Shown piece after piece: positions 1 through 64,000 of a stretch of 64,000 nucleotides of DNA; positions within the stretch are counted from its first letter, which is position 1, and the number at the start of each line of letters is the position of its first letter. A program made the position numbers and the translations under genes. The stretch is from Arthrobacter cheniae (GTDB taxonomy: Bacteria; Actinomycetota; Actinomycetes; Actinomycetales; Micrococcaceae). The DNA is taken from positions 186,001 through 250,000 of the forward strand of contig NZ_QZVT01000006.1 in the NCBI RefSeq assembly GCF_003602275.1. Direction: 5' to 3'. The notes below the pieces were generated by a model. It did not search any database. It was not told the DNA's origin and was given only the letters and a program-made list of their open reading frames with translations.

Positions 1-16
1 GTGACAGGTTCTTCAT
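1..16 (-). CDS. Start of osmoprotectant-binding protein gene (partial)
   Basis: Only the first five codons (ATG AAG AAC CTG TCA, giving MKNLS) are inside the window. The ATG at 16-14 overlaps the stop codon of the upstream permease as ATGA, and an AAGGAGG ribosome binding site lies 6-7 bases upstream inside the permease gene. A basic residue after Met fits a signal peptide. In this operon type (ATPase, permease, permease) the next gene is usually the extracytoplasmic substrate-binding protein, so the product is inferred from position, not seen. Confidence 0.5.
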
Positions 17-765
17 GTTGTTCCTCCTTGTGCACTGGCAACGGCCTCTTGCCGGCCAGATTCCTTCAGCGATCCCGCACCCGGGCGCGTGGCACGCAGT
101 CCCGCAGGGATCGCAAACTTTTGGATCAGCGCCATCAGCCCGTCGACGGCGACAGCCAGGACTGCGATCACGACGGCGCCGCCGAACAGCCGACCGTTGT
201 CGTTGATCTGCGTGCCCTCCACGAGGAACACGCCCAGCCCGTCCGCCTTCGCGTAGGCAACCACCGTGGCGGTCGCGACGACCTGCAGGATGCCGGCCCG
301 CACACCACCGATCATGACCTGCAGTCCATTGGGTACTTCCACCCGGAGGAGGATCTGCCACTCGGTGAGTCCCATGCTGCGCGCCGCATCGACCACCGTG
401 CGGTTGACGGAGGAGATGCCCGCATAGACGCCGCTGAGCACGGGCGGCACCGCGAGCAGCACCAGTGCCCAGACCGAGGGCAGCACACCGCGGGAGAACA
501 GCAGGGCGAAGAGGAAGACCATGCCGAGGGTCGGGAGGGCGCGGAGGATGCCGAGGCCCGACACGATGAGTACCCGTCCCCGTCCGGTGTGACCGACGAA
601 CATCCCGAGGGGAATGGCGATCGCCATGGCGATGAGCATGGTCAGACCGACGTAGCCGAGATGTTCCAGGATCCGCATCGGTATGCCGCGCGGTCCGCTC
701 CAGTTGACGGGATCGGACAACCACTCGCCCATCTGGACGAACAGGTTGTTGCTGGAGTAGTCCAT
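13..765 (-). CDS. Osmoprotectant ABC transporter permease (ProW/OpuC type), second subunit
   Basis: An integral membrane subunit of about 250 residues that would form the channel of a glycine betaine/choline-type importer with the adjacent permease and ATPase. The binding-protein-dependent permease loop is visible as SMGLTEWQILLRVEVPNGL, followed by GVRAGILQVVATATV, which is characteristic of ProW/OpuCB/OpuCD proteins. About five to six hydrophobic helices are present. I place the start at the ATG at 765, whose first base is shared with the stop of the preceding permease (TGATG). A longer reading would run back into that gene. The 3' end overlaps the next gene by four bases, so all subunits appear translationally coupled. 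The exact substrate cannot be read from the sequence. Confidence 0.88.
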   Translation of the reverse strand: MDYSSNNLFVQMGEWLSDPVNWSGPRGIPMRILEHLGYVGLTMLIAMAIAIPLGMFVGHTGRGRVLIVSGLGILRALPTLGMVFLFALLFSRGVLPSVWALVLLAVPPVLSGVYAGISSVNRTVVDAARSMGLTEWQILLRVEVPNGLQVMIGGVRAGILQVVATATVVAYAKADGLGVFLVEGTQINDNGRLFGGAVVIAVLAVAVDGLMALIQKFAIPAGLRATRPGAGSLKESGRQEAVASAQGGTT

Positions 766-1472
766 CAGGCAGCCACCGTCCGCACGTCGGGGGCAGCGGC
801 CCGGGCGGTGCGCACCGGCGTCGCCCGGGTCCACGGAGTCAGGAGGCGCTCGAGGACGACGAGGACGAGGTCGAGCAGCAGGGCGAGCAGCAGCGTCGCG
901 AGGATCCCGACGGCGATCTGCTCAGGGTAGTTGCGCGTCAGCCCGTCGGTGAAGAGCCGGCCGAGGCTCGGTACCCCGATCAGCGCGCCGACGCTGACCA
1001 TCGAGATGTTCGTGACCGAGATGACCCGGATGCCCGCGATGAGCACCGGTATGGACAGCGGCAGGTCGACGGTGAGGAAACGGCGCAGGGGCGTGTAGCC
1101 CATCGCGACGGCAGCCTGGCGGACGCCGTCGTCGATCGAGTTCAGCGCGTCGACGGTCGACCGCATCAGCAGGGCGACGGCATAGATCGTCAGGGCGACG
1201 ACGACGTTGACCATGCTGAGGATGCTTGTTCCGAGCACCAGTGGGAGGAAGACGAACATGGCCAGGGAGGGGATCGTGTAGAGCAGCGACGACACCGTCA
1301 GCAGAACCGCCCCGGCGGACCGGTTGAGCCGCGCGACCTGGGCGAGGGGGACGGCGATGAGGACACCGAACACGATCGGGAGGATCGACTGGACGAGGTG
1401 GTTGCCGACGAGCTCGCGGAGGAGCGCCGCGTTCGCGGGGACGTAGTCGATGATGCCCTGGATCGAGTCCAC
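765..1472 (-). CDS. Osmoprotectant ABC transporter permease (ProW/OpuC type), first subunit
   Basis: A 235-residue membrane protein paralogous to the next permease. It carries the EAA-like loop AAVAMGYTPLRRFLTVDLPLS and the following PVLIAGIRVISVTNISMVSVGALIG segment, typical of the QAT (quaternary amine) permease family. It starts with GTG two bases after the TAG of the ATPase gene and ends one base into the following permease start, so it is the second gene of one operon. With its partner it would form the heterodimeric translocation pore. Substrate assignment (betaine, choline, carnitine or proline betaine) is family-level inference. Confidence 0.88.
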   Translation of the reverse strand: MDSIQGIIDYVPANAALLRELVGNHLVQSILPIVFGVLIAVPLAQVARLNRSAGAVLLTVSSLLYTIPSLAMFVFLPLVLGTSILSMVNVVVALTIYAVALLMRSTVDALNSIDDGVRQAAVAMGYTPLRRFLTVDLPLSIPVLIAGIRVISVTNISMVSVGALIGVPSLGRLFTDGLTRNYPEQIAVGILATLLLALLLDLVLVVLERLLTPWTRATPVRTARAAAPDVRTVAA

Positions 1473-1474
1473 GC

Positions 1475-2629
1475 CTAGACCGCCGTGTTGTGGTCTGCGC
1501 GGCCGCGGTCCAGCCGTGCGGATTCGATGAGGTCGAAGACCTCGGCTGCACGAACCACGCCCAGTGCGCGTCCCTCGTCGTCGACCGTCACGCCGAGTCC
1601 CGAGGGGGAGGACAGCGCTGCATCGAGCGCACGCCGGAGCGTGTCACCGCGCGTGTAGAGGGACCCGCCCGGCACTGCTTCGGCCTGCTTCGTGATGCTG
1701 CCGCGCGTAGCCTGCGGCACCCAGCCGTGCGGTCTTCCGTCAGCGTCGACGAGCAGCGTCCAGGGTGAGCGGACCGACACCGTGGGGTCGGCCAGCCGGT
1801 CCTCCTCGATGGTTTCCACGGGGTGGATGGTGATGTGGTTCCCCTCCTGGAAGGAGAGGTGGCGGAATCCGCGGTCGCGCCCTACGAAGCCTGCGACGAA
1901 GTCGTCCACGGGCGCCCGGAGGATCTCCTCGGGGGCGGCGAACTGTGCGAGGCGACCACCGACGGCGAAGACGGCGACCTTGTCGCCGAGGATCGTCGCC
2001 TCATCGATGTCGTGGGTGACGAAGACGATGGTCTTGGCGAGGTCCCGCTGCAGGCGCAGCAGTTCCTCCTGTAACTCGGCACGGACCACGGGATCCACGG
2101 CGCTGAACGGCTCGTCCATCAGGAGGACGGGAGGGTCCGCTGCGAGGGCCCGCGCCACGCCGACGCGCTGCTGCTGGCCCCCCGAGAGCTGCCCGGGGTA
2201 GCGGCGGCCCAGGTCCGGGGCGAGGCCGACGACGTCGAGCAGTTCCTGCGCGCGCCTGCGGGCCTCGTCCTTCTTCACCCCGTTGAGCCTCGGGACGGTG
2301 GCGATGTTGTCGATCACGGAGCGGTGCGGCATGAGTCCGGAGGATTGCATGACGTAGCCCATGGAGCGGCGGAGGTCCGCGGCCTTCTGCCGCGACACGT
2401 CCTGACCGTCGAGGAGGATGGTGCCCGACGTCGGCTCCACCATCCGGTTGATCATCCGCAGGGAGGTGGTCTTGCCGCAGCCGGACGGGCCGACGAGGAC
2501 GGTGATCTTTCCGCGGTCGATGTCCATGGTCAGCTCATCGACCGCGGGGCGTCCGCCGTCGTAGGTCTTGGTGACCCGGCGGAACTGGATCATCGGGAGC
2601 CCGCTGGGGGACTGCTGTAGCGATGTCAT
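1475..2629 (-). CDS. Osmoprotectant ABC transporter ATP-binding protein with CBS-like tail
   Basis: The 384-residue cytoplasmic ATPase of the quaternary-amine importer. It shows Walker A GPSGCGKT, the signature LSGGQQQR, Walker B VLLMDEPF and the H-loop FVTHD, then a roughly 110-residue C-terminal region ending in GVVRAAEVFDLIE that resembles the CBS pair used by OpuCA/OpuA ATPases to sense ionic strength or cyclic dinucleotides. I choose the ATG at 2629, preceded by GGAAAGG. The in-frame ATG at 2737 has no family-like sequence after it. It is the first gene of the operon. About 250 bases of noncoding DNA with an inverted repeat lie upstream, where promoter and regulator sites would be expected. 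Confidence 0.9.
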   Translation of the reverse strand: MTSLQQSPSGLPMIQFRRVTKTYDGGRPAVDELTMDIDRGKITVLVGPSGCGKTTSLRMINRMVEPTSGTILLDGQDVSRQKAADLRRSMGYVMQSSGLMPHRSVIDNIATVPRLNGVKKDEARRRAQELLDVVGLAPDLGRRYPGQLSGGQQQRVGVARALAADPPVLLMDEPFSAVDPVVRAELQEELLRLQRDLAKTIVFVTHDIDEATILGDKVAVFAVGGRLAQFAAPEEILRAPVDDFVAGFVGRDRGFRHLSFQEGNHITIHPVETIEEDRLADPTVSVRSPWTLLVDADGRPHGWVPQATRGSITKQAEAVPGGSLYTRGDTLRRALDAALSSPSGLGVTVDDEGRALGVVRAAEVFDLIESARLDRGRADHNTAV

Positions 2630-2758
2630 GGCAGCTGTGCCTTTCCGGGCAGGAGCTTCTCGGCCGGGCTGCGCCCGCGGGTCCGCACGAGGTGCGATTC
2701 CGGCGTGCCGTCTGGTTGTCTGCTGGGCGGGGCGCACAGCGGTCAGTCCAAGCTGTCG

Positions 2759-2784
2759 GAAGTTCTGAGTCTAACCAGAACTTC
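2759..2784. promoter_or_regulatory. Perfect 9-bp inverted repeat upstream of osmoprotectant operon
   Basis: GAAGTTCTG (2759-2767) and CAGAACTTC (2776-2784) are exact inverted copies separated by eight bases. The site is about 130 bases upstream of the ATPase start. No T-run follows on either strand, so an operator for a dimeric repressor or activator is more likely than a terminator. The cognate regulator is unknown. Confidence 0.45.
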
Positions 2785-2883
2785 GAAGCGGACAGGGCAG
2801 CATATGGGTCACGGATACATCAATTCGGTCGCAGGACCCCCTGCCGGAGGGATCCGCGACCTGGTCGAGCCTCGGCCGGCGTT

Positions 2884-3846
2884 CTACGTCCCACCCGCCA
2901 CGAGGAAGCGGACACCCCTCACGGGGTCCTGCTCGAGGAATACGACGTCGGTGATGCCCTCGGTTCCCAGCCGCGCCCTCAGCCGTGCCTGAAGATCCGG
3001 CTGGTTCATCGCGAGACCACCTCCGACGACCACCGGACCGGGGAGGCCGACGACGCCGACGACGTCGAGCACGAGGCGTGTGAGGTCGATTGCTGCCCGC
3101 TCGATGATGCCGATGGCCTCCTGGTGCCCGTTCCGCACCGCGTCGAACACGGCACGGGACTGGGCGGCCCAGTAGGTGCGTCCCGCGCCCGAGTGGAAGA
3201 GTCCGATCAGCTCGGTCGGCGTGGAGACGCGGTTGAGGGCGAGGACGGCGGAGTCGAGATCGTCGGGCAGCTGCCCCATGTCGTGACGGTGCAGTGCGCG
3301 ACGCACCGCCTCACGTGCCACCCAGTAGCCGCTACCCTCGTCGCCGAGCAGGTACCCCCAGCCACCCGAGCGCGCTTCCCTGCCGTCCGCCGCGACGCCC
3401 CAGGCGACCGAGCCGGTGCCTGCGATGACAGCGACGCCCGTGCGGGCCCCTCCAGCCGCGAGGATGAGCCGTGTGTCATGCACGACGTCGATGGGGGCTC
3501 CGTGCGCGTGCGGTGCGATCAGCGCTCGCAGCCGGTCGGCGTCGGCCGCGGTGTCCACTCCCCCGGAACCGGCGACGACGCGCGTGACACCCGACTGCCC
3601 ACCGGGAAGGAGCTCGTGGAAGAGCTCGGCGAGGCTCTGCACGGCGTCTTCCGAAGTCACGTTCTGGACGTTGGCGCTTCCCGCCCTGGCTTCGGTGACG
3701 AGGACGCCGTCCCGCCACAGCGCTCCGTGGGTCTTGGATCCGCCGATGTCCAGCCCGACGACGAGGGACCCCTCCAGCGAGCCGTCACCGGCGTCACCGC
3801 TGTCACCTGTCAGGGGAAGCGAGGCTGGAGCGGGAGTGTCGGGCAT
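2884..3846 (-). CDS. N-acetylglucosamine kinase-like sugar kinase (BadF/BadG/BcrA/BcrD ATPase family)
   Basis: A 320-residue cytoplasmic kinase of the ASKHA fold. The phosphate-1 motif VVGLDIGGSKTHGALW lies near residues 28-43, phosphate-2 appears as AVIAGTGSVAWG, and the glycine-rich block SGGWGYLLGDEGSGYWVAREAV is diagnostic for N-acetylglucosamine kinase-like proteins. The adenosine motif VVVGGGLAMN is near the C-terminus. The family phosphorylates GlcNAc, glucosamine or related amino sugars at C6, and the sequence does not separate these. The ATG at 3846 follows a -10-like TAGGCT by exactly six bases, so the mRNA may be leaderless. The neighbouring MFS transporter is on the same strand 66 bases upstream, but no shared function is evident. 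Confidence 0.82.
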   Translation of the reverse strand: MPDTPAPASLPLTGDSGDAGDGSLEGSLVVGLDIGGSKTHGALWRDGVLVTEARAGSANVQNVTSEDAVQSLAELFHELLPGGQSGVTRVVAGSGGVDTAADADRLRALIAPHAHGAPIDVVHDTRLILAAGGARTGVAVIAGTGSVAWGVAADGREARSGGWGYLLGDEGSGYWVAREAVRRALHRHDMGQLPDDLDSAVLALNRVSTPTELIGLFHSGAGRTYWAAQSRAVFDAVRNGHQEAIGIIERAAIDLTRLVLDVVGVVGLPGPVVVGGGLAMNQPDLQARLRARLGTEGITDVVFLEQDPVRGVRFLVAGGT

Positions 3847-3852
3847 GGCTAC

Positions 3853-3858
3853 AGCCTA
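3853..3858 (-). promoter_or_regulatory. Leaderless -10 box of the sugar kinase
   Basis: TAGGCT on the minus strand ends six bases before the kinase ATG, placing the expected transcription start at the A of ATG. No ribosome binding site is present. The -35 region is weak. Confidence 0.5.
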
Positions 3859-3912
3859 CAAAATGCCCGGACCCCGTCCGCACCGGCGGGCTGCGCGGAG
3901 GCCCCTCCCGCG

Positions 3913-5154
3913 CTAGGAGCCTGCGCGAAGGCGCAGGACCAGCGAAGCCGACGCGAGGACCGCACAGGCGCCCGCGACCACGAGCGCGAAGACGGTGACG
4001 GAGGCATTGAGGCCCCAGATTCCGGCCGCGGCCCCGAGGCCCAGCACGGGGACGGCGCTGCCGAGGTAGGTGAGGACGTACACGGCGCTCACCGTCTGGG
4101 CGTGCAGCGCGGGATCCACCCGGATGGACACCTCGTTGAACACCACCCGGAAGGCCATGCCCTGGCCGAAACCGGCCAGGACGCAGGCTCCGACGAGCAG
4201 GGGGAGGCTGCCGGTTCCCGCCGCGACGGGCAGCAGGCCGACGCCCACCGCCATCCCTGCAAGCCCGATCGGGACCACGAGCCGGCCGCGGGGAGAGAGG
4301 AGCTGGCTGAGTGCCGACGAGGCGAGGACGAGGGCGGCGAGGAGTCCGATCAGCGGCCGTGACGATGTCCCTGCGATGCCCGCGAACCAGGTGGGGGCCA
4401 GGCTCAGCGTGAAGCCGAAGACGGCGAAGCTGAGGAACCCCACGAGGGACGCGGTCCAGAAGGACCGCCGTGCCTCCCGTGAGACGGCCGGGCGGCGAGG
4501 GCGGAGCGCTGCCAGCGGACGGTCCCCGGCGGCGGGCTTGATGGCGGGACGTGCGCGGAGCAGCACCAGGGGGATCAGGAGGCTCGCCAGCAGCAGAAGG
4601 TAGACGACGAACGGGGTCCTGGTCGGTGCGGGCAGGAGGGACAGGAGCCCTCCGATGACGGGACCCGCGGCCACTCCCCCGGCCGAGGCCATCAGGGTGA
4701 AGCGCGACGCCCAGTCGGGGCGGGACGGGAGCAGGTCGCGGAGGGCCGCGGCACTTGCTCCGGTGGCGAGGGCGACGGCGCCGCCCTGGAGCGCGCGGCC
4801 GGCCGCCAGCATGGGTAGCGACGTGGCGACGGCGAAGAGCGCCGCTCCCAGGAGTCCGAGGAGGACGGCGAGGACGAGGGCGGCCCGCCGCCCGATGTGG
4901 TCCGACCAGTGGCCGGCAAGGATGAGCCCGCCGACCAGCGCCAAGACGTAGGAGGCGAAGGCGACCGTGATGGCGAAGGGGGTCAGGCCGAGGTCGGCCT
5001 GGATGAGCGGGTAGATCGGGGTAGCGAGGTTGGCCCCGACGAGAAGGGCGGAGATCACGGTCACGGCGAGCGCGAGGCGGATGGCCAGGGACGCGTCCCA
5101 ACTGCGCTGTCCGGCACTGCCGGGTCTCATCCGTAGCTCGTTGATGACGCTCAT
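3913..5154 (-). CDS. MFS transporter
   Basis: A 413-residue major facilitator with about twelve predicted membrane helices. The loop 2-3 motif appears as GGLILAGHWSDHIGRRAALVL, close to the MFS consensus GxxxDRxGRR. The start ATG at 5154 has an AAGGAGG ribosome binding site six bases away, whereas the longer upstream reading is arginine/serine-rich and lacks family character. The gene is divergent from an Lrp/AsnC regulator, with 167 bases between them, which suggests that regulator controls it. The drug-efflux subgroup is likely, but the substrate cannot be read. Confidence 0.85.
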   Translation of the reverse strand: MSVINELRMRPGSAGQRSWDASLAIRLALAVTVISALLVGANLATPIYPLIQADLGLTPFAITVAFASYVLALVGGLILAGHWSDHIGRRAALVLAVLLGLLGAALFAVATSLPMLAAGRALQGGAVALATGASAAALRDLLPSRPDWASRFTLMASAGGVAAGPVIGGLLSLLPAPTRTPFVVYLLLLASLLIPLVLLRARPAIKPAAGDRPLAALRPRRPAVSREARRSFWTASLVGFLSFAVFGFTLSLAPTWFAGIAGTSSRPLIGLLAALVLASSALSQLLSPRGRLVVPIGLAGMAVGVGLLPVAAGTGSLPLLVGACVLAGFGQGMAFRVVFNEVSIRVDPALHAQTVSAVYVLTYLGSAVPVLGLGAAAGIWGLNASVTVFALVVAGACAVLASASLVLRLRAGS

Positions 5155-5321
5155 CGCACTCCTCCTTGCACCCACGCGCCCAGAGTAGGCGCTTCTTTCG
5201 GGCGCAGCGGCGCCCGGACCTCTATAGGATGGAGCAGATTGCCCGCCCTGCAGCGTCACAGGAGCTGCTTTTGAGCGCCGTGCGCAACAGAGGCACGAAG
5301 AACTGACGGGAAGTGCGCTTG

Positions 5322-5804
5322 ATGAGCAAGCTGGACAACCTCGACCTGCGACTGCTGCTCGAGTTGGTGCGCGATCCCCGCGCCCAGGTGAGCGAGCTGG
5401 GAGAACTGCTCGGCGTCGCACGCAATACCGCGCAGAGCCGCATCCGCCGCCTGCTGCGGACCGGGATCCTGCGCCATAGCGGACGCGAGCTCGACCTCGA
5501 GGCGCTCGGGTACGACGTCGTCGCGTTCGTCACCATCGAGGTGGCGCACCGTGAGCTCGATGGCGTGATCGCCGGGTTGCGCACCCTCAACCAGGTTCTC
5601 GAGGTCCACGAGATCTCCGGCCGCGGTGATGTGTGGTGCCGCGTCGCCGCTACGGACACCCACAACCTGCAGGCAGCGCTCCGCTCCGTGCTCCGGCTGA
5701 AGGGCGTCATCCGCACCGAGACGGTGCTCGCACTGCACGAGCACATCCCCTACCGCACCGAACCGCTGCTCGAGCGGCTGGCACAGCTGCCCGCCGACGC
5801 CTGA
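5322..5804 (+). CDS. Lrp/AsnC family transcriptional regulator
   Basis: A 160-residue regulator with an N-terminal winged helix-turn-helix (LDLRLLLELVRDPRAQVSELGELL, then TAQSRIRRLLRTGIL) and a C-terminal RAM/AsnC ligand-binding domain (AFVTIEVAHRELDGVIAGL to the end). I prefer the ATG at 5322 over a GTG at 5313, because the purine-rich GGGAAG sits directly against the GTG but at good distance from the ATG. It is divergent from the MFS gene and 56 bases before the alanyl-tRNA editing gene on the same strand, so a small amino-acid-responsive unit is plausible. The effector is unknown. Confidence 0.87.
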   Translation: MSKLDNLDLRLLLELVRDPRAQVSELGELLGVARNTAQSRIRRLLRTGILRHSGRELDLEALGYDVVAFVTIEVAHRELDGVIAGLRTLNQVLEVHEISGRGDVWCRVAATDTHNLQAALRSVLRLKGVIRTETVLALHEHIPYRTEPLLERLAQLPADA

Positions 5805-5860
5805 TCGTGCACGGCCCATACCCGGACCGCCAGACCGCCGCTGCATCACCCGAGGAGACC

Positions 5861-6754
5861 ATGATGACCCTGCCCGCGTCCGACACCACCGTCACCTACC
5901 CCGCAGGAGCCGTGGAAGCGGTCTCGCGGGTACTCCATGTCGAGATGCGCGACGACGGCCGGCGGGTGGTCCTGCTCGACACCACCGCTTTCCACCCGGT
6001 CGACTCCGCCTGGCCGGACCAGGGACCCGACCGCGGGGTACTCGTAGCGGGCACGCGCACCTGGCCGGTCACGGACTGCGTGGTCGGCGCCACCGATGGC
6101 ACCACCCTCCACCTGGGCGCCGGGTCGCCGGTCCGCAAGGGCACCGACGGCTGGGCGTTCGTCGTCGTGCATGTCATCGAGGGCTCCCGGAGCGAGCCCG
6201 ACGGCGGACCCGCGGAGGGCGACGAGGTGGTCGTCCGTGTCGATGCAACGCATCGTGTGGCGGTGTCCGCCGGGCACACCGGCTGTCACCTCGCGTCCCT
6301 GGCCCTCAACCGCGCGCTGTCGGGCCGCTGGAAGAAGGACGTGGCACCGGACGCCCTGGGCGCTCCGAACTTCGACGCACTGGCGATCGACACCACGGTC
6401 ATCGGTGAGTTCGGTTCGGTGGACCGGTACCGGCTGGGCAAGTCCCTCCGCCGGAAGGGCTTCGTCGTCGAGGATCTGGACACCGACGCGATCGCTGCTG
6501 AGGTCGACGCCACCCTCGCGGAGTGGACCGCGACGGGTGCCTCCATCAGCATCGAGGCTGACGGTCCGGGGCTGACCGACCGCCGCCGATGGGTCTGCGG
6601 GCTCCCCGGCGAGCGCGCCGAGATCCCCTGCGGCGGAACGCACCTCACGTCATTGGCCGGGATCGACGTCGCCGTCCGGCTGGAACTGGACGACGCCGAC
6701 GGGACACCGGTCCTGCAGATGGACACGCGGGTCGCAGTGCCCGGTCCGTCCTGA
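5861..6754 (+). CDS. Alanyl-tRNA editing protein (AlaX-like)
   Basis: A 297-residue free-standing editing protein that would hydrolyse mischarged Ser- or Gly-tRNA(Ala). The zinc ligands of the AlaX/AlaRS editing fold are visible: HTGCH (H139, H143) and CGGTH (C257, H261). The N-terminal third resembles the beta-barrel of AlaX-M/L proteins. GAGGAG lies just upstream. Two tandem ATG codons occur (5861 and 5864) and the second has the better spacing. It follows the Lrp regulator on the same strand and converges on the APH-family gene six bases downstream. Length is within the AlaX-L range without the long C-terminal C-Ala domain. Confidence 0.83.
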   Translation: MMTLPASDTTVTYPAGAVEAVSRVLHVEMRDDGRRVVLLDTTAFHPVDSAWPDQGPDRGVLVAGTRTWPVTDCVVGATDGTTLHLGAGSPVRKGTDGWAFVVVHVIEGSRSEPDGGPAEGDEVVVRVDATHRVAVSAGHTGCHLASLALNRALSGRWKKDVAPDALGAPNFDALAIDTTVIGEFGSVDRYRLGKSLRRKGFVVEDLDTDAIAAEVDATLAEWTATGASISIEADGPGLTDRRRWVCGLPGERAEIPCGGTHLTSLAGIDVAVRLELDDADGTPVLQMDTRVAVPGPS

Positions 6755-6760
6755 CCGGTC

Positions 6761-8065
6761 CTAGGCTCCTGACCGGCCCTGGACGATACCCTTCCGGCGG
6801 AACCCGCCGAGTACCCGTGCCTCCGCGAGGAAACGCTCTGCGACCTGCAGCCGCGAGATCGCCTCGTTGTCCCCGCCGTCGTGCTCCGCCCGGCGTCGGG
6901 CCCCCGCGATCAGCGTCAGGCTCACCGCTGCCGCACGGCTCCGGAGGGCCACAGGGTCGACGAAGTGGTCGAACCCCGCGGTGAAGCGCCGCAATGCCTC
7001 CGGTACGTGCGTGTAGCCCGCGTGGAGTCCGGGCAGGACCGCCAGGTGTCCCAGGAAGCAGGCGAGGTCGTCGACGAGATGTCCCGGACCCAGCGCATCG
7101 ACGTCGAGGAGTCCTGAGACCGCTCCGTCCTGGATGAGCAGGTTACCTTCGTAGAAATCGCCGTGCGTGGGCACGAGCGGTCCGGCATCGCTCGAGCGGA
7201 CGGCGTCGTCGATCTCGGCAGCGAGCCGCCGGATGTGGTCGGCCTCGACCGGGAGCGCCGCGACCGCAGCCTCACCGTAGTCCCGCACCCTCGCGGACCA
7301 TGGCGGCCGGACGGGCAGAGCGAGGACGGCGGACGGGAGCGAGGTGAGCACGCGCACCACATCACGGGGATCGACGTCGGCCGCGCCGTCGGCCATCAGG
7401 AGCTCGGCGAGCGGTCTTCCACGGGCCGGACGCATCGCGACGACGTCCTGGACGGGATCGCCGTCGAGGACCGGCGCCGGGACGCCGGCAGCCTCCAGGA
7501 GGCGGTGGCGTTCCGCCAGCGACACCGCGGCATCAGGCCTCAGGACCTTGAGGTAGCGGCGGTCCTCGCCGTTGCGGGCAAGGACGACGGCGCGCCGCAG
7601 GGGGCGGTAACTGAGCAGGTCCAGCACGGTATCCCCCGGCTCATGCCCGGGCCCGAAAGCGAACGCGGTGACGCGTTCGGGATCGAGGGCCAGGGGAAGC
7701 CCCGGCAGCAGTGGATCCTTCGGATGCATCCACACCGAGAGGACATCGGCGCCGTACCCGGGGACGACCACGACGCCGTCGGAGGGGTGCTGAAGGGCGC
7801 AGGAGGTGATGCAGGCGTACCTGGGAGGTGGTTCCCCGGCCGTCGGCCGCCGGCGTGCGGGCATACCTGACACGGCCCGTACCTCGATCGGGAAGACACC
7901 GGTCACTCCGGCTCCCGGCCGGTGATGGATCGAGGCCGGTTGCCATGACACCAACTCCCAGCCCGCGGCGCCGAGCGCCCGGCTCAGCAGCTCGCGTGGA
8001 GCGTCCGAGGCCAGGAGCGCGATGGTGCCCTGCTCACGCATGATGCGTGCGTCCCTCACCCTCAT
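6761..8065 (-). CDS. APH-family phosphotransferase (protein-kinase-like fold)
   Basis: A 434-residue protein with the aminoglycoside/choline kinase catalytic core in its C-terminal half: the Brenner motif THGDFYEGNLL with catalytic Asp and Asn, then the metal-binding Asp in GLLDVDALGPGHLVDDLA. The N-terminal 170 residues are not diagnostic. An alternative ATG at 8041 would shorten it by eight residues. Many actinobacterial proteins of this kind phosphorylate small metabolites rather than antibiotics, so antibiotic resistance should not be assumed. It is convergent with the AlaX gene and has no operon partner. Confidence 0.75.
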   Translation of the reverse strand: MRVRDARIMREQGTIALLASDAPRELLSRALGAAGWELVSWQPASIHHRPGAGVTGVFPIEVRAVSGMPARRRPTAGEPPPRYACITSCALQHPSDGVVVVPGYGADVLSVWMHPKDPLLPGLPLALDPERVTAFAFGPGHEPGDTVLDLLSYRPLRRAVVLARNGEDRRYLKVLRPDAAVSLAERHRLLEAAGVPAPVLDGDPVQDVVAMRPARGRPLAELLMADGAADVDPRDVVRVLTSLPSAVLALPVRPPWSARVRDYGEAAVAALPVEADHIRRLAAEIDDAVRSSDAGPLVPTHGDFYEGNLLIQDGAVSGLLDVDALGPGHLVDDLACFLGHLAVLPGLHAGYTHVPEALRRFTAGFDHFVDPVALRSRAAAVSLTLIAGARRRAEHDGGDNEAISRLQVAERFLAEARVLGGFRRKGIVQGRSGA

Positions 8066-8130
8066 CCGACGCCTAGGAGATACCTAGGGGCGCACGCCGT
8101 GGTGCCGGTTCCCCCGCCACGACCGATCGC

Positions 8131-9150
8131 TCAGGCGCGCCGACGCTGCAGCACGTCATCGAGGTTGATCCGTCCTGTCGCCGGCGCCGCACTGCCGTCG
8201 AGCGCCTCGGCCTCCTCCGTCGCTGCCGCAACCCGGGCTGCTGCCTCGGATGCCTTGATGGGCGTCTTCGACAGGGGCCTCGGAGCCTCGGGCAGGTCCA
8301 GCGGAGCCGGCGCCTGGCGTTCGGCCTTGGCTGCGTCGACATAGGTGGGGCGCGGTACCTCGACAGGCGCCCACGCGGTGGTACCGGCAGACTGACCGGC
8401 GCTCTCGGACGGCGCGGGCGGAACCGAGCTGCGAACATCCACGATCGATGAACCGTGCGCGACGGCGAGTGCGGCCGTCCGCAGCTCCATGGGGGTCAGG
8501 GGACGCACTGGAGTTTCCTCGGCGTCGAAAAGGGTCGTGGGGCGGCGGGGCGCCGTCGGGACGTCGTGGACCGGAGGGTGGTCCTCGACAGGAGCATCGA
8601 TCCGGACGGGTGCCATGGCCTCCGCGAAGGCACGCTCCACCCGGGCACGCCGACTCCGGATGGCCATGGCGCGCAACGTGAGAACCGCGGCGACGGCGAC
8701 ACCGACGCTCACCAGAGGGACGAGGAGTGAGACGACACCGAACGCACTCAGGATGAGGGTCACCGGGAGTGCGAGCAGCGCGAGCAGTCCCAGGAGCGCC
8801 ACACCGATGCGACCTCGATGCAGCATCGACACTCCCGAGCTGTCCGGCCGCCACGACGCACCGGTGGCATGCGCTACGGCCTTGTCGGTCGTCGCGGGGT
8901 GCGGTTCGTGGGTGTTTCCCGAGCGGGCGTGATCGTCCTGCGGCGCGGTCATTGTCATCATGCTCTCCATGGAACGGCGTGTCCCGGCGATGGGCGATTG
9001 GTGTGAGGCTCCGGCGAGGTCCGGCGTGGTCCTCCGGAGGACGGAGGGTGCCACCCAAACCAGCCAGAGACCGACGATTGCGACGAGCACCAACGAGCTA
9101 TCCAGGGAGAAGACCACACTCAAAACCGTAGGAGCACTTCGGCCCGGCAT
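8131..9150 (-). CDS. SepX/GlpR-like divisome membrane protein
   Basis: A 339-residue protein with one N-terminal membrane helix (about residues 17-36, ending VAPSVLRR), a linker, a second helix pair (about 115-137 and 139-160), and a disordered, proline/alanine-rich C-terminal half. The topology and the tryptophan-rich helix followed by twin arginines match SepX of Streptomyces and GlpR of Corynebacterium, which act with the FtsZ-linked divisome. Placement beside a RimJ-type acetyltransferase and galU matches the family neighbourhood. The glp (MoeA/gephyrin-like) gene normally found between galU and this gene is absent here. The assignment rests on topology and synteny; the start is uncertain. 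Confidence 0.68.
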   Translation of the reverse strand: MPGRSAPTVLSVVFSLDSSLVLVAIVGLWLVWVAPSVLRRTTPDLAGASHQSPIAGTRRSMESMMTMTAPQDDHARSGNTHEPHPATTDKAVAHATGASWRPDSSGVSMLHRGRIGVALLGLLALLALPVTLILSAFGVVSLLVPLVSVGVAVAAVLTLRAMAIRSRRARVERAFAEAMAPVRIDAPVEDHPPVHDVPTAPRRPTTLFDAEETPVRPLTPMELRTAALAVAHGSSIVDVRSSVPPAPSESAGQSAGTTAWAPVEVPRPTYVDAAKAERQAPAPLDLPEAPRPLSKTPIKASEAAARVAAATEEAEALDGSAAPATGRINLDDVLQRRRA

Positions 9151-9210
9151 CCCGCATTGTTCCCGGTGTGTCGGGAGCTAATATGCTGCTCACGGCATTC
9201 GACCCCCGTG

Positions 9211-9840
9211 TCACTCCTGGCGGGGCTGCAGGCTCTCGAGCCAGGGAGCCAGGAGACCGCGCGGAACCTCCTCGGACGTCAGCGCGAAACTCCTGTGATC
9301 AGCCCACTGTCCGGCGATGTGCAGGTACCTCGGGCGCAGCCCCTCGTCGCGGAAGCGCAGCTTCTCCACCACGCGGAGGCTGGCACTGTTCTCCGGACGG
9401 ATGTTGATCTCCATACGGTGCAGGCCGAGTTCGCGGAAGCAGTAGTCGGTGACGAGGGCCACCGCCGTCGGAGCAAGGCCGCGACCCGCACGCTCGGAAT
9501 CGATCCAGTAGCCAAGGGTCGCCGTCATCGCAGAACCCCAGGTGATACCGGACACCGTCAGCTGGCCGACGAGCCGGGCGTCCCGCGAACCCGGGTCCTG
9601 TTCCGTGATGAGGAAGGGGAGAGCCGAACCCTGGCGCGCCTGGGCGGTCAGGGAGCGCACCATCTGGTGGTACGTCGGGAGGAAGCCCTCCGGATCGGGA
9701 TTGGATGCCTCCCAGGGGGCCAGCCAGCCGGCATTGCGGTGGCGCAGTGCGGTCCACGCCGCCTTGTCCCTGTGACGGATGGGCCTCAGGACCAGCGAAC
9801 CGGTCCTGAGGGTCACGGGCCAGCTGAGTGCCGACCACAT
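9211..9840 (-). CDS. GNAT N-acetyltransferase, RimJ/RimL type
   Basis: A 209-residue acetyl-CoA-dependent acetyltransferase. The substrate strand LRTGSLVLRPIRHRDKAAW opens the protein. The acetyl-CoA site is seen as LGYWIDSERAGRGLAPTAVALV, followed by LGLHRMEINIRPENSASLRV, the standard RimJ/RimL C-terminal block. It may acetylate N-termini of ribosomal or other proteins, but the target is unknown. It starts six bases after the galU stop on the same strand and is followed by the SepX/GlpR-like gene, the conserved actinobacterial order, apart from the missing glp. Confidence 0.85.
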   Translation of the reverse strand: MWSALSWPVTLRTGSLVLRPIRHRDKAAWTALRHRNAGWLAPWEASNPDPEGFLPTYHQMVRSLTAQARQGSALPFLITEQDPGSRDARLVGQLTVSGITWGSAMTATLGYWIDSERAGRGLAPTAVALVTDYCFRELGLHRMEINIRPENSASLRVVEKLRFRDEGLRPRYLHIAGQWADHRSFALTSEEVPRGLLAPWLESLQPRQE

Positions 9841-9846
9841 GGCGAT

Positions 9847-10749
9847 CTAGTCCGAGATGTTCTTGCTGAAGTCCTTGATCCACGCCCGGAGGTCCGGACC
9901 GAGGTCCTCACGCTCCGATGCCAGTGTCACGACGGCCTTCAGGTAGCTGAGCTTGTCGCCCGTGTCATAGCGGCGCCCCCGGAACACGACTCCGTACACG
10001 CCTGACCCCTCGCCCTCGGCGGCTGCAAGGGTCTGAAGCGCATCGGTCAGCTGGATCTCGCCACCACGACCCGGCGCCGTCGTCTCGAGGACCTCGAACA
10101 CGCGGGGGTGGAGCACATACCGACCTATCACTGCGAGGTTCGACGGCGCATCCTCGACGGCGGGCTTCTCGACCAACTGGTTCACGCGGACGTGGTCCTC
10201 ACCGTCGATCCCCGTGATGTCGGCGCAGCCGTAGGCACTGATCTGCCGGGGATCGACCTCGATCAGGGCGATGACGGAGCCGCCCGTCTTCGCCTGGACC
10301 GCGATCATGGTCTCCAGGAGGGGGTCACGCTCGTCGATCAGGTCATCGCCGAGAAGGACGGCGAACGGTTCGTTGCCGACGTGCAGCTTGGCGCGGAGGA
10401 CGGCGTGGCCTAGGCCCTTGGGGTCGCCCTGACGGAGGTAGTGGATGTCGCCGAGCTCGGACGGGCGGCGTACGGCTGCCAGCTTGTCGAGGTCGCCCTT
10501 GGCCTCGAGGGTCTGCTCGATGAAGGGAACGCGGTCGAAGTGATCCTCGAGCGCCCGCTTGTTACGCCCCGTGATCATCAGGACATCGGACAGACCGGCG
10601 TCGACGGCCTCCTGGACCACGTACTGGATGGCGGGCTTGTCCACGACGGGAAGCATTTCCTTCGGCATCGCCTTGGTGGCAGGAAGGAAGCGGGTCCCCA
10701 GGCCGGCCGCGGGGATAACGGCCTTCGTCACGCGTGATCGCAAAGTCAT
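9847..10749 (-). CDS. galU: UTP-glucose-1-phosphate uridylyltransferase
   Basis: A 300-residue enzyme making UDP-glucose from UTP and glucose-1-phosphate for cell-wall polymers, glycolipids and trehalose. It carries the nucleotide-binding signature AVIPAAGLGTRFLPATKAMPKEML near the N-terminus, then VVDKPAIQYVVQEAV and AVLLGDDLID, all typical of bacterial GalU. The length is normal. The ATG at 10749 is preceded by TAATGT six bases upstream, and the spacer also contains GGAG, so it may be leaderless or weakly leadered. It is divergent from the 5-formyltetrahydrofolate cyclo-ligase gene with a 55-base shared promoter region. Confidence 0.96.
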   Translation of the reverse strand: MTLRSRVTKAVIPAAGLGTRFLPATKAMPKEMLPVVDKPAIQYVVQEAVDAGLSDVLMITGRNKRALEDHFDRVPFIEQTLEAKGDLDKLAAVRRPSELGDIHYLRQGDPKGLGHAVLRAKLHVGNEPFAVLLGDDLIDERDPLLETMIAVQAKTGGSVIALIEVDPRQISAYGCADITGIDGEDHVRVNQLVEKPAVEDAPSNLAVIGRYVLHPRVFEVLETTAPGRGGEIQLTDALQTLAAAEGEGSGVYGVVFRGRRYDTGDKLSYLKAVVTLASEREDLGPDLRAWIKDFSKNISD

Positions 10750-10755
10750 GGCTCC

Positions 10756-10761
10756 ACATTA
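10756..10761 (-). promoter_or_regulatory. Leaderless-type -10 box of galU
   Basis: TAATGT on the minus strand ends six bases before the galU ATG. The spacer GGAGCC could also act as a very close ribosome binding site. Confidence 0.4.
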
Positions 10762-10804
10762 CATAACGGGTGAGGTATTCCCCCCGCATGACCACAATGG
10801 GGGT

Positions 10805-11458
10805 ATGACCCCGCCCGAACATGTCACGGAGAAGGCCCGCCTGCGCTCGGTGCTCCGCTCGAACCGCGCCGGGCTGGACCCGATCGAGCGGCACGAGCAG
10901 TCGCACGCGATGGCCGGGATGGTCGCGGAGTACGTCAGTGGCCTGCTGGGATCCTCCGGCGGATCCGCGACGGGGCACGCCGTCGTCACCGCCTATCTGG
11001 GTGTCGACCCTGAGCCCGACACCGCGCCACTCCTGGCCCGGCTGCACGCACTCGGCGTCGACGTCGTCCTGCCCGTCTGCGAGCCGCAGTACCGGTTGTC
11101 CTGGACCGTCTGGACGCCGGGCGTCGCACTGCAGCGTTCGGTGCGCGCCCCGGTGGATGAGCCCGTCGGCCCCCGGCGAACCTTCGAGGAGCTGTCGGGC
11201 GTGCGTCTGATCCTCGTTCCCGCACTCGGGGTGGACCGCTCAGGGCAGCGCATCGGCCAGGGAGGCGGCTATTACGACCGGTTCCTCGCACGCCATCCGC
11301 GGAACCGGGCGGACGCGGTGCCGCGGATCGGCATGGTGTACCGGTCCGAGGTGCTGCCCGAGGGCGCCATACCGGCCGAACCGCACGATCAGCCCCTCGA
11401 TGCAGTAATGACGGCCGATGGCCTCATCCGGCTCCGAACCGACGATCTCCCGGTGTAG
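10805..11458 (+). CDS. 5-formyltetrahydrofolate cyclo-ligase
   Basis: A 217-residue ATP-dependent enzyme converting 5-formyl-THF to 5,10-methenyl-THF. It shows the N-terminal basic block KARLRSVLRSNRAGLD, the substrate region RRTFEELSGVRLILVPALGVD and the diagnostic GQGGGYYDRFLARH. The ATG at 10805 has no ribosome binding site; CACAAT six bases upstream is a poor -10. It diverges from galU and is followed 85 bases later by fmdB, a common actinobacterial arrangement. Confidence 0.92.
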   Translation: MTPPEHVTEKARLRSVLRSNRAGLDPIERHEQSHAMAGMVAEYVSGLLGSSGGSATGHAVVTAYLGVDPEPDTAPLLARLHALGVDVVLPVCEPQYRLSWTVWTPGVALQRSVRAPVDEPVGPRRTFEELSGVRLILVPALGVDRSGQRIGQGGGYYDRFLARHPRNRADAVPRIGMVYRSEVLPEGAIPAEPHDQPLDAVMTADGLIRLRTDDLPV

Positions 11459-11543
11459 ACTGGCACTCGACCCCGGAGAGTGCCAACAACAGTCGCAGGA
11501 ATGTGCCATCCGGGGACCACGAAGCTCGTCCAGGAGGAATTCC

Positions 11544-11894
11544 ATGCCCATGTACGCCTATGCCTGCAAGGCCTGCGGCCACGCCTTCGACATCCAGCAG
11601 TCGTTCTCGGACGATTCCCTGAAGGACTGTCCCATATGCGGCGGCACGCTCCGCAAGAAGTTCAACAGTGTGGGCGTGGTGTTCAAAGGGTCGGGTTTCT
11701 ACCGCAACGACTCACGAGCCACGACGACGAGCACGGACGCCGGATCGTCCTCGGTCTCCTCCTCCCCCTCGGCGCCTGCTGCTTCGGGCTCCGGGCCGTC
11801 GAGCAGTTCATCCTCCGAGTCCTCGTCGAGCTCCGCCAAATCCAAGGCCGGCGCTTCGTCCTCGTCGGGCGGCGGGACTGCTGCCGCGTCCTGA
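11544..11894 (+). CDS. FmdB-family zinc ribbon protein
   Basis: A 116-residue protein whose first 45 residues form a zinc ribbon: MYAYACKACGHAFDI with CKAC, then DCPICGG, giving four cysteine ligands. The region FNSVGVVFKGSGFYRNDSR is the typical FmdB end. The remaining 55 residues are a serine/alanine/glycine tail of low complexity, common in actinobacterial members. An AGGAGG ribosome binding site is at 11532-11537. The role is regulatory or nucleic-acid-related by family description only. Confidence 0.9.
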   Translation: MPMYAYACKACGHAFDIQQSFSDDSLKDCPICGGTLRKKFNSVGVVFKGSGFYRNDSRATTTSTDAGSSSVSSSPSAPAASGSGPSSSSSSESSSSSAKSKAGASSSSGGGTAAAS

Positions 11895-11988
11895 GGACCC
11901 CGTCGGGTAGACCGCCTGATCGAACGGGCTGCTCTCGCTGATATCCACATAGCCGAAGCCCCCCCGCGGGCGAGGGAGCGCACCCGCC

Positions 11989-11994
11989 TAGGGT
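11989..11994 (+). promoter_or_regulatory. Leaderless -10 box of SAF-domain gene
   Basis: TAGGGT ends six bases before the ATG at 12001. No ribosome binding site is present. Confidence 0.5.
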
Positions 11995-12000
11995 CGGGCC

Positions 12001-12663
12001 ATGAACCCGACCGGCAAACCCCACGGTCCTCCCCTTCGACACCGCCTGCGCAGGACGGTCCATCGACGCAAGAGGCTGATCGCCGCCCTGCTCTTCAGTG
12101 CCGCCGCAGGGGTAGCCGTGGAGGCGGCCGTGGGAGACGACTATGCGACGACGACGGTGGTCAGCGCCACTCGGGACCTCGCCGTCGGGACAATCCTGCA
12201 GGAATCGGACGTCACCGTGGTCCGCCTGCCCGAGCAAGCAGTGGCAATCGGCGCTGCCGATAGTCCTGCCGACGTGGTGGGCCAGCAGGTAGCCACCCCC
12301 CTGCCGGAGGGCGCACCGGTATCGGCGACATCCCTGGTGGGCGACAGCCTGCTGACCGGTACGCCGCCGGGAACCGTGGCGGTGCCCCTTCGCCCCGCCG
12401 ACCCAGCGACGGTGCAACTCCTGGCGCCCGGGCAGCTCGTGGATGTCATCCTGAGGACCGGCAACGGCTACGACGTCGCCGCGGACTCCAGTGTCCTCGC
12501 CCAATCCGTCGCCATCCTGTGGACCGACCCGGGCGACCCCGGCGCCTGGCCCGGCGGCGGCGAGGGCGGACTGGTGGTGATCGCGGCGAGCCCGGAGGAC
12601 GCAGCCGCCCTCGCAGGATCTTCGAGTTCGGGGGACGTCCACCTTGTCCTGACGGCGCGGTGA
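12001..12663 (+). CDS. SAF-domain (CpaB/RcpC-like) membrane-anchored protein
   Basis: A 220-residue protein with a basic N-terminus, one membrane helix near residues 24-42 and an extracytoplasmic SAF domain (VVSATRDLAVGTILQESDVTVVRLPEQ, residues about 53-80). A second block, GTVAVPLRPADPATVQLLAPGQLVDVI, resembles the CpaB/RcpC core that stabilises secretins in tight-adherence pili. In actinobacteria such proteins often stand alone, and no pilus genes are visible nearby. It is convergent with the large helicase-like gene. The function is not established. Confidence 0.8.
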   Translation: MNPTGKPHGPPLRHRLRRTVHRRKRLIAALLFSAAAGVAVEAAVGDDYATTTVVSATRDLAVGTILQESDVTVVRLPEQAVAIGAADSPADVVGQQVATPLPEGAPVSATSLVGDSLLTGTPPGTVAVPLRPADPATVQLLAPGQLVDVILRTGNGYDVAADSSVLAQSVAILWTDPGDPGAWPGGGEGGLVVIAASPEDAAALAGSSSSGDVHLVLTAR

Positions 12664-12664
12664 A

Positions 12665-12683
12665 GTCCGGGGCGCACCCGGAC
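12665..12683. terminator. Hairpin between convergent SAF and helicase-like genes
   Basis: GTCCGGG and CCCGGAC form a perfect 7-bp stem with a 5-base loop two bases after the SAF stop codon. There is no U-run, so this is a possible rather than a certain terminator. Confidence 0.35.
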
Positions 12684-12761
12684 GAGCCGGGCACGGGTCA
12701 ACAACCGCTTGCCCATGACACCCGTGCGCAGGGCGCGATCCACGCCGATCCGGAGGCGGGG

Positions 12762-15700
12762 TCAGCCCCAGTGCGGGGGCCGCTGCTCCTTGAGCCATTC
12801 ATCCTGGTTGTCCTCAACGTCTCCCCACGACCGGGCATCGTCCTCGCCCGCAGTCTTCGGCAGTGCGCTGGAGGCCTGGTCCGGACTTTCGGCCTCACGT
12901 CCTACGACGATCCCGCGACCCGGGTGCTGCTCGTCCTTCCGCATCCTGGCGGCGTCCTTCCGTGTCTTCGGCTGATCGGCACTTTCGCGGGGTGGCAGAC
13001 CGATCACCGAAGAGGCGCGCTCGGCGCAACCGTCCGGGTCGGTGAAGACCTCGATGGTCCACAGCGGCATGTACCGCCAGCCCATCCGCTCGAGAACCTG
13101 GGGGCGGAGCCGGCTGCGCTCCCGGACGGACATCGCCCCATAACGACCTGTTCCATCCGATTCGATCGCCAGCGGAGCCGGCCTTTCGTCGTTCACGGTC
13201 GCAGCACTGCCGTCGGCACTGATGTCGGCGGGTCTGACCGCGACGATGTCGAGGACTCCGGCGTAGTGGTCCCACACGTCGGCCCCGCGATACCGCAACC
13301 GGTCCACGAGATCCGCCACGAGCGGGTCCTCGTTACCGCTGGATGCGGTCGGATGCTGCACGCCGTCCGAACCGAGCTCACGCTGCAGGAGCTCGAAGAA
13401 GTCCAGGGCGCCCGCCGTGAGCCTTTCCGGATCGAGGTCCGAGGGCTCGAAGCAGGTCAGCACGTGCTGCAGCCGGCGTGCGCGCGTCATCGCCATGACG
13501 AAGTTGCGGCGTCCGTCGGGCGCCGACAGCGGTCCGAACGAGTGCAGGGCGCGTCCGTGGGGCGTCCGTCCATAGCCGAGCGAGAAGATGATGTCATCAC
13601 GCACGAGCCCTCCGGCCCGCTCGACGGGGACCACGCGGAAGGCCTCCCTTCCTGGGGTGAGGAAGTCCGCGGCCCACGGGAACTGCGCCATCTGCAGGCG
13701 GATTGCCTCCCCCACGCGTGCAGCGTGCCGCGGACTCGCCGTCACGACGGCGAGCGAGAAACTCGGACGGTGGCGAATGTGCTCGAACACGAGTTCGACG
13801 ACCCGGTTCACCTCGACGGCGACGCTCTCGACGCCGTCGTGCTCCGAACTGGGCATGCCGGTGCCGTTGGGCAGGTATTCGACCACGAGTCCGCGGCCCT
13901 CCCCGGTGACTTCGGAGGCCTGCGGGAGTCTCGAGAGCTTCCCGTCGTAGAAGGTCTCGCTCAGGTACGTGTCGAGGCCGCGGTCGACACCCCGGTAGAT
14001 CTGCGTGAGACCGCGGACGGGCAGGACATCGCGCAGGGAATCGAAAGCGCTGGGCAGGGGCTCCAGTGCCGATGCCCGGTCGGCCGGCTGCACCTCGATG
14101 CTGAAGCGCGTCGGCCCGGCGAGGCGATCGTCCCCGAGGACCACGACCTGCCCGGACCGGGCGACGCAGGGGACAGCGCTCTGCAGCGACATCGATTCGC
14201 CGTCCAGGATTACGGCGAGGTCGAAGCGGTGACCCTCGGGTACCGCACCCCTGATGGTCAACGGGCTCACGGCCCAGACGGGCAGGAGCGACGCGACGAT
14301 GTCCTGGTGCAGACCGGCGAAAACCTCGAGCGTCAGCGTCCCGTCCTTGAGCTCCTGCCGGAGGCGCCCGGCGTCTTCCGGGTGACTCTCCACCGCTGCT
14401 CGCCACCGCTCGGCGAGGCTCCAGCGGATCCTTGCCGGTCCGGCGGCGATGTGCGCGTTGTCGGCAAGCCGGAACTCGGCCTCGAGCTTCCGGAGACTGT
14501 CGCCGTCGGACATGGCGAGGTAGTCGTCCCCACTGATCATCGCCTCGAGGGCCGATTGCCACCATGCAAGCTCGAGCTCGAATCCCACACGCTCGGCGGC
14601 TATCTCGCGCGCGGCGAGATCGTCGAGCAGCTCGGCCAGGCCCTGCTCGCGCATCTCGTCGAGGAGCAGCGTCCGTTCGGGCAGCGTCTCGAGCGTCTCC
14701 CTGTCGGCTGCAAGGTCCCGCAGGATTCCTTCGAGACCATCGAGGTCGAGGGAAGCGAGGTCTGGCCGTCCGGACGTGGGCCGGAGGATCGTGGTCAGCT
14801 CTTCGAGACGGGCCTCCACCGCACGGTAGGACGCATGGATCTCGGCGAGTCCCGTGGGTACCGAGGGGTGCCGTTCGGTCAGTGCATAGCGCGTCCACAG
14901 GGTGCGCTGTTGCTGCACCTCGAGCAGGGAGGTATGGAGGTCCGAGATGTGTACGCCCGGCCGGATGTACTCCTTGGCCACGCGACGCAGCCGGGAGCGG
15001 GTCATCGAACTCATCTCGATCTCGCGCTCCTTGCGCCACGACGAGGGAGCCGTCGCCGAGATGAGGTCCGTGACCGGTCGGTCGAAGATGTCGGGGGTGA
15101 ACTTGTCGAGGCTCTCCCGCACGGCGACGAGGAGTTCGAGCTGCTCGCCCCACTCCCTGAAGGTTTCGCCGAGCGTGATGTGGGAGTGCTCCGCGACGCG
15201 CTGCACCTTGCTGCGCAGATCCGGGATCTCGGTGGCCACCTGCTCGGCAAGGCCATGTGCGTGTTCGGTTTCCTTGCGGTTGAGCAACTGCGCCCCGTAC
15301 CAGGGACTCTCCGTGGAGGCCTTGCTGAAGCTACCCAGTTCGGCCGCACGCTGCAGGCGTTCCGTGAGCTCCTTGCGATCCGCGATCGAATCGAGCACGC
15401 TGCGCTTGAGCCGGACGGTCGTCGACGGCGCCGGATCGAGCGCGGTGAGGCCGGCCAGGGCCTGCATCGCCTGGTAGGGCGAACAGCCCCACCGCGTGCG
15501 GACGTTATGAAGGCTCCGGACGTGCTCCATGAGCTGGTACCGGTGCCCCGTCAGGGTGGAATGCAGGGAGTCGAGCTGAGGCTCGACGGCCTTCTCGTTC
15601 CGCACGAGGGCGCGGATGACGGACTCCCGGAGCTGCGCCGGACCGGTCTGGCTCCCCAGCTGCAGGACGAGCGAGCCGAGATTGAGCCCATCGAGGTCCT

Positions 15701-16781
15701 GGACGAACTCGTTCAGGGTGCCTCGGCGCTCCGCGGCGACGACCACCCGCTTGCCGGCGACCGCGGCCCTTGCCGCGACGTTGAGGGCCGTCTGGGTCTG
15801 ACCGGTTCCGGGCGGGGTTGCGACAGCAAGGCTCACGCCGGCATCGACGAGGTCGAGGACGTCCTGCTGCGCCCTGTCGGCGTCGAGGATCAGCAGTTCA
15901 CTGCCGGGATCGCGCTCGTCCGCCGGCGGGAAATGCAGCCCGTCCGCCGATGCGGTGAGGGCCGAGGCCGCTTCCGCGTCACCGCGCGCCGCTCCCATCA
16001 GGGCCGCGAGGACCGGGTGGTCCGGACGCAGGGCGGGATCGCCCTTGACCCCGGCGAGGTCGGCAAAGGTGGACACCAGGACACGGTGCTCCACCGACAT
16101 GCCGCGTACACCATCGGCCAGGGCGCGCATGCGCTCGAGGACGGGGTGGGGATCGAAGCGTGCCGTTCCGTAGGCCAGCCGCGCGATACCGGCCGGATCC
16201 ACCTCGAGGCCCTGCTGGTTCCGCAGGTGGCGCACGAGCGCCGGATTCATGCGGGCCTGCTCGGTGATCTGCAGCTCGTAGTCGTCCTGCGAGGCATGGA
16301 CCGTCAGTGAGACCGCGGTCAGGAGCACGGGAGCGTTCAGCGTCTCGGAGCGCCCGGAGCCATCGACGGATCGCCAGGACGCCGTGCCGGCGGCGAGGTA
16401 ACCGACGTCGATCCCGCGCTCCGTGCCCAGTTCGAAGATCTTGGCACGCAGGGCACGGGCAGCGGCCTTGGCCGCGCTGTACTGCACGGGATCACGAAGG
16501 AGCGTCGACAGGCGCGTGCGGCGTCCGGCGAGGAGCTGAGCCAGGCCGGAGGGGTGTGCGTGCGTCAGGTCGATACTCGTACCGGCGGATGGCCGGAAGT
16601 GCAGCAGCGTATCGCCGGTGGCCTGCGGGCCGAGCCCCTCGAGCCAGGGCAGAAGGAAGTCCTGGGCCGACGAATCATCGGTGGACTGCGTCGGTCGAGG
16701 CCCAACCACGGCGCCGTGAGTGCCCTCCTGCTGGCGTTCCGACGGCGTTCCTTCCGCGTCCCGCTGGTCCTGCTCCGGCAC
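12762..16781 (-). CDS. Giant DUF4011/SF1-helicase-like protein with degenerate ATPase motifs and Vsr-like C-terminus
   Basis: About 1339 residues. The N-terminal third resembles DUF4011 (APVLLTAVSLTVHASQDDYEL, then NPALVRHLRNQQGLEVD). An SF1 (Upf1-like) helicase core follows with decayed motifs. Walker A reads PPGTGQTQT, with Gln328 in place of the invariant Lys. Motif II reads ILDGES instead of DEAS. Motif III is VVLGDDRLAGP, and motif VI is MAMTRARR. The C-terminal 150 residues resemble a Vsr/MTES_1575 REase-like fold (LAIESDG, then RERSRLRPQVLERMGW). I choose GTG 16781 because AAGAAGG lies five bases upstream; ATG 16832 and TTG 16877 are alternatives. The role is unknown; anti-phage, repair or scaffold functions are all inference. 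Confidence 0.75.
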   Translation of the reverse strand: MPEQDQRDAEGTPSERQQEGTHGAVVGPRPTQSTDDSSAQDFLLPWLEGLGPQATGDTLLHFRPSAGTSIDLTHAHPSGLAQLLAGRRTRLSTLLRDPVQYSAAKAAARALRAKIFELGTERGIDVGYLAAGTASWRSVDGSGRSETLNAPVLLTAVSLTVHASQDDYELQITEQARMNPALVRHLRNQQGLEVDPAGIARLAYGTARFDPHPVLERMRALADGVRGMSVEHRVLVSTFADLAGVKGDPALRPDHPVLAALMGAARGDAEAASALTASADGLHFPPADERDPGSELLILDADRAQQDVLDLVDAGVSLAVATPPGTGQTQTALNVAARAAVAGKRVVVAAERRGTLNEFVQDLDGLNLGSLVLQLGSQTGPAQLRESVIRALVRNEKAVEPQLDSLHSTLTGHRYQLMEHVRSLHNVRTRWGCSPYQAMQALAGLTALDPAPSTTVRLKRSVLDSIADRKELTERLQRAAELGSFSKASTESPWYGAQLLNRKETEHAHGLAEQVATEIPDLRSKVQRVAEHSHITLGETFREWGEQLELLVAVRESLDKFTPDIFDRPVTDLISATAPSSWRKEREIEMSSMTRSRLRRVAKEYIRPGVHISDLHTSLLEVQQQRTLWTRYALTERHPSVPTGLAEIHASYRAVEARLEELTTILRPTSGRPDLASLDLDGLEGILRDLAADRETLETLPERTLLLDEMREQGLAELLDDLAAREIAAERVGFELELAWWQSALEAMISGDDYLAMSDGDSLRKLEAEFRLADNAHIAAGPARIRWSLAERWRAAVESHPEDAGRLRQELKDGTLTLEVFAGLHQDIVASLLPVWAVSPLTIRGAVPEGHRFDLAVILDGESMSLQSAVPCVARSGQVVVLGDDRLAGPTRFSIEVQPADRASALEPLPSAFDSLRDVLPVRGLTQIYRGVDRGLDTYLSETFYDGKLSRLPQASEVTGEGRGLVVEYLPNGTGMPSSEHDGVESVAVEVNRVVELVFEHIRHRPSFSLAVVTASPRHAARVGEAIRLQMAQFPWAADFLTPGREAFRVVPVERAGGLVRDDIIFSLGYGRTPHGRALHSFGPLSAPDGRRNFVMAMTRARRLQHVLTCFEPSDLDPERLTAGALDFFELLQRELGSDGVQHPTASSGNEDPLVADLVDRLRYRGADVWDHYAGVLDIVAVRPADISADGSAATVNDERPAPLAIESDGTGRYGAMSVRERSRLRPQVLERMGWRYMPLWTIEVFTDPDGCAERASSVIGLPPRESADQPKTRKDAARMRKDEQHPGRGIVVGREAESPDQASSALPKTAGEDDARSWGDVEDNQDEWLKEQRPPHWG

Positions 16782-16925
16782 GACCGCCTTCTTTCCTGCA
16801 TTGTCACGTGCTGATCTTGACCAGATGGGCATATCTTCCAAGCTATCCGAAAAGCGAACGGACCCCGCGGATAGCAACGCGGCCCGGGCGGACCGGAGTG
16901 GGATTGCTCCTCCTCCGGTGTCCGC

Positions 16926-18512
16926 TTACTCCCATTCGATGGTTCCCGGTGGCTTGCTCGTCACGTCGAGCACCACGCGGTTGACGCCGTCCACCTCGTT
17001 GGTGATCCGGTTGGAGATGCGTGCCAGGAGGTCGTACGGCAGCCGCGACCAGTCCGCGGTCATCGCGTCCTCGCTCGAGACGGGCCGCAGGACGATCGGG
17101 TGCCCGTACGTGCGTCCATCACCCTGGACACCTACGCTGCGGACATCGGCGAGCAGGACCACCGGCATCTGCCAGACCTCGTTGTCGAGACCGGCAGCAG
17201 TGAGCTCGGCGCGCGCGATGGCGTCGGCCTTGCGCAGGAGTTCCAGGCGCTCCTCCGTGACGTCCCCGACAATGCGGATGCCGAGCCCGGGTCCGGGGAA
17301 CGGCTGGCGCCCCACGATCTCCGCGGGCAGGCCGAGCTGGGCGCCGACGGCACGCACCTCGTCCTTGAACAGCGCGCGGAGCGGCTCGACGAGCTCGAAC
17401 TGCAGATCCTCGGGCAGGCCGCCCACATTGTGGTGGCTCTTGATGGTCGCCGCTCCCTGGCCGCCGCCGGACTCGACGACGTCGGGGTAGAGGGTTCCCT
17501 GCACCAGGAACCGGATGGGCTCGCCTTCGGCCTCGGCCTCGCGCATGATGGCGCGCTCGGCTTCCTCGAAGGCGCGGATGAACTCCCGGCCGATGATCTT
17601 GCGCTTCGTCTCCGGATCGGAGACGCCGGCGAGCGCTTCGAGGAAGCGTTTCTGCTCGTTGGCGACGTACAGCCTGACGCCCGTGGCCGCGACGAAGTCG
17701 CGCTCCACCTGCTCTGCCTCACCCTCGCGCAGCAGCCCGTGATCGACGAAGACGCAGGTGAGCTGCTCCCCCACCGCGCGCTGCACGAGCGCGGCTGCAA
17801 CAGCCGAATCGACACCACCGGACAGTCCGCAAATCACCCGCGCGTCGCCGATCTGCTCGCGGATGCGCTCGACCTGCTCCTCGAGGATGTTGCGCGTGGT
17901 CCAGTTCGGGTTCAGGCGTGCGCCCCGGAAGAGGAAGTTCTCGATGACCGCCTGGCCGTGCTGGGAGTGCTTGACCTCGGGGTGCCACTGGACTCCGTAG
18001 AGCCCCTTCTCCTCGTTCGCGAAGGCGGCGACGGGAGCGCCGGCAGTGCTGGCCAGGACGTCGAAACCCTTCGGAGCGGACTGCACGCTGTCGCCATGGC
18101 TCATCCAGGCGTTCTGGTGCTCAGGGGTTCCGGCGAGGATGGAGCGGGATGCGCCGTCGGACCGGATGTCCGTGGACCCGTACTCCCTCAGACCCGTCTT
18201 CGCGACGGTGCCGCCGAGTGCGTTGGCCATGGCCTGGAAGCCGTAGCAGATACCGAGGACCGGCACTCCGGCGTCGAACAGATCGGCCTGCACCGCGGGC
18301 GCTCCCTCCGCGTAGACGCTGGAGGGACCGCCGGACAGGATGATCGCCGAAGGGTTCTTGGCGAGGATCTCCTGAGTGCTCAGCGTATGCGGCACGATCT
18401 CGGAGTAGACATCGGCTTCGCGTACCCGCCGCGCGATCAGCTGGGCGTACTGCGCGCCGTAGTCCACGACGAGGACAGGGCGGTGTTCGGAGCTGCTGTC
18501 GGGGGTAGTCAC
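16926..18512 (-). CDS. guaA: GMP synthase (glutamine-hydrolysing)
   Basis: A 528-residue enzyme that aminates XMP to GMP. The class-I glutaminase domain carries the nucleophile in LGICYG (Cys89) and the His-Glu of QWHPEVKHS. The ATP pyrophosphatase domain has the P-loop [10 protein letters not shown], and the C-terminal dimerisation domain ends in [13 protein letters not shown], as in canonical GuaA. The GTG start at 18512 follows TATTGT by six bases, suggesting a leaderless mRNA. It lies on the same strand as the large helicase-like gene downstream, but 144 bases separate them. Confidence 0.98.
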
Positions 18513-18518
18513 CCGTCA

Positions 18519-18524
18519 ACAATA
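18519..18524 (-). promoter_or_regulatory. Leaderless -10 box of guaA
   Basis: TATTGT on the minus strand ends six bases before the guaA GTG. No ribosome binding site lies between. Confidence 0.5.
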
Positions 18525-18625
18525 GTCTGCGTACTCCGGCGTCGCACATCAACGGGCGGGCGGCGGAAGCGGCAGACGGGCCCGGGCGGGTGGTGGAGGC
18601 GGCGTGCCCGCCCTGGCGGCAGCGA

Positions 18626-19114
18626 TTAGTAGCGCGGTGCCGCCTCGGGATGTGCGGCGAGGTCTTCCTCGGCCTGGTTGTGGATCCTTCTCTCCACGAA
18701 GAAGGACAACAGCGGAACGACGCCGCCGAGCGCGATGAGGACGAAGCGGCCGAACGGCCAGCGCATGAACTGCCAGAGGCGGAAGTCGGCGATCAGGTAG
18801 ACCACGTAGAGCCATCCATGCACGATCAGGACCGCCGTCGAGAGGTTGAATCCCCCCGCCGTCTCGGCGACGACCTCGGGCAGGAGCTGGAGGGGTGCTC
18901 CCCCGCCTGCGATGATCTCCGAGCCGAAACCGTACTTCGCAATCATCTCGACGACCACGAGGAGCAGCATGACTCCGGTGGCGTAGGCGAGCACCTTGTA
19001 GAACGTGAGTGCCGACCGGATCTGCGCGTGCGTGCCGCCGAACCGCCGCTTCGGCTTCCCCGTGGAAGTCGTCCCGCCTTTTCCTGCGGTCGGGCGGGGG
19101 GCTGGCTCAGTCAC
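18626..19114 (-). CDS. DUF3817 integral membrane protein
   Basis: About 162 residues with a basic N-terminus (KPKRRFGG) and about three membrane helices, starting in IRSALTFYKVLAYATGVMLL and including IVHGWLYVVYLIADF, a typical DUF3817 block. I start at the GTG at 19114, which overlaps the SURF1 stop by eight bases (GTGACTGA). A longer reading into SURF1 is arginine/proline-rich and lacks family character. The overlap implies co-translation with SURF1. The function of DUF3817 is not known. It lies just downstream of SURF1 and upstream of guaA, all on the same strand. Confidence 0.82.
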   Translation of the reverse strand: MTEPAPRPTAGKGGTTSTGKPKRRFGGTHAQIRSALTFYKVLAYATGVMLLLVVVEMIAKYGFGSEIIAGGGAPLQLLPEVVAETAGGFNLSTAVLIVHGWLYVVYLIADFRLWQFMRWPFGRFVLIALGGVVPLLSFFVERRIHNQAEEDLAAHPEAAPRY

Positions 19115-20027
19115 GGTGTGCACCGCTTTCACTAGGGGAGGGCGTCTGGGATGTCGGGCTGGTGCCGGCGAACGGCAACCCCCCGGACGAATCGGGAGTG
19201 ACGGGCGCATCGGTGCCGGTCGGGATCTCCCCTGCCTGCGCCTCCTCGGCGGCGTCGGCCGCGTCCTCGAGCGTCCGCCGGTGGTCATCAGCGACGAGGC
19301 GCCACCAGAGGAAGAAGGCGAAACCGGCGAAGACGACCCATTCGACGGCGTAGAAGATGTTCAGCCAGTTGACGGGCGTCTCCTGGGGCTGCGGCCCCAC
19401 CACCACGCGCTCCATGTCGGCGCCGAGGGGCACTGCCGAGCCACCTGCCGTCACGTCCGAGGCGACGACGAAGGCCGAGTACATGGGCGCGTCCCACAGG
19501 TTCGACAGTTCCGCGGTGGAGAGGGTGGGCACCTGTCCCTCGACGGGCCGCTGCACCACCGGGGCTTCGGGCGGCAGCAATCGTCCGACGACGGATGCCC
19601 GGCCCTGCTGCTCGGGTACGGACGACGCGTTGTCCGCCTCGGGCACCCAGCCGAGCACCAGGGGGATGACTGCGTCCTCAGGAGCGTCGGCTGCTTCTGC
19701 CGCGGCAGCGCTGTCGACGGCGAACGCCTGCACGACCCAGAGCCCCTCGTCGCCGTCGCGAAGTCGGTCCTGCACCAGGACACGCGTGTCCGGCACGAAC
19801 TCGCCGTCGAGCGAGACCATCTGGTCGGCGGTGGTGGCGTAGAGCGGGGTGAGGGGCTGAAGGACGTCGGTCAGCGGCCGCACGTCCTCCGTCGAACTGG
19901 GCGCGGGTGGAGGCTCTTCACGGGAGGAATTGAACTGCCACTGGCTGAGGAGCACGAAGACCGCGGCGATCACCATCGCGAGGATCAGCATGAGGATCCA
20001 TCGGGGCCTGAGCGCGGTCTTCAACAC
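19107..20027 (-). CDS. SURF1-family cytochrome oxidase assembly protein
   Basis: A 306-residue membrane protein with one N-terminal helix (WILMLILAMVIAAVFVLL) and one C-terminal helix (WVVFAGFAFFLWWRL) enclosing an extracytoplasmic domain, the SURF1 topology. The family motifs LSQWQF, VSLDGEFVPDTRVLVQDR and LVLGWVP are visible. The family assists haem a insertion into aa3-type oxidase. The extended acidic C-terminal tail is typical of actinobacterial members. The GTG start at 20027 follows GAGGAGT closely, and the TTG directly after it is an alternative. The DUF3817 gene overlaps the 3' end. Confidence 0.88.
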   Translation of the reverse strand: MLKTALRPRWILMLILAMVIAAVFVLLSQWQFNSSREEPPPAPSSTEDVRPLTDVLQPLTPLYATTADQMVSLDGEFVPDTRVLVQDRLRDGDEGLWVVQAFAVDSAAAAEAADAPEDAVIPLVLGWVPEADNASSVPEQQGRASVVGRLLPPEAPVVQRPVEGQVPTLSTAELSNLWDAPMYSAFVVASDVTAGGSAVPLGADMERVVVGPQPQETPVNWLNIFYAVEWVVFAGFAFFLWWRLVADDHRRTLEDAADAAEEAQAGEIPTGTDAPVTPDSSGGLPFAGTSPTSQTPSPSESGAHRD

Positions 20028-20108
20028 TCCTCAACGGTACTTCGTGCCTTTGTAGAACAGCGAATGCTGATGGTGGTGCTGGACAGGAGCGGGCAGCCGA
20101 CTCACTGA

Positions 20109-21878
20109 TTGGGACATCCCTATCACTTTGGCCCGTCGCAGTCTACGCTTGACCCTCGTGCGCTCCTTTCCCTATCCCCCGACCCTGCGCCGGACCTGCG
20201 CTCGCCCGCGCGGTACCTGCTGTGGCTCGGGGGCTTCCAGAAGGCGACACTCGCCGCGGGAATCCTCCTCGGGACCGTGTGGATGGCGTCGCAGGCTGTG
20301 ATGCCCTTCGTGCTCGGCAGGGCGATCGACGACGGCGTGATCGGCGGAGACACAGGAGCCCTGGTGGGCTGGGCCGGGGCACTTCTCGGACTCATGGTGG
20401 TCCAGGCCGTGTCCGATACCGCGACCCACCGAGCGGGAGTCAGCAACTGGATGCAGGCGGCTTTCCGGTCCGTCCGCCTGGTCGGCGACAAGATCAGCCG
20501 GACCGGTGACGCCCTGCCGACGGCGCTCTCGACGGGCGAGGTTGTGTCGACCGCCGCGTCGGACGCGTTCCGGCTCGGCGAGGTGTACGAGGTACTGACG
20601 CGCCTCGCGGGAGCAGCCGCTGCCTGGCTGGTCGTGACGGTCCTGATCTGGCAGACCTCACCCGTGCTCGGCGTCGTCGTGCTCGCGGGCGTGCCCGTCT
20701 GCTGCGGCCTCCTCCTCTTCGTGGTGAAGCCCATGCAGGCGCGGCAGCGCGAACAGCGTGAGGCCTCGGGGAAGATGACGGCCGTGGGTGCGGACACCGT
20801 CGCCGGGCTCCGCGTGCTACGCGGCATCGGCGGCGAGCACATCTTCGTGGACCGCTACCGCGTGAAGTCCGCCGCGACCCGCGACTCGGGCATCCGGGTA
20901 GCCCGCTCCCTCGCGGACCTCGAGGCCTCGCAGGTCTTCATCGCCGGGTCCTTCAGCGTGGTCTTCACCTGGGTCGGCGCGTCCCTGGTCCTGTCCGGCG
21001 ACATCACCCCCGGCGAACTCGTGGCCCTCTACGGGTTCTCCATCTTCCTGATGACACCCATCCGGGCAGCCGCCGATTCGGTGGCCCGTTTCATCCGCGC
21101 GCACGTCGGCGCGCGGAAGATCATCGCGGTGCTGTCCGTCGACGCGAACGTCTCCGAGAGCGGATCCCCTGTGCCCGCTCCCCCTGCCTGCTCGGTGCTG
21201 GTCGATGAGCGATCCGGCGTCGTCGTCGAACCCGGGCTCCTCACCGCCGTCGTCTCACGCGAGCCCGCGGAGGCCACAGAGGCCGTCACCCGCCTCGGCC
21301 GCTTCGAGGACGCCGTCCTCGAACAGGCGACCGTCCGATGGGGTGCCGCCGACCTGCGGCACGTGCCGCTGGCGGACATCCGCGCCCGGGTCGTGGTCAG
21401 CGAGGCGAGCCCGCAACTCTTCAGTGGACCGCTCCGCCGTCAGCTGGACCCCTCCGGCAGGCACGACGACGATACCCTCCTTGCAGCACTGGAAGCCGCG
21501 AGCGCGCTCGACATCCTGGACGGCCTCGACGGCGGCCTGGGCCATGAGGTCACCGAACGCGGCAGGGGCTTCTCGGGCGGGCAGCGCCAACGCCTCGTGC
21601 TCGCGCGCGCCTACCTCACCGGGGCCGAGACCCTCGTCCTGGTGGAACCGACCAGCGCCGTCGACGCCCACACGGAACAGCGGATCGCCGCACGGCTCGG
21701 TGGAACCCGACGACGGGACGGGATGACGACCGTCATCGTGACGTCGAGTCCGCTGATGCTGCGGACGATGGACCGCGTCCTTTTCCTCGAGGACGGCCGC
21801 GTGACCGCCCAAGGCAGCCACAAGGACCTCATGGCCGGCAGTACCGCCTATCGGAATGTGGTGATCCGCAGTGAGTGA
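20109..21878 (+). CDS. ABC exporter subunit with degenerate nucleotide-binding domain (5' end probably frameshifted)
   Basis: About 589 residues: a six-helix ABC exporter domain, then a nucleotide-binding domain. Walker A is absent (GLLTAVVSREPAEATEA in its place), Walker B reads LVLVEPTSAVD without its Asp, and the H-loop His is Ser, but the signature FSGGQRQR is intact. It therefore supplies only the signature half of the one working ATP site of the heterodimer. The in-frame TTG at 20109 has no ribosome binding site. A GTG at 20158 sits eight bases after a TACGCT -10 box but is out of frame by one base in a run of five Cs (20176-20180), so the natural start may be frameshifted. It overlaps the partner gene by eight bases. 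Confidence 0.82.
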   Translation: MGHPYHFGPSQSTLDPRALLSLSPDPAPDLRSPARYLLWLGGFQKATLAAGILLGTVWMASQAVMPFVLGRAIDDGVIGGDTGALVGWAGALLGLMVVQAVSDTATHRAGVSNWMQAAFRSVRLVGDKISRTGDALPTALSTGEVVSTAASDAFRLGEVYEVLTRLAGAAAAWLVVTVLIWQTSPVLGVVVLAGVPVCCGLLLFVVKPMQARQREQREASGKMTAVGADTVAGLRVLRGIGGEHIFVDRYRVKSAATRDSGIRVARSLADLEASQVFIAGSFSVVFTWVGASLVLSGDITPGELVALYGFSIFLMTPIRAAADSVARFIRAHVGARKIIAVLSVDANVSESGSPVPAPPACSVLVDERSGVVVEPGLLTAVVSREPAEATEAVTRLGRFEDAVLEQATVRWGAADLRHVPLADIRARVVVSEASPQLFSGPLRRQLDPSGRHDDDTLLAALEAASALDILDGLDGGLGHEVTERGRGFSGGQRQRLVLARAYLTGAETLVLVEPTSAVDAHTEQRIAARLGGTRRRDGMTTVIVTSSPLMLRTMDRVLFLEDGRVTAQGSHKDLMAGSTAYRNVVIRSE

Positions 21879-23616
21879 CACGGCCAAGCTTCCCGTCGCC
21901 GGGCCGAGATCGGTGCGGAACGAGGCCTCGCGGCTGATCCGCCACCACCGCCGGGGCCTCGGCGCAGTGATCGCCCTCTACGTCGGCTCCGCCATCGCAG
22001 GGCTCGCCGGGCCGCTCCTGCTCGGCCTCCTCATCGATGCGCTCGCAGGGGGGACATCGGCCGGCTTCGTTGCCGGCCTCTCCCTCGCCATGCTCGGATT
22101 CCTCGCGGTGCAGTCCGTGCTGCGCCGGTACGCCGTGCGGTCGGGCATGGTGTTCGGCGAGCGCGTGTTCGCCGAATTGCGCGAGGACTTCCTGGCGGAC
22201 GTCACCGCGCTTCCGCTGTCCACGGTCGAAAAGGCGGGGACGGGCGACCTCGTGGCCCGCACCACGAACGACATCGACGCGGTGTCCCACACCGTGCGCT
22301 TCGGCGTGCCGCAGGTCGTCGTGTCGGTGGTGACCATCATCCTGACCCTCGGCGCCGCCGTCGTCACCTCCCCCGTCCTGTCGCTCGCACTCCTCGTGGG
22401 GCTGCCGCTGCTCTGGCCCGTGACGCGCTGGTACCTCAAGCGCAGCGCGGGCGGGTACATGCGCGAGCGCGAGACCTACGCCGTCGTGAACGGGACGATC
22501 ACCGAGACCATCGAGGGCGCCCGCACCGTGGACGCACTGAGCCTGGGTGCGCTGCGCAGGAAGGACCTGGACGACGCCCTGGGCACGAGCTTCCAGGCGG
22601 AGCGCTACACGCTGTGGCTGAGGTCCATCCTGTTCCCCGCGGCCGACATCGCCTTCTGGCTGCCCGCCGCCGCCGTCCTGCTCTGGGGCGGCTGGCTCGC
22701 AGGCCAGGGCATCGTGACGCCGGGGGCGGTCGCCGCCGTCGCCCTGTTCGCGGTGCGGCTGATAGACCCCGTGGACCTGCTCATCATGTGGACTGACGAG
22801 ATCCAGGTGGGGGCCGCGTCGCTGGCACGCATCGTCGGTATCAAGGACGTCGAACCGGACCGGCAGGCGACGACGGCGGAGCCCGTCAACGAGAACATCG
22901 TCGTGTCGGGAGCGAGCTATGCCTACCGCCCGGGGCACAACGTGCTGCACTCCATCGACCTCGTACTGGTGCGCGGCGAGCGACTCGCCGTCGTCGGGCC
23001 CTCAGGCGCCGGCAAATCAACGCTGGGGCGCCTGATCGCCGGCATCCACCCGCCGACGTCGGGCTCCGTCACCGTGGGCGGCGTGCCCCTCGTGGACCGG
23101 CCGCTCGACGACCTGCGACGCGAGGTGGCCCTCGTGACGCAGGAGCACCACGTCTTCGTGGGCTCCGTGTCCGACAACGTCCGCCTCGGCCGTGCCGATG
23201 CGGTGGACGGTGAGATCAAGGACGCCCTGCGCAGCGTCGGCGCGCTCAACTGGGTTCAGCAGCTGCCCGCGGGGATGGAGACGGAGGTCGGCTCAGGTGC
23301 ACACGAGCTGACGCCCGCGCAGGCCCAGGAGCTTGCGCTGGCCCGGCTGATCCTCGCCGATCCGCACACCCTGGTACTGGACGAGGCGACGTCGCTGATC
23401 GATCCCCAGGCTGCGCGGGACCTCGAGCGCTCGCTCAACGCCGTCCTTGAGGGCCGCACCGTCATCGCCATCGCGCACCGGCTGCACACCGCGCACGACG
23501 CCGACCGCGTGGCCGTCGTCGAGGAGGGTCGGATCGCCGAACTCGGATCGCACGACGAACTGCTGGCGCTGGACGGTGCCTACGCGTCGCTCTGGAACTC
23601 GTGGCGGAGCGAATAG
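21871..23616 (+). CDS. ABC exporter subunit with functional Walker motifs (partner of preceding gene)
   Basis: A 581-residue half-transporter: six hydrophobic helices, then an NBD with intact Walker A VVGPSGAGKST, Q-loop LVTQEHH, Walker B LVLDEATSLID and H-loop AIAHR. The signature motif is replaced by LTPAQAQE. It is thus complementary to the preceding subunit, and only one composite site (Walker A/B here plus signature there) can hydrolyse ATP, as in TM287/288-type exporters. It starts at GTG 21871 inside the preceding gene (GTGAGTGA). The exported substrate is unknown. It converges on the EIIA gene 25 bases downstream. Confidence 0.9.
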   Translation: MSDTAKLPVAGPRSVRNEASRLIRHHRRGLGAVIALYVGSAIAGLAGPLLLGLLIDALAGGTSAGFVAGLSLAMLGFLAVQSVLRRYAVRSGMVFGERVFAELREDFLADVTALPLSTVEKAGTGDLVARTTNDIDAVSHTVRFGVPQVVVSVVTIILTLGAAVVTSPVLSLALLVGLPLLWPVTRWYLKRSAGGYMRERETYAVVNGTITETIEGARTVDALSLGALRRKDLDDALGTSFQAERYTLWLRSILFPAADIAFWLPAAAVLLWGGWLAGQGIVTPGAVAAVALFAVRLIDPVDLLIMWTDEIQVGAASLARIVGIKDVEPDRQATTAEPVNENIVVSGASYAYRPGHNVLHSIDLVLVRGERLAVVGPSGAGKSTLGRLIAGIHPPTSGSVTVGGVPLVDRPLDDLRREVALVTQEHHVFVGSVSDNVRLGRADAVDGEIKDALRSVGALNWVQQLPAGMETEVGSGAHELTPAQAQELALARLILADPHTLVLDEATSLIDPQAARDLERSLNAVLEGRTVIAIAHRLHTAHDADRVAVVEEGRIAELGSHDELLALDGAYASLWNSWRSE

Positions 23617-23641
23617 GGCGCTTCCTGGGACCGAGCGGGCG

Positions 23642-24133
23642 CTAGTGGTCGAAGAAGACCAGCGACGAGTTGATCAGCTCCGCGATGACCTCGGCGTCGT
23701 GTGCCCTGCGCAGCGACTCCCGGAAGTTCTCCTTGAAGAGGCTGCGGGCAATGGTCGCGAGCACCTCGAGGTGCTCCGAGAAGGACTGCGCCGGGGTCGC
23801 CATGAGCAGCACGAGCGTCGCCGGGCCGTCGACGGCCCCGAAGTCCAGGCTGTAGCCGAAGCGCGTGACGCCGACGGCTATGGACGTCTGGTTCACGTAC
23901 TCGCTCCGCGCGTGCGGCAGACCGATGCCGCCGGGCAGGCCCGTGGCCATCTGGTGCTCGCGGGAGTTGACCTGGTCGAGGAACCCCTGGAGGTCCGAGA
24001 TGCGGCCGGCCTCGTGGAGCCTGCCTGCGAGTTGGGCTGCGGCGTCGTCCTTCGAAGACGCCTCCATCTCGAGGATCACGAGATCGGGGGTGGTGAGTTC
24101 GGCGTCGTACAGCTCAGGGGACCGTTCGCTCAC
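23642..24133 (-). CDS. PTS EIIA component, fructose/mannitol (Fru) type
   Basis: A 163-residue phosphocarrier domain. The phosphorylatable histidine is in GGIGLPHARSE (His74), followed by IAVGVTRFGYSLDFGAVDG and LLMATPAQSFSEHLEVLATIARSL, the usual EIIA-2 blocks. No EIIB, EIIC, HPr or EI gene is nearby, so it is an orphan in this window. Such EIIA proteins can be regulatory (PtsN-like) or serve a distant transporter. The GTG start has AAAGG seven bases upstream. Confidence 0.88.
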   Translation of the reverse strand: MSERSPELYDAELTTPDLVILEMEASSKDDAAAQLAGRLHEAGRISDLQGFLDQVNSREHQMATGLPGGIGLPHARSEYVNQTSIAVGVTRFGYSLDFGAVDGPATLVLLMATPAQSFSEHLEVLATIARSLFKENFRESLRRAHDAEVIAELINSSLVFFDH

Positions 24134-24326
24134 AATGTGCCTTTCGAAGTTCCCACCGGCCGAGGTGGCCGGGGTAGCGGCCGCTGCGCGCCGATGACGG
24201 CCGCTGGACGCGGCCTCCCCCGGCCCTCCCAGCTTACCGGGACAGCGCCGGGCACTCCCGTCCGAGCGCTGTATGCGCCGCGGTCCGGTCGGGCGCCCGG
24301 AGGGAGCTACCGCGCCTGAACGCTGA

Positions 24327-25466
24327 TCAGTCGGTGGTCACGTAGGGCGAGAGAACCACTTCCACCCGCTGGAATTCCTTGAGGTCCGAGTAGCCGGTGG
24401 TGGCCATGGCACGGCGCAGCGCACCGATGAGGTTGGACGTGCCGTCGGTGTGGTGGGAGGGACCCCACAGCACTTCCCGGAGCGGTCCGACAGTGCCGAT
24501 GTTGACCCTGTCCCCGCGCGGCAGCTCCTGGTGGTGCGCCTCCTGGCCCCAGTGCCACCCCTTGCCGGGCGCCTCCTCGGCGCGGGCCAGCGCGGACCCC
24601 AGCATGACTGCGTCGGCGCCCATGGCAATCGCCTTGACGATGTCGCCGCTGGCGCCCATGCCACCGTCGGCGATGACATGGACATACCGGCCGCCGGACT
24701 CGTCCATGTAGTCGCGCCTTGCCCCGGCGACGTCGGAGATCGCCGAAGCGAGCGGCGAATGAATGCCGAGTGCGCGGCGCGTCGTCGTCGTCGCCCCTCC
24801 GCCGAAGCCGACGAGCACGCCTGCGGCGCCCGTCCGCATGAGGTGCAGGGCGGGCGTGTAGCCGGCGGCTCCGCCGACGATCACGGGGACGTCGAGCTCG
24901 TAGATGAACTTCTTGAGGTCGAGCGGCTGCTCGTTCTTGGACACGTGCTCGGCGGACACCGTGGTGCCGCGGATGACGAAGATGTCCACGCCGGCCGCGA
25001 GCACGGTCTTGTAGAACTGCTGGGTGCGCTGCGGCGTCAGGGATCCTGCGACCGTCACTCCGGCCTCGCGGATCTCGGCGAGGCGGCTGGTGATGAGCCC
25101 TGCCTGGATCGGTGCGTCGTAGAGCTCCTGCATGCGCCGCGTCACGGCCGGGCTGAAGTTCTCCGTGCTGAGGTCCGCGATCTCGTCGAGGACCGGCTGC
25201 GGATCCTCGTAGCGTGTCCACAGCCCTTCGAGGTTGAGGACACCCAGACCCCCGAGCCGGCCCATGGCGATGACGGTGGCCGGGGACATCGCCGAGTCCA
25301 TGGGCGCGGCGACGACGGGCATCTCGAACTGGTAGGCGTCGATCTGCCAGCTCACCGAGACGTCGAGCGGGTCCCTGGTGCGCCGGGAGGGCACCACCGC
25401 GACGTCATCCAGCGAATAAGCCCTGCGTCCGCGCTTGCCTCGGCCGATCTCGATCTCGTAAGTCAC
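24327..25466 (-). CDS. guaB3: GuaB3-type IMP dehydrogenase-related protein
   Basis: A 379-residue TIM-barrel protein of the IMPDH/GMPR family, matching actinobacterial GuaB3: GRGKRGRRAYSLDDVAVVPS at the N-terminus, APMDSAMSPATVIAMGRLGGLGVLNLEGLW, and IADGGMGASGDIVKAIAMGADAVMLGS. It has no CBS insertion. The catalytic loop reads GFGGGATTTT where IMPDH has GPGSICTTR, so the nucleophilic Cys appears to be Ala. It cannot be assumed to be an IMPDH; reductase, regulatory or other roles are possible. The GTG start follows TAACCT by six bases (leaderless). Confidence 0.88.
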   Translation of the reverse strand: MTYEIEIGRGKRGRRAYSLDDVAVVPSRRTRDPLDVSVSWQIDAYQFEMPVVAAPMDSAMSPATVIAMGRLGGLGVLNLEGLWTRYEDPQPVLDEIADLSTENFSPAVTRRMQELYDAPIQAGLITSRLAEIREAGVTVAGSLTPQRTQQFYKTVLAAGVDIFVIRGTTVSAEHVSKNEQPLDLKKFIYELDVPVIVGGAAGYTPALHLMRTGAAGVLVGFGGGATTTTRRALGIHSPLASAISDVAGARRDYMDESGGRYVHVIADGGMGASGDIVKAIAMGADAVMLGSALARAEEAPGKGWHWGQEAHHQELPRGDRVNIGTVGPLREVLWGPSHHTDGTSNLIGALRRAMATTGYSDLKEFQRVEVVLSPYVTTD

Positions 25467-25804
25467 TGCTCTAGGTTAGCCCAGCGCGGGTCGCCCACCG
25501 GCGGCGGCACCGGCGGCGGCACAGGCGGCGGCACAGGCGGCGGCACAGGCGGCGGATCGGGCGGCGGCGGATCGGGCGGCGGCGGATCGGGCGGCGGCTC
25601 CGGCCGTGGATCGGGCGGCGGCTCACGACGAGCGTCCGGACCGTGTTGCCGTCGCGGTGAGCTCGGCGGTCTCGGATCGCGTGTGCGGTAAGCAGCCCTC
25701 TCGATCTTCCGATGCGAGATGGCTTTCCTCGCGGACACCGCATCGGCTGCCCTCCTCCCCTGAACGAGGGCGAAAGAATATGTTGCCAATGTCGACAAAT
25801 CCAT
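25463..25804 (-). CDS. Possible proline-rich small protein (doubtful)
   Basis: An open frame of 113 codons whose second half is pure proline with Asp, Val and Arg (PPPDPPPPDPPP, then PPPVPPPVPPPV), produced by the 12-base tandem repeat. It ends GTGA-overlapped with guaB3. No ribosome binding site precedes the ATG at 25804, and the N-terminal half matches nothing I recognise. It could be a disordered proline-rich protein or only a by-product of the repeat. The region 25467-25959 has no other gene; it holds the repeat, the guaB3 promoter and a palindrome before the ThuA gene. Confidence 0.2.
   Translation of the reverse strand: MDLSTLATYSFALVQGRRAADAVSARKAISHRKIERAAYRTRDPRPPSSPRRQHGPDARREPPPDPRPEPPPDPPPPDPPPPDPPPVPPPVPPPVPPPVPPPVGDPRWANLEQ
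25473..25478 (-). promoter_or_regulatory. Leaderless -10 box of guaB3
   Basis: TAACCT on the minus strand ends six bases before the guaB3 GTG, with no ribosome binding site between them. This also argues against guaB3 depending on the overlapping proline-rich reading frame. Confidence 0.5.
25500..25625. repeat. GC-rich 12/15-bp tandem repeat
   Basis: Ten head-to-tail units of a GGCGGCGG core: four units ending CACC/CACA, one GGCGGCGGATCG, two 15-base GGCGGCGGCGGATCG, then GGCGGCGGCTCC, a diverged GGCCGTGGATCG and GGCGGCGGCTCA. The dense GG runs on the plus strand could form G-quadruplexes. The array abuts the guaB3 promoter. Unit-length changes are multiples of three, so the proline-rich frame is kept on the minus strand. 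Confidence 0.9.
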
Positions 25805-25858
25805 GGCTTGTCAGGCGGATCCTGTGTTTACTGAGGGTTAAGTCGTCGGCCCGTCGAC

Positions 25859-25874
25859 CTTTCATCGATGAAAG
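25859..25874. promoter_or_regulatory. 16-bp perfect palindrome upstream of ThuA gene
   Basis: CTTTCATCGATGAAAG is fully self-complementary and lies 85 bases before the ThuA start. The size and central CG suit a LacI- or TetR-type operator. No regulator gene is adjacent. Confidence 0.45.
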
Positions 25875-25959
25875 ATCGAAGTATCGGGTCCACGGCCTTC
25901 TCTGGATGTGCCTGGCCCAGCCAAGCCTGCCGAGACACCGTCACCGAAGAAGGAGCGCA

Positions 25960-27099
25960 ATGAAGCGATACATCTGTCAGGCAGTCCTCGGCGTACTTGG
26001 AGCAGCGCTGGTCGTCCCCGCACTCGCGGCTCAGGCCCAGGCCGGCTCCCTGCCGGCCCAGGCCGAGATCGTGCAGGACTACGACGTACTCGTCGTCGGC
26101 AAGACGACCGGTTTCCGCCACAGCAGCATCGACGAGGCCACAACGGCGATCATGGCGCTGGGCAAGGCGAACGGGTTCAGCGTCGAGGTCTGGGACCCCG
26201 CGACGTCACCGAGTAACAAGGGGCAGCCCGATCGCACGCTGCCCAGCACTCCATTCACCAGCGCCTCAGACCTCGACAAGTACGAAACCATCGTGTTCGT
26301 CTCCACCGTCGATGGCACCAATAATCTCGATCCCGCGAAACCGACGTTGCTGAACAAGACCGAACTCGACGCTTTCCAGGGTTACATCCGGGACGGGGGC
26401 GGATTCGCCGGCGTCCATGCAGCAACAGATTCCATGCACACGATCCCTTGGTACAGCCAGCTGACCGGTGGCGGAGCCCGCTTCGTCAGCCATCCACAGC
26501 AGCAGAATGCCGTGCAGGTGGTTGAAGACGGAACCCATCCTTCGACAGAACACCTGCCAGGTACCTGGGCTCGCTTCGATGAGTGGTACAACTTCACGCA
26601 AAGCCCTCGCGATTCTGTGCGGGTACTCACGAACCTCGACGAAACCACGTACAACGCCGGCGGCGGCAGCATGGGTGCCGACCACCCGCTGTCCTGGTGC
26701 CAGAACTTCGAGTCCGCCCGCTCCTGGTACACAGGCGGAGGACATACGGAGGCATCGTACGTCGATCCCGTGTTCCTGAAGCACCTCCTGGGCGGCATCG
26801 AGTGGTCCGCCGGTGCTGTGAGCGGCGGCGGCGACTGCGTCACCTGGTACGAGGTCGAGTCATTGACAGCGGACCTGTTGGCCGACGGCCAGATCTCTTC
26901 GCAGGCCTCCACGCAGCTGGCGAAACAGCTGGACAAGGCCCAGGAGCTCGCGGATGCCGGCCTCCATGCCGATTCGGCGGACAAGCTGAACGCGGCCGCG
27001 GGGCAGGTCCGTGCGCACATCGACCGTGATTCACCGGCACACGACCTGCTGCTCGGGAAGGTACGCGACCTGCAGACCTGGCAGAGCGAACAGCAATAG
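25960..27099 (+). CDS. Secreted ThuA-domain protein
   Basis: 379 residues. A signal peptide (MKRYICQAVLGVLGAALVVPALAAQAQA) precedes a ThuA/glutamine-amidotransferase-like domain: VLVVGKTTGFRHSSI, YIRDGGGFAGVHAATDSMH, DEWYNF and HPLSWCQNF. The domain is found in proteins acting on trehalose or other glycans. The C-terminal 70 residues (LTADLLADGQISSQASTQL, LDKAQELADAG) form a FIMAH-like helical module seen in secreted Gram-positive enzymes. AAGGAG lies six bases before the ATG. Codon use is noticeably less G+C-biased at third positions than in neighbours, which could indicate acquisition. It is followed by an exported protein gene 82 bases later. Confidence 0.83.
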   Translation: MKRYICQAVLGVLGAALVVPALAAQAQAGSLPAQAEIVQDYDVLVVGKTTGFRHSSIDEATTAIMALGKANGFSVEVWDPATSPSNKGQPDRTLPSTPFTSASDLDKYETIVFVSTVDGTNNLDPAKPTLLNKTELDAFQGYIRDGGGFAGVHAATDSMHTIPWYSQLTGGGARFVSHPQQQNAVQVVEDGTHPSTEHLPGTWARFDEWYNFTQSPRDSVRVLTNLDETTYNAGGGSMGADHPLSWCQNFESARSWYTGGGHTEASYVDPVFLKHLLGGIEWSAGAVSGGGDCVTWYEVESLTADLLADGQISSQASTQLAKQLDKAQELADAGLHADSADKLNAAAGQVRAHIDRDSPAHDLLLGKVRDLQTWQSEQQ

Positions 27100-27181
27100 G
27101 AATGGCGTCTGCCGCACCGGCTACTGCTCGACACGCCGGTGCGGCGGACACCGCCGCCGTCAACGAAGGTAGTACATCCTC

Positions 27182-27856
27182 TTGAAACGCTCACCACGCC
27201 ATCCCCGGACAACGCGGTTGCTCACCCTGACCGCCGTGGTCGCACTACTGATCGCCGTGGCCGGCGCCCTCATCGCGGGGCGGGCTGGAAACGAACCCCT
27301 TACTCCCGAGGCGGGCTCGATCGAAGCAATTGCGGAAGAACTCGCGACGGGACAGGCCGAGGAGAAGACCGAGCTCACTGCCGATCTGGCTGCGGCAGCC
27401 GAAGAGGCGCAGGGGCATCTGGCGCAGGTCCTGCAGGAACTCGCGCCCGCTGTGCAGCTTGATGGTTCCGCCGGTCCGGATCCGGCCGGCGTCGAGGAGG
27501 TGGACGGGTGGAAGCGAAACGTGATGCTTGCATCGGATGCCCTGGGCGAGGTGCAGGACGGCACGAGTGAGCAGACCGTTGCACGGGAGGCCTTCATCGG
27601 TGCCGCTCACCTGTTGGACTCGGCGGCTTCTGGTTATGGGGACTATCTGGCGGCGTCCCCCGACGAGCAGACCGCTCTTGCCGCAACCGTGGCGGAGCGG
27701 CGCGATGCAGCCGTGCGCCTGTGGCAGGCCGGAGCAGCGCAACTGGACACCCTGACCCTCGACTCGGACAGAGGGCATGTGCACCTCTTCCTGGCCCCGT
27801 CCGGTGATCCTGACGATGTCCCCGCGGAGTTCAGGGAACCGGAGGGCCACGAATGA
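27182..27856 (+). CDS. Exported alpha-helical protein of unknown function
   Basis: 224 residues starting at TTG, with a basic N-terminus and one hydrophobic segment (LLTLTAVVALLIAVAGALIAG) that could be a signal anchor. The remainder is acidic and helical, rich in Ala, Glu and Leu, with long amphipathic stretches (IAEELATGQAEEKTELTADLAAA) but no family I recognise. The ribosome binding site is weak (GAAGG about 13 bases upstream), so the start is uncertain. It follows the ThuA gene on the same strand and may be co-transcribed. Confidence 0.6.
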   Translation: MKRSPRHPRTTRLLTLTAVVALLIAVAGALIAGRAGNEPLTPEAGSIEAIAEELATGQAEEKTELTADLAAAAEEAQGHLAQVLQELAPAVQLDGSAGPDPAGVEEVDGWKRNVMLASDALGEVQDGTSEQTVAREAFIGAAHLLDSAASGYGDYLAASPDEQTALAATVAERRDAAVRLWQAGAAQLDTLTLDSDRGHVHLFLAPSGDPDDVPAEFREPEGHE

Positions 27857-27944
27857 CAGCCTCACCGACCGGGTGGCACACCGGGTAGTGAGCCGGGTGT
27901 CGGACCGCGTGTTGGCGGGACAGCCCGATGGTCGCCGCCCCTGG

Positions 27945-29774
27945 TCACTCCTCCGGCAACTGGCTCTCGAACATCCGGAAATACCGGCCGCGCAGGGCGA
28001 CGAGTTCGCGGTGCGTGCCCGACTCGACGACCCGCCCGTCCTCCAGCATGTACACCACGTCGGCCTTCTCGATGGTGGCGAGCCGATGGCTGATCGCGAT
28101 GATCGTCCGGGAGCGGTCCGCAAAGAGTCGCGTGAAGATGCGGTGCTCCGCCAGGGCGTCGATGGCCGACGTCGGCTCGTCCATGACGATGAAGGGAGCG
28201 TCCCGGTAGAAGTTGCGCGCCATCGCGAGCCGCTGCCACTGCCCGCCGGAGAGCCCGCTGCCCTTCCGTCCGCGGGGATCCTCCATCCAGTTGCTGACGT
28301 AGTTGTCGAACCCGCTCGGCATCTTCTCGATGAAGTCCGCTGCCTCCGCATCCGCAGCGGCCCGGCGCACGAGGTCGTCGTTCCGCGGGTGGAGGACATC
28401 ACCGAAGTAGATATTGTTGGCGGCCGTCGCGAATTCGTACCGGAGAAAATCCTGTGACATGACGGCCAGGTGCCGGTGCCAGTCGTCGATACCGATGTCC
28501 CGCAGGTTCCGTCCGTCGAGCAGTACCTCTCCCCTGCTCGGCTGGTAGAGGCCTGCGAGGACCCGGATCAGCGTCGACTTCCCCGCGCCGTTCTCCCCCA
28601 CGATGGCGACGTGCGTACCGCGCTCGAAGGTCATGGAGATGCCCCGCAGCACCTCGTCCTCGCTCCCCGCGTAGGTGAAGTGGATGTCGCGGAGGTCGAC
28701 GACGGTCGGTGCGGCTTCCAGTCGGCCGTCGGCGTCGGTGGACAGCGGGAAGTCCATGAACTGCTCGTAGTCCTTGAGGTTGGCGAGGTCCTCGTCGATG
28801 GAGCTCAGGGAGGACACGAGGTTGTTCGCCGTGCTCAGCGCCCTGCTGACGATCTGCTGGACGTACAGGAACTGGCCCACGGGCTGCGCCCGGGCGATGA
28901 TCTGTCCCACGATCCACACCAGTGCGAGCAGTTCGGCGCCGTACTGCAGCGCGTCGGCGAGCAGTTGCTTGGGGATGTACCGCTTCTGGAAGTCGAGCCG
29001 CCGCTTCTCGTCGGCGTCACGGAGCGTGGAACGCAGGTCCATGAGGTAACGGACGATCCCGTACAGGCGCATCTCGGCGATGTGCTGCGGCTTCATGAGG
29101 TTGTTCTCGATCATGCGCCGTTGCCGCCTCGAGTCCACCTGCGTGTTCCAGTGCGCCATCTGCTCCCGTGAGAGCCGGAACTGCAGGTACACGCTCGGGA
29201 TGATCGCCACGAGGACGATCAGCGCGATCCACCAGCTGACCAGGAGCAGCGCGACGATCGCGAGGACCACGGAGACCAGCTGGGTGAAGATCGCCGCGAT
29301 GCGGTCGAGCACCCGCGCGTACGAGTCGGAGAACCGGCGGGCCCGGTCGTAGAGATCCACCGTCTCCTTGTCGTCGTACCGCCAGAACTCGAGCACCAGG
29401 AAGCGCTCGTACATGCGGTCGCCCACGATGGCGCCGACACGGAAGCTCAGGACCTGCTGGATGTAGCGGTCGACGCTCGTGAAGGCCCCCCACAGCAGGC
29501 CGAGGACGGCGGTGATGATCACGTAGGTGATGGCAGACCGCCCCGCGGTCGGATCGCCTGAGTAGGCGGCTGCCAGCGCCGTGGTCGTCAAGGACGCGAA
29601 ATACGTGGTGACCAGCGGCAGGACCGCGGAGATGAGCGACCCGGCGACTTTCATGGCGACGGCGCCGGGTGAGGCCTTCGCGCTCACCACCAGGACCTGC
29701 CCGACGGCGCGTGCGTAGGGCCCGAGGCGGAGTTTGCGGCGCGCGGTGACTTCCGGCTGCGGAAGTCCGCTCAT
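27945..29774 (-). CDS. ABC exporter (homodimeric type, fused permease-ATPase)
   Basis: 609 residues with about six membrane helices in the first 310, then an NBD with intact Walker A VGENGAGKST, Q-loop VMSQDFLRYEF, signature LSGGQWQRLAMARN, Walker B FIVMDEPTSAID and H-loop AISHR. The insertion between Walker A and signature (FGDVLHPRNDDLVRRAA) is typical of exporters near lantibiotic or peptide systems, but no peptide gene is visible. It probably acts as a homodimer. It lies 51 bases downstream of the guaB start region on the minus strand and is convergent with the exported-protein gene. Confidence 0.88.
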   Translation of the reverse strand: MSGLPQPEVTARRKLRLGPYARAVGQVLVVSAKASPGAVAMKVAGSLISAVLPLVTTYFASLTTTALAAAYSGDPTAGRSAITYVIITAVLGLLWGAFTSVDRYIQQVLSFRVGAIVGDRMYERFLVLEFWRYDDKETVDLYDRARRFSDSYARVLDRIAAIFTQLVSVVLAIVALLLVSWWIALIVLVAIIPSVYLQFRLSREQMAHWNTQVDSRRQRRMIENNLMKPQHIAEMRLYGIVRYLMDLRSTLRDADEKRRLDFQKRYIPKQLLADALQYGAELLALVWIVGQIIARAQPVGQFLYVQQIVSRALSTANNLVSSLSSIDEDLANLKDYEQFMDFPLSTDADGRLEAAPTVVDLRDIHFTYAGSEDEVLRGISMTFERGTHVAIVGENGAGKSTLIRVLAGLYQPSRGEVLLDGRNLRDIGIDDWHRHLAVMSQDFLRYEFATAANNIYFGDVLHPRNDDLVRRAAADAEAADFIEKMPSGFDNYVSNWMEDPRGRKGSGLSGGQWQRLAMARNFYRDAPFIVMDEPTSAIDALAEHRIFTRLFADRSRTIIAISHRLATIEKADVVYMLEDGRVVESGTHRELVALRGRYFRMFESQLPEE

Positions 29775-29825
29775 GCCGGATCAGCCCGCCAGCCGTGCTG
29801 CCCGGGAAGAACCGGTGCGGAGCTG

Positions 29826-31397
<1,572 letters not shown>

Positions 31398-31471
31398 CTA
31401 CGATGCGCCGGCGGGCTCTTTCAGTCTAGAACGGATCGCGGGGGTGCCCTATTCCGGTGACAGGCCTCACG

Positions 31472-33526
31472 TCACCAGCCGAGCACGGACTTCAGTCGCT
31501 CCTCGAAGACAGGGATGGTCGTCTCGACGTAGGTCTTCGACAGGTGGTCATGGTCCATATAGACGCGTACGTTCCCGATGACGCCGGAGCACATGGCCTT
31601 CGCACAGACGAGGTCGGTGAGATCCAGGTACTCCAGTCCGGGGATACCGGCGGCTACGGCGGCGAGCGGCGACGACGGTGCCAGCACCTCCGCGACGGGC
31701 ATGTCGCATACCGCCGTATCGGTGGCATTCCGGGCCGTGCACTCGGCCATGTCCTCCTCGAAGCGGGGCGTGTCCCGGAGGCCCACCACGGGGATGCCGG
31801 CCTCGATGAGGGGCGCGATACCGGCCTCGAACCCTGCCGGCACCTTCTCCTCCGGAGAGCTCAACTCCGTGCGCGAGCCCACGGTGAGCACGACGTCGGG
31901 CGCCGAGGCCACGGCGTAGTCCGTCACGGCCTCGTTGAATGCCTGGCACTCGGGGTCCACGGTTGCGGGTGAATCGACGAACCTGCAGTTGGGCTTGTGC
32001 ACGGAGACGACCACCCAGTTGTTGGCCGTCGTCATACCCCCGAGGGCTGTCATCCACATCTGGGCATGGGAATCCCCCAGCACGAGAACGGTCCGTTCCG
32101 CCGTCGCGTCGTCACCCGTCTGCACGCACGAGGCCAGCAGCGGGTCCGCGGGCATGAGCGCCCGCGAGCACGGTCCGTCCACCGCTGCCCACTCCGCGCC
32201 GAGGCTGCTGGCGAGCGGCTTCACCAGGGCATCAGTAGCCCCACGGAACTCGAAATCGGGGTGCAGCGCTGCCGCACCCGGGTTGTCGGCCTGCGTCTGC
32301 TGCTCCACCGCGGCCTCCTGCGCCTGCACCCGGTACTCCCAGCCGGACAGGGGCACCACGACCAGGGCGAGGGCCACCGCCGCGACGAGACCGGTCCGCC
32401 GCCGCCGGACGGAGGGCCACCTCCATGAGCGGACAGGCTTCTCGAGGAACCCCGTGGTCGCGCCGGCGAGTACCAGGGAGGCACCGATGATCACCGCGCC
32501 GTCGAGGATCCCCGCGGCCTGCCTGTCCGCGACGATGAGCCAGATAACGAGGACGGGCCAGTGCCACAGGTACAGCGCGTAGGACGCGTCCCCGAGCCGC
32601 ATCAGCGGTGCGGAGGACAACCAGCGGTCGACGCCGGCGGGGCTGCCGGTTCGCCCGGCCACGATCACGGCGGCCGCCGCGAGGGTGGGCCAGAGCGCGA
32701 TATAGCCCGGGAAGTGCTGCTGCACCTGCAGGAGCATTCCGCAGGCGAGCATCATCGCCACCCCGGTCCAGCCGAGCACCACGCGGACGCGCACCGGCAG
32801 CACGAGGTAGGGCAGCACGAGCGCGACCAGCGAACCGAGCGCGAATTCCCACAGCCTCGAGCGCGTATCGAAATAGGCAGCAGCCTGGTCGGCGCCGGTC
32901 TGCCGGACGGAGAACGCGAGGGACAGCAGGAAGACCGCACCGAACAGCGCGATCAGCACCGGCCTCGGCCGGGCCCGCGTCATTTTCACGATCACGGCGC
33001 AGGCCGCGAACAGCAGCGGCCACAGGAGGAACACCTGACCCTGGATGGACAGTGACCAGAAGTGCTGCAGCGGGCTCGCGGCGCTGTGGTCCAGTGCGTA
33101 ATAGTCGACAGTGTTGCCAGCCAGCTCCCAGTTCTGCCGGTAGGTCAGGGCCGCCCAGGTCTGGTCGAGGACCGACCTCCAGCGCGAACTCGGGATGAAG
33201 ACGGCAGTCGCCGCGAGGACTGCGAGGAGCACGACGGCGGCGGCGGGCAGCAGGCGCTTCAGCAGGCCGAGCCAGTAGGCCGCGAGGGCCAGCGGCTTCC
33301 CCGCCTCGAGGCGCCGCGTGAACGTGAGCGTGAGCAGGAACGCCGAGACGAGCAGGAAGACGTCCACGCCACCCGATACCCGCCCGAGCCACACGTGGTA
33401 CACCACCACCATGGCGACGGCGAGCGCGCGGAGTCCCTGCACCTCGGGGCGGAACCGGCGGTCCCCGGGGCCCGACGACGCGTCGGCGGCACGCTCCGAC
33501 GGTGCGGCGGGCAGGACGGCGGTCAT
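31472..33526 (-). CDS. OafA/YrhL-type acyltransferase with C-terminal SGNH domain
   Basis: A 684-residue envelope enzyme. The N-terminal acyltransferase-3 domain (EVQGLRALAVAMVVVYHVWLG, GGVDVFLLVSAFLLT) has about ten membrane helices, and an extracytoplasmic SGNH hydrolase domain follows (VLVLGDSHAQMW, then the Asp-His of YMDHDHLSKTYV). These proteins O-acetylate peptidoglycan, teichoic or exopolysaccharide residues. The ATG at 33526 has GGAGG about seven bases upstream and is preferred to an ATG 14 codons earlier. It is transcribed towards guaB and divergent from RNase J. The acceptor glycan is unknown. Confidence 0.88.
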   Translation of the reverse strand: MTAVLPAAPSERAADASSGPGDRRFRPEVQGLRALAVAMVVVYHVWLGRVSGGVDVFLLVSAFLLTLTFTRRLEAGKPLALAAYWLGLLKRLLPAAAVVLLAVLAATAVFIPSSRWRSVLDQTWAALTYRQNWELAGNTVDYYALDHSAASPLQHFWSLSIQGQVFLLWPLLFAACAVIVKMTRARPRPVLIALFGAVFLLSLAFSVRQTGADQAAAYFDTRSRLWEFALGSLVALVLPYLVLPVRVRVVLGWTGVAMMLACGMLLQVQQHFPGYIALWPTLAAAAVIVAGRTGSPAGVDRWLSSAPLMRLGDASYALYLWHWPVLVIWLIVADRQAAGILDGAVIIGASLVLAGATTGFLEKPVRSWRWPSVRRRRTGLVAAVALALVVVPLSGWEYRVQAQEAAVEQQTQADNPGAAALHPDFEFRGATDALVKPLASSLGAEWAAVDGPCSRALMPADPLLASCVQTGDDATAERTVLVLGDSHAQMWMTALGGMTTANNWVVVSVHKPNCRFVDSPATVDPECQAFNEAVTDYAVASAPDVVLTVGSRTELSSPEEKVPAGFEAGIAPLIEAGIPVVGLRDTPRFEEDMAECTARNATDTAVCDMPVAEVLAPSSPLAAVAAGIPGLEYLDLTDLVCAKAMCSGVIGNVRVYMDHDHLSKTYVETTIPVFEERLKSVLGW

Positions 33527-33633
33527 GGTGTCCCTCCTCGGGGTGCGGGTGCTGCTGGACGATCGCAAACGGTCAGTTTATCGTTCCGTGACCTTTCCCC
33601 GGGTCCCGCCCAGCCATCTGCGGCCCCCGATCC

Positions 33634-33661
33634 TTCGATGCGGCGCCCGACGACGTATCCT
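33634..33661 (+). promoter_or_regulatory. Possible promoter upstream of RNase J
   Basis: TTCGAT (33634-33639) and TATCCT (33656-33661) are 16 bases apart, about 125 bases before the RNase J start. The -35 box is a poor match. Confidence 0.3.
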
Positions 33662-33784
33662 AGAAGGAGTATCTTCCCGGCTCGACCGGGACCACTTCAG
33701 GGATCCGCCGGGATTGCCGGCCTCGACGACGTACGTCCAGTGGCCTCTCCCCTGCCCCCGCCACCACTGAGAGAAACCTAATCT

Positions 33785-35473
33785 GTGAATAAAAGACCTG
33801 CCGCACTGACAGCACCACGGGAACTGGCCAAGGGAGCCATGCGCATCGTCGCTCTCGGTGGCATCGGTGAGATCGGCAGAAACATGACCGTCTTCGAGTT
33901 CGACGGCAAGCTGCTGATCGTGGACTGCGGTGTCCTCTTCCCCGAGGAGCACCAGCCGGGCATCAACGTGATCCTGCCGGACTTCTCCTACATCAGGGAC
34001 AGGCTCGATGACGTCGTGGCCGTCGTCCTGACGCACGGACACGAGGACCATATCGGTGGCGTCCCGTACCTGCTGAAGGAACGGGCGGACATCCCCCTGG
34101 TCGGCTCGCGACTGACGCTCGCCTTCATCGAGGCGAAACTGAAGGAACACCGCATCACGCCGAAGACCATCCAGGTCAAGGAGGGCGACCGCCGCACCAT
34201 GGGCGGGTTCGACCTCGAGTTCGTCGCCGTGAACCACTCCATCCCGGACAGCCTCGCCGTCGCCATCCGCACCGCGGCCGGCATGGTCCTGCACACGGGT
34301 GACTTCAAGATGGACCAGTTCCCCCTCGACCGCCGCATCACCGACCTCGCGGGCTTCGCCCGCCTGGGCGCCGAAGGCGTGGACCTCTTCCTCACGGACT
34401 CGACGAACGCGGACGTCCCCGGCTTCACGACGTCGGAGAAGGACCTCGCGCCCGCCATCGACGCCGTGTTCCGCACCGCACCGCGCCGGATCATCGTCTC
34501 CAGCTTCGCGAGCCACATCCACCGCATCCAGCAGATCATCGACACCGCCCACCGCCACCGCCGCAAGGTGGCGTTCGTGGGACGTTCGATGGTCCGCAAC
34601 ATGACCATCGCCGCAGACCTCGGTTACCTGAACATCCCGCAGGGACTGCTGGTCGACTTCAAGAAGCTCGAGCGCAGCGACGACCACAAGGTGGTGCTGA
34701 TCTGCACCGGTTCCCAGGGCGAGCCCATGGCCGCGCTCTCGCGCATGGCCAACAAGGACCATGCGATCCGCATCAGCGAGGGTGACACCGTCCTGCTGGC
34801 CAGCTCACTCATCCCGGGCAACGAGAACGCGATTTACGGCATCATCAACGCCCTGACCGAGATCGGCGCGAACGTCGTCCACAAGGGCAACGCCAAGGTG
34901 CACGTCTCCGGGCACGCCAGTGCCGGTGAACTAGCGTACTGCTACAACATCGTCAAGCCCCGCAACGTCATGCCGGTACACGGTGAATGGCGTCACCTGC
35001 GCGCCAACTCGGAGATCGCCGTCGCTACCGGCGTCGATCCCCGCAACGTCGTCCTCGCCCAGGACGGGGTGACCGTGGACCTCGTCCGCGGACGCGCCAC
35101 GATCTCGGGCAAGGTCGAGGCGGGCCTGGTCTTCGTCGACGGGGACAGCGTCGGGGGCATCACCGAGGAGGACCTCGTGGAGCGCCGCCGCCTGGCCGAG
35201 GAGGGTGTCGTCACGGTCCTCGCGATCATCGACCCCGACAACGGCGATCTCGTCGAGGTCCCGGAGTTCTTCACCAAGGGCTTCTCCTGCTCCGACGAGG
35301 ACCTCGACAAGGCCGGTGCAGCCGTCGAGAAGGCCCTGCGCGACGCCGCGTCGAACCGACAGGGCGGACGTCGCCAGGATCCGGAAGAGATCATCGAGCG
35401 GGCCACGGCCAACTGGATGCGCCGGTTCTACAACCGCCAGCCCGTCGTCACCGCGATCGTCGTCGACGCCTGA
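33785..35473 (+). CDS. rnj: Ribonuclease J
   Basis: A 562-residue metallo-beta-lactamase/beta-CASP nuclease with 5'-3' exo- and endonuclease activity on mRNA and rRNA precursors. The zinc motif LTHGHEDHIGG is at H84, H86, D88 and H89. The beta-CASP motif block includes ICTGSQGEPMAALSRM and VHVSGHASAGEL, and the C-terminal domain ends in WMRRFYNRQPVVTAIVVDA. Length is standard. The GTG start lacks a strong ribosome binding site. In many actinobacteria rnj follows dapA; here it does not, as an acyltransferase gene is divergent instead. A strong terminator follows 30 bases after the stop. Confidence 0.96.
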   Translation: MNKRPAALTAPRELAKGAMRIVALGGIGEIGRNMTVFEFDGKLLIVDCGVLFPEEHQPGINVILPDFSYIRDRLDDVVAVVLTHGHEDHIGGVPYLLKERADIPLVGSRLTLAFIEAKLKEHRITPKTIQVKEGDRRTMGGFDLEFVAVNHSIPDSLAVAIRTAAGMVLHTGDFKMDQFPLDRRITDLAGFARLGAEGVDLFLTDSTNADVPGFTTSEKDLAPAIDAVFRTAPRRIIVSSFASHIHRIQQIIDTAHRHRRKVAFVGRSMVRNMTIAADLGYLNIPQGLLVDFKKLERSDDHKVVLICTGSQGEPMAALSRMANKDHAIRISEGDTVLLASSLIPGNENAIYGIINALTEIGANVVHKGNAKVHVSGHASAGELAYCYNIVKPRNVMPVHGEWRHLRANSEIAVATGVDPRNVVLAQDGVTVDLVRGRATISGKVEAGLVFVDGDSVGGITEEDLVERRRLAEEGVVTVLAIIDPDNGDLVEVPEFFTKGFSCSDEDLDKAGAAVEKALRDAASNRQGGRRQDPEEIIERATANWMRRFYNRQPVVTAIVVDA

Positions 35474-35503
35474 CCAGCGCCGCCCCACACGATGGGTAGC
35501 ACC

Positions 35504-35539
35504 ACGGAGCCCGGTACTCGAAGGAGTACCGGGCTCCGT
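35504..35539. terminator. Bidirectional terminator between RNase J and VanW genes
   Basis: A perfect 15-bp inverted repeat (35504-35518 with 35525-35539; arm core GGAGCCCGGTACT) and a 6-base loop between the convergent genes. There is only a short T-rich trail (CGTTGAT), so termination may not rely on a U-run. Confidence 0.8.
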
Positions 35540-35545
35540 CGTTGA

Positions 35546-36400
35546 TCAGGGGGTGGTATCCCTTGGTGCGGGTCGCGCAGGAAGGATCGTTGCACGGACC
35601 AGTGAACGGTCGTAGGCGATCCGGCCCTCGTTCTCGAGGATCAGTTCATCCGACAGCTCGAGCCCCGTGCGCTTGTCGCGCTCGGACCGGAACACCCTGT
35701 TGTGGCGGTACACCTCACCCTCCTGCTCGTAGAAATACGCGTCGCGCTCCCTGATGTGGAACTTGGTCGGCAACTCCCGGTCGGCGCGGAGCTCGCCCCG
35801 CAAATACTCGTCCGTCGTCCACGTGCGGAACTGGAACAGGTACGGCGTGCGGTTCTCGACCTGGTAGTCAAGATAGTTGAACGCTATCGAGGTGCCGGTG
35901 CCCCAAGGGATCTGCCGATTGTAGTCCGGGAACAGGTCCAGCCCGTTGTGGTGGTGGTGCTCCACGACGGTGAGCGGACTGTGCAGCACCATCCAGTGCA
36001 GCAGGTTCGTGAACTGGCACGTGCCGCCACCCATCCCGCGGGTCGGTTTACCGTTGCTGATGGTGAGCCCTTCCCTGTAGCCCTCCTTGGCCGAACAGCG
36101 ACCCGCCAGGTTCCAGAACGAGAAGCGCTCACCAGGGGCGATCAGGATGCCGTCGATCTTCGGTGCTGTCAGACCGAGGCTGATCGCCTTGTTGTCCTGC
36201 AACTCCGTGTCGACGTTGCCGAGCCTTCGCCGGATCAACGAGGAATGCCGGTAGACCGTGACGGGTAGTTCCTCCTGCGGCCGCGTCACCGCAAGGGTGC
36301 CCTTCTGCCGCAGGTTCCGTACATGCCTGAGCAGGATCATCCGCTCCGTCGCGATGCGGTAGGTCAGCGGCGATATCTCGCCGAACAGTCGTCGTGCCAC
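35546..36400 (-). CDS. VanW-family protein
   Basis: 284 residues with the full VanW-like core: ISLGLTAPKIDGILIAPGERFSFWNLAGRCSAKEGYREGL, then GGGTCQFTNLLHWMVLHSPLTVVEHHHHNGLDLFPDY. VanW proteins are linked with some vancomycin-resistance clusters but are widespread elsewhere, and their function is not known. Resistance should not be inferred. I place the start at GTG 36400, where AAGGAGGGGGAGG is a strong ribosome binding site. A longer frame runs through the groEL terminator and is not credible. Confidence 0.85.
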   Translation of the reverse strand: MARRLFGEISPLTYRIATERMILLRHVRNLRQKGTLAVTRPQEELPVTVYRHSSLIRRRLGNVDTELQDNKAISLGLTAPKIDGILIAPGERFSFWNLAGRCSAKEGYREGLTISNGKPTRGMGGGTCQFTNLLHWMVLHSPLTVVEHHHHNGLDLFPDYNRQIPWGTGTSIAFNYLDYQVENRTPYLFQFRTWTTDEYLRGELRADRELPTKFHIRERDAYFYEQEGEVYRHNRVFRSERDKRTGLELSDELILENEGRIAYDRSLVRATILPARPAPRDTTP

Positions 36401-36515
36401 GCCTCCCCCTCCTTCTGAGCGTCGTCGTTCCACAATGCTAGGGAGTACATCGGCAGCCGGCACAGGGCTGTCAGCCGTAACGGACGCCGGGCCCGACACT
36501 GGAAGCTTCGGACAC

Positions 36516-36553
36516 AGAAGCACCCCGGCGCGGGTATGCGCCGGGGTGCTTCT
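36516..36553 (-). terminator. groEL terminator hairpin
   Basis: A perfect 16-bp inverted repeat (36516-36531 with 36538-36553; arm core GCACCCCGGCGC) and a 6-base loop, 33 bases after the groEL stop. No U-run follows, but the stem is very stable. Confidence 0.75.
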
Positions 36554-36586
36554 GAAACTGCCGATGGGGCCAGAAGCCCCCGTGTC

Positions 36587-38215
<1,629 letters not shown>

Positions 38216-38233
38216 TCAGGCTTGTGCAGCGAG

Positions 38234-38261
38234 AAAAAACCCCGGCCATCGCGGGCCGGGG
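38234..38261 (-). terminator. Intrinsic terminator/attenuator between groES and groEL
   Basis: On the minus strand CCCCGGCC and GGCCGGGG form an 8-bp all-G/C stem with a 6-base loop, followed directly by six T (38239-38234). It lies 17 bases after the groES stop and 30 bases before the groEL start. Confidence 0.85.
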
Positions 38262-38278
38262 CTTCTCCGTTCGGGGTA

Positions 38279-38575
38279 CTACTTGACGACGACTGCGAGG
38301 ACGTCGCGGGCGGAGAGCACCAGGTACTCCTGGCCGCCGTGCTTGACCTCGGTTCCGCCGTACTTCGAGTAGATGACGATGTCGCCCTCGGCGACATCGA
38401 CGGGGACGCGGTTACCGTTGTCGTCGACGCGACCCGGTCCAACTGCTACGACCTCGCCCTCCTGGGGCTTCTCCTTGGCCGTATCCGGGATGACGAGGCC
38501 GGAAGCAGTGGTCTGCTCGGCTTCGAGGGGGCGGACAACAATACGATCCTCAAGGGGCTTAATAGAGACCGACAC
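38279..38575 (-). CDS. groES: Co-chaperonin GroES (10 kDa)
   Basis: A 98-residue lid of the chaperonin. It contains [44 protein letters not shown], the mobile loop and roof region, and [26 protein letters not shown] at the end. The start is GTG 38575, with AAGGAG seven bases upstream; the frame open further upstream is not family-like. It is first gene of the groES-groEL unit, controlled by a sigma-A-type promoter flanked by two CIRCE elements. Confidence 0.97.
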
Positions 38576-38669
38576 TCGGGCTCTCCTTTGCGTTCGATAC
38601 CAATGGAATATAGGCCGTCGGGCTGGGCGTGAACCGTCGTCGCGGTGCCGGCGAACGCTTCCCTCGGGA

Positions 38670-38696
38670 TTAGCACCCACAGGGAGTGAGTGCCAG
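38670..38696 (-). promoter_or_regulatory. CIRCE element 1 (HrcA operator)
   Basis: TTAGCACCC, nine bases, GAGTGCCAG: the exact 9-9-9 layout of CIRCE (consensus TTAGCACTC-N9-GAGTGCTAA). It lies directly downstream of the -10 box of the groES promoter, so HrcA bound there would cover the transcription start. Confidence 0.85.
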
Positions 38697-38701
38697 TCCT
38701 G

Positions 38702-38730
38702 ACTGTATGCAACGGCTGGCACTCGGTCAA
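38702..38730 (-). promoter_or_regulatory. groES-groEL promoter
   Basis: On the minus strand TTGACC (38730-38725), 17 bases and TACAGT (38707-38702) form a near-consensus housekeeping promoter. The -35 box lies inside CIRCE element 2 and the start point falls in CIRCE element 1. Confidence 0.82.
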
Positions 38731-38742
38731 GGCGAGTGCCAG
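38716..38742 (-). promoter_or_regulatory. CIRCE element 2 (HrcA operator)
   Basis: CTGGCACTC, nine bases, GAGTGCCAG. The symmetry extends to perfect 15-bp arms (38710-38724 and 38734-38748). It covers the -35 box of the groES promoter. Confidence 0.87.
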
Positions 38743-38800
38743 CCGTTGCGGATTCCGCCACCGTGAGTGGCTGCCATCCATCAAATAGGTCACGCTTCGT

Positions 38801-38830
38801 TTGCGTAATTCACCGGCTTCCCTCTACATT
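38801..38830 (+). promoter_or_regulatory. Promoter of siderophore uptake operon
   Basis: TTGCGT (38801-38806), 18 bases and TACATT (38825-38830). The predicted start at about 38837 falls on the IdeR-like box. The 323-base gap between groES and this operon also holds the CIRCE elements and the groES promoter. Confidence 0.55.
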
Positions 38831-38835
38831 CGAGA

Positions 38836-38855
38836 AGGTAAGGCACTCCTTACTT
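38836..38855 (+). promoter_or_regulatory. IdeR/DtxR-like iron box
   Basis: AGGTAAGG and CCTTACTT, separated by four bases, form an interrupted palindrome close to the DtxR/IdeR consensus (TWAGGTWAGSCTWACCTWA). It overlaps the expected transcription start, the position of an iron-dependent repressor site. Confidence 0.55.
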
Positions 38856-38898
38856 CCACCGCCGGCCCTGCCCGGCCCTTACCTTCCGGAGCCAATCC

Positions 38899-39843
38899 AT
38901 GGCACATGTGCGACTCGCCGTCCTCTCCGCCGCCGCCGCGGCCACCCTTGCCCTCTCGGGATGCGGTGGATCCTCCGAAGCGGCAGGTGAGCCCACAACA
39001 GCCGCTTCGGTCACCATCGACCACGCGCAGGGAACCACCGTAGTACCCGTGGACCCCCAGAACGTCTTCACCTTCGACCTCGGCGCTCTCGATACGCTCG
39101 ATGCACTCGGGGTCGACGTCGCCGGCGTACCGCAGGGAACCCTGCCCGCCCAGCTGTCGGACTACGAGGGGGGCGACACCGCGAACATCGGCTCCATGAA
39201 GGAACCGGATTTCGAGGCGATCGCCGCCGCCGAGCCCGACCTGATCATCATCTCGGGCCGCGTGGCCGACTCCTATGACCAACTGTCGGAGATCGCGCCG
39301 ACGATCGATCTCAGTGTCGATGCCGCCGACCCGATCGCCAGCTTCACCGAGCACACCGAAGCACTCGGCCGCATCTTCGACCTCGAGGACGAAGTGACCG
39401 AACGCCTTGCGAACCTCCAGTCCGGGATCAGCGAGACGAAGGAGGCCGCCGCATCCGCCGGGAACGGCCTCGTCCTGCTGACCAGTGCGGGCGAGGTCAC
39501 GGCCTACGGGTCCGGGTCGCGCTTCGGGCTCATCCACGATGTCCTGGGCGTCGAGCCCGCCGCGGACGTGAAGTCCGAGGGCACCCACGGCGAGGCCGTC
39601 TCGTTCGAGTACATCGCCGATGTCAATCCCGCGCACCTGTTCGTCATCGACCGCGACGCCGCCGTCGGCGAGGCCGGCGCGGCGGGCGCAGCCGTCCTGG
39701 ACAACGAGCTCGTGAACGGCACCGACGCCGCGAAGAACGACGCCGTCACCTACCTCGACTCCGCGAGCTGGTACCTGATCGGCTATGGCTTGAACAACCT
39801 CGATGCGATGGTGTCGGCGGTCAACGAGGCCGTCGCGGCCTGA
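38899..39843 (+). CDS. Siderophore-binding lipoprotein of iron ABC importer
   Basis: A 314-residue extracytoplasmic lipoprotein. The signal peptide ends in the lipobox LALSGC (Cys22). The mature part is a class III binding protein (FecB/FhuD-like): DLGALDTLDALGVDVAGVPQG, EPDFEAIAAAEPDLIIISGR, and a C-terminal SASWYLIGYGLNNLDAMV. It most resembles the YclQ/CeuE/FatB group for catecholate or mixed siderophores such as petrobactin, but the ligand is inference. GGAG lies seven bases before the ATG. It is the first gene of a four-gene operon. Confidence 0.88.
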   Translation: MAHVRLAVLSAAAAATLALSGCGGSSEAAGEPTTAASVTIDHAQGTTVVPVDPQNVFTFDLGALDTLDALGVDVAGVPQGTLPAQLSDYEGGDTANIGSMKEPDFEAIAAAEPDLIIISGRVADSYDQLSEIAPTIDLSVDAADPIASFTEHTEALGRIFDLEDEVTERLANLQSGISETKEAAASAGNGLVLLTSAGEVTAYGSGSRFGLIHDVLGVEPAADVKSEGTHGEAVSFEYIADVNPAHLFVIDRDAAVGEAGAAGAAVLDNELVNGTDAAKNDAVTYLDSASWYLIGYGLNNLDAMVSAVNEAVAA

Positions 39844-39875
39844 TCGGCACACTGCTCCCCCGCGGCAGGTACCTC

Positions 39876-40889
39876 TTGGCAACACTCATGTTCCGGTCGA
39901 AGCAACCGGCACAGCAGCACGGCTCCGTCCGACCGCCCGCCCTGTGGCTGGCCGCCGGAGCCGTGCTGCTGCTTGCCCTCATCAGCCTCTTCGTCGGAGT
40001 GTCCGACGTCTCACCGGCCGATCTCCTCGCGGGAGACGCCGAGGTTTGGCAGACCTTCCTCGTGAGCCGGATCCCGCGCACCCTGGCCGTGATCCTGGCC
40101 GGTGTCGCGCTCAGTATCGCGGGATTCATCCTGCAGCTCATGGCGCGCAACCGGTTCGTGGAGCCGTCCACCGTCGGCACGGTGGAGTCCGCGACGGCCG
40201 GTATCCTCGTGGCGACTCTGCTCCTGCCCGCCGTTCCGATCGTCGGAAAAATGGTCGTCGCCGCGCTCTTCGCCATGGCGGGGACCGCCCTGTTCCTGGT
40301 CGTGCTCCGCCGCATCCCCCTGCGCAACACCCTGATCGTGCCCTTGGTCGGCATCATGCTCGGCGGTGTCATCTCGGCTGTGACCACCTTCTTCGCCTAC
40401 CGCTTCGATCTCCTGCAGACCCTGAACACCTGGATGATCGGCGATTTCTCCGGCGTCATCCGCGGCCGCTACGAGCTCCTGTGGATCGTCGCCGCCCTCG
40501 CCGTCGTGGGCTACATCTGCGCGGACCGGTTCACCGTGGCCGGGATGGGCGAGGAGTTCACGACCAACCTCGGCCTGAACTACCGCCGCACCATGAACCT
40601 CGGACTGGTGCTGGTGAGTCTGATCAGCGCCGTGGTGGTCGTGGTGGTCGGTTCCATCCCCTTCCTCGGGCTGATCGTCCCCAACCTGGTGTCCCTGCTC
40701 ATCGGCGACAACGTGCGCAGGGCCGTGCCCTGGATCGCCGTGTTCGGCGCCGGTTTCGTCCTGCTGTGCGACATCCTCGGCCGGGTCATCCGCCTGCCCT
40801 ACGAAGTGCCCGTGGGCGTCATCGTCTCCGTGGTCGGCAGCGCGCTGTTCATCACGCTCCTCGTGAGGAGGACCGCCGGTGCGCGCTAG
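39876..40889 (+). CDS. Siderophore ABC transporter permease (FecCD family), subunit 1
   Basis: A 337-residue membrane protein with about ten helices of the BtuC/FecCD fold. It includes RIPRTLAVILAGVALSIAGFILQLMARNRFVEPSTVGTV, the conserved FecCD block, and FLGLIVPNLVSLLIGDNVRRAVPW, the ATPase-contact loop. I use the TTG at 39876, five bases after AGGT; an ATG at 39888 is an alternative. It overlaps the next permease gene by eleven bases. It would pair with it as a YclN/YclO-like heterodimer. Confidence 0.9.
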   Translation: MATLMFRSKQPAQQHGSVRPPALWLAAGAVLLLALISLFVGVSDVSPADLLAGDAEVWQTFLVSRIPRTLAVILAGVALSIAGFILQLMARNRFVEPSTVGTVESATAGILVATLLLPAVPIVGKMVVAALFAMAGTALFLVVLRRIPLRNTLIVPLVGIMLGGVISAVTTFFAYRFDLLQTLNTWMIGDFSGVIRGRYELLWIVAALAVVGYICADRFTVAGMGEEFTTNLGLNYRRTMNLGLVLVSLISAVVVVVVGSIPFLGLIVPNLVSLLIGDNVRRAVPWIAVFGAGFVLLCDILGRVIRLPYEVPVGVIVSVVGSALFITLLVRRTAGAR

Positions 40890-41892
40890 GACAGGGGCCC
40901 TTCCCGCCGCCGTCGTGCAGACGGCACGGAGACCCGTGCGGACGCTTCCTCCGCGAGTCTGGCTGGTGGTCCTCGGCGTCACCGCCGCGGCCCTCGTGGC
41001 GGCTTTCCTGCTGGTCGGCCTCGAGGGAAACCTCGCCTACGTCCTGCCGCGGCGACTCAACCGGGTCGGCGCCATGGTGCTCGTCGCCGTCGCCGTGGGG
41101 GTGTCGACGGTCCTGTTCCAGACGGTGACCGGCAACCGGATCCTGACGCCGTCGATCATGGGGCTCGATGCCCTCTACATCCTCATCCAGACCTCACTGG
41201 CCTTCGCCCTCGGTGCCTCCACGCTGCTGACGCTCGGCCCGCCGATCCGCTTCGCCGTGGAAGTCACCCTCATGGTCGCTTTCTCCTCGATGCTCTACCG
41301 GTGGCTCTTCACAGGAGGCGGACGCAGCCTGCACCTGCTCCTGCTGGTGGGCATCGTCTTCGGCGTGTTCTTCCGCGGCGCCTCGTCGCTGCTCCAGCGC
41401 CTCATGGATCCGAGCGAGTACATCATCCTGCAGGACCTGTTCTTCGCGAGCTTCAACCGCGTGGACCCCACCCTGCTGCTGATCTCTGCGGTCGCCGTCG
41501 GAGGGCTCTGCGTACCGGCGTGGCGCCTGCGGCACCGCCTCGATGTCCTGGCGCTGGGGCGCGACACGGCCGTCGGTCTCGGCGTCGACTACCGGCGCAC
41601 CGTGACCCTCGTGCTCGTGATCTGCTCCGTGCTCGTCGCCGTCTCCACCGCCCTCGTCGGTCCGGCGACGTTCTTCGGGCTCCTCGTCTCGGCCCTCGCC
41701 TACCAGCTGTGCAGCCAGTTCCGCCACGCCGTCGTCCTGCCGATCGCGGTCCTGCTCGGCGTGATCGCCCTCGTCGGAGGCCAGCTGGTCCTCGAGCAGG
41801 TGTTCGCCTTCGACACCGCGCTCAGCATCGTCATCGAGTTCACCGGCGGCCTCGTCTTCCTCGCCCTCCTCCTGAAAGGCCGTGTCCGGTGA
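40879..41892 (+). CDS. Siderophore ABC transporter permease (FecCD family), subunit 2
   Basis: A 337-residue paralogue of subunit 1: MVLVAVAVGVSTVLFQTVTGNRILTPSIMGLDALYIL, then GPATFFGLLVSALAYQL before the last helices. The replaced QPLARNPLA-type motif (TVTGNRILTPSI) places it in the YclO/CeuC/FatC branch. The GTG start lies inside the preceding gene, and the stop overlaps the ATPase start as GTGA, so all three are translationally coupled. Confidence 0.9.
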   Translation: MRARTGALPAAVVQTARRPVRTLPPRVWLVVLGVTAAALVAAFLLVGLEGNLAYVLPRRLNRVGAMVLVAVAVGVSTVLFQTVTGNRILTPSIMGLDALYILIQTSLAFALGASTLLTLGPPIRFAVEVTLMVAFSSMLYRWLFTGGGRSLHLLLLVGIVFGVFFRGASSLLQRLMDPSEYIILQDLFFASFNRVDPTLLLISAVAVGGLCVPAWRLRHRLDVLALGRDTAVGLGVDYRRTVTLVLVICSVLVAVSTALVGPATFFGLLVSALAYQLCSQFRHAVVLPIAVLLGVIALVGGQLVLEQVFAFDTALSIVIEFTGGLVFLALLLKGRVR

Positions 41893-42647
41893 TCACCCTC
41901 GACAACGCCACCAAGCGCTATGGCCCCATCACGGTGGTGGACGGCGTCAGCGCCACCATCCCGCGGGGCGGCGTCACCTCGATCATCGGGCCGAACGGTG
42001 CCGGCAAATCCACCCTGCTGTCGATGATGAGCAGGCTGCTGCCGCTGGACGCCGGTACGGTCCATGTCGACGGACTGGACGTCAGCACGACCTCCGGCCA
42101 GACGCTCGCCCGCACGCTGTCCATCCTCCGCCAGGAGAACCAGCTGACCGTCCGGCTCTCGGTGCGCGACCTCGTGGGGTTCGGCCGCTTCCCCCACAAC
42201 GGCGGCAGACCCACGGTGGTGGACCGCGAGCACATCGAACGTGCGCTCGAGTACCTCGACATGACCGAGCTGGCAGACCGGTTCGTCGACGAGCTCTCGG
42301 GAGGACAGCGGCAACGCGCCTTCATCGCGATGGTGCTGGCGCAGGACACGGACTTCATCCTGCTGGACGAGCCGCTGAACAACCTCGACATGAAGCACTC
42401 GGTGGACATGATGCGCCTGCTCCGACGGCTCGTCGACGACCTCGGGAAGACCGTGGTGCTGGTCATCCATGACATCAACTTCGCGTCCTGCTACTCCGAC
42501 ACGATCATCGCGATGCGCGACGGCGCCCTCATCCACCAGGGCACGGCCGAGGAGATCATGACGCCGGAGGTGCTGCGCGACGTCTACGACGTGGACATCC
42601 AGGTGGAGCTGATCCGCGGCAACAGGATCGGCGTGTACTTCGCCTAG
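41889..42647 (+). CDS. Siderophore ABC transporter ATP-binding protein
   Basis: A 252-residue ATPase with Walker A IIGPNGAGKST, the signature ELSGGQRQRAFIAMVLAQ, Walker B FILLDEPLNNLD and H-loop VIHD, close to YclP/CeuD/FatE ATPases. It starts at GTG 41889, four bases into the preceding stop. Its TAG stop doubles as the start of the -10 box for the next gene, so the operon likely ends here. Control by the upstream iron box is expected. Confidence 0.92.
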   Translation: MITLDNATKRYGPITVVDGVSATIPRGGVTSIIGPNGAGKSTLLSMMSRLLPLDAGTVHVDGLDVSTTSGQTLARTLSILRQENQLTVRLSVRDLVGFGRFPHNGGRPTVVDREHIERALEYLDMTELADRFVDELSGGQRQRAFIAMVLAQDTDFILLDEPLNNLDMKHSVDMMRLLRRLVDDLGKTVVLVIHDINFASCYSDTIIAMRDGALIHQGTAEEIMTPEVLRDVYDVDIQVELIRGNRIGVYFA

Positions 42648-42650
42648 GCT
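42645..42650 (+). promoter_or_regulatory. Leaderless -10 box of THUMP-like methyltransferase gene
   Basis: TAGGCT ends six bases before the ATG at 42657. Its first three bases are the stop codon of the ATPase gene. Confidence 0.5.
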
Positions 42651-42656
42651 GGCCGC

Positions 42657-43871
42657 ATGGCCCCGGACAACATCGCAGACATCCTGACTCCTGGGGGCTG
42701 GGAGCTGCTGAACTCCCTCGGCCCCTACACCGAAGCCGACAGCCTCCGCCTCACGGAGCAACTGCGGAAGGCCGGGCACTCCCCCGAAGTGGTTGCCGCC
42801 GCCCTCACCCAGTCGCGGCTGCGGGCGAAGGCCTCGGCGAAGTTCGGTCCGTTCGCCGACCACATGGTGTTCACGACGGCGGGGCTGGAGCAGGCCACCC
42901 GCCTGACGGTCGCTGCACGCCACGCACAGCGCTTCGTCGACGCCGGCCTCGTGAAGGTCGCGGACCTCGGGTGCGGGCTGGGCGCGGACAGCATGGCCCT
43001 GGCCACCCTCGACCGCGAGGTGACCGCCGTCGAGCTCGACGAGACGACAGCCGCCGCGGCGACGATGAACCTCATGCCGTTCCCGAACGCGCGCGTCGTC
43101 AACGCCGACGCCTCCTTCGTCGACACGGCGGAGTACGACGGCGTCTGGCTCGACCCGGCGCGCAGGACGACGACGTCGTCGGGAACGTCCCGACTCTTCG
43201 ATCCCGAGGCCTTCTCGCCTCCGCTGTCCTTCGCGCAGGGACTTGCCGACAGCGGGAAGCCGGTGGGCGTGAAGATGGGGCCGGGCATGCCGCACGAGTC
43301 CATCCCGGGCACCTGCGAGGCACAGTGGGTGTCGGTGGACGGCGACGTCACCGAAGTGGCGCTGTGGTTCAACGCCCTGCGCCGCGAAGGCGTGCGCCGG
43401 GCTGCCCTCGTCATCGGGCCGCGGGGTTCGGCGGAAATGGCGTCGGCGGCCGATTTCGGTGAGGGCCCCATCGCCGGTATCGGGAAGCCTCGCGGCTACC
43501 TCTACGAGCCCGACGGCGCCGTCATCCGCGCCGAACTCGTCGCCGACCTCGCCGCGCAGCTGGGCGGTCACCTCCTGGATCCGATGATCGCCTACATCTG
43601 CGCGCCGACGTACACGGACACCCCGTTCGCCCGCGCCTACCGCGTACTCGAGGTGCGGCCCTACAACGTGAAGGCGCTCAAGGCCTGGGTCCGCTCCGAG
43701 GGTATCGGCGTACTCGACATCAAGAAGCGGGGCACCTCCGTCACTCCCGAGGAGGTCCGCAAGCAGCTGCTGACAGGTTCGGGCAAGGGCCGGAAGAAGG
43801 CCACCCTCGTCCTGACGCGCATCGGCGACGACCGCGTGGCGATCGTCGTCGAGCCCGTTCCGTCCGCCTAG
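42657..43871 (+). CDS. THUMP-like class I SAM-dependent methyltransferase
   Basis: A 404-residue protein. The Rossmann core starts at VKVADLGCGLGADSMALA (SAM-binding glycine motif), with VTAVELDE and ARVVNADA after it. GVWLDPARR resembles an N6-adenine/guanine RNA methyltransferase catalytic loop (DPPR-like). The C-terminal third (YRVLEVRPYNVKALKAWVRSEGIGVLDIKKRG) is the THUMP-like domain that binds RNA. A structured-RNA substrate is likely, but the exact target is not known. Confidence 0.85.
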   Translation: MAPDNIADILTPGGWELLNSLGPYTEADSLRLTEQLRKAGHSPEVVAAALTQSRLRAKASAKFGPFADHMVFTTAGLEQATRLTVAARHAQRFVDAGLVKVADLGCGLGADSMALATLDREVTAVELDETTAAAATMNLMPFPNARVVNADASFVDTAEYDGVWLDPARRTTTSSGTSRLFDPEAFSPPLSFAQGLADSGKPVGVKMGPGMPHESIPGTCEAQWVSVDGDVTEVALWFNALRREGVRRAALVIGPRGSAEMASAADFGEGPIAGIGKPRGYLYEPDGAVIRAELVADLAAQLGGHLLDPMIAYICAPTYTDTPFARAYRVLEVRPYNVKALKAWVRSEGIGVLDIKKRGTSVTPEEVRKQLLTGSGKGRKKATLVLTRIGDDRVAIVVEPVPSA

Positions 43872-43992
43872 CCATGCCCCTGGCGAGCCACATCTCGCCG
43901 CCCATCGCAAGCACCACAATGCCACCGCATGGTCTCCCCCTGCCTTCCTACACTCGTGGGGAAACCAATCCCGACGGGTGGAAGGCGGACAC

Positions 43993-44709
43993 ATGGCAGA
44001 CGGCACGGAATCAGCGAAGGAACGGCACGGGGTCCTGTTCGATGTGGACGGGACACTCGTGGACTCCAATTACCAGCACACCGTCGCCTGGTGGCAGGCT
44101 TTCCGCCGCTTCGGGCACGACGTCCCGCTGGCCGAGATCCACAGGGCCATCGGGATGGGCGGGGACAAGCTGGTCGAACACCTGCTCGGGGAGGACCGTG
44201 ACCCGGAACAGGACACCGAGCTCGACTCGACGCACGCCGCGATCTTCTCGGCCTACTGGCCTGCGCTCCGGCCCTTCCAGGGCGCCGGTGAGCTGGTCCG
44301 TCGCTGTGCCGAGGACGGCCTGACCGTGGTCCTCGCCTCCTCCGCCTCCCAGCAGGAACTCGGCGTCCTCCGCGGCATCATCGACGCGGACGACGCCATC
44401 ACCGCGGCCACCAGCTCCTCCGACGCCGAGAACAGCAAGCCTTCCCCCGACATCCTGCAGGCAGCGCTCGACGCCGGCGGGCTGGAAGCGCGGAACGCCG
44501 TCTTCGTCGGCGACTCGGTGTGGGACGTCCTGGCGGCGTCCGAGTTGAAGATCCCCACGATCGGACTGGCGTCGGGCGGTACGAGCGAGGCGGAACTGAG
44601 GGACGCCGGAGCGGTGGAGGTCTACAAGGACATCCGGGCACTGCTCGAGGCGTTCGACGACGGCCCGCTGCACACGCTCGCCGCGCCGGGCGGGGGCGCC
44701 GCCACCTAG
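43993..44709 (+). CDS. HAD-superfamily phosphatase (phosphoglycolate phosphatase-like)
   Basis: A 238-residue hydrolase with all four HAD motifs: FDVDGTLVD (Asp17/Asp19), VLASSAS, SKPSPDI (Lys) and VFVGDSVWD. An alpha-helical C1 cap sits between motifs I and II, as in PGP/beta-phosphoglucomutase-type members. I start at ATG 43993, seven bases after GGAAGG, instead of the GTG 15 bases earlier. The substrate is unknown. The next gene on the same strand begins 50 bases later. Confidence 0.87.
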   Translation: MADGTESAKERHGVLFDVDGTLVDSNYQHTVAWWQAFRRFGHDVPLAEIHRAIGMGGDKLVEHLLGEDRDPEQDTELDSTHAAIFSAYWPALRPFQGAGELVRRCAEDGLTVVLASSASQQELGVLRGIIDADDAITAATSSSDAENSKPSPDILQAALDAGGLEARNAVFVGDSVWDVLAASELKIPTIGLASGGTSEAELRDAGAVEVYKDIRALLEAFDDGPLHTLAAPGGGAAT

Positions 44710-44759
44710 GACCGCGTAGATTACCCAGCAACGGCTTTCCACTATCCGAAGGAGGCGCC

Positions 44760-45254
44760 GTGGGCAGGACCTCGACCGGTTCCCGCGGCACCCCCGCTCT
44801 CGCCGCCCTCTCGGCTGCCGGGATCGCCTTCACCCCCCGGCCGTACCACCATGACGACGGCGTGTCCTCCTACGGACTCGAAGCCGCCGAGGCGCTGGGC
44901 GTCGACCCCGCACGAGTCCTCAAGACCCTGATGGTGAGTATCGACCACCTCCTCGTCGCCGCCGTCGTCCCGGTCAGCGGGTCACTCGACCTCAAGGCGC
45001 TGGCCGCTGCGCTGGGCAGACGCAAGGCCGTCCTGGCGGATGCAGCCGCCGCCCAGCGGCGCACCGGCTACGTCGTCGGTGGCATCTCGCCCATCGGGCA
45101 GCGTCAGCCCTCTCCCGTGGTCATCGACACATCCGCCCTCGACCACTCCACGGTCTTCATCTCCGGCGGCCGGCGCGGGCTCGATGTCGAGCTCGCACCC
45201 GCCGACCTCATCGCGGTGACCACGGCGCTGGTTGCCTCGATCGCAGCGCCCTGA
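44760..45254 (+). CDS. YbaK/EbsC-type aminoacyl-tRNA deacylase
   Basis: A 164-residue trans-editing protein of the ProRS INS superfamily that would hydrolyse Cys-tRNA(Pro). It shows VSSYGLEAAEALGVDPARVLKTL with the conserved Lys, VVPVSGSLDLKALAAALGRRKAVLAD, and GYVVGGISPIGQRQ, the GxxxP loop. The GTG start has GAAGGAGG upstream. It is convergent with the PhzF gene. With AlaX at 5.9 kb the window has two independent tRNA-editing enzymes. Confidence 0.9.
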   Translation: MGRTSTGSRGTPALAALSAAGIAFTPRPYHHDDGVSSYGLEAAEALGVDPARVLKTLMVSIDHLLVAAVVPVSGSLDLKALAAALGRRKAVLADAAAAQRRTGYVVGGISPIGQRQPSPVVIDTSALDHSTVFISGGRRGLDVELAPADLIAVTTALVASIAAP

Positions 45255-45307
45255 CGAACCCACAGGGAGCACGTCCGCCACCGGACCAGGACGGCGGTCA
45301 CCGGCGT

Positions 45308-46144
45308 TCAGGATGTGATCCGGACTGCTCCGCCCGATACGGTCATGCCGCCCGTTACAGGTATGCCGACGGTAATCACGGAGGGCCGGCCGACGTCGCC
45401 GCCCTGATGCACGGTCAGCGTCGCGGGCGGAGCCACCTCGGCACGTTCCCGGAGGTACGCGCCGAGGGACGCCGCCGCCGAGCCGGTTGCCGGGTCCTCC
45501 CGTACTCCGCCGGGCGGGAAGGGATTCCGCGCTTCGAAGACGAGCGGGCTCGTGCGATGCACGACGGCGACCGTCGCGCCCCAGCCCTGCGCGGCCATGA
45601 GGGCCTTCAGTCCCTCGTAGTCGTAGTCGAGGTTCCGGAGGACAGCAGCGTCGCGGACGGCCACGATCGGATGCACGTTGCCGGCGTAGGACAGCAGAAC
45701 GGGAAGGTCCGCGTCCAGGTCCCCCTCGGCCAGGCGGAGATGCTGCAGGAGCCGGCTGCGGACTGCGCCGTCGATACCCTCCACCCGCGGCTCAACGGTC
45801 ACGAGGGACGCCATCAGGCGATCACCCACCCGGTCCGTGACGAGATCGATCCGACCCACCGGCGTGGAGAGCAGGAGCCTCCCTGTACCTTCGCGCTCGG
45901 CGAGCGCGATCCCGGTGGCGATCGTCGCATGGCCGCAGAAGGGCACCACCGTCTCCGGGGCGAAGTAGCGGATTGTCGCGGCACCAGGCGTTCGCCGGAC
46001 GATGAAGGCGGTTTCGGCGTAGCCGATCCGGGCAGCAATGGCCTGCATGTCCCTCGCGTCGAGGTGATCGGCGCCGAGCACCACGCCAGCGGGATTACCG
46101 CCGTCGGGCGTGTGCGTGAAAGCCGCGTAGCGGAGGATCTCCAT
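45308..46144 (-). CDS. PhzF-family isomerase-like protein
   Basis: A 278-residue protein of the diaminopimelate-epimerase fold: FTHTPDGGNPAGVVL at the N-terminus, the catalytic Glu in GYAETAFI (Glu44), ETVVPFCGHATIATG, and REDPATGSAAASLGAYL. PhzF itself isomerises a phenazine precursor, but most family members, including this one with no phz genes nearby, have unknown substrates. It lies 31 bases downstream of the APC permease start side on the same strand and may be co-transcribed with it. Confidence 0.88.
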   Translation of the reverse strand: MEILRYAAFTHTPDGGNPAGVVLGADHLDARDMQAIAARIGYAETAFIVRRTPGAATIRYFAPETVVPFCGHATIATGIALAEREGTGRLLLSTPVGRIDLVTDRVGDRLMASLVTVEPRVEGIDGAVRSRLLQHLRLAEGDLDADLPVLLSYAGNVHPIVAVRDAAVLRNLDYDYEGLKALMAAQGWGATVAVVHRTSPLVFEARNPFPPGGVREDPATGSAAASLGAYLRERAEVAPPATLTVHQGGDVGRPSVITVGIPVTGGMTVSGGAVRITS

Positions 46145-46175
46145 GCAGCGATGCCGGCGTCCGGTCCGCGGCGGC

Positions 46176-47630
46176 TCAGCCGTCGATCGCCGTCGGGTCC
46201 CCGACCTCGGTATTGGTCTTCCTGTTGATCAGCCAGGTGATGAGCCAGAGCACGACGCCGATCGCCATCAGACCACCGGCGATCTGGTACTGCACGACAT
46301 CGCGCCCCACCCAGGGGCCGGCGAGGAACGCACAGAGGAGCGCGGCCACGATCGGAAGTGGACCGGGAGAGGTGAAGAAGACCTTGCGGTGGACGTCCCG
46401 CTTGCGGCGTAGGACCACGCAGGCGACGTTCACCACGGTGAAGACGCACAGGAGCAGGAAGGCTGTGGTCCCGGAGAGGTTCGCGACGATGTTGCTCTCG
46501 GGGTCGCTCGTCACGTAGACGATCAGGCCGAGGGCGAGGATCGTCGAGAACGCGATGCCTGCCCAGGGAGTGCAGCGCACCGGCAGGACCTTGCCGAGCT
46601 GCCGGGGAAGCACACCCTGCCGTGCCATCCCGTAGATCAACCGGCTCGCCATCAGCATGTTGATGAGGGCGGTGTTGGCAACCGCGAAGACGGCGAGGAA
46701 GGGGAAGATCCTGTCGATCGGGAAGTCTGGCGATCCCTTGTGGACCACTTCGAGGAGGGCTGCGCCTTCGGCCTCGCGAATGCCTTCCAGCTCGGTGGGG
46801 CTCAGGACCGTGACCACGGAGATGGCAACCAGCATGTAGAAGATGACCGCGATCCCGAGGCCTGTCAGCATGGTGCGCGGGAAGATCCGCTCAGGGTTCT
46901 GCGTCTCCTCGACCATGTTCACGGAGTCCTCGAAACCCACCATGGCGAAGAAGGCGATGGACGTAGCAGCGGTCACCGCGAGGAAGAGGCCCTTGTCCTG
47001 GTAATCGGTGAAGACGAAGACCTCACCCACGTTGCTGTTGCCCTGGGCCATGGCAAGGAAGCCCACGCCGATCACGATGCACAACGCGGCCATCTCCACG
47101 AGCGTCAGGACCACGTTGAACTTCACGCTCTCCCCCACACCGCGGAGGTTGATCACCGCCAGCAGCAGCATGAAGGCCAGGGCTACGAGGGTGATCACAC
47201 CCTGGCCCGGCATGGCCAGCCACCCGTTGATCTCGAGCCCGCCGAAAAAGTTCTGCGCGAGCACATTGGCCGACGTCGCGGCGCTGGTGATCCCCGAGCA
47301 GACGACGGCGAACGCCACCAGGAATGTGACGAAGTGGATGCCGAACGCCTTGTGCGTATAGAGGGCCGCCCCGGCTGCCTGGGGATACTGCGTCACGAGT
47401 TCGAGGTAGGAGAACGCGGTCATTGTCGCGACGACGAAGGCCAGCAGGAACGGGAGCCAGACCAGCCCGCCGACCGTACCCGCCATGGTCCCGGTGACGG
47501 CGTAGACGCCGGCTCCGAGAATGTCCCCGACTATGAACAGCAGGAGCAGTTTCGGCCCGAGGACCCGCTTGAGTTGGGGTTCGTCGGTAGTGGCGGGTGC
47601 ATCTGACACGTGCTCGGCAGAAGTACTCAT
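46176..47630 (-). CDS. APC-family amino acid permease
   Basis: A 484-residue membrane protein with about twelve helices. The substrate loop at the start of helix 1 is LLLLFIVGDILGAGVYAVTG. Helix 6 is seen as ATSIAFFAMVGFEDSVNMVEE, both APC hallmarks. GGGGAGG lies seven bases before the ATG. The substrate is not determined. It is divergent from the VOC gene, with 208 noncoding bases between them. Confidence 0.9.
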   Translation of the reverse strand: MSTSAEHVSDAPATTDEPQLKRVLGPKLLLLFIVGDILGAGVYAVTGTMAGTVGGLVWLPFLLAFVVATMTAFSYLELVTQYPQAAGAALYTHKAFGIHFVTFLVAFAVVCSGITSAATSANVLAQNFFGGLEINGWLAMPGQGVITLVALAFMLLLAVINLRGVGESVKFNVVLTLVEMAALCIVIGVGFLAMAQGNSNVGEVFVFTDYQDKGLFLAVTAATSIAFFAMVGFEDSVNMVEETQNPERIFPRTMLTGLGIAVIFYMLVAISVVTVLSPTELEGIREAEGAALLEVVHKGSPDFPIDRIFPFLAVFAVANTALINMLMASRLIYGMARQGVLPRQLGKVLPVRCTPWAGIAFSTILALGLIVYVTSDPESNIVANLSGTTAFLLLCVFTVVNVACVVLRRKRDVHRKVFFTSPGPLPIVAALLCAFLAGPWVGRDVVQYQIAGGLMAIGVVLWLITWLINRKTNTEVGDPTAIDG

Positions 47631-47838
47631 GGTCGGCCTCCCCTGTGGTTTTCCACCTCACTGTGGCCCTCTTCGGTGTGCTTGGCAAGGGTCGGATTAC
47701 AGGAACTCCGCCTCGACGCGTGGGCCGAGGTCTCTGCCCACCGATGATTCTTCGAGGGATGTGACGTCCAACAGCTACAACGGCCCACGAGGGGCCCGAG
47801 CAGCACCCAAGAGAACAATCCGGAACAGGAGAACCATC

Positions 47839-48285
47839 ATGGCCACCAACGTCTTCATCAACCTTCCCGTCAGCGATCTGGCGAGGTCGAAGCGGTTCTA
47901 CACCAGCTTCGGCTGGACACTCGATCCCAACTTCTCCAACGACGACGCCGGAGCCGTCACCATCAGCGACACGATCCACCTGATGATCCTGACGCACAGC
48001 CACTGGGCGCAGTTCACGGACAAGCAGGTGGCCGACGCAACAACCACCTCTGCCGTCATCAACGCGATCAGTGTCGAAGAGCCCCGCCAGATCGACACCA
48101 TGGTCGATCAGGCCATAACCGCCGGCGCGACCGAGGGCAAGGCGCAGGAGTTCGGCTTCATGCGCTCGCGCACCTTCGCCGATCCCGATGGGCACACGTG
48201 GGAGATCATGTGGATGGACCCGATCGCCCGGACGGGAGACTGGGCGGCCGTGCAGGCCAAGTACGGGGAACAACAGTTCGCCTGA
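47839..48285 (+). CDS. VOC-family (glyoxalase/extradiol dioxygenase fold) protein
   Basis: A 148-residue protein. It has NVFINLPVSDLARSKRFYTSFGW and MRSRTFADPDGHTWEIMWMD, the two halves of the VOC metal site (the second with Glu in WEIMW). The family contains glyoxalases, fosfomycin-type transferases and many uncharacterised enzymes. AGGAGA lies upstream. It is followed 18 bases later by the DinB-like gene. Confidence 0.88.
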   Translation: MATNVFINLPVSDLARSKRFYTSFGWTLDPNFSNDDAGAVTISDTIHLMILTHSHWAQFTDKQVADATTTSAVINAISVEEPRQIDTMVDQAITAGATEGKAQEFGFMRSRTFADPDGHTWEIMWMDPIARTGDWAAVQAKYGEQQFA

Positions 48286-48303
48286 TCGCGGACAGGACAG
48301 CGG

Positions 48304-48951
48304 ATGGAACGCGACACCGAGGCACTCTGGAACTGCGCCCACGCGGAACGCGCTGCCCTGGCCCGGGACCTCGCCTCCCTCCCCGGGGAGGCATGGCGGG
48401 GTCCTACCCTGTGCGGGAACTGGAACGTCGAGGAGGTCACGGCGCATCTCACGGCGGCTGCATCGGTCGGTCAGTGGCGATGGATCCGGAGCATGGTGCT
48501 GGCAGGCTTCCGGCCGGGTGTGCACAATCAGCGCCGGCTCGAGGAGTGTCTGGGGTCGACGCCCGCCGGGACGCTCCAGGAGTTCCGGGCCGTTATCGGC
48601 TCGACCGTGGCTCCGTCGTCGCACATTGCCGCCTACCTCGGCGAGGTGGTGGTGCACGCCCAGGACATCCGGTATCCCCTCCACCTCCCGGCACGGCCGG
48701 GCCTGGAGTCGTTGCTCCCGGTGGCGGAGTTCTTCGCCGCGAGGAACTTCACCCTTCCGAGCCGCGACAACGGTGCGGGGCTGCGGCTGGTGGCGGCGGA
48801 TGCTCCGTTCGAGGTCGGTGCCGGTCCGGAGGTACGCGGCAGCCTGCTCGGGCTGGTGATGTGCCTGGCCGGGCGGCCCGCCTACCTCGAAGAGCTGGAG
48901 GGACCCGGCGTGGCGCTGCTCCGCGAACGCATCACCCGCGTGGAGAACTGA
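48304..48951 (+). CDS. Maleylpyruvate-isomerase/DinB-like mycothiol-dependent family protein
   Basis: A 215-residue four-helix-bundle protein of the TIGR03083/MDMPI-N family: CAHAERAALARDLASLPGEAWRGPTLCGNWNVEEVTAHL, with the His-containing helix that binds metal in mycothiol-dependent enzymes, and AYLGEVVVHAQDIRYPL supplying other ligands. The actual reaction is not known. It is probably in an operon with the VOC gene. Confidence 0.8.
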   Translation: MERDTEALWNCAHAERAALARDLASLPGEAWRGPTLCGNWNVEEVTAHLTAAASVGQWRWIRSMVLAGFRPGVHNQRRLEECLGSTPAGTLQEFRAVIGSTVAPSSHIAAYLGEVVVHAQDIRYPLHLPARPGLESLLPVAEFFAARNFTLPSRDNGAGLRLVAADAPFEVGAGPEVRGSLLGLVMCLAGRPAYLEELEGPGVALLRERITRVEN

Positions 48952-48978
48952 ACCGCGTCGGGCGTCCTTCCGCTGGAA

Positions 48979-48984
48979 TAGGCT
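48979..48984 (+). promoter_or_regulatory. Leaderless -10 box of amylosucrase gene
   Basis: TAGGCT ends six bases before the ATG at 48991, with no ribosome binding site between. Confidence 0.5.
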
Positions 48985-48990
48985 TGCTGG

Positions 48991-50907
48991 ATGAGTTCGA
49001 CGTCCAGCCTGCCCGAAGACCGCATCCGGGCAGAAGTCCAGTCCGCGCGCCTCGACGCGACGTCGGACGCGGATTGGCAGTCCTTCATGGTTCGCTTCGA
49101 TACCGAGTTCCCCCGGCTGCAGTCACTGTTCCACCGCATCTACGGACCGGGCGCGGACGGCGAACTGCTGCAGGTGGTCCTCGACGCCGCGGCGTCCTGG
49201 CAGGAACGCCCCGCGGACCTCAAAACCCTTGACGCCTCCCGTGCCATGGCTCCGGACTGGTTCCAGTCCAATCGGATGCTCGGAGGGGTCTGCTACGTCG
49301 ACCTGTACGCAGGGAACCTCGCGGGCATGCGTGAGCGCATCCCGTACTTCCGGAAACTCGGCCTCACCTACCTGCACCTGATGCCCCTGTTCCTGGCCCC
49401 GGCGGCGAACTCGGATGGCGGGTACGCGGTCTCCAGCTACCGCGACGTCGACCCCTCCCTCGGCACCATGGACGAACTTGCCGAGTTGGCCCGTGAACTC
49501 CGGGAGGACGGCATCGCCCTGGTGGTCGACTTCATCTTCAACCACACCTCGGACGAACACGACTGGGCGAAGCGTGCCGTCGCCGGTGACCCCGAGTACC
49601 AGGACTTCTACCTGATCTACCCCGACCGGCAGGTACCCGACGCCTACGAGCAGACCGTCCGGGAGATCTTCCCCGACGACCACCCCGGCTCCTTCGTGCA
49701 GATCGACGACGGACGGTGGGTCTGGGCGACGTTCCACTCGTTCCAGTGGGACCTCAACTACCGCAACCCCCGGGTGTTCCGGGCCATGGCCGGCGAGATG
49801 CTGTACCTCGCCAACCAGGGCGTGGACATCATCCGCATGGACGCCGTCGCGTTCATCTGGAAACAGCTCGGCACCAGCTGCGAGAGCCTGCCCGAAGCCC
49901 ACCTCCTCCTGCAGGCCTTCAACGCGGTGTGCCGGCTCGCAGCTCCCTCGCTGCTCTTCAAGTCCGAAGCGATCGTGCATCCCGACGAGGTGGTGCAGTA
50001 CATCGACCCGGGCGAGTGCCAGCTCAGCTACAACCCCCTGCAGATGGCCCTGATCTGGAACTCACTGGCCACCCGGGACGCCTCCCTGCTCGCCCAGGCC
50101 CTCGAACGCCGGCACGCCATCCCCGACGGCACCGCCTGGGTCAACTACGTGCGCAGCCATGACGACATCGGCTGGACGTTCTCCGACGAGGACGCCGCCG
50201 AACTCGGCATCAACGGGCACGACCACCGCCGCTTCCTCAACGCGTTCTTCGTCAACCGGTTCCCCGACAGCTTCGCCCGCGGCGTGCCCTTCCAGGACAA
50301 CCCGCGCACCGGCGACTGCAGGATCTCCGGCACGACGGCGTCCCTCGCCGGTCTCGAAGCAGCCAGGGAAGCCGCCGAGGACGATGGCGCCGCCGTCGCT
50401 CGGATCCTCCTGGCCCACTCGATCATCCTCAGCACCGGCGGCATACCACTGCTCTACCTCGGCGACGAAGTAGGCCAGCTCAACGACTACTCCTACCGCG
50501 GCGACCCGGCCCGGGCAGGCGACAGCCGGTGGGTGGGCCGGCCCGGCTACCCAGCGGACCGCTACGAGGCCAGACACACCGCTACCACGAACGCCGGAGC
50601 CATCTTCGCCGGTCTCAGCCGGCTCATCGAGGTCCGGAAGCAGACCCCCGAGTTCGCCGGCGGACAGCTCGTTGCCTTCATCACGAACAACCCGCACGTC
50701 CTCGGGTACCAGCGCCCGGGACTGCTCGACGGCGAGGAATCCACCGTCGTCGTGCTCGTCAACGTCGCCGACACCCCGCAGGATGTCACGGCCCAGACCC
50801 TGTCCGGCCTACCCCCCATGGCACGGGAACTCATCAGCGGCGACAGCACGCTCCTGCACACCGGGGTGACCCTCGAACCCCATGGCGTCCGGTGGTTCAG
50901 GGTCTAG
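48991..50907 (+). CDS. Amylosucrase (GH13)
   Basis: A 638-residue enzyme that makes an alpha-1,4-glucan (amylose-like) from sucrose, releasing fructose. GH13 residues map at the spacing of Neisseria amylosucrase: nucleophile Asp284 (IIRMDAVAF), acid/base Glu326 (LLFKSEAI) and transition-state Asp391 (RSHDDIGW), each two residues lower than in that enzyme. The N-terminal helical domain (residues 1-90) and a C-terminal beta domain are present. No signal peptide is seen. No sucrose transporter or fructokinase is adjacent, so it stands alone. Confidence 0.9.
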
Positions 50908-50931
50908 CCGGTCCATGTGCCGGCCCGACGG

Positions 50932-51750
50932 TCAGGCCTGCTGACGGGAGAACTCCCCCGCGGCCCGGACCTGCTCGGGAGTAGGGCGGATGCCGGTGTA
51001 GAGCACGAACTGCTCCTCCGCCTGCAGTGCGACCACCTCGGCGCCCGTGATGACCGGTGTGCCCGCAGCCCGGGCAGCGCGGATCAGGGGTGTCTCGGAG
51101 GGCACGGCGACGACGTCGAACACCACTTCGGCGGCGTCGATGGCGGACTGCGGGAAGGCGACGGCGTCGGCATCCGTACCGGTCATGCCGAGCGGCGTGA
51201 CGTTGAGGATCAGGTCGGCGGTCGACTCCCCCACATCCTGCTGCCAGCCGAACCCGTACAGGTCCGCGAGCGCCCTGCCCGTCCGCTCGTTGCGCGCGAC
51301 GACCGTCACGTTCGTGAAACCGGAGTCCCGCAGGGCAGCGACGACGGCCTTGGCCATGCCACCGGAACCCCGCACGAGGACCGAGTGCGTGGTGGGGACC
51401 GCGTGCTCGCGGAGCAGCCGGGCCACAGCCGCGTAGTCGGTGTTGTAGGCGGTGAGGACGCCGTCGTCGTTGACGATGGTGTTGACGGAATCGATCGCCT
51501 TCGCGGACTCGTCGAGGTGGTCGACGAGCGCGATCACCTCCTCCTTGAACGGCATCGAGATCGCGGCGCCCCGGATGCCGAGTCCCCGCATACCGGCGAT
51601 GGCGGATGGCAGGTCCGTCGGCGCGAACGCCTTGTAGATGTAATTCAGCCCCAACTCCTCATAGAGGTAGTTGTGGAAGCGCGTCCCGACGTTGCTCGGG
51701 CGCGACGCGAGGGAGATGCACAGGGTCATGTCTTTATTCAGGATGGGCAC
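50932..51750 (-). CDS. Shikimate/quinate dehydrogenase-family oxidoreductase
   Basis: About 272 residues. The substrate domain has AISMPFKEEVIALVD (catalytic Lys) and SVNTIVNDDGVLTAYNTDY, and the NADP domain VLVRGSGGMAKAVVAALRD, with TPLGM near the end. These are AroE-family motifs. It may be a non-essential paralogue (YdiB/RifI-like), because the N-terminal region differs from canonical AroE. GTG 51750 or ATG 51729 could be the start. It is convergent with amylosucrase. Confidence 0.85.
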   Translation of the reverse strand: MPILNKDMTLCISLASRPSNVGTRFHNYLYEELGLNYIYKAFAPTDLPSAIAGMRGLGIRGAAISMPFKEEVIALVDHLDESAKAIDSVNTIVNDDGVLTAYNTDYAAVARLLREHAVPTTHSVLVRGSGGMAKAVVAALRDSGFTNVTVVARNERTGRALADLYGFGWQQDVGESTADLILNVTPLGMTGTDADAVAFPQSAIDAAEVVFDVVAVPSETPLIRAARAAGTPVITGAEVVALQAEEQFVLYTGIRPTPEQVRAAGEFSRQQA

Positions 51751-51782
51751 ACCGCCATTGTGCCTGCCATGCCACGGTACTT

Positions 51783-53093
51783 CTAGCGGACGCCCGCCCG
51801 AACCAGTCCGTCGTGCACGAAGCGGGCCATCACGCTCCACACCGCCGACGACGCGAACGGTTCGAGCTCCATGCTGCCGCCCTGGTTGACGAATGCCAGG
51901 TGCTGCCCCGCTGTTCCGGCCGACAACCACGTGTTCTGGGGGGCAGCGGCGCCGGACTCCTGCAGGGACCAGGCGAGCCACGGCTGCTCCCACAACCTGA
52001 CGAGCGCAGGATCACGTCCCGGCGCGCTGGTCAGCGCTCCGGTTTCCAGCCGGCGCGCGAACGCCTCCCGGGTGACGGCCACGTTCTCCCCGATGTAACT
52101 CCATGCGGGTCCGACCCCGAGCCAGGCGACGAGGACGGATGGCAGGTGCGCAGCACTCACCAGCGCCACCTGCACCTGCCCGAGCGCGGGCGTTCCTGCA
52201 CCACGCGCAGCCGCCGGCGCGGGTCCGGACACCAGGAAGGCGCCGTCCGCACCCACCCATGCCGTGACCGACGTCGCGAGATCTGCGCGCTGGGCGCCGA
52301 CCGCGAAGGAGAAGGTGGGTCCGCGTAGCGGTGCGACCAGGCTCAGGCCCGCCGCCGCCAGCTTCCCCGATGCATCCATGAGGCCCGCGGCGGACAACTC
52401 CTCGATCTGGGCGCGACGACGGAACCGGTCAGCCATCCCGACCCCCTTGCCGTCCGCGCACTCCATCAGCAGGTCGAGCGCCTCGTTACTGATCACGGGC
52501 CCGCCGGACACGAACGGCTGGACCGCGGCGATGCGGGAGAGATCTTCCAGCGGGCGTCCGAGGTGCTCGGAGGCGACGGGATCAAGTGCGGGCTCGGCCG
52601 ACGCTCGCTGCCCCGGTCGGGTGGCCACGGACATGTTGTCCACCCTCGCCAGCTCGACCATGCGGTGCAGGAGGGTCTCCATCCCGACCGACTGATCCGG
52701 GGCGAAGCTGCCGATGATCTCGACGGACAGGTCCCCGAGGACGCAGAACCACCGGAGGACGCACACGGCCTGTCCAGCCTGGAGATAGGTGAACGTCTGG
52801 CGGCGTGCAGGGACATCGGCCACGGTCGCTTCCTCGTGGCCGACGATGTGCGCCTGCGGGAAGGACTGCAGAGTCGCGATCACAGCCCTGGTGGACAGCG
52901 CAGCCAGGGAAAGTCCGCCCGTAGAGCCCAGGCGCACCACGAGGTTGGGCCGGAAGGTACCCTCCGGAACCTGGGGATGTGCGAGCACCAGGGCGGCCCC
53001 GGCCTCGTCCAGGCGTTCCCAGGCGGCCAGCCGCGGCAGGGTCACGGGCCCCGCGGTCTCCCACTGCCATTGCTGGTCGGTGTGCGTCGTCAT
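51783..53093 (-). CDS. LpqN-like/secretion-associated protein in WXG operon (function unknown)
   Basis: 436 residues. The N-terminal half (LVVRLGSTGGLSLAALSTR, RQTFTYLQAGQAVCVLRWF, LSVEIIGSFAPDQ) resembles LpqN/DcrB-like domains but has no lipobox or signal peptide. The C-terminal half (ISNEALDLLMECADGKG, FSFAVGAQRADLATSVTAW) has an EspG/ESX-accessory look, a weak match made by eye. The ATG overlaps the preceding membrane-protein stop (ATGA). It is last in the operon and could be a chaperone or immunity factor for the WXG protein; this is inference. Confidence 0.6.
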   Translation of the reverse strand: MTTHTDQQWQWETAGPVTLPRLAAWERLDEAGAALVLAHPQVPEGTFRPNLVVRLGSTGGLSLAALSTRAVIATLQSFPQAHIVGHEEATVADVPARRQTFTYLQAGQAVCVLRWFCVLGDLSVEIIGSFAPDQSVGMETLLHRMVELARVDNMSVATRPGQRASAEPALDPVASEHLGRPLEDLSRIAAVQPFVSGGPVISNEALDLLMECADGKGVGMADRFRRRAQIEELSAAGLMDASGKLAAAGLSLVAPLRGPTFSFAVGAQRADLATSVTAWVGADGAFLVSGPAPAAARGAGTPALGQVQVALVSAAHLPSVLVAWLGVGPAWSYIGENVAVTREAFARRLETGALTSAPGRDPALVRLWEQPWLAWSLQESGAAAPQNTWLSAGTAGQHLAFVNQGGSMELEPFASSAVWSVMARFVHDGLVRAGVR

Positions 53094-53515
53094 GGCGCGT
53101 TCCGTTCTTCCGTCGGGCCGAGGGGCTCACCGGTGGGACCCTGGCGCAGCACACGGCTCCGGTACTTCGCGGCGTACAGGCCGCCGCCGCGCTTGATCTC
53201 ATCATCCGAGTCCTTCATCCAGCGGGGCTGAAGGAACCGCGGGACGTAGAAGCAGCCGACGAGGCCCGACACCAGGCAGGCCATGAGGAACAGGCTGATG
53301 GGACCAGTCACCGCCTGCGGCAGCCTGTAAATGAGGTCGTTGAAGGGCGCGCAAGCCATCAGGATGCCGATCGGCAGCATCGCCAGGCTCGGTTTGCCGG
53401 GCAGGAAGCTGTCCCCGACCAGCAGGTACATCCACTTCTGCCGGATCATCGAGATGCTCGCCCAGGCGAGGAAGAGACCCAACGGCAGGATCGTGATCAG
53501 GAGTATCGGGGACAT
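53090..53515 (-). CDS. Small polytopic membrane protein (possible immunity protein)
   Basis: 141 residues with about three membrane helices (residues about 3-22, 44-60 and 70-92), then a basic cytoplasmic tail (LQPRWMKDSDDEIKRGGG). I recognise no family. The gene is 92 bases downstream of the WXG effector-like gene and translationally coupled to the next. Polytopic membrane proteins in this position often protect against membrane-acting type VII effectors; this is inference only. Confidence 0.65.
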   Translation of the reverse strand: MSPILLITILPLGLFLAWASISMIRQKWMYLLVGDSFLPGKPSLAMLPIGILMACAPFNDLIYRLPQAVTGPISLFLMACLVSGLVGCFYVPRFLQPRWMKDSDDEIKRGGGLYAAKYRSRVLRQGPTGEPLGPTEERNAP

Positions 53516-53607
53516 CAGGACATCGGACTCCGTTGCAGGCAGGAACAGGCGGTTGCCTGAGGGGCATGACGGTCGGGAATACAGCAGCCGTCCACAGTGA
53601 CGCCAGC

Positions 53608-54966
53608 CTAACCGAACACCGAGTTCCAGCCCTCCGAGATGGCATCCCCGGCATCCGAAAGCGCCTCCTTCGTGCCGTCGTACGCATTCTCGGCGAGATC
53701 CGCCGCTGCGTCCTTCACGCTGCCTCCGCCCAACCAGTCCGGCAGGTCCTGGTCGGCGAGGTAGGAGATGCCCATGCCGACGCCGAATCCGATCACGGTT
53801 CCCACAGGACCGCCGATCATCGTTCCCACGGCTGCACCGGCCACCCCTGCACCGAGGTCGACGGCGGTCTTCGCACCGCCGCGCACCGCACCGAGCTCGT
53901 TGGCACGGGCGTTGCGGTCGGCTTCGCTCATCCTCGGGGACTCCACGAGGAGGCGGTCGTAGGCCTGGGCGCGCTCATCAGCGATCGTCAGGCCGGCCAT
54001 GCCGACGGCGACGACACCGCCGCCGACCTTGAGGGCCTTGAGTCCGTGGGGAAGTTCGCCGAACGTCGGTCGGGGAGTCGACGACGTGGGGGCAGGCTTC
54101 CAGTCGCCCGGGTTCGCGTCCACCCGGGCCCGGTAGGCGGACGACAAGTCGTAGAAGCGCTCGTGGACCTCCGGACGCCAGTCCACCGCGGCGGCGAAGC
54201 CGTTGCGCGTATAGCGCTCCGACACGGTTCGTCCGTAGTCGGGATGGTCGGGGTTGCTGATATGGATCTCGCGCCCGCCGATGTTCAGGTACCTGTCGCC
54301 GGCGATCTCCGCAGCAGTCAGCGGACCGGTCGGATCGAGCGGCGTGAAGCGGAACTGCTGCCAGGGCATCGGGACCTGGCGGTAGGCGGTGATGTCCACG
54401 CGCTTGAAGGTATGGGTGCTCGAGTAATTCGTGCTCGCTGCGACGACCAGGCCGGCCTCGGGCCCGCTCAGGGTGCTGACGGTGTTGTCCACCGTCCCGT
54501 CGATGCCCTTGAGGGCAGCCACGCAGGTCGTCACCGCGTCGTCGTAGCGTCCGGCCAGCCGGTCGATATCACCCTGGAGCCAGCCCTGCTGGGCAGCGTC
54601 CACGGGCGAATCCGGATCGGCGGGGTCCACTGTCGGCGGGTCGGCTTCGAAGGAGGATATTTCGGCGAGCAGAGCGGTCCGCTCAGCCTCGAGCTCCCGG
54701 ACCGTGCCGGCGAAGGCGGCAAGGGCGGTCTGCGCCTGTCCGGCCGCCAGGTCGACAACATCACCGTGGGGGGTGATCGAGGTGAAGACGGCCAGCACCT
54801 CCACCTGTTCCGGGGCTTGATAGCTTCCCGAGAGTCCGGACCACGTGGAGGAGAGCCCATCGACGGTGGTCGAGACGTCGGCGCCCGCGGAGGCGATGTC
54901 ACCGGCGGCCGCTTCCAGCTCCCCCGGTGACGCCCACTGCTGCAGGCCGCTGGTATCGAAAGCCAT
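53608..54966 (-). CDS. WXG-motif effector-like protein with C-terminal glycine zipper
   Basis: 452 residues. The N-terminal 90 residues are helical with a central WSG (Trp42-Gly44), like WXG100/LXG-type secreted proteins. A middle region (ITAYRQVPMPWQQFRFTPLD, YLNIGGREIHISNPDHP) is unassigned. Residues about 365-402 form a glycine zipper/hairpin (GAGVAGAAVGTMIGGPVG), followed by an acidic amphipathic tail (KDAAADLAENAYDGTKEAL). Glycine zippers occur in pore-forming type VII effectors. AAGGAG precedes the ATG, two bases after the WXG100-like gene. Secretion and toxicity are inferred; no ESX machinery is in the window. Confidence 0.65.
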   Translation of the reverse strand: MAFDTSGLQQWASPGELEAAAGDIASAGADVSTTVDGLSSTWSGLSGSYQAPEQVEVLAVFTSITPHGDVVDLAAGQAQTALAAFAGTVRELEAERTALLAEISSFEADPPTVDPADPDSPVDAAQQGWLQGDIDRLAGRYDDAVTTCVAALKGIDGTVDNTVSTLSGPEAGLVVAASTNYSSTHTFKRVDITAYRQVPMPWQQFRFTPLDPTGPLTAAEIAGDRYLNIGGREIHISNPDHPDYGRTVSERYTRNGFAAAVDWRPEVHERFYDLSSAYRARVDANPGDWKPAPTSSTPRPTFGELPHGLKALKVGGGVVAVGMAGLTIADERAQAYDRLLVESPRMSEADRNARANELGAVRGGAKTAVDLGAGVAGAAVGTMIGGPVGTVIGFGVGMGISYLADQDLPDWLGGGSVKDAAADLAENAYDGTKEALSDAGDAISEGWNSVFG

Positions 54967-54968
54967 GG

Positions 54969-55316
54969 CTACTCCTTCGCGTCGTCGATGGCGAGGGACG
55001 GCATCTGCGTGACCTGGCTGCGGGCGGTGTCCGCCATGGCGGCGTCACCCTCGACGTACGCGTTCACTGCAGCGCTGACGCCATTCACGGCGTTCTCGAC
55101 GCGCGTGGTCGCCGCTTCGCACTGCAGCACCAGGACGTCGTTCCAGAGTCCGATCAGGGCGTCACCGATCTGCTGGCTCCTCGACGCTCCGATCGCCGCG
55201 TCGACAGCCGAACTGAGCTTGGTACGGGCAGTGCCGATCGCCTCGCTGTCCGCCTGCACCGTGGACAGCACGCCGCGGCATGCTCCCACGCTGATGTCGT
55301 ACCCCGGTATCGCCAT
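54969..55316 (-). CDS. WXG100/ESAT-6-like small protein (DUF6507-like)
   Basis: 115 residues, all helical, with a WND turn (IGLWNDVLVLQ, Trp58) between two helices, and MAIPGYDISVGACRGVL at the start, recalling DUF6507/ESAT-6-like partners. GGGGGA lies upstream of the ATG. It is the first gene of the operon and likely the binding partner that guides the following WXG-like protein to a type VII secretion system elsewhere in the genome. This assignment is by fold and context only. Confidence 0.65.
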   Translation of the reverse strand: MAIPGYDISVGACRGVLSTVQADSEAIGTARTKLSSAVDAAIGASRSQQIGDALIGLWNDVLVLQCEAATTRVENAVNGVSAAVNAYVEGDAAMADTARSQVTQMPSLAIDDAKE

Positions 55317-55587
55317 GATCGTCCCCCAGTAAGTTCACGTGCTGGTGAGGCCTCGGCCTCCCACGTCTTCCTGCACTCTATGCGGCCGGGGTGGCGTCGG
55401 CGATGGGGAGAACTACCCACCCCACCGCGAACCGCGACCGGCGTCCTTCATACCGCCGTGACACATGCGGTCGCGGGATGCCCGTAGCAGGTTGTCGTTA
55501 TTACACTTGAGGACGGTCCTCCCCGCGACGGCGCACTACCGGGGCCTCATCCAGCACCTTCGTCCGTTCCGTTCCAGGAGTGTCTTC

Positions 55588-56727
55588 TTGAAGATCGATT
55601 TCGCCCAGTCAGCCCAGTCAACGCTCGGGGTCGAGTGGGAACTGGCGCTCGTGGACCGCTACAACGGCGAGCTGGTCTCCGTGGCCAACCAGGTCCTGCG
55701 GGGCGTCAGCGCGAATCATCCCGAACTGCAGGACGACGACGAGCACCCGCATATCAAGCAGGAGCTGCTCCTCAACACCGTGGAGCTCGTCACCGGGGTC
55801 TGCACCACCGTGGCAGAGGCGAAGGAAGACCTGTCACGCTCCCTCGCGGCCGTGCGGGAGGTCACCGATCCCATGGGCGTCGAGCTTTTCTGCGCCGGAT
55901 CGCATCCCTTCAGCGCTCCCCGGTTGCAGCAGGTCACGGACAGGGAGCGCTACGCCAAGCTGATAGATCGCACGCAGTGGTGGGGCCAGCAGATGGTCAT
56001 CTACGGCGTGCACGTCCACGTGGGTCTCGATTCGCGCGACAAGGCCCTCCCGGTGGTCGACGGCCTGGTGAACTACTTCCCGCACTTCCAGGCGCTCTCG
56101 GCGTCGTCGCCCTTCTGGGGCGGGGAGGACACGGGGTACGCCTCGCAGCGCGCGCTCATGTTCCAGCAGCTGCCCACCGCCGGATTGCCCTTCCACTTCG
56201 ACGACTGGGCCGCGTACGAGTCCTACGTGCAGGACATGTTCACCACCGGGGTGATCGACGCCGTCAGCGAGATCCGCTGGGATATCCGGCCGGTCGGGAA
56301 CCTCGGCACGGTCGAGATGCGCGTCTGCGACGGCCTGTCCACCCTGCAGGACGTCGGGGCGGTCGCCGCCCTCACCCAATGCCTCGTCCACGAGTTCTCG
56401 GAGACGCTCGACGCCGGAGGGAGCATCCCCACCATGCAGCCGTGGCACATCCAGGAGAACAAGTGGCGGGCAGCCCGCTACGGCCTCGACGCGATCATCA
56501 TCCTCGACGCCGACGGGAAGGAGCAGCTCGTCACCGAACACCTCGTCGAGGTCCTCAACCGGCTCGAGCCCATCGCCGCGAAACTCGGCTGCAGCAGCGA
56601 GCTTGCCGACGTGGAGGGCATCCTGCGCCGAGGCGCCGGCTACCAGCGCCAGCGGCGCATAGCGACGGAGAACGACGGCGATCTGCGCGCCGTCGTGCTC
56701 GACATGGTGGAGCAGCTGCGCGCCTAG
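55588..56727 (+). CDS. Carboxylate-amine ligase, GCS2 (YbdK) family
   Basis: A 379-residue enzyme of the glutamate-cysteine ligase 2 family: STLGVEWELALVDR, the metal/ATP-binding start, VTDPMGVELFCAGSHPF, YGVHVHVGLDSRDKAL, and VEMRVCDGLSTL. Such enzymes form gamma-glutamyl or similar amides with weak activity, and actinobacteria with mycothiol often keep one of unknown role. The start is TTG 55588, seven bases after AGGAG. It is divergent from the WXG operon, with 271 noncoding bases between. Confidence 0.88.
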   Translation: MKIDFAQSAQSTLGVEWELALVDRYNGELVSVANQVLRGVSANHPELQDDDEHPHIKQELLLNTVELVTGVCTTVAEAKEDLSRSLAAVREVTDPMGVELFCAGSHPFSAPRLQQVTDRERYAKLIDRTQWWGQQMVIYGVHVHVGLDSRDKALPVVDGLVNYFPHFQALSASSPFWGGEDTGYASQRALMFQQLPTAGLPFHFDDWAAYESYVQDMFTTGVIDAVSEIRWDIRPVGNLGTVEMRVCDGLSTLQDVGAVAALTQCLVHEFSETLDAGGSIPTMQPWHIQENKWRAARYGLDAIIILDADGKEQLVTEHLVEVLNRLEPIAAKLGCSSELADVEGILRRGAGYQRQRRIATENDGDLRAVVLDMVEQLRA

Positions 56728-56733
56728 CCGCGA

Positions 56734-56751
56734 GCGGTCAGCGCTGACCGC
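56734..56751. terminator. Palindromic hairpin at GCS2/small-protein convergence
   Basis: GCGGTCAGCGCTGACCGC is a perfect palindrome overlapping the stop codon of the small acidic-protein gene and lying seven bases after the GCS2 stop. It can form a stem for either transcript. No U-run is present. Confidence 0.4.
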
Positions 56752-56983
56752 CCGTGAAGCGGTCGTCGGTCGTCGGGTTGTCCGCCGGGGTGTCCTCGAG
56801 GCCGATGTTGCCGGCGATGGTCTCGACCGACGGGTCGCCGTCCGGTACGGCCTGGTTCGCGATGAGGTCGACCTCGTCGGCAGCGGTGAGCGGGCCGTCC
56901 TGGATCTGGCCGACGTCGGTCGGATCGATCCCCTCGGTGCTGCCCAGGTCCTTCAGGTGGTGGTTCTCGCTCGGCTGTTCCAT
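56738..56983 (-). CDS. Small acidic disordered protein
   Basis: 81 residues, acidic and probably disordered (LKDLGSTEGIDPTDVGQIQ, GDPSVETIAGNIGLEDTPAD), with no cysteines and no membrane helix. No family is recognised. The ATG at 56983 is preceded by both GGGAG and a TAGGCT -10-like box seven bases away, supporting expression. It is convergent with the GCS2 gene. Confidence 0.6.
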   Translation of the reverse strand: MEQPSENHHLKDLGSTEGIDPTDVGQIQDGPLTAADEVDLIANQAVPDGDPSVETIAGNIGLEDTPADNPTTDDRFTGGQR

Positions 56984-57102
56984 ACTCCCGAGCCTAGGCC
57001 GCGCCTCGCTGCACCAGCGATGGGATTCAGGGCGAATGGCCGCGTTGCCTCCGACGTCGATGAGGTGTACCGGACCTGCACGAGCGATGCCCGGTGGCTG
57101 GT

Positions 57103-59079
57103 TCAGCCTTCCATCAGGACCAGGGCGTACCCGAAGGGCTGCAGCACCACGCCGTCGACGGCACCACCCCCGAGGGCGTCCTCGCCCCGCACCTCGACGT
57201 CGACCGCTTCGGTGCCGTGGTTGATGACCGTCAGCAGCCTGCCTCGCCGGATGGCTTCGACCGTGGGCGGAAGTCCCGGCAGGACCGGCTCCACTCCCGC
57301 CGCCGCGAACAGGGTCCGGAGCACGAGCCCGGCGCCGTCGTCGTCGGGCACCGTGGCGACGTAGTACGCGCTCCCCGATCCCCGGTTACTGACCGTGAAG
57401 GCGGGCCGGCCGTCCTCCCGGCCACCGACGAACCGGGCCAGGACCTCGGCGTCGACGACACGCGCCTCCTCCGCCAGCAGGGAACCTGCGAAGGCGATGC
57501 CGTTCCCCGCCACCCTGGCGTGTTGCTGGCCGGGGCCCGTGGATCCAGGCGGCACGAGCGCACCGAAGTCTTCGATGACGACGCCCAGAAGCTCCCGCAG
57601 CTGCGTGCCGAAGCCGCCCGACCGGAAGCGGTCGTTCTCGTCCACGACGTCGCTGAAGGCCGTGACGAGCAGGTGCCCGCCCTGTCCGACGAACGCCGCG
57701 AGGTTCGCGGCGGCCTGCTCGGTCAGGAGGTAGAGCTGGGGGGCGATGACGACGTCGTACTGCTCGAGGCGGGCGGTCGGCGGCAGGAGGTCGACCTGCA
57801 CGTGCAGGCGGTGCGCGGCGTCGTACCAGCCGCGCACCAGGGACAGGTAGTCCAGCGCGGCGGGATGGTCGGGGTTCTCGATCGCCCACCAGTTCTCCCA
57901 GTCGAGCAGGATCGCGACGCGGGCCGAGCCTTCGTCGGCGGGCAGTCCGGGCAGTGAGCCGAGCTCGGCGCCCAGGGCCACCACCTCACGCCACGTGCGG
58001 GTGTCGGTCCCCGCGTGCGGGAGCATGCCGGAGTGGAACTTCTCCGATCCCGCCCGCGACTGCCGCCACTGGAAGAAGAGGACGCCGTCGGCTCCGCGAG
58101 CCACCGCCTGCATGCTCTGAGCCGCGAGCTGGCCGGGTGCCTTCGGCGCATTCGAGGGCCGCCAGTTCACGGCGCTGGAGGCCTGCTCCATGAGCAGCCA
58201 CGGCGTCCCGGGCTTGAGCGACCGCATGAGATCGCCGTGGAATGCACCCTCCCTGAAGCCCTCCGGGTCATTGGGATCCGGGTAGAGATCGTCGCTGATG
58301 ACGTCGAGTTCGGGGGCCCACTGCGCATAGTTCACCGGCTTGAACGCCCCCATGAAGTTGGTGGTGATTGGCTGGACGGCGCCCGCGGCCCGGATGATGT
58401 CCCGCTCCATCAGGTAGCACTCGAACAGCATGTCCGAGGTGAAGCGCCGGTAATCGAGCAGCTGGCCGGGATTGTGGCTGTACGGCGCTCGGCGTGGCGG
58501 GAAGACCTCGAGGAAGGAGCCGTAGCGCTGCGACCAGAACATGGTGCCCCACGCTTCGTTGAGGGCTTCGACCGATCCGTAACGCTTCTTCAGCCAGTTC
58601 CGGAAGGCATCCCTGGCCGCGTCGGAATAGTCGACGTTCAGGTGGCACCCGTACTCGTTGTTCACGTGCCAGAGCACGACGGCGGGGTGCTGGGCGTACC
58701 GTTCGGCCAACCGCGAGACGAGACCGGCGGCCAGTCTCCGGTACACGGGCGACGACGGAGCATAGTGCTGGCGGCTCCCGTGCCAGTAGGTTACTCCGGA
58801 CTCGTCGGCGGCCAGCATCTCCGGGTAGGCGACGGTCGCCCAGGGCGGCGGTGACGCCGTCGCCGTCGCAAGATCCACGGCGATCCCGCCGTCGTGCAGG
58901 AGGCCGATGATGCGGTCGAGCCACTCGACGTCGAACTCGTGCTCGGACGGCTGGATCCGCGCCCACGAGAAGATGCCGAGGCTCACCATGGTGACCCCTG
59001 CCTCACGCATCCGAGCCACGTCCTCGGGCCAGATATCCTCCGGCCACTGTTCGGGGTTGTAGTCTCCGCCGTAGTGCAA
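57103..59079 (-). CDS. GH42 beta-galactosidase
   Basis: A 658-residue enzyme hydrolysing terminal beta-galactosides. MHYGGDYNPEQWPEDIW and FSWARIQPSEHEFDVEWLD are GH42 hallmarks. The acid/base is the Glu of LWHVNNEYGCH and the nucleophile the Glu of WLLMEQASSAVNW. A trimerisation and C-terminal beta-sandwich domain follow (VVIAPQLYLLTEQAA onward). There is no signal peptide, so intracellular action is expected. The TTG start has GGAG six bases upstream. It is the last gene of the sugar-importer operon. Confidence 0.95.
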   Translation of the reverse strand: MHYGGDYNPEQWPEDIWPEDVARMREAGVTMVSLGIFSWARIQPSEHEFDVEWLDRIIGLLHDGGIAVDLATATASPPPWATVAYPEMLAADESGVTYWHGSRQHYAPSSPVYRRLAAGLVSRLAERYAQHPAVVLWHVNNEYGCHLNVDYSDAARDAFRNWLKKRYGSVEALNEAWGTMFWSQRYGSFLEVFPPRRAPYSHNPGQLLDYRRFTSDMLFECYLMERDIIRAAGAVQPITTNFMGAFKPVNYAQWAPELDVISDDLYPDPNDPEGFREGAFHGDLMRSLKPGTPWLLMEQASSAVNWRPSNAPKAPGQLAAQSMQAVARGADGVLFFQWRQSRAGSEKFHSGMLPHAGTDTRTWREVVALGAELGSLPGLPADEGSARVAILLDWENWWAIENPDHPAALDYLSLVRGWYDAAHRLHVQVDLLPPTARLEQYDVVIAPQLYLLTEQAAANLAAFVGQGGHLLVTAFSDVVDENDRFRSGGFGTQLRELLGVVIEDFGALVPPGSTGPGQQHARVAGNGIAFAGSLLAEEARVVDAEVLARFVGGREDGRPAFTVSNRGSGSAYYVATVPDDDGAGLVLRTLFAAAGVEPVLPGLPPTVEAIRRGRLLTVINHGTEAVDVEVRGEDALGGGAVDGVVLQPFGYALVLMEG

Positions 59080-59118
59080 GGGATCTCCAGGAGTTGTCGG
59101 GATGAACAGGGGGAAGAA

Positions 59119-59748
59119 CTAGCGCCGCGGGCGGACCGAGGTCGCGAGTGCTGCGAACACCAGGCACCCCACCCCGGGCACCACCAGTGGCGGCAGCTGC
59201 CAGGTGACCATCAACGTCAGGACGACGGCGGCGACGAGCCACAGGACCCCCGCCGGATCCTTCCGGGCGTCCCTCAGCCACCGACGCCCTGCAGCACGCC
59301 AGGATCGTGAGGCCGGCCAGCGCGCCGTCGTTCCTGCCAGAGCGGCCAGCACACCGGCAAGCAGCACGACGCCGGCGGCGAGGATGACCTGCCACCCGGG
59401 CAGCAGTCGCGAATTCGCGACGATGATGTCCAGCAGGAGCAACCCGACGGCCAACACGACGCCCAGGCCCGCCAGCCATCCAGTCCTCAGGGCCGCCGTG
59501 AAGTCGGCGGCGAACTGCCTCAGCGGGGAGTCCTCGGCACGGAGGAAGCGGTGCAGATGGGCGGATCCCGCCGCGAAGGCCGCGGGGATCGTTACTATCC
59601 CGAGGCTGGCCACGCAGCACAGTACCCCGACCCACAGGACCTCCCCGAAGAGGGCGAACCGTGCCGTCGCCCCGGGCCAGCGCAGGGAGCTGCCGTCGTG
59701 CGTCGCTGCGTGGCGATCGCGCACCGCCTCACGCTGGCGGCGGGTCAT
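59119..59748 (-). CDS. YesL/DUF624 membrane protein
   Basis: 209 residues with about five membrane helices. FALFGEVLWVGVLCCVASLGIVTIPAAFAAGSAHLHRFL is a typical YesL/DUF624 start. The family often sits in sugar ABC operons between the permeases and the hydrolase, as here, and its function is unknown. The ATG overlaps the permease stop (ATGA), and the GH42 gene follows 39 bases later. Confidence 0.85.
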   Translation of the reverse strand: MTRRQREAVRDRHAATHDGSSLRWPGATARFALFGEVLWVGVLCCVASLGIVTIPAAFAAGSAHLHRFLRAEDSPLRQFAADFTAALRTGWLAGLGVVLAVGLLLLDIIVANSRLLPGWQVILAAGVVLLAGVLAALAGTTARWPASRSWRAAGRRWLRDARKDPAGVLWLVAAVVLTLMVTWQLPPLVVPGVGCLVFAALATSVRPRR

Positions 59749-60665
59749 CCCTTGAGGCCCTGGGTGGCGACCCCGTCCACGAGGAAGCGCTGGAAGATGA
59801 TGAAGAAGAGCATCACTGGCAGCAGGGCCAGCACGGAGATCGCGATCGTCGCCCCGTAGTCCGAGGTGCTCGTCTGGTCGTTGAAGATGCGCAGCGCGAG
59901 CGGCAGCGGGTACTTGTCCGGGGAGTTCAGGTACAGGAGTGGGCCGAGGAAGTCGTTCCAGCTCCAGATGAAGGCGAAGATCGACGACGTGATGAGGGCC
60001 GGCTTGATCAGCGGCAGGGTGATGGAGAAGAAGATCCGTCCGTGCCCGCAGCCGTCGATGCGCGCGGCCTCGTCCAGTTCGCGCGGCAGGTTCCGGATGA
60101 ACTGGACCATGAGGAACACGAAGAATGCCTCGGTGGCCAGGAACTTGCCGGCCAGCAGTGGCCAGAAGGTGTCGATCAGTCCGAGGTTCCGGAAAATGAT
60201 GTACTGCGGGATGATCAGCACGTGGAACGGCAGGAGCAGCGTCCCGATCATGGCGGCGAAGAGGACCTTGCTGCCGCGGAAGGTGATGCGCGAGAAGGCG
60301 TAGGCGGCCATCGAGGAGGAGATGACGGTGCCGATCACCGCGCCGACGCCGAGGAGCAGCGAGTTCAGGAAGAACTTCCACGTCGGGATGCCGGCGATAC
60401 CCTGCATCACCTTGACGAAGTTGTCGAACGTCGGGTTCTCCGGGAGGAAGCCCTGGTTGCTGCCGAACTCGGAGTTCGGCTTGAGCGATGCCGAGAACAT
60501 CCAGAGCAGCGGGTACAGCACGATCGCTGTCAGGGCCACGATGGCGATGATCCAGAGCGCTGTCGGGATGTGGCGGCGGGCGGGCCGGCGTCGTCGCGGA
60601 GGCTGCGTGAGCCTCCCCGGATCCGACGGGACAGGGACCGCGGGGTTCGATTCGATGGTGGTCAC
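59745..60665 (-). CDS. Sugar ABC transporter permease (MalG type)
   Basis: A 306-residue protein with about six helices after a basic N-terminus. The EAA loop DEAARIDGCGHGRIFFSITLPLIKPAL is near residue 200. The start GTG 60665 overlaps the preceding permease stop (GTGA). With the first permease it would carry galactosides or galacto-oligosaccharides into the cell, judging by the downstream GH42 enzyme. No ATPase gene is in the operon, so a shared MsmK/MsiK-like ATPase elsewhere is expected. Confidence 0.92.
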   Translation of the reverse strand: MTTIESNPAVPVPSDPGRLTQPPRRRRPARRHIPTALWIIAIVALTAIVLYPLLWMFSASLKPNSEFGSNQGFLPENPTFDNFVKVMQGIAGIPTWKFFLNSLLLGVGAVIGTVISSSMAAYAFSRITFRGSKVLFAAMIGTLLLPFHVLIIPQYIIFRNLGLIDTFWPLLAGKFLATEAFFVFLMVQFIRNLPRELDEAARIDGCGHGRIFFSITLPLIKPALITSSIFAFIWSWNDFLGPLLYLNSPDKYPLPLALRIFNDQTSTSDYGATIAISVLALLPVMLFFIIFQRFLVDGVATQGLKG

Positions 60666-61645
60666 TTGGAGTCTCCTGCGTAGTGGACCCAGTTCTTGGA
60701 GGTGCGGAAGAGGATGAACGCGAGGACGCCGACGGCGAGCAGCAGCACCCAGGCCATCGCCGAGGCGTAGCCCATCTGGTTGTTCGCGAAGGCCCTCGTG
60801 TAGAGGTACACCGTATAGAAGTTGGTGGCACCTCCGGGTCCGCCGGTGCCCGAGCCGATGATGTAGGCGGAGGCGAACACCTGGAAGGCGTTGATCATCT
60901 CGAGCAGCAGGTTGAAGAAGATGACGGGCGAGAGCATCGGCACGGTGACGCTGATGAACTTGCGCCAGGGCTTCGCGCCGTCGACCGACGCCGCTTCGTA
61001 GAGCTCCGCCGGTACTCCCTTGAGGCCGGCCAGGAAGATGACCATCGGGGCACCGAACTGCCAGACCGCGAGGAGGATCATCATCGGCATGATCAGGGAG
61101 GGGTTCCCGATCCAGCCGCCGAGGTTGATGCCGAAGAGGTTCAGTGTCCCGTCGACGGGACCGTCGGTGGAGAACATGGCACGCCAGACGATCGCGATGC
61201 TGACGCTGGCCCCGATGAGACTGGGGGCGTAGAACGCCGACCGGAAGAAGCCTGTACCCCGCGCCTTGTAGTTCAGGAGCATGGCCACCGCGAGTGCGGC
61301 CGCGAGCTTGATGGGCGTTCCCACCAGGACATAGATGAGGGTGATCCGCACCGAGCTCCAGAACTTGTCGTCCTCGGCCATGCGCGTGAGGTTCTCGAGA
61401 CCTGTCCACTCGGGGGCGGTGAAGAGGTTGTAGTCCGTGAAGGCGAGGTAGAGCGACGCCAGCATGGGACCGAGCGTCAACCCCACGAAGCCGAGCAGCC
61501 AGGGCGAGAGGAAGACGTACCCCGCTATTGTGTCGCCGTTGCGACGGCGGGGCCGGGGTGCGCCCGTCCGGCGGCTGTCCGCCGGACGGGCACCGGATTC
61601 GGCGGTGCGGGTTGCTGCTGGCGCGTGCGCTGAGTCCGTAGTCAC
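60662..61645 (-). CDS. Sugar ABC transporter permease (MalF type)
   Basis: 327 residues. The N-terminus is long and basic (RRTGAPRPRRRNGDTIAGYVFLSPWL). The EAA loop is YEAASVDGAKPWRKFISVTVPMLSPV, and about six helices are present. It starts at GTG 61645, eight bases after GGGAG, and follows the binding-protein gene by 19 bases. It is the partner of the MalG-type permease. Confidence 0.92.
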   Translation of the reverse strand: MTTDSAHAPAATRTAESGARPADSRRTGAPRPRRRNGDTIAGYVFLSPWLLGFVGLTLGPMLASLYLAFTDYNLFTAPEWTGLENLTRMAEDDKFWSSVRITLIYVLVGTPIKLAAALAVAMLLNYKARGTGFFRSAFYAPSLIGASVSIAIVWRAMFSTDGPVDGTLNLFGINLGGWIGNPSLIMPMMILLAVWQFGAPMVIFLAGLKGVPAELYEAASVDGAKPWRKFISVTVPMLSPVIFFNLLLEMINAFQVFASAYIIGSGTGGPGGATNFYTVYLYTRAFANNQMGYASAMAWVLLLAVGVLAFILFRTSKNWVHYAGDSK

Positions 61646-61664
61646 GGTCTGACTCCCTGTCCTG

Positions 61665-62957
61665 CTAGTTTCCGAGCGTGACGGATGCTTCGTCGAAGAA
61701 CTGCTGCGCGGCGTCGTCGGGCGTCACGGAGCCCAGGCCGATCGACTTGCCCAGATCCCAGAAGGTCTGCTCGATGGCGCCGAATCCTGCGACCGGAGCC
61801 GCGGGCGAATCACCGATGCGGTCCTCGACCGAGTCGAGGTAGTCCTTGACCGCTTTGTCCGGTCCTTCGAGGTTCGCGCCCTCGAGCTGCGTCTCCGAGG
61901 CGGGGATGCCGAGCGTGGCGCCGAAGATCTCGCCGACCTCGGGGCTGTTGATGAGGAAGTCCACGAAGGCCGCGGCTGCTTCCGGGTGCTCGGTCGAGGA
62001 GGATGCTGCCTGCATGAGGCCGACCTTGCGGTACAGGTCCTTCTCGTCCGGGTTGCTGGTCGGTGGTGCGACGATCGTGATCTCTTCGGCACCCGAGTCA
62101 CCGAGGTAGCCCCCGAGGAAGTTGCTCCAGCTCATCTCGCTCGTCGTCAGGTTGCCACCGAAACCGGAGACCGGATTGATCTCCTCGAGCTTGCTCTGCG
62201 GCACGGTGACCTTGTCACGGTTCTCCTGGCCTTCCTTCCAGTGGTCCGCGAGCTCCTCCTGCGTGAAGTTGAGCTCACCCTCCTCGGTGAACAGCTCCTG
62301 GCCGTCCTGGCGCAGCTTCAGTTCGAAGTCCTGGATGCGCTGGGTGGTGTCCGTGCCTCCGTAGACCGTGCCGCCGCCCGCTTCCGTCACGGCTGCCATG
62401 TAGGTGTTGTAGTCCTCCCAGCTCGTGCCACCCTCGTAGGGCTCGACGCCGGCCTCGGCCAGCAGCCCCGGGTTCTGGAACACCGACCAGGCGCTGTAGC
62501 CGGTGGGAATGGCGAACGTGCCGTCCTCGAGCTTCCCGGTGGTGAGGAGGCTTTCGTCGATGGCGTCGGTGGTGACGCCGTTGTCGAAGTACTCCTCGAG
62601 GTTGAGCAGCAGGCCGTTGTCGCCGTACTGGCGGAGGTAGGTGTAGTCGAACTGCATCACGTCCGGCAGGCCACCGCCCGCGGCTTCTGTCTGGCGCTTC
62701 TCCCAATAGGAGGGATAGTCGGTGAACGTGTCGTTGATCGTGATGTTCGGGAACTTCTCCTCGAACGCCGTGATGGCCTGGTCATAGCGGGCGGCACGAT
62801 CATCGTTGCCCCAGAACGTGTAGTTCAGGGTGATCTGCTCTTCGGTATCGAGGGCGGCCGGCTCATCGCCGCCACCGCCACAGCCGGTCAGGACCAGCCC
62901 GGTAGCGGCCAAGGCTGCGACGCCGGTCAGGGTGCGCCGTGAGAGAGTGCGGAACAT
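61665..62957 (-). CDS. Sugar-binding lipoprotein of ABC importer
   Basis: A 430-residue family 1 extracellular solute-binding protein. The signal peptide ends in the lipobox LVLTGC (Cys26). The mature part has NYTFWGNDDRAARYDQAITAFEEKFPNI, DVMQFDYTYLRQYGDNGLLLNLEEYF and IPTGYSAWSVFQNPGLLAEAGV, as in MalE/CUT1 proteins. I prefer ATG 62957 with AGGAGG at the right distance; an ATG further upstream lies beyond the ribosome binding site. It is the first gene of the GH42 operon, with a strong promoter and LacI-type operator upstream. Confidence 0.93.
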   Translation of the reverse strand: MFRTLSRRTLTGVAALAATGLVLTGCGGGGDEPAALDTEEQITLNYTFWGNDDRAARYDQAITAFEEKFPNITINDTFTDYPSYWEKRQTEAAGGGLPDVMQFDYTYLRQYGDNGLLLNLEEYFDNGVTTDAIDESLLTTGKLEDGTFAIPTGYSAWSVFQNPGLLAEAGVEPYEGGTSWEDYNTYMAAVTEAGGGTVYGGTDTTQRIQDFELKLRQDGQELFTEEGELNFTQEELADHWKEGQENRDKVTVPQSKLEEINPVSGFGGNLTTSEMSWSNFLGGYLGDSGAEEITIVAPPTSNPDEKDLYRKVGLMQAASSSTEHPEAAAAFVDFLINSPEVGEIFGATLGIPASETQLEGANLEGPDKAVKDYLDSVEDRIGDSPAAPVAGFGAIEQTFWDLGKSIGLGSVTPDDAAQQFFDEASVTLGN

Positions 62958-63003
62958 CTTTGTCCTCCTGGAAAACTTCTTCGTCACCATCGTGGGACGC
63001 CTT

Positions 63004-63021
63004 TGGGAAAGCGTTATCCCA
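63004..63021 (-). promoter_or_regulatory. LacI-family operator at sugar operon promoter
   Basis: TGGGAAAGCGTTATCCCA is an 18-base palindrome with a central CG and only two imperfect pairs, the form used by LacI-family repressors. It lies immediately downstream of the -10 box, covering the start point. No lacI gene is in the window, so the repressor must be encoded elsewhere, perhaps beyond the right edge. Confidence 0.7.
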
Positions 63022-63022
63022 C

Positions 63023-63051
63023 AGCGTAGGTTGAATCGTATCAATGGTCAA
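63023..63051 (-). promoter_or_regulatory. Promoter of GH42/sugar importer operon
   Basis: On the minus strand TTGACC (63051-63046), exactly 17 bases and TACGCT (63028-63023). It is the best promoter match in the window apart from groES. Confidence 0.75.
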
Positions 63052-63118
63052 CAGTCCGAGCCGGTAAGGCTGCACGGCCACTATCCTCGCCCATCCGCGC
63101 CATGAAAGGATGCACGCC

Positions 63119-64000
63119 ATGCCCCACTTCGATCTCCCCCTTGCCGAGCTGAGGCGCTACCTGCCGGAGCGCGATGAGCCCGCGGACTATGACGCCTTCT
63201 GGGACAGGACCCTTTCGGAGCAGCGCGCGCATGCCACCTCCCCCGTCTTCGAGGAGGTGGACGCAGGCTATTCCCAGCTCGTCACCGAGGACGTCACCTT
63301 CGCGGGCTTCGACGGCCAACCGGTGAAGGCGTGGTTGCTGCGGCCGCGTCACGTCCGTGGTCCCCTGCCGACCGTCATCACCTACATCGGTTACGGCGGA
63401 GGCCGTGGACTGCTCGGCGAGTGGACGGGGCTGCCGAGCGCGGGCTTCGCGCATTTCGTGATGGACCTCCGCGGGCAGGGGTCGGGGCACCGGACCGGCG
63501 ATACCGGGGACGGACCCCTGACCGGTCCGCACCACGGCGGATTCCTGACGCTCGGCATCGCCGACCCTGACACCTACTACTACCGGCGGCTCTTCATGGA
63601 CGCGGTGCACGCGGTCGAGGCCGCCCAGCAGCATCCCGCCGTCGATCCGGCGCGCATCGTCCTGTCCGGCGGCAGCCAGGGCGGCGGCATCACCCTTGCC
63701 GCAGCAGCACTGACGCAGCGCGTGAATGACACACCTCCGGTCGGGGCGATCGTCGACGTCCCCTTCCTCGCCCATGTCCGGCACGCCACCGAGATCGTGG
63801 CGACCGCCCCCTACTCCGAGATCGTGAACTACCTGGGCACGCGGCGGAACGACGTCGAGGCGGTCTTCCGGACGCTCAGCTACTTCGACGGGGTGAACTT
63901 CGCAGCACGCAGCACCATGCCCGCCATGTTCTCGGTCGGACTGCTCGACGACGTATGCCCGCCGTCGTGCGTCTTCGCCGCGCACAACCACTACGCCGGA
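63119..64000 (+). CDS. Acetyl xylan esterase/cephalosporin-C deacetylase-family hydrolase (3' end beyond window)
   Basis: The first 294 residues of an alpha/beta hydrolase (CE7 family). FAGFDGQPVKAWLLRPRH and HFVMDLRGQGSGH are typical. The nucleophile is the Ser of VLSGGSQGGGITLAAAAL, and the Asp of VGLLDDVCPPS is the acid. The His and the C-terminus are past the window end. The family deacetylates xylo-oligosaccharides and related acetylated sugars. AAAGGA lies eight bases before the ATG. It is divergent from the GH42 operon, suggesting joint control over sugar breakdown. Confidence 0.9.
   Translation, partial: MPHFDLPLAELRRYLPERDEPADYDAFWDRTLSEQRAHATSPVFEEVDAGYSQLVTEDVTFAGFDGQPVKAWLLRPRHVRGPLPTVITYIGYGGGRGLLGEWTGLPSAGFAHFVMDLRGQGSGHRTGDTGDGPLTGPHHGGFLTLGIADPDTYYYRRLFMDAVHAVEAAQQHPAVDPARIVLSGGSQGGGITLAAAALTQRVNDTPPVGAIVDVPFLAHVRHATEIVATAPYSEIVNYLGTRRNDVEAVFRTLSYFDGVNFAARSTMPAMFSVGLLDDVCPPSCVFAAHNHYAG

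What the first reader, a model, noticed from the sequence alone, without database searches (positions are those of the whole stretch)
51783..55316. Four-gene WXG/type VII effector-like operon with glycine-zipper protein and membrane partner
Seen: a tight minus-strand cassette of a WND-turn ESAT-6-like protein, a 452-residue protein with a WSG turn and a C-terminal glycine zipper, a three-helix membrane protein, and an LpqN/EspG-like protein; spacings are 2, 92 and -4 bases. Known: some type VII effectors with glycine zippers depolarise membranes and are neutralised by polytopic membrane proteins encoded next door. Inference: this could be an undescribed actinobacterial antibacterial effector-immunity set. 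The middle of the large protein matches nothing I know.
Basis: partly seen in the sequence, partly recalled or inferred. Interest (0 to 1): 0.75.

Follow-up and report, generated by a model that had tools for sequence, protein, structure and literature searches.

The report
Putative actinobacterial type VII membrane-toxin cassette
Four neighbouring genes in an actinobacterium look like a weapon that would depolarise the membranes of rival bacteria, packaged with an export partner, a membrane protein that would protect the owner, and an unusual two-part chaperone whose halves resemble helpers from two different bacterial secretion machines.

Summary
The four minus-strand genes (P1-P4) are a mobile cassette of Micrococcaceae. 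P2's N-terminal domain is a shared type VII (ESX) targeting module: it also heads longer proteins carrying nuclease, TNT or hydrolase domains, and 77 of 83 genomes with a P2-profile match have EccC. P2's C-terminus has an extended glycine zipper, its six glycines invariant in 20 aligned sequences. P1 is a DUF6507 protein with a YxxxD motif. P3 is a three-helix membrane protein that also occurs as an orphan, as immunity genes do. P4 follows zipper effectors (39 of 40 loci; the miss is cut off by my fetch) and rarely others (1 of 13, which has its own zipper). Its predicted structure fuses a PsbP/DcrB/LpqN/Eag-like domain with an EspG-like domain. Best reading: a secreted membrane-depolarising antibacterial toxin with Lap-like partner, membrane immunity protein and zipper-shielding chaperone, organised like staphylococcal EsxX-LapX-ExiAB-ExiCD but with largely different parts. 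No activity was tested. New variant of a known kind; the Eag-like/EspG-like fusion is the most novel element.

The parts
54969..55316 (-). P1, 115 aa, DUF6507 small helical partner (Lap-like, inferred)
   Evidence: Pfam DUF6507 50.5 bits vs cut-off 25; upstream of 37 of 40 zipper effectors and 9 of 13 other effectors
55044..55058 (-). YVEGD (residues 87-91 of P1), YxxxD-type T7SS export motif
   Evidence: [YF]xxx[DE] at this place in 10 of 14 aligned P1 sequences, the window's included; the motif's meaning is from the abstract start of PMC5311947 in a search listing
53608..54966 (-). P2, 452 aa, putative T7SS-exported membrane-depolarising toxin
54457..54966 (-). P2 residues 1-170, T7SS targeting domain (long helices with W42-S-G)
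   Evidence: shared with 588-999 aa proteins, some with Endonuclease_NS_2, TNT or Abhydrolase_8 domains; P2-profile matches co-occur with EccC; three long helices in a low-confidence model
53764..53850 (-). P2 residues 373-401, extended glycine zipper (A/G/S every fourth residue)
   Evidence: six glycines invariant in 20 aligned sequences
53090..53515 (-). P3, 141 aa, three-helix membrane protein, putative immunity protein
   Evidence: hydropathy; downstream of 29 of 40 zipper effectors and 0 of 13 others; orphan copies
51783..53093 (-). P4, 436 aa, putative zipper chaperone / cytoplasmic neutraliser
   Evidence: downstream of 39 of 40 zipper effectors, 1 of 13 others; model pLDDT 84
52632..53084 (-). 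P4 residues 4-154, PsbP/DcrB/LpqN/Eag-like domain
51801..52505 (-). P4 residues 197-431, EspG-like domain

Best explanation
A mobile type VII secretion effector cassette for killing competing bacteria. P1 (Lap-like, with YxxxD) pairs with the helical N-terminal domain of P2 to make the export signal read by the host's EccC machine (inferred). Before export P4 holds P2 safe: its Eag-like domain covers the hydrophobic glycine zipper and its EspG-like domain keeps the complex soluble or guides it to EccC (inferred from fold and linkage). After export the zipper of P2 inserts into the target membrane and oligomerises into an ion-conducting pore (inferred from EsxX/TelE). P3 sits in the owner's membrane and blocks incoming toxin from sister cells (inferred). 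Shown here: the genes, the conserved order, the co-occurrence with ESX, the invariant zipper, the modular N-domain, the P4-zipper linkage, orphan P3 genes and the P4 folds (as predictions).
For: N-domain is modular and shared with proteins that carry recognised toxin or enzyme domains. P2-profile genomes and EccC genomes coincide: 77 of 83 versus 2 of the other 312. Within the genus, EccC over cut-off and full cassette in the same 3 of 38 genomes. Zipper glycines invariant while overall identity falls to 29-32%. P4 downstream of 39 of 40 zipper effectors versus 1 of 13 others; the missing one lies just past my fetched region, and the one exception has its own long zipper. P3 downstream of 29 of 40 versus 0 of 13. 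P3 ORFs with no zipper effector beside them: G247 at the same hotspot, and G285 with no P2-profile match and no EccC over the cut-off. Site empty (127-178 bp) in 23 of the 31 genus genomes where both flanking genes lie on one contig. P4 folds. Same logic as EsxX-LapX-ExiAB-ExiCD.
Against: No toxicity, secretion or binding was measured. P2's model is poor (pLDDT 51), so pore formation rests on the motif and analogy. P2 matches no LXG model, and its WXG100 matches are below cut-off. 11 of 40 zipper loci lack a recognisable P3 (10 if the locus cut off by my fetch is counted in), so P3 is not an obligate partner or its replacements are too divergent to see. Of the five P3 genomes without P2 match and EccC, only G285 has an intact, clearly matching ORF; G026 is weak and G022, G028, G139 are fragments. 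P4 sequence support for Eag/DcrB is weak (4 of 11 members at E up to 0.1, best 0.0058; none for the window protein), and the PsbP/Mog1 fold is shared by proteins with other jobs, including some T6SS immunity proteins. Four of ten long N-domain proteins showed no known domain. Co-occurrence counts are not corrected for shared ancestry.
Confidence: 0.72

Rival explanations
1. P2 is a secreted translocator or structural protein rather than a toxin: its zipper makes a conduit or anchor in the producer's own envelope, P3 is its membrane partner, and P4 its chaperone.
For: Zipper plus adjacent membrane protein would also suit a conduit; 29 of 40 zipper loci pair P2 with P3. No activity data exist.
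Against: N-domain is shared with proteins bearing nuclease, TNT and hydrolase domains; presence is patchy (3 full-length copies in 38 genus genomes) with empty sites in 23 of 31; P3 occurs without P2 and was not found at 11 of 40 zipper loci, neither expected of an obligate partner.
Confidence: 0.13
2. An intracellular toxin-antitoxin or abortive-infection module: P2 depolarises its own cell on a trigger, P4 is the soluble antitoxin, and the ESX resemblance is vestigial.
For: P4 tracks the zipper very tightly, as an antitoxin would; mobile, patchy distribution.
Against: Tight co-occurrence with EccC (77 of 83); P1 keeps a YxxxD motif; the N-domain is shared with large effector-like proteins.
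Confidence: 0.08
3. Same toxin cassette, but with the roles of P3 and P4 differently split: P4 is the only immunity protein and P3 is an export or anchoring factor.
For: P4 is present in 39 of 40 zipper loci, P3 in 29 of 40. In TelE the membrane protein next door gave no protection in E. coli (PMC10434224).
Against: P3 ORFs without a zipper effector beside them (G247, G285) and three P3 relatives listed for one A. pityocampae contig length fit immunity; P4 occurs in only 2 of 48 genomes without a P2 match (G248, G319). ExiCD protects against extracellular, not cytoplasmic, EsxX.
Confidence: 0.15

Closest known systems
EsxX with LapX3/LapX4, ExiAB and ExiCD (Staphylococcus aureus ST398 T7SSb; PMC12744356)
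   Same: Small helical partner(s), N-terminal helical targeting domain, C-terminal glycine zipper, membrane protein(s) and soluble protein(s) encoded downstream; orphan membrane immunity genes in non-producers (seen: abstract, results part 1 of 2, discussion)
   Different: Actinobacterial ESX host; P2 has no LXG model match; one DUF6507 partner instead of DUF5344/DUF5082; P3 has 3 rather than 6 membrane helices; the soluble partner is a PsbP/Eag-like plus EspG-like fusion, not a GyrI-like DUF5085 pair
TelE-TipE (Streptococcus gallolyticus T7SSb; PMC10434224)
   Same: C-terminal zipper toxin, membrane protein immediately downstream, soluble neutraliser predicted to bind the zipper region (passages seen)
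   Different: LXG targeting domain and DUF5085 neutraliser; other phylum
LXG zipper protein of Streptococcus macacae (L091:5690-7150)
   Same: 17 of 25 residues identical over the zipper; three downstream ORFs for mutually similar, by eye polytopic proteins
   Different: True LXG domain (PF04740, 38.9 bits); no significant similarity outside the zipper, so convergence is possible
Eag chaperones EagT6/SciW (T6SS; PMC7773334)
   Different: T7SS context, fused to an EspG-like domain, C-terminal toxin zipper rather than N-terminal translocation helices, weak sequence support
EspG chaperones (T7SSa) and EsaE (T7SSb)
   Different: No Pfam EspG match; found with zipper effectors and hardly with other effectors sharing the N-domain

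Membership tests
LXG toxin family (PF04740) | N-terminal LXG domain recognised by the family model | tested here: not met
   No PF04740 match for P2 at E up to 1 or among the 20 members of A4 at E up to 0.01; the S. macacae protein does match. It works like an LXG toxin but is not filed as one.
T7SS glycine-zipper toxins (EsxX/TelE kind) | Extended C-terminal glycine zipper | tested here: met
   G377-G397 every fourth residue, invariant in 20 aligned sequences
T7SS glycine-zipper toxins (EsxX/TelE kind) | N-terminal T7SS targeting domain and a T7SS in the producer | tested here: met
   P2-profile matches co-occur with EccC in 77 of 83 genomes; own ESX locus; helical N-domain only in a low-confidence model. 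Targeting itself was not tested.
T7SS glycine-zipper toxins (EsxX/TelE kind) | Small helical (Lap/WXG100-like) partner encoded next door | tested here: met
   P1 next to 37 of 40 zipper effectors; binding not tested
T7SS glycine-zipper toxins (EsxX/TelE kind) | Membrane depolarisation or permeabilisation by the C-terminal region | not testable with these tools
   needs expression and membrane-potential assay
DUF6507 (PF20117) | Match above gathering score | tested here: met
   50.5 bits vs 25; 6 of 6 further P1 homologues scanned also pass
Eag / DUF1795-DcrB chaperones (PF08786; that DUF1795 and DcrB are one Pfam entry is recalled) | Fold | tested here: met
Eag / DUF1795-DcrB chaperones (PF08786; that DUF1795 and DcrB are one Pfam entry is recalled) | Sequence model match | tested here: inconclusive
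   4 of 11 members at E up to 0.1, best 0.0058, window protein none; none of 5 stand-alone N-domain genes
Eag / DUF1795-DcrB chaperones (PF08786; that DUF1795 and DcrB are one Pfam entry is recalled) | Binds hydrophobic helices of its effector | not testable with these tools
   complex prediction and pull-down not available
EspG chaperones | Fold | tested here: met
EspG chaperones | Sequence model match | tested here: not met
   no EspG match in Pfam at E up to 1 for P4, none among 11 members of A5 or 4 stand-alone C-domain genes at E up to 0.1

The most novel reading that the evidence does not exclude
P4 defines a new class of toxin chaperone in which an Eag-like domain (known from type VI secretion) and an EspG-like domain (known from type VII secretion) are fused, in some species split into two adjacent genes, to shield a pore-forming glycine zipper in the cytoplasm and hand it to an actinobacterial ESX machine. 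Actinobacteria would thus use ESX systems for killing neighbours with depolarising toxins, solving the self-poisoning problem with a different fold from the DUF5085 proteins of Bacillota.
Probability: 0.5. Interest if true: 0.8.

Novelty: new variant of a known kind. Interest (0 to 1): 0.68.

Why it matters
The zipper toxins of type VII secretion that I found described are from Bacillota; in the listings of the searches made here (open-access library only) I saw none for an actinobacterial ESX system. If right, the cassette gives a model outside mycobacteria for ESX-driven bacterial killing, suggests roles for DUF6507, for a new three-helix immunity family and for a large set of Micrococcaceae proteins sharing the P2 N-domain, and shows two different folds (Eag-like here, GyrI-like DUF5085 in staphylococci) solving the same problem: how to carry a membrane-active toxin safely through one's own cytoplasm. 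The P4 linkage makes the question 'what does an EspG-fold chaperone recognise outside mycobacteria?' directly testable.

Tried and rejected
P2 structure: predicted from 20 aligned sequences but pLDDT 51, so no fold search was run on it. Sequence search of P4 against solved structures found nothing useful (best E 0.81). Pfam scan of nine stand-alone P4 halves (5 N-domain, 4 C-domain genes) and one whole P4 gave no EspG or DcrB (one weak DUF7552, E 0.0038). Pfam EccB gave no match in the own genome, but it rang in no control either, so it says nothing. The first genome-contig scan with the single protein found no relative; the second with alignment A1 gave 16 loci, of which L089-L094 match only in the zipper part. 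The idea that the zipper similarity to S. macacae proves common descent was not adopted: only 25 zipper residues align significantly. Whether the faces of the P4 Eag-like sheet are apolar was computed (one strand apolar on both faces, the other four not) and is too weak to use. Other Pfam matches among the 20 P2 sequences were weak or off-topic (RTX 3, Mce4_CUP1 2, Gly-zipper_Omp 1, HD_4 1, C19orf12 1, WXG100 1, at E up to 0.01). Literature, in the open-access library only: no paper holds 'type VII secretion' + 'Arthrobacter' + 'polymorphic toxin', Eag + EspG + both secretion systems + chaperone, or DUF6507.

Limits of the counts: the 53 effectors come from 44 regions that I chose (40, by best or diverse hits; 3 picked by P2, P3 or P4 hits; the window); some are near-identical relatives (e.g. 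L051/L138, L056/L071). Without the 3 later regions the figures are 36 of 37 for P4 and 27 of 37 for P3. One search looked for zippers in 11 of the 13 effectors without the C profile; besides L061, L076 shows a small-residue repeat in mid-protein. In the family-wide and the class-wide only the 3 to 10 best first-look candidates per genome were scored, so absences are not proven; in the genus and all candidates were scored. The 38-genome EccC figure joins 28 genus genomes seen in the family draw with 10 searched. Fisher tests treat genomes as independent, which they are not.
Full report
What is there. The four ORFs stand at the stated coordinates and spacings on the minus strand. They lie between an aroE-like gene (50932-51750, -) and a ybdK-like glutamate-cysteine ligase gene (55588-56727, +; both names recalled from the sequences, not from a call). 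P1 (115 aa) is DUF6507. P2 (452 aa) has only a weak WXG100 resemblance over residues 13-90 (E 0.016, below cut-off; NCBIfam likewise below cut-off). P3 (141 aa) and P4 (436 aa) match no Pfam or NCBIfam family at E up to 1.

The host. The genome (4.0 Mb, 37 contigs, completeness 99.1%) holds one EccC over the family cut-off (551 bits against 346.55), on contig C37. Beside it are EccD with a YukD domain and a MinD-like ATPase, two small genes of 101 and 110 aa that look like an Esx pair, and, by eye, FHA, kinase and phosphatase genes. The closest P2 relative is from a MAG named Micrococcaceae bacterium (87% identity); the closest from named isolates are Arthrobacter bussei and Arthrobacter sp. 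Leaf234 (75%).

P2 is a modular effector. A profile of P2 finds matches in 83 of 395 Micrococcaceae genomes. Many matches cover only about residues 1-170 and sit in much longer proteins. Of ten such proteins scanned, three show Abhydrolase_8, one Endonuclease_NS_2, one TNT plus a sub-threshold Endonuclease_NS_2, one a sub-threshold Tox-REase-5, and four nothing. So the N-domain is a delivery module that carries different further domains. Its genomes track the secretion machine: 77 of the 83 have EccC over cut-off, and only 2 of 79 EccC genomes lack a P2-profile match (Fisher p 5e-72, not corrected for kinship). In the window's own genus, EccC is over the cut-off in 3 of 38 genomes, the same 3 that hold a full cassette; G020, a 68% complete genome, has a P2 fragment without EccC.

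The zipper. Residues 373-401 of P2 repeat a small residue every fourth position. The six glycines G377, G381, G385, G389, G393 and G397 are invariant in 20 aligned sequences, although identity to the window protein falls to 29-32% for the most distant. The Streptococcus macacae LXG protein found by the zipper pattern has a similar stretch (17 of 25 identical), a recognised LXG domain and three downstream ORFs for mutually similar proteins that look polytopic. This is a good functional parallel, but descent is not shown.

Linkage of P3 and P4 to the zipper. I took 44 regions with 53 effectors carrying the N-domain. Of the 40 with the zipper profile, 39 have P4 and 29 have P3 downstream, and 37 have P1 upstream. 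Of the 13 without it, 1 has P4, 0 have P3 and 9 have P1. The one zipper effector without P4 lies at the edge of my region; P3 and P4 follow just beyond it. The one non-zipper effector with P4 (L061:2124-3545) in fact ends in another long glycine zipper that the profile does not recognise. So P4 follows glycine zippers, not the targeting domain. P3 is more variable: 11 zipper loci lack a recognisable copy in that call.

P3 behaves like an immunity gene. P3 matches occur in 37 of 395 genomes. Five of these have neither a P2-profile match nor EccC over the cut-off (G022, G026, G028, G139, G285); of these G285 has an intact 126-aa ORF and G026 a weakly matching 121-aa ORF, while the others are fragments. 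G247 has a 129-aa P3 ORF at the spot, beside a gene that by eye encodes an ABC-transporter ATPase, where relatives of the same genus carry the whole cassette; no zipper effector is there or was listed for that genome. By contrast P4 is in 48 genomes, only 2 of them without a P2-profile match. This is the pattern reported for EsxX: the membrane ExiCD also as orphans, the soluble ExiAB with the toxin (PMC12744356 abstract).

P1. P1 homologues are DUF6507 (6 of 6 scanned) and 10 of 14 aligned carry [YF]xxx[DE] near residue 87, like the general T7SS export motif (abstract start of PMC5311947).

Mobility. In the genus, aroE and ybdK lie on one contig in 31 of 38 genomes: 23 have 127-178 bp between them, 3 hold the cassette, 3 hold 738-745 bp, and 2 hold other genes. 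Outside the family the P4 profile gave 5 further genomes among 286 drawn from the class; one of them (L148) has a zipper-profile effector, a 106-aa protein that looks like a membrane protein but does not match the P3 profile, and P4 in the same order.

Mechanism proposed. P1 and the P2 N-domain form the export signal; P4 shields the zipper and may guide the complex; EccC strips and exports P2; the zipper depolarises the neighbour; P3 protects the owner's membrane. The template is the published EsxX model (results part 1 of 2 and discussion seen).

Verdict. Real, conserved and best explained as an antibacterial T7SS effector set: a new variant of the glycine-zipper kind, in a phylum where the searches here showed no described case, with a chaperone architecture that the search for it found in no paper (open-access library only).

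Noticed in passing
own genome, L008:6372-10562 (contig C30, about 17-22 kb): A 1396-aa FtsK/SpoIIIE protein with an N-terminal FHA domain, possibly a second EssC-like secretion ATPase on the same contig as the window.
   Followed up: no
L145 (G020), positions 154-2988: At the contig end beside ybdK, genes that by eye look like a Tn7/Tn5053-type transposon lie near a P2 N-domain fragment; may bear on how the cassette moves.
   Followed up: no
L089:6041-7261, L090:6209-7225, L092:6056-7219: Proteins of 338-406 aa from Herbihabitans, Salinispora and Jidongwangia end in a similar glycine zipper; by eye two of them have a WXG-like N-terminus. Suggests zipper effectors in other actinobacterial orders.
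   Followed up: no
L152 (G623):1049-2705: A stand-alone relative of the P4 N-domain (160 aa, weak match, 22.7 bits) sits among small genes that by eye are WXG100-like, hinting that the LpqN/Eag-like fold is used more widely around type VII genes.
   Followed up: no
L070, L073, L075, L078: Large proteins with the same N-domain carry Abhydrolase_8, Endonuclease_NS_2 or TNT domains: a broad Micrococcaceae type VII effector repertoire.
   Followed up: partly
L149, L150: In two genomes of the same class outside the family, P4 C-domain and N-domain are separate genes in a row with a larger protein (283 and 257 aa, membrane-like by eye); no effector lies within the short stretch fetched.
   Followed up: no
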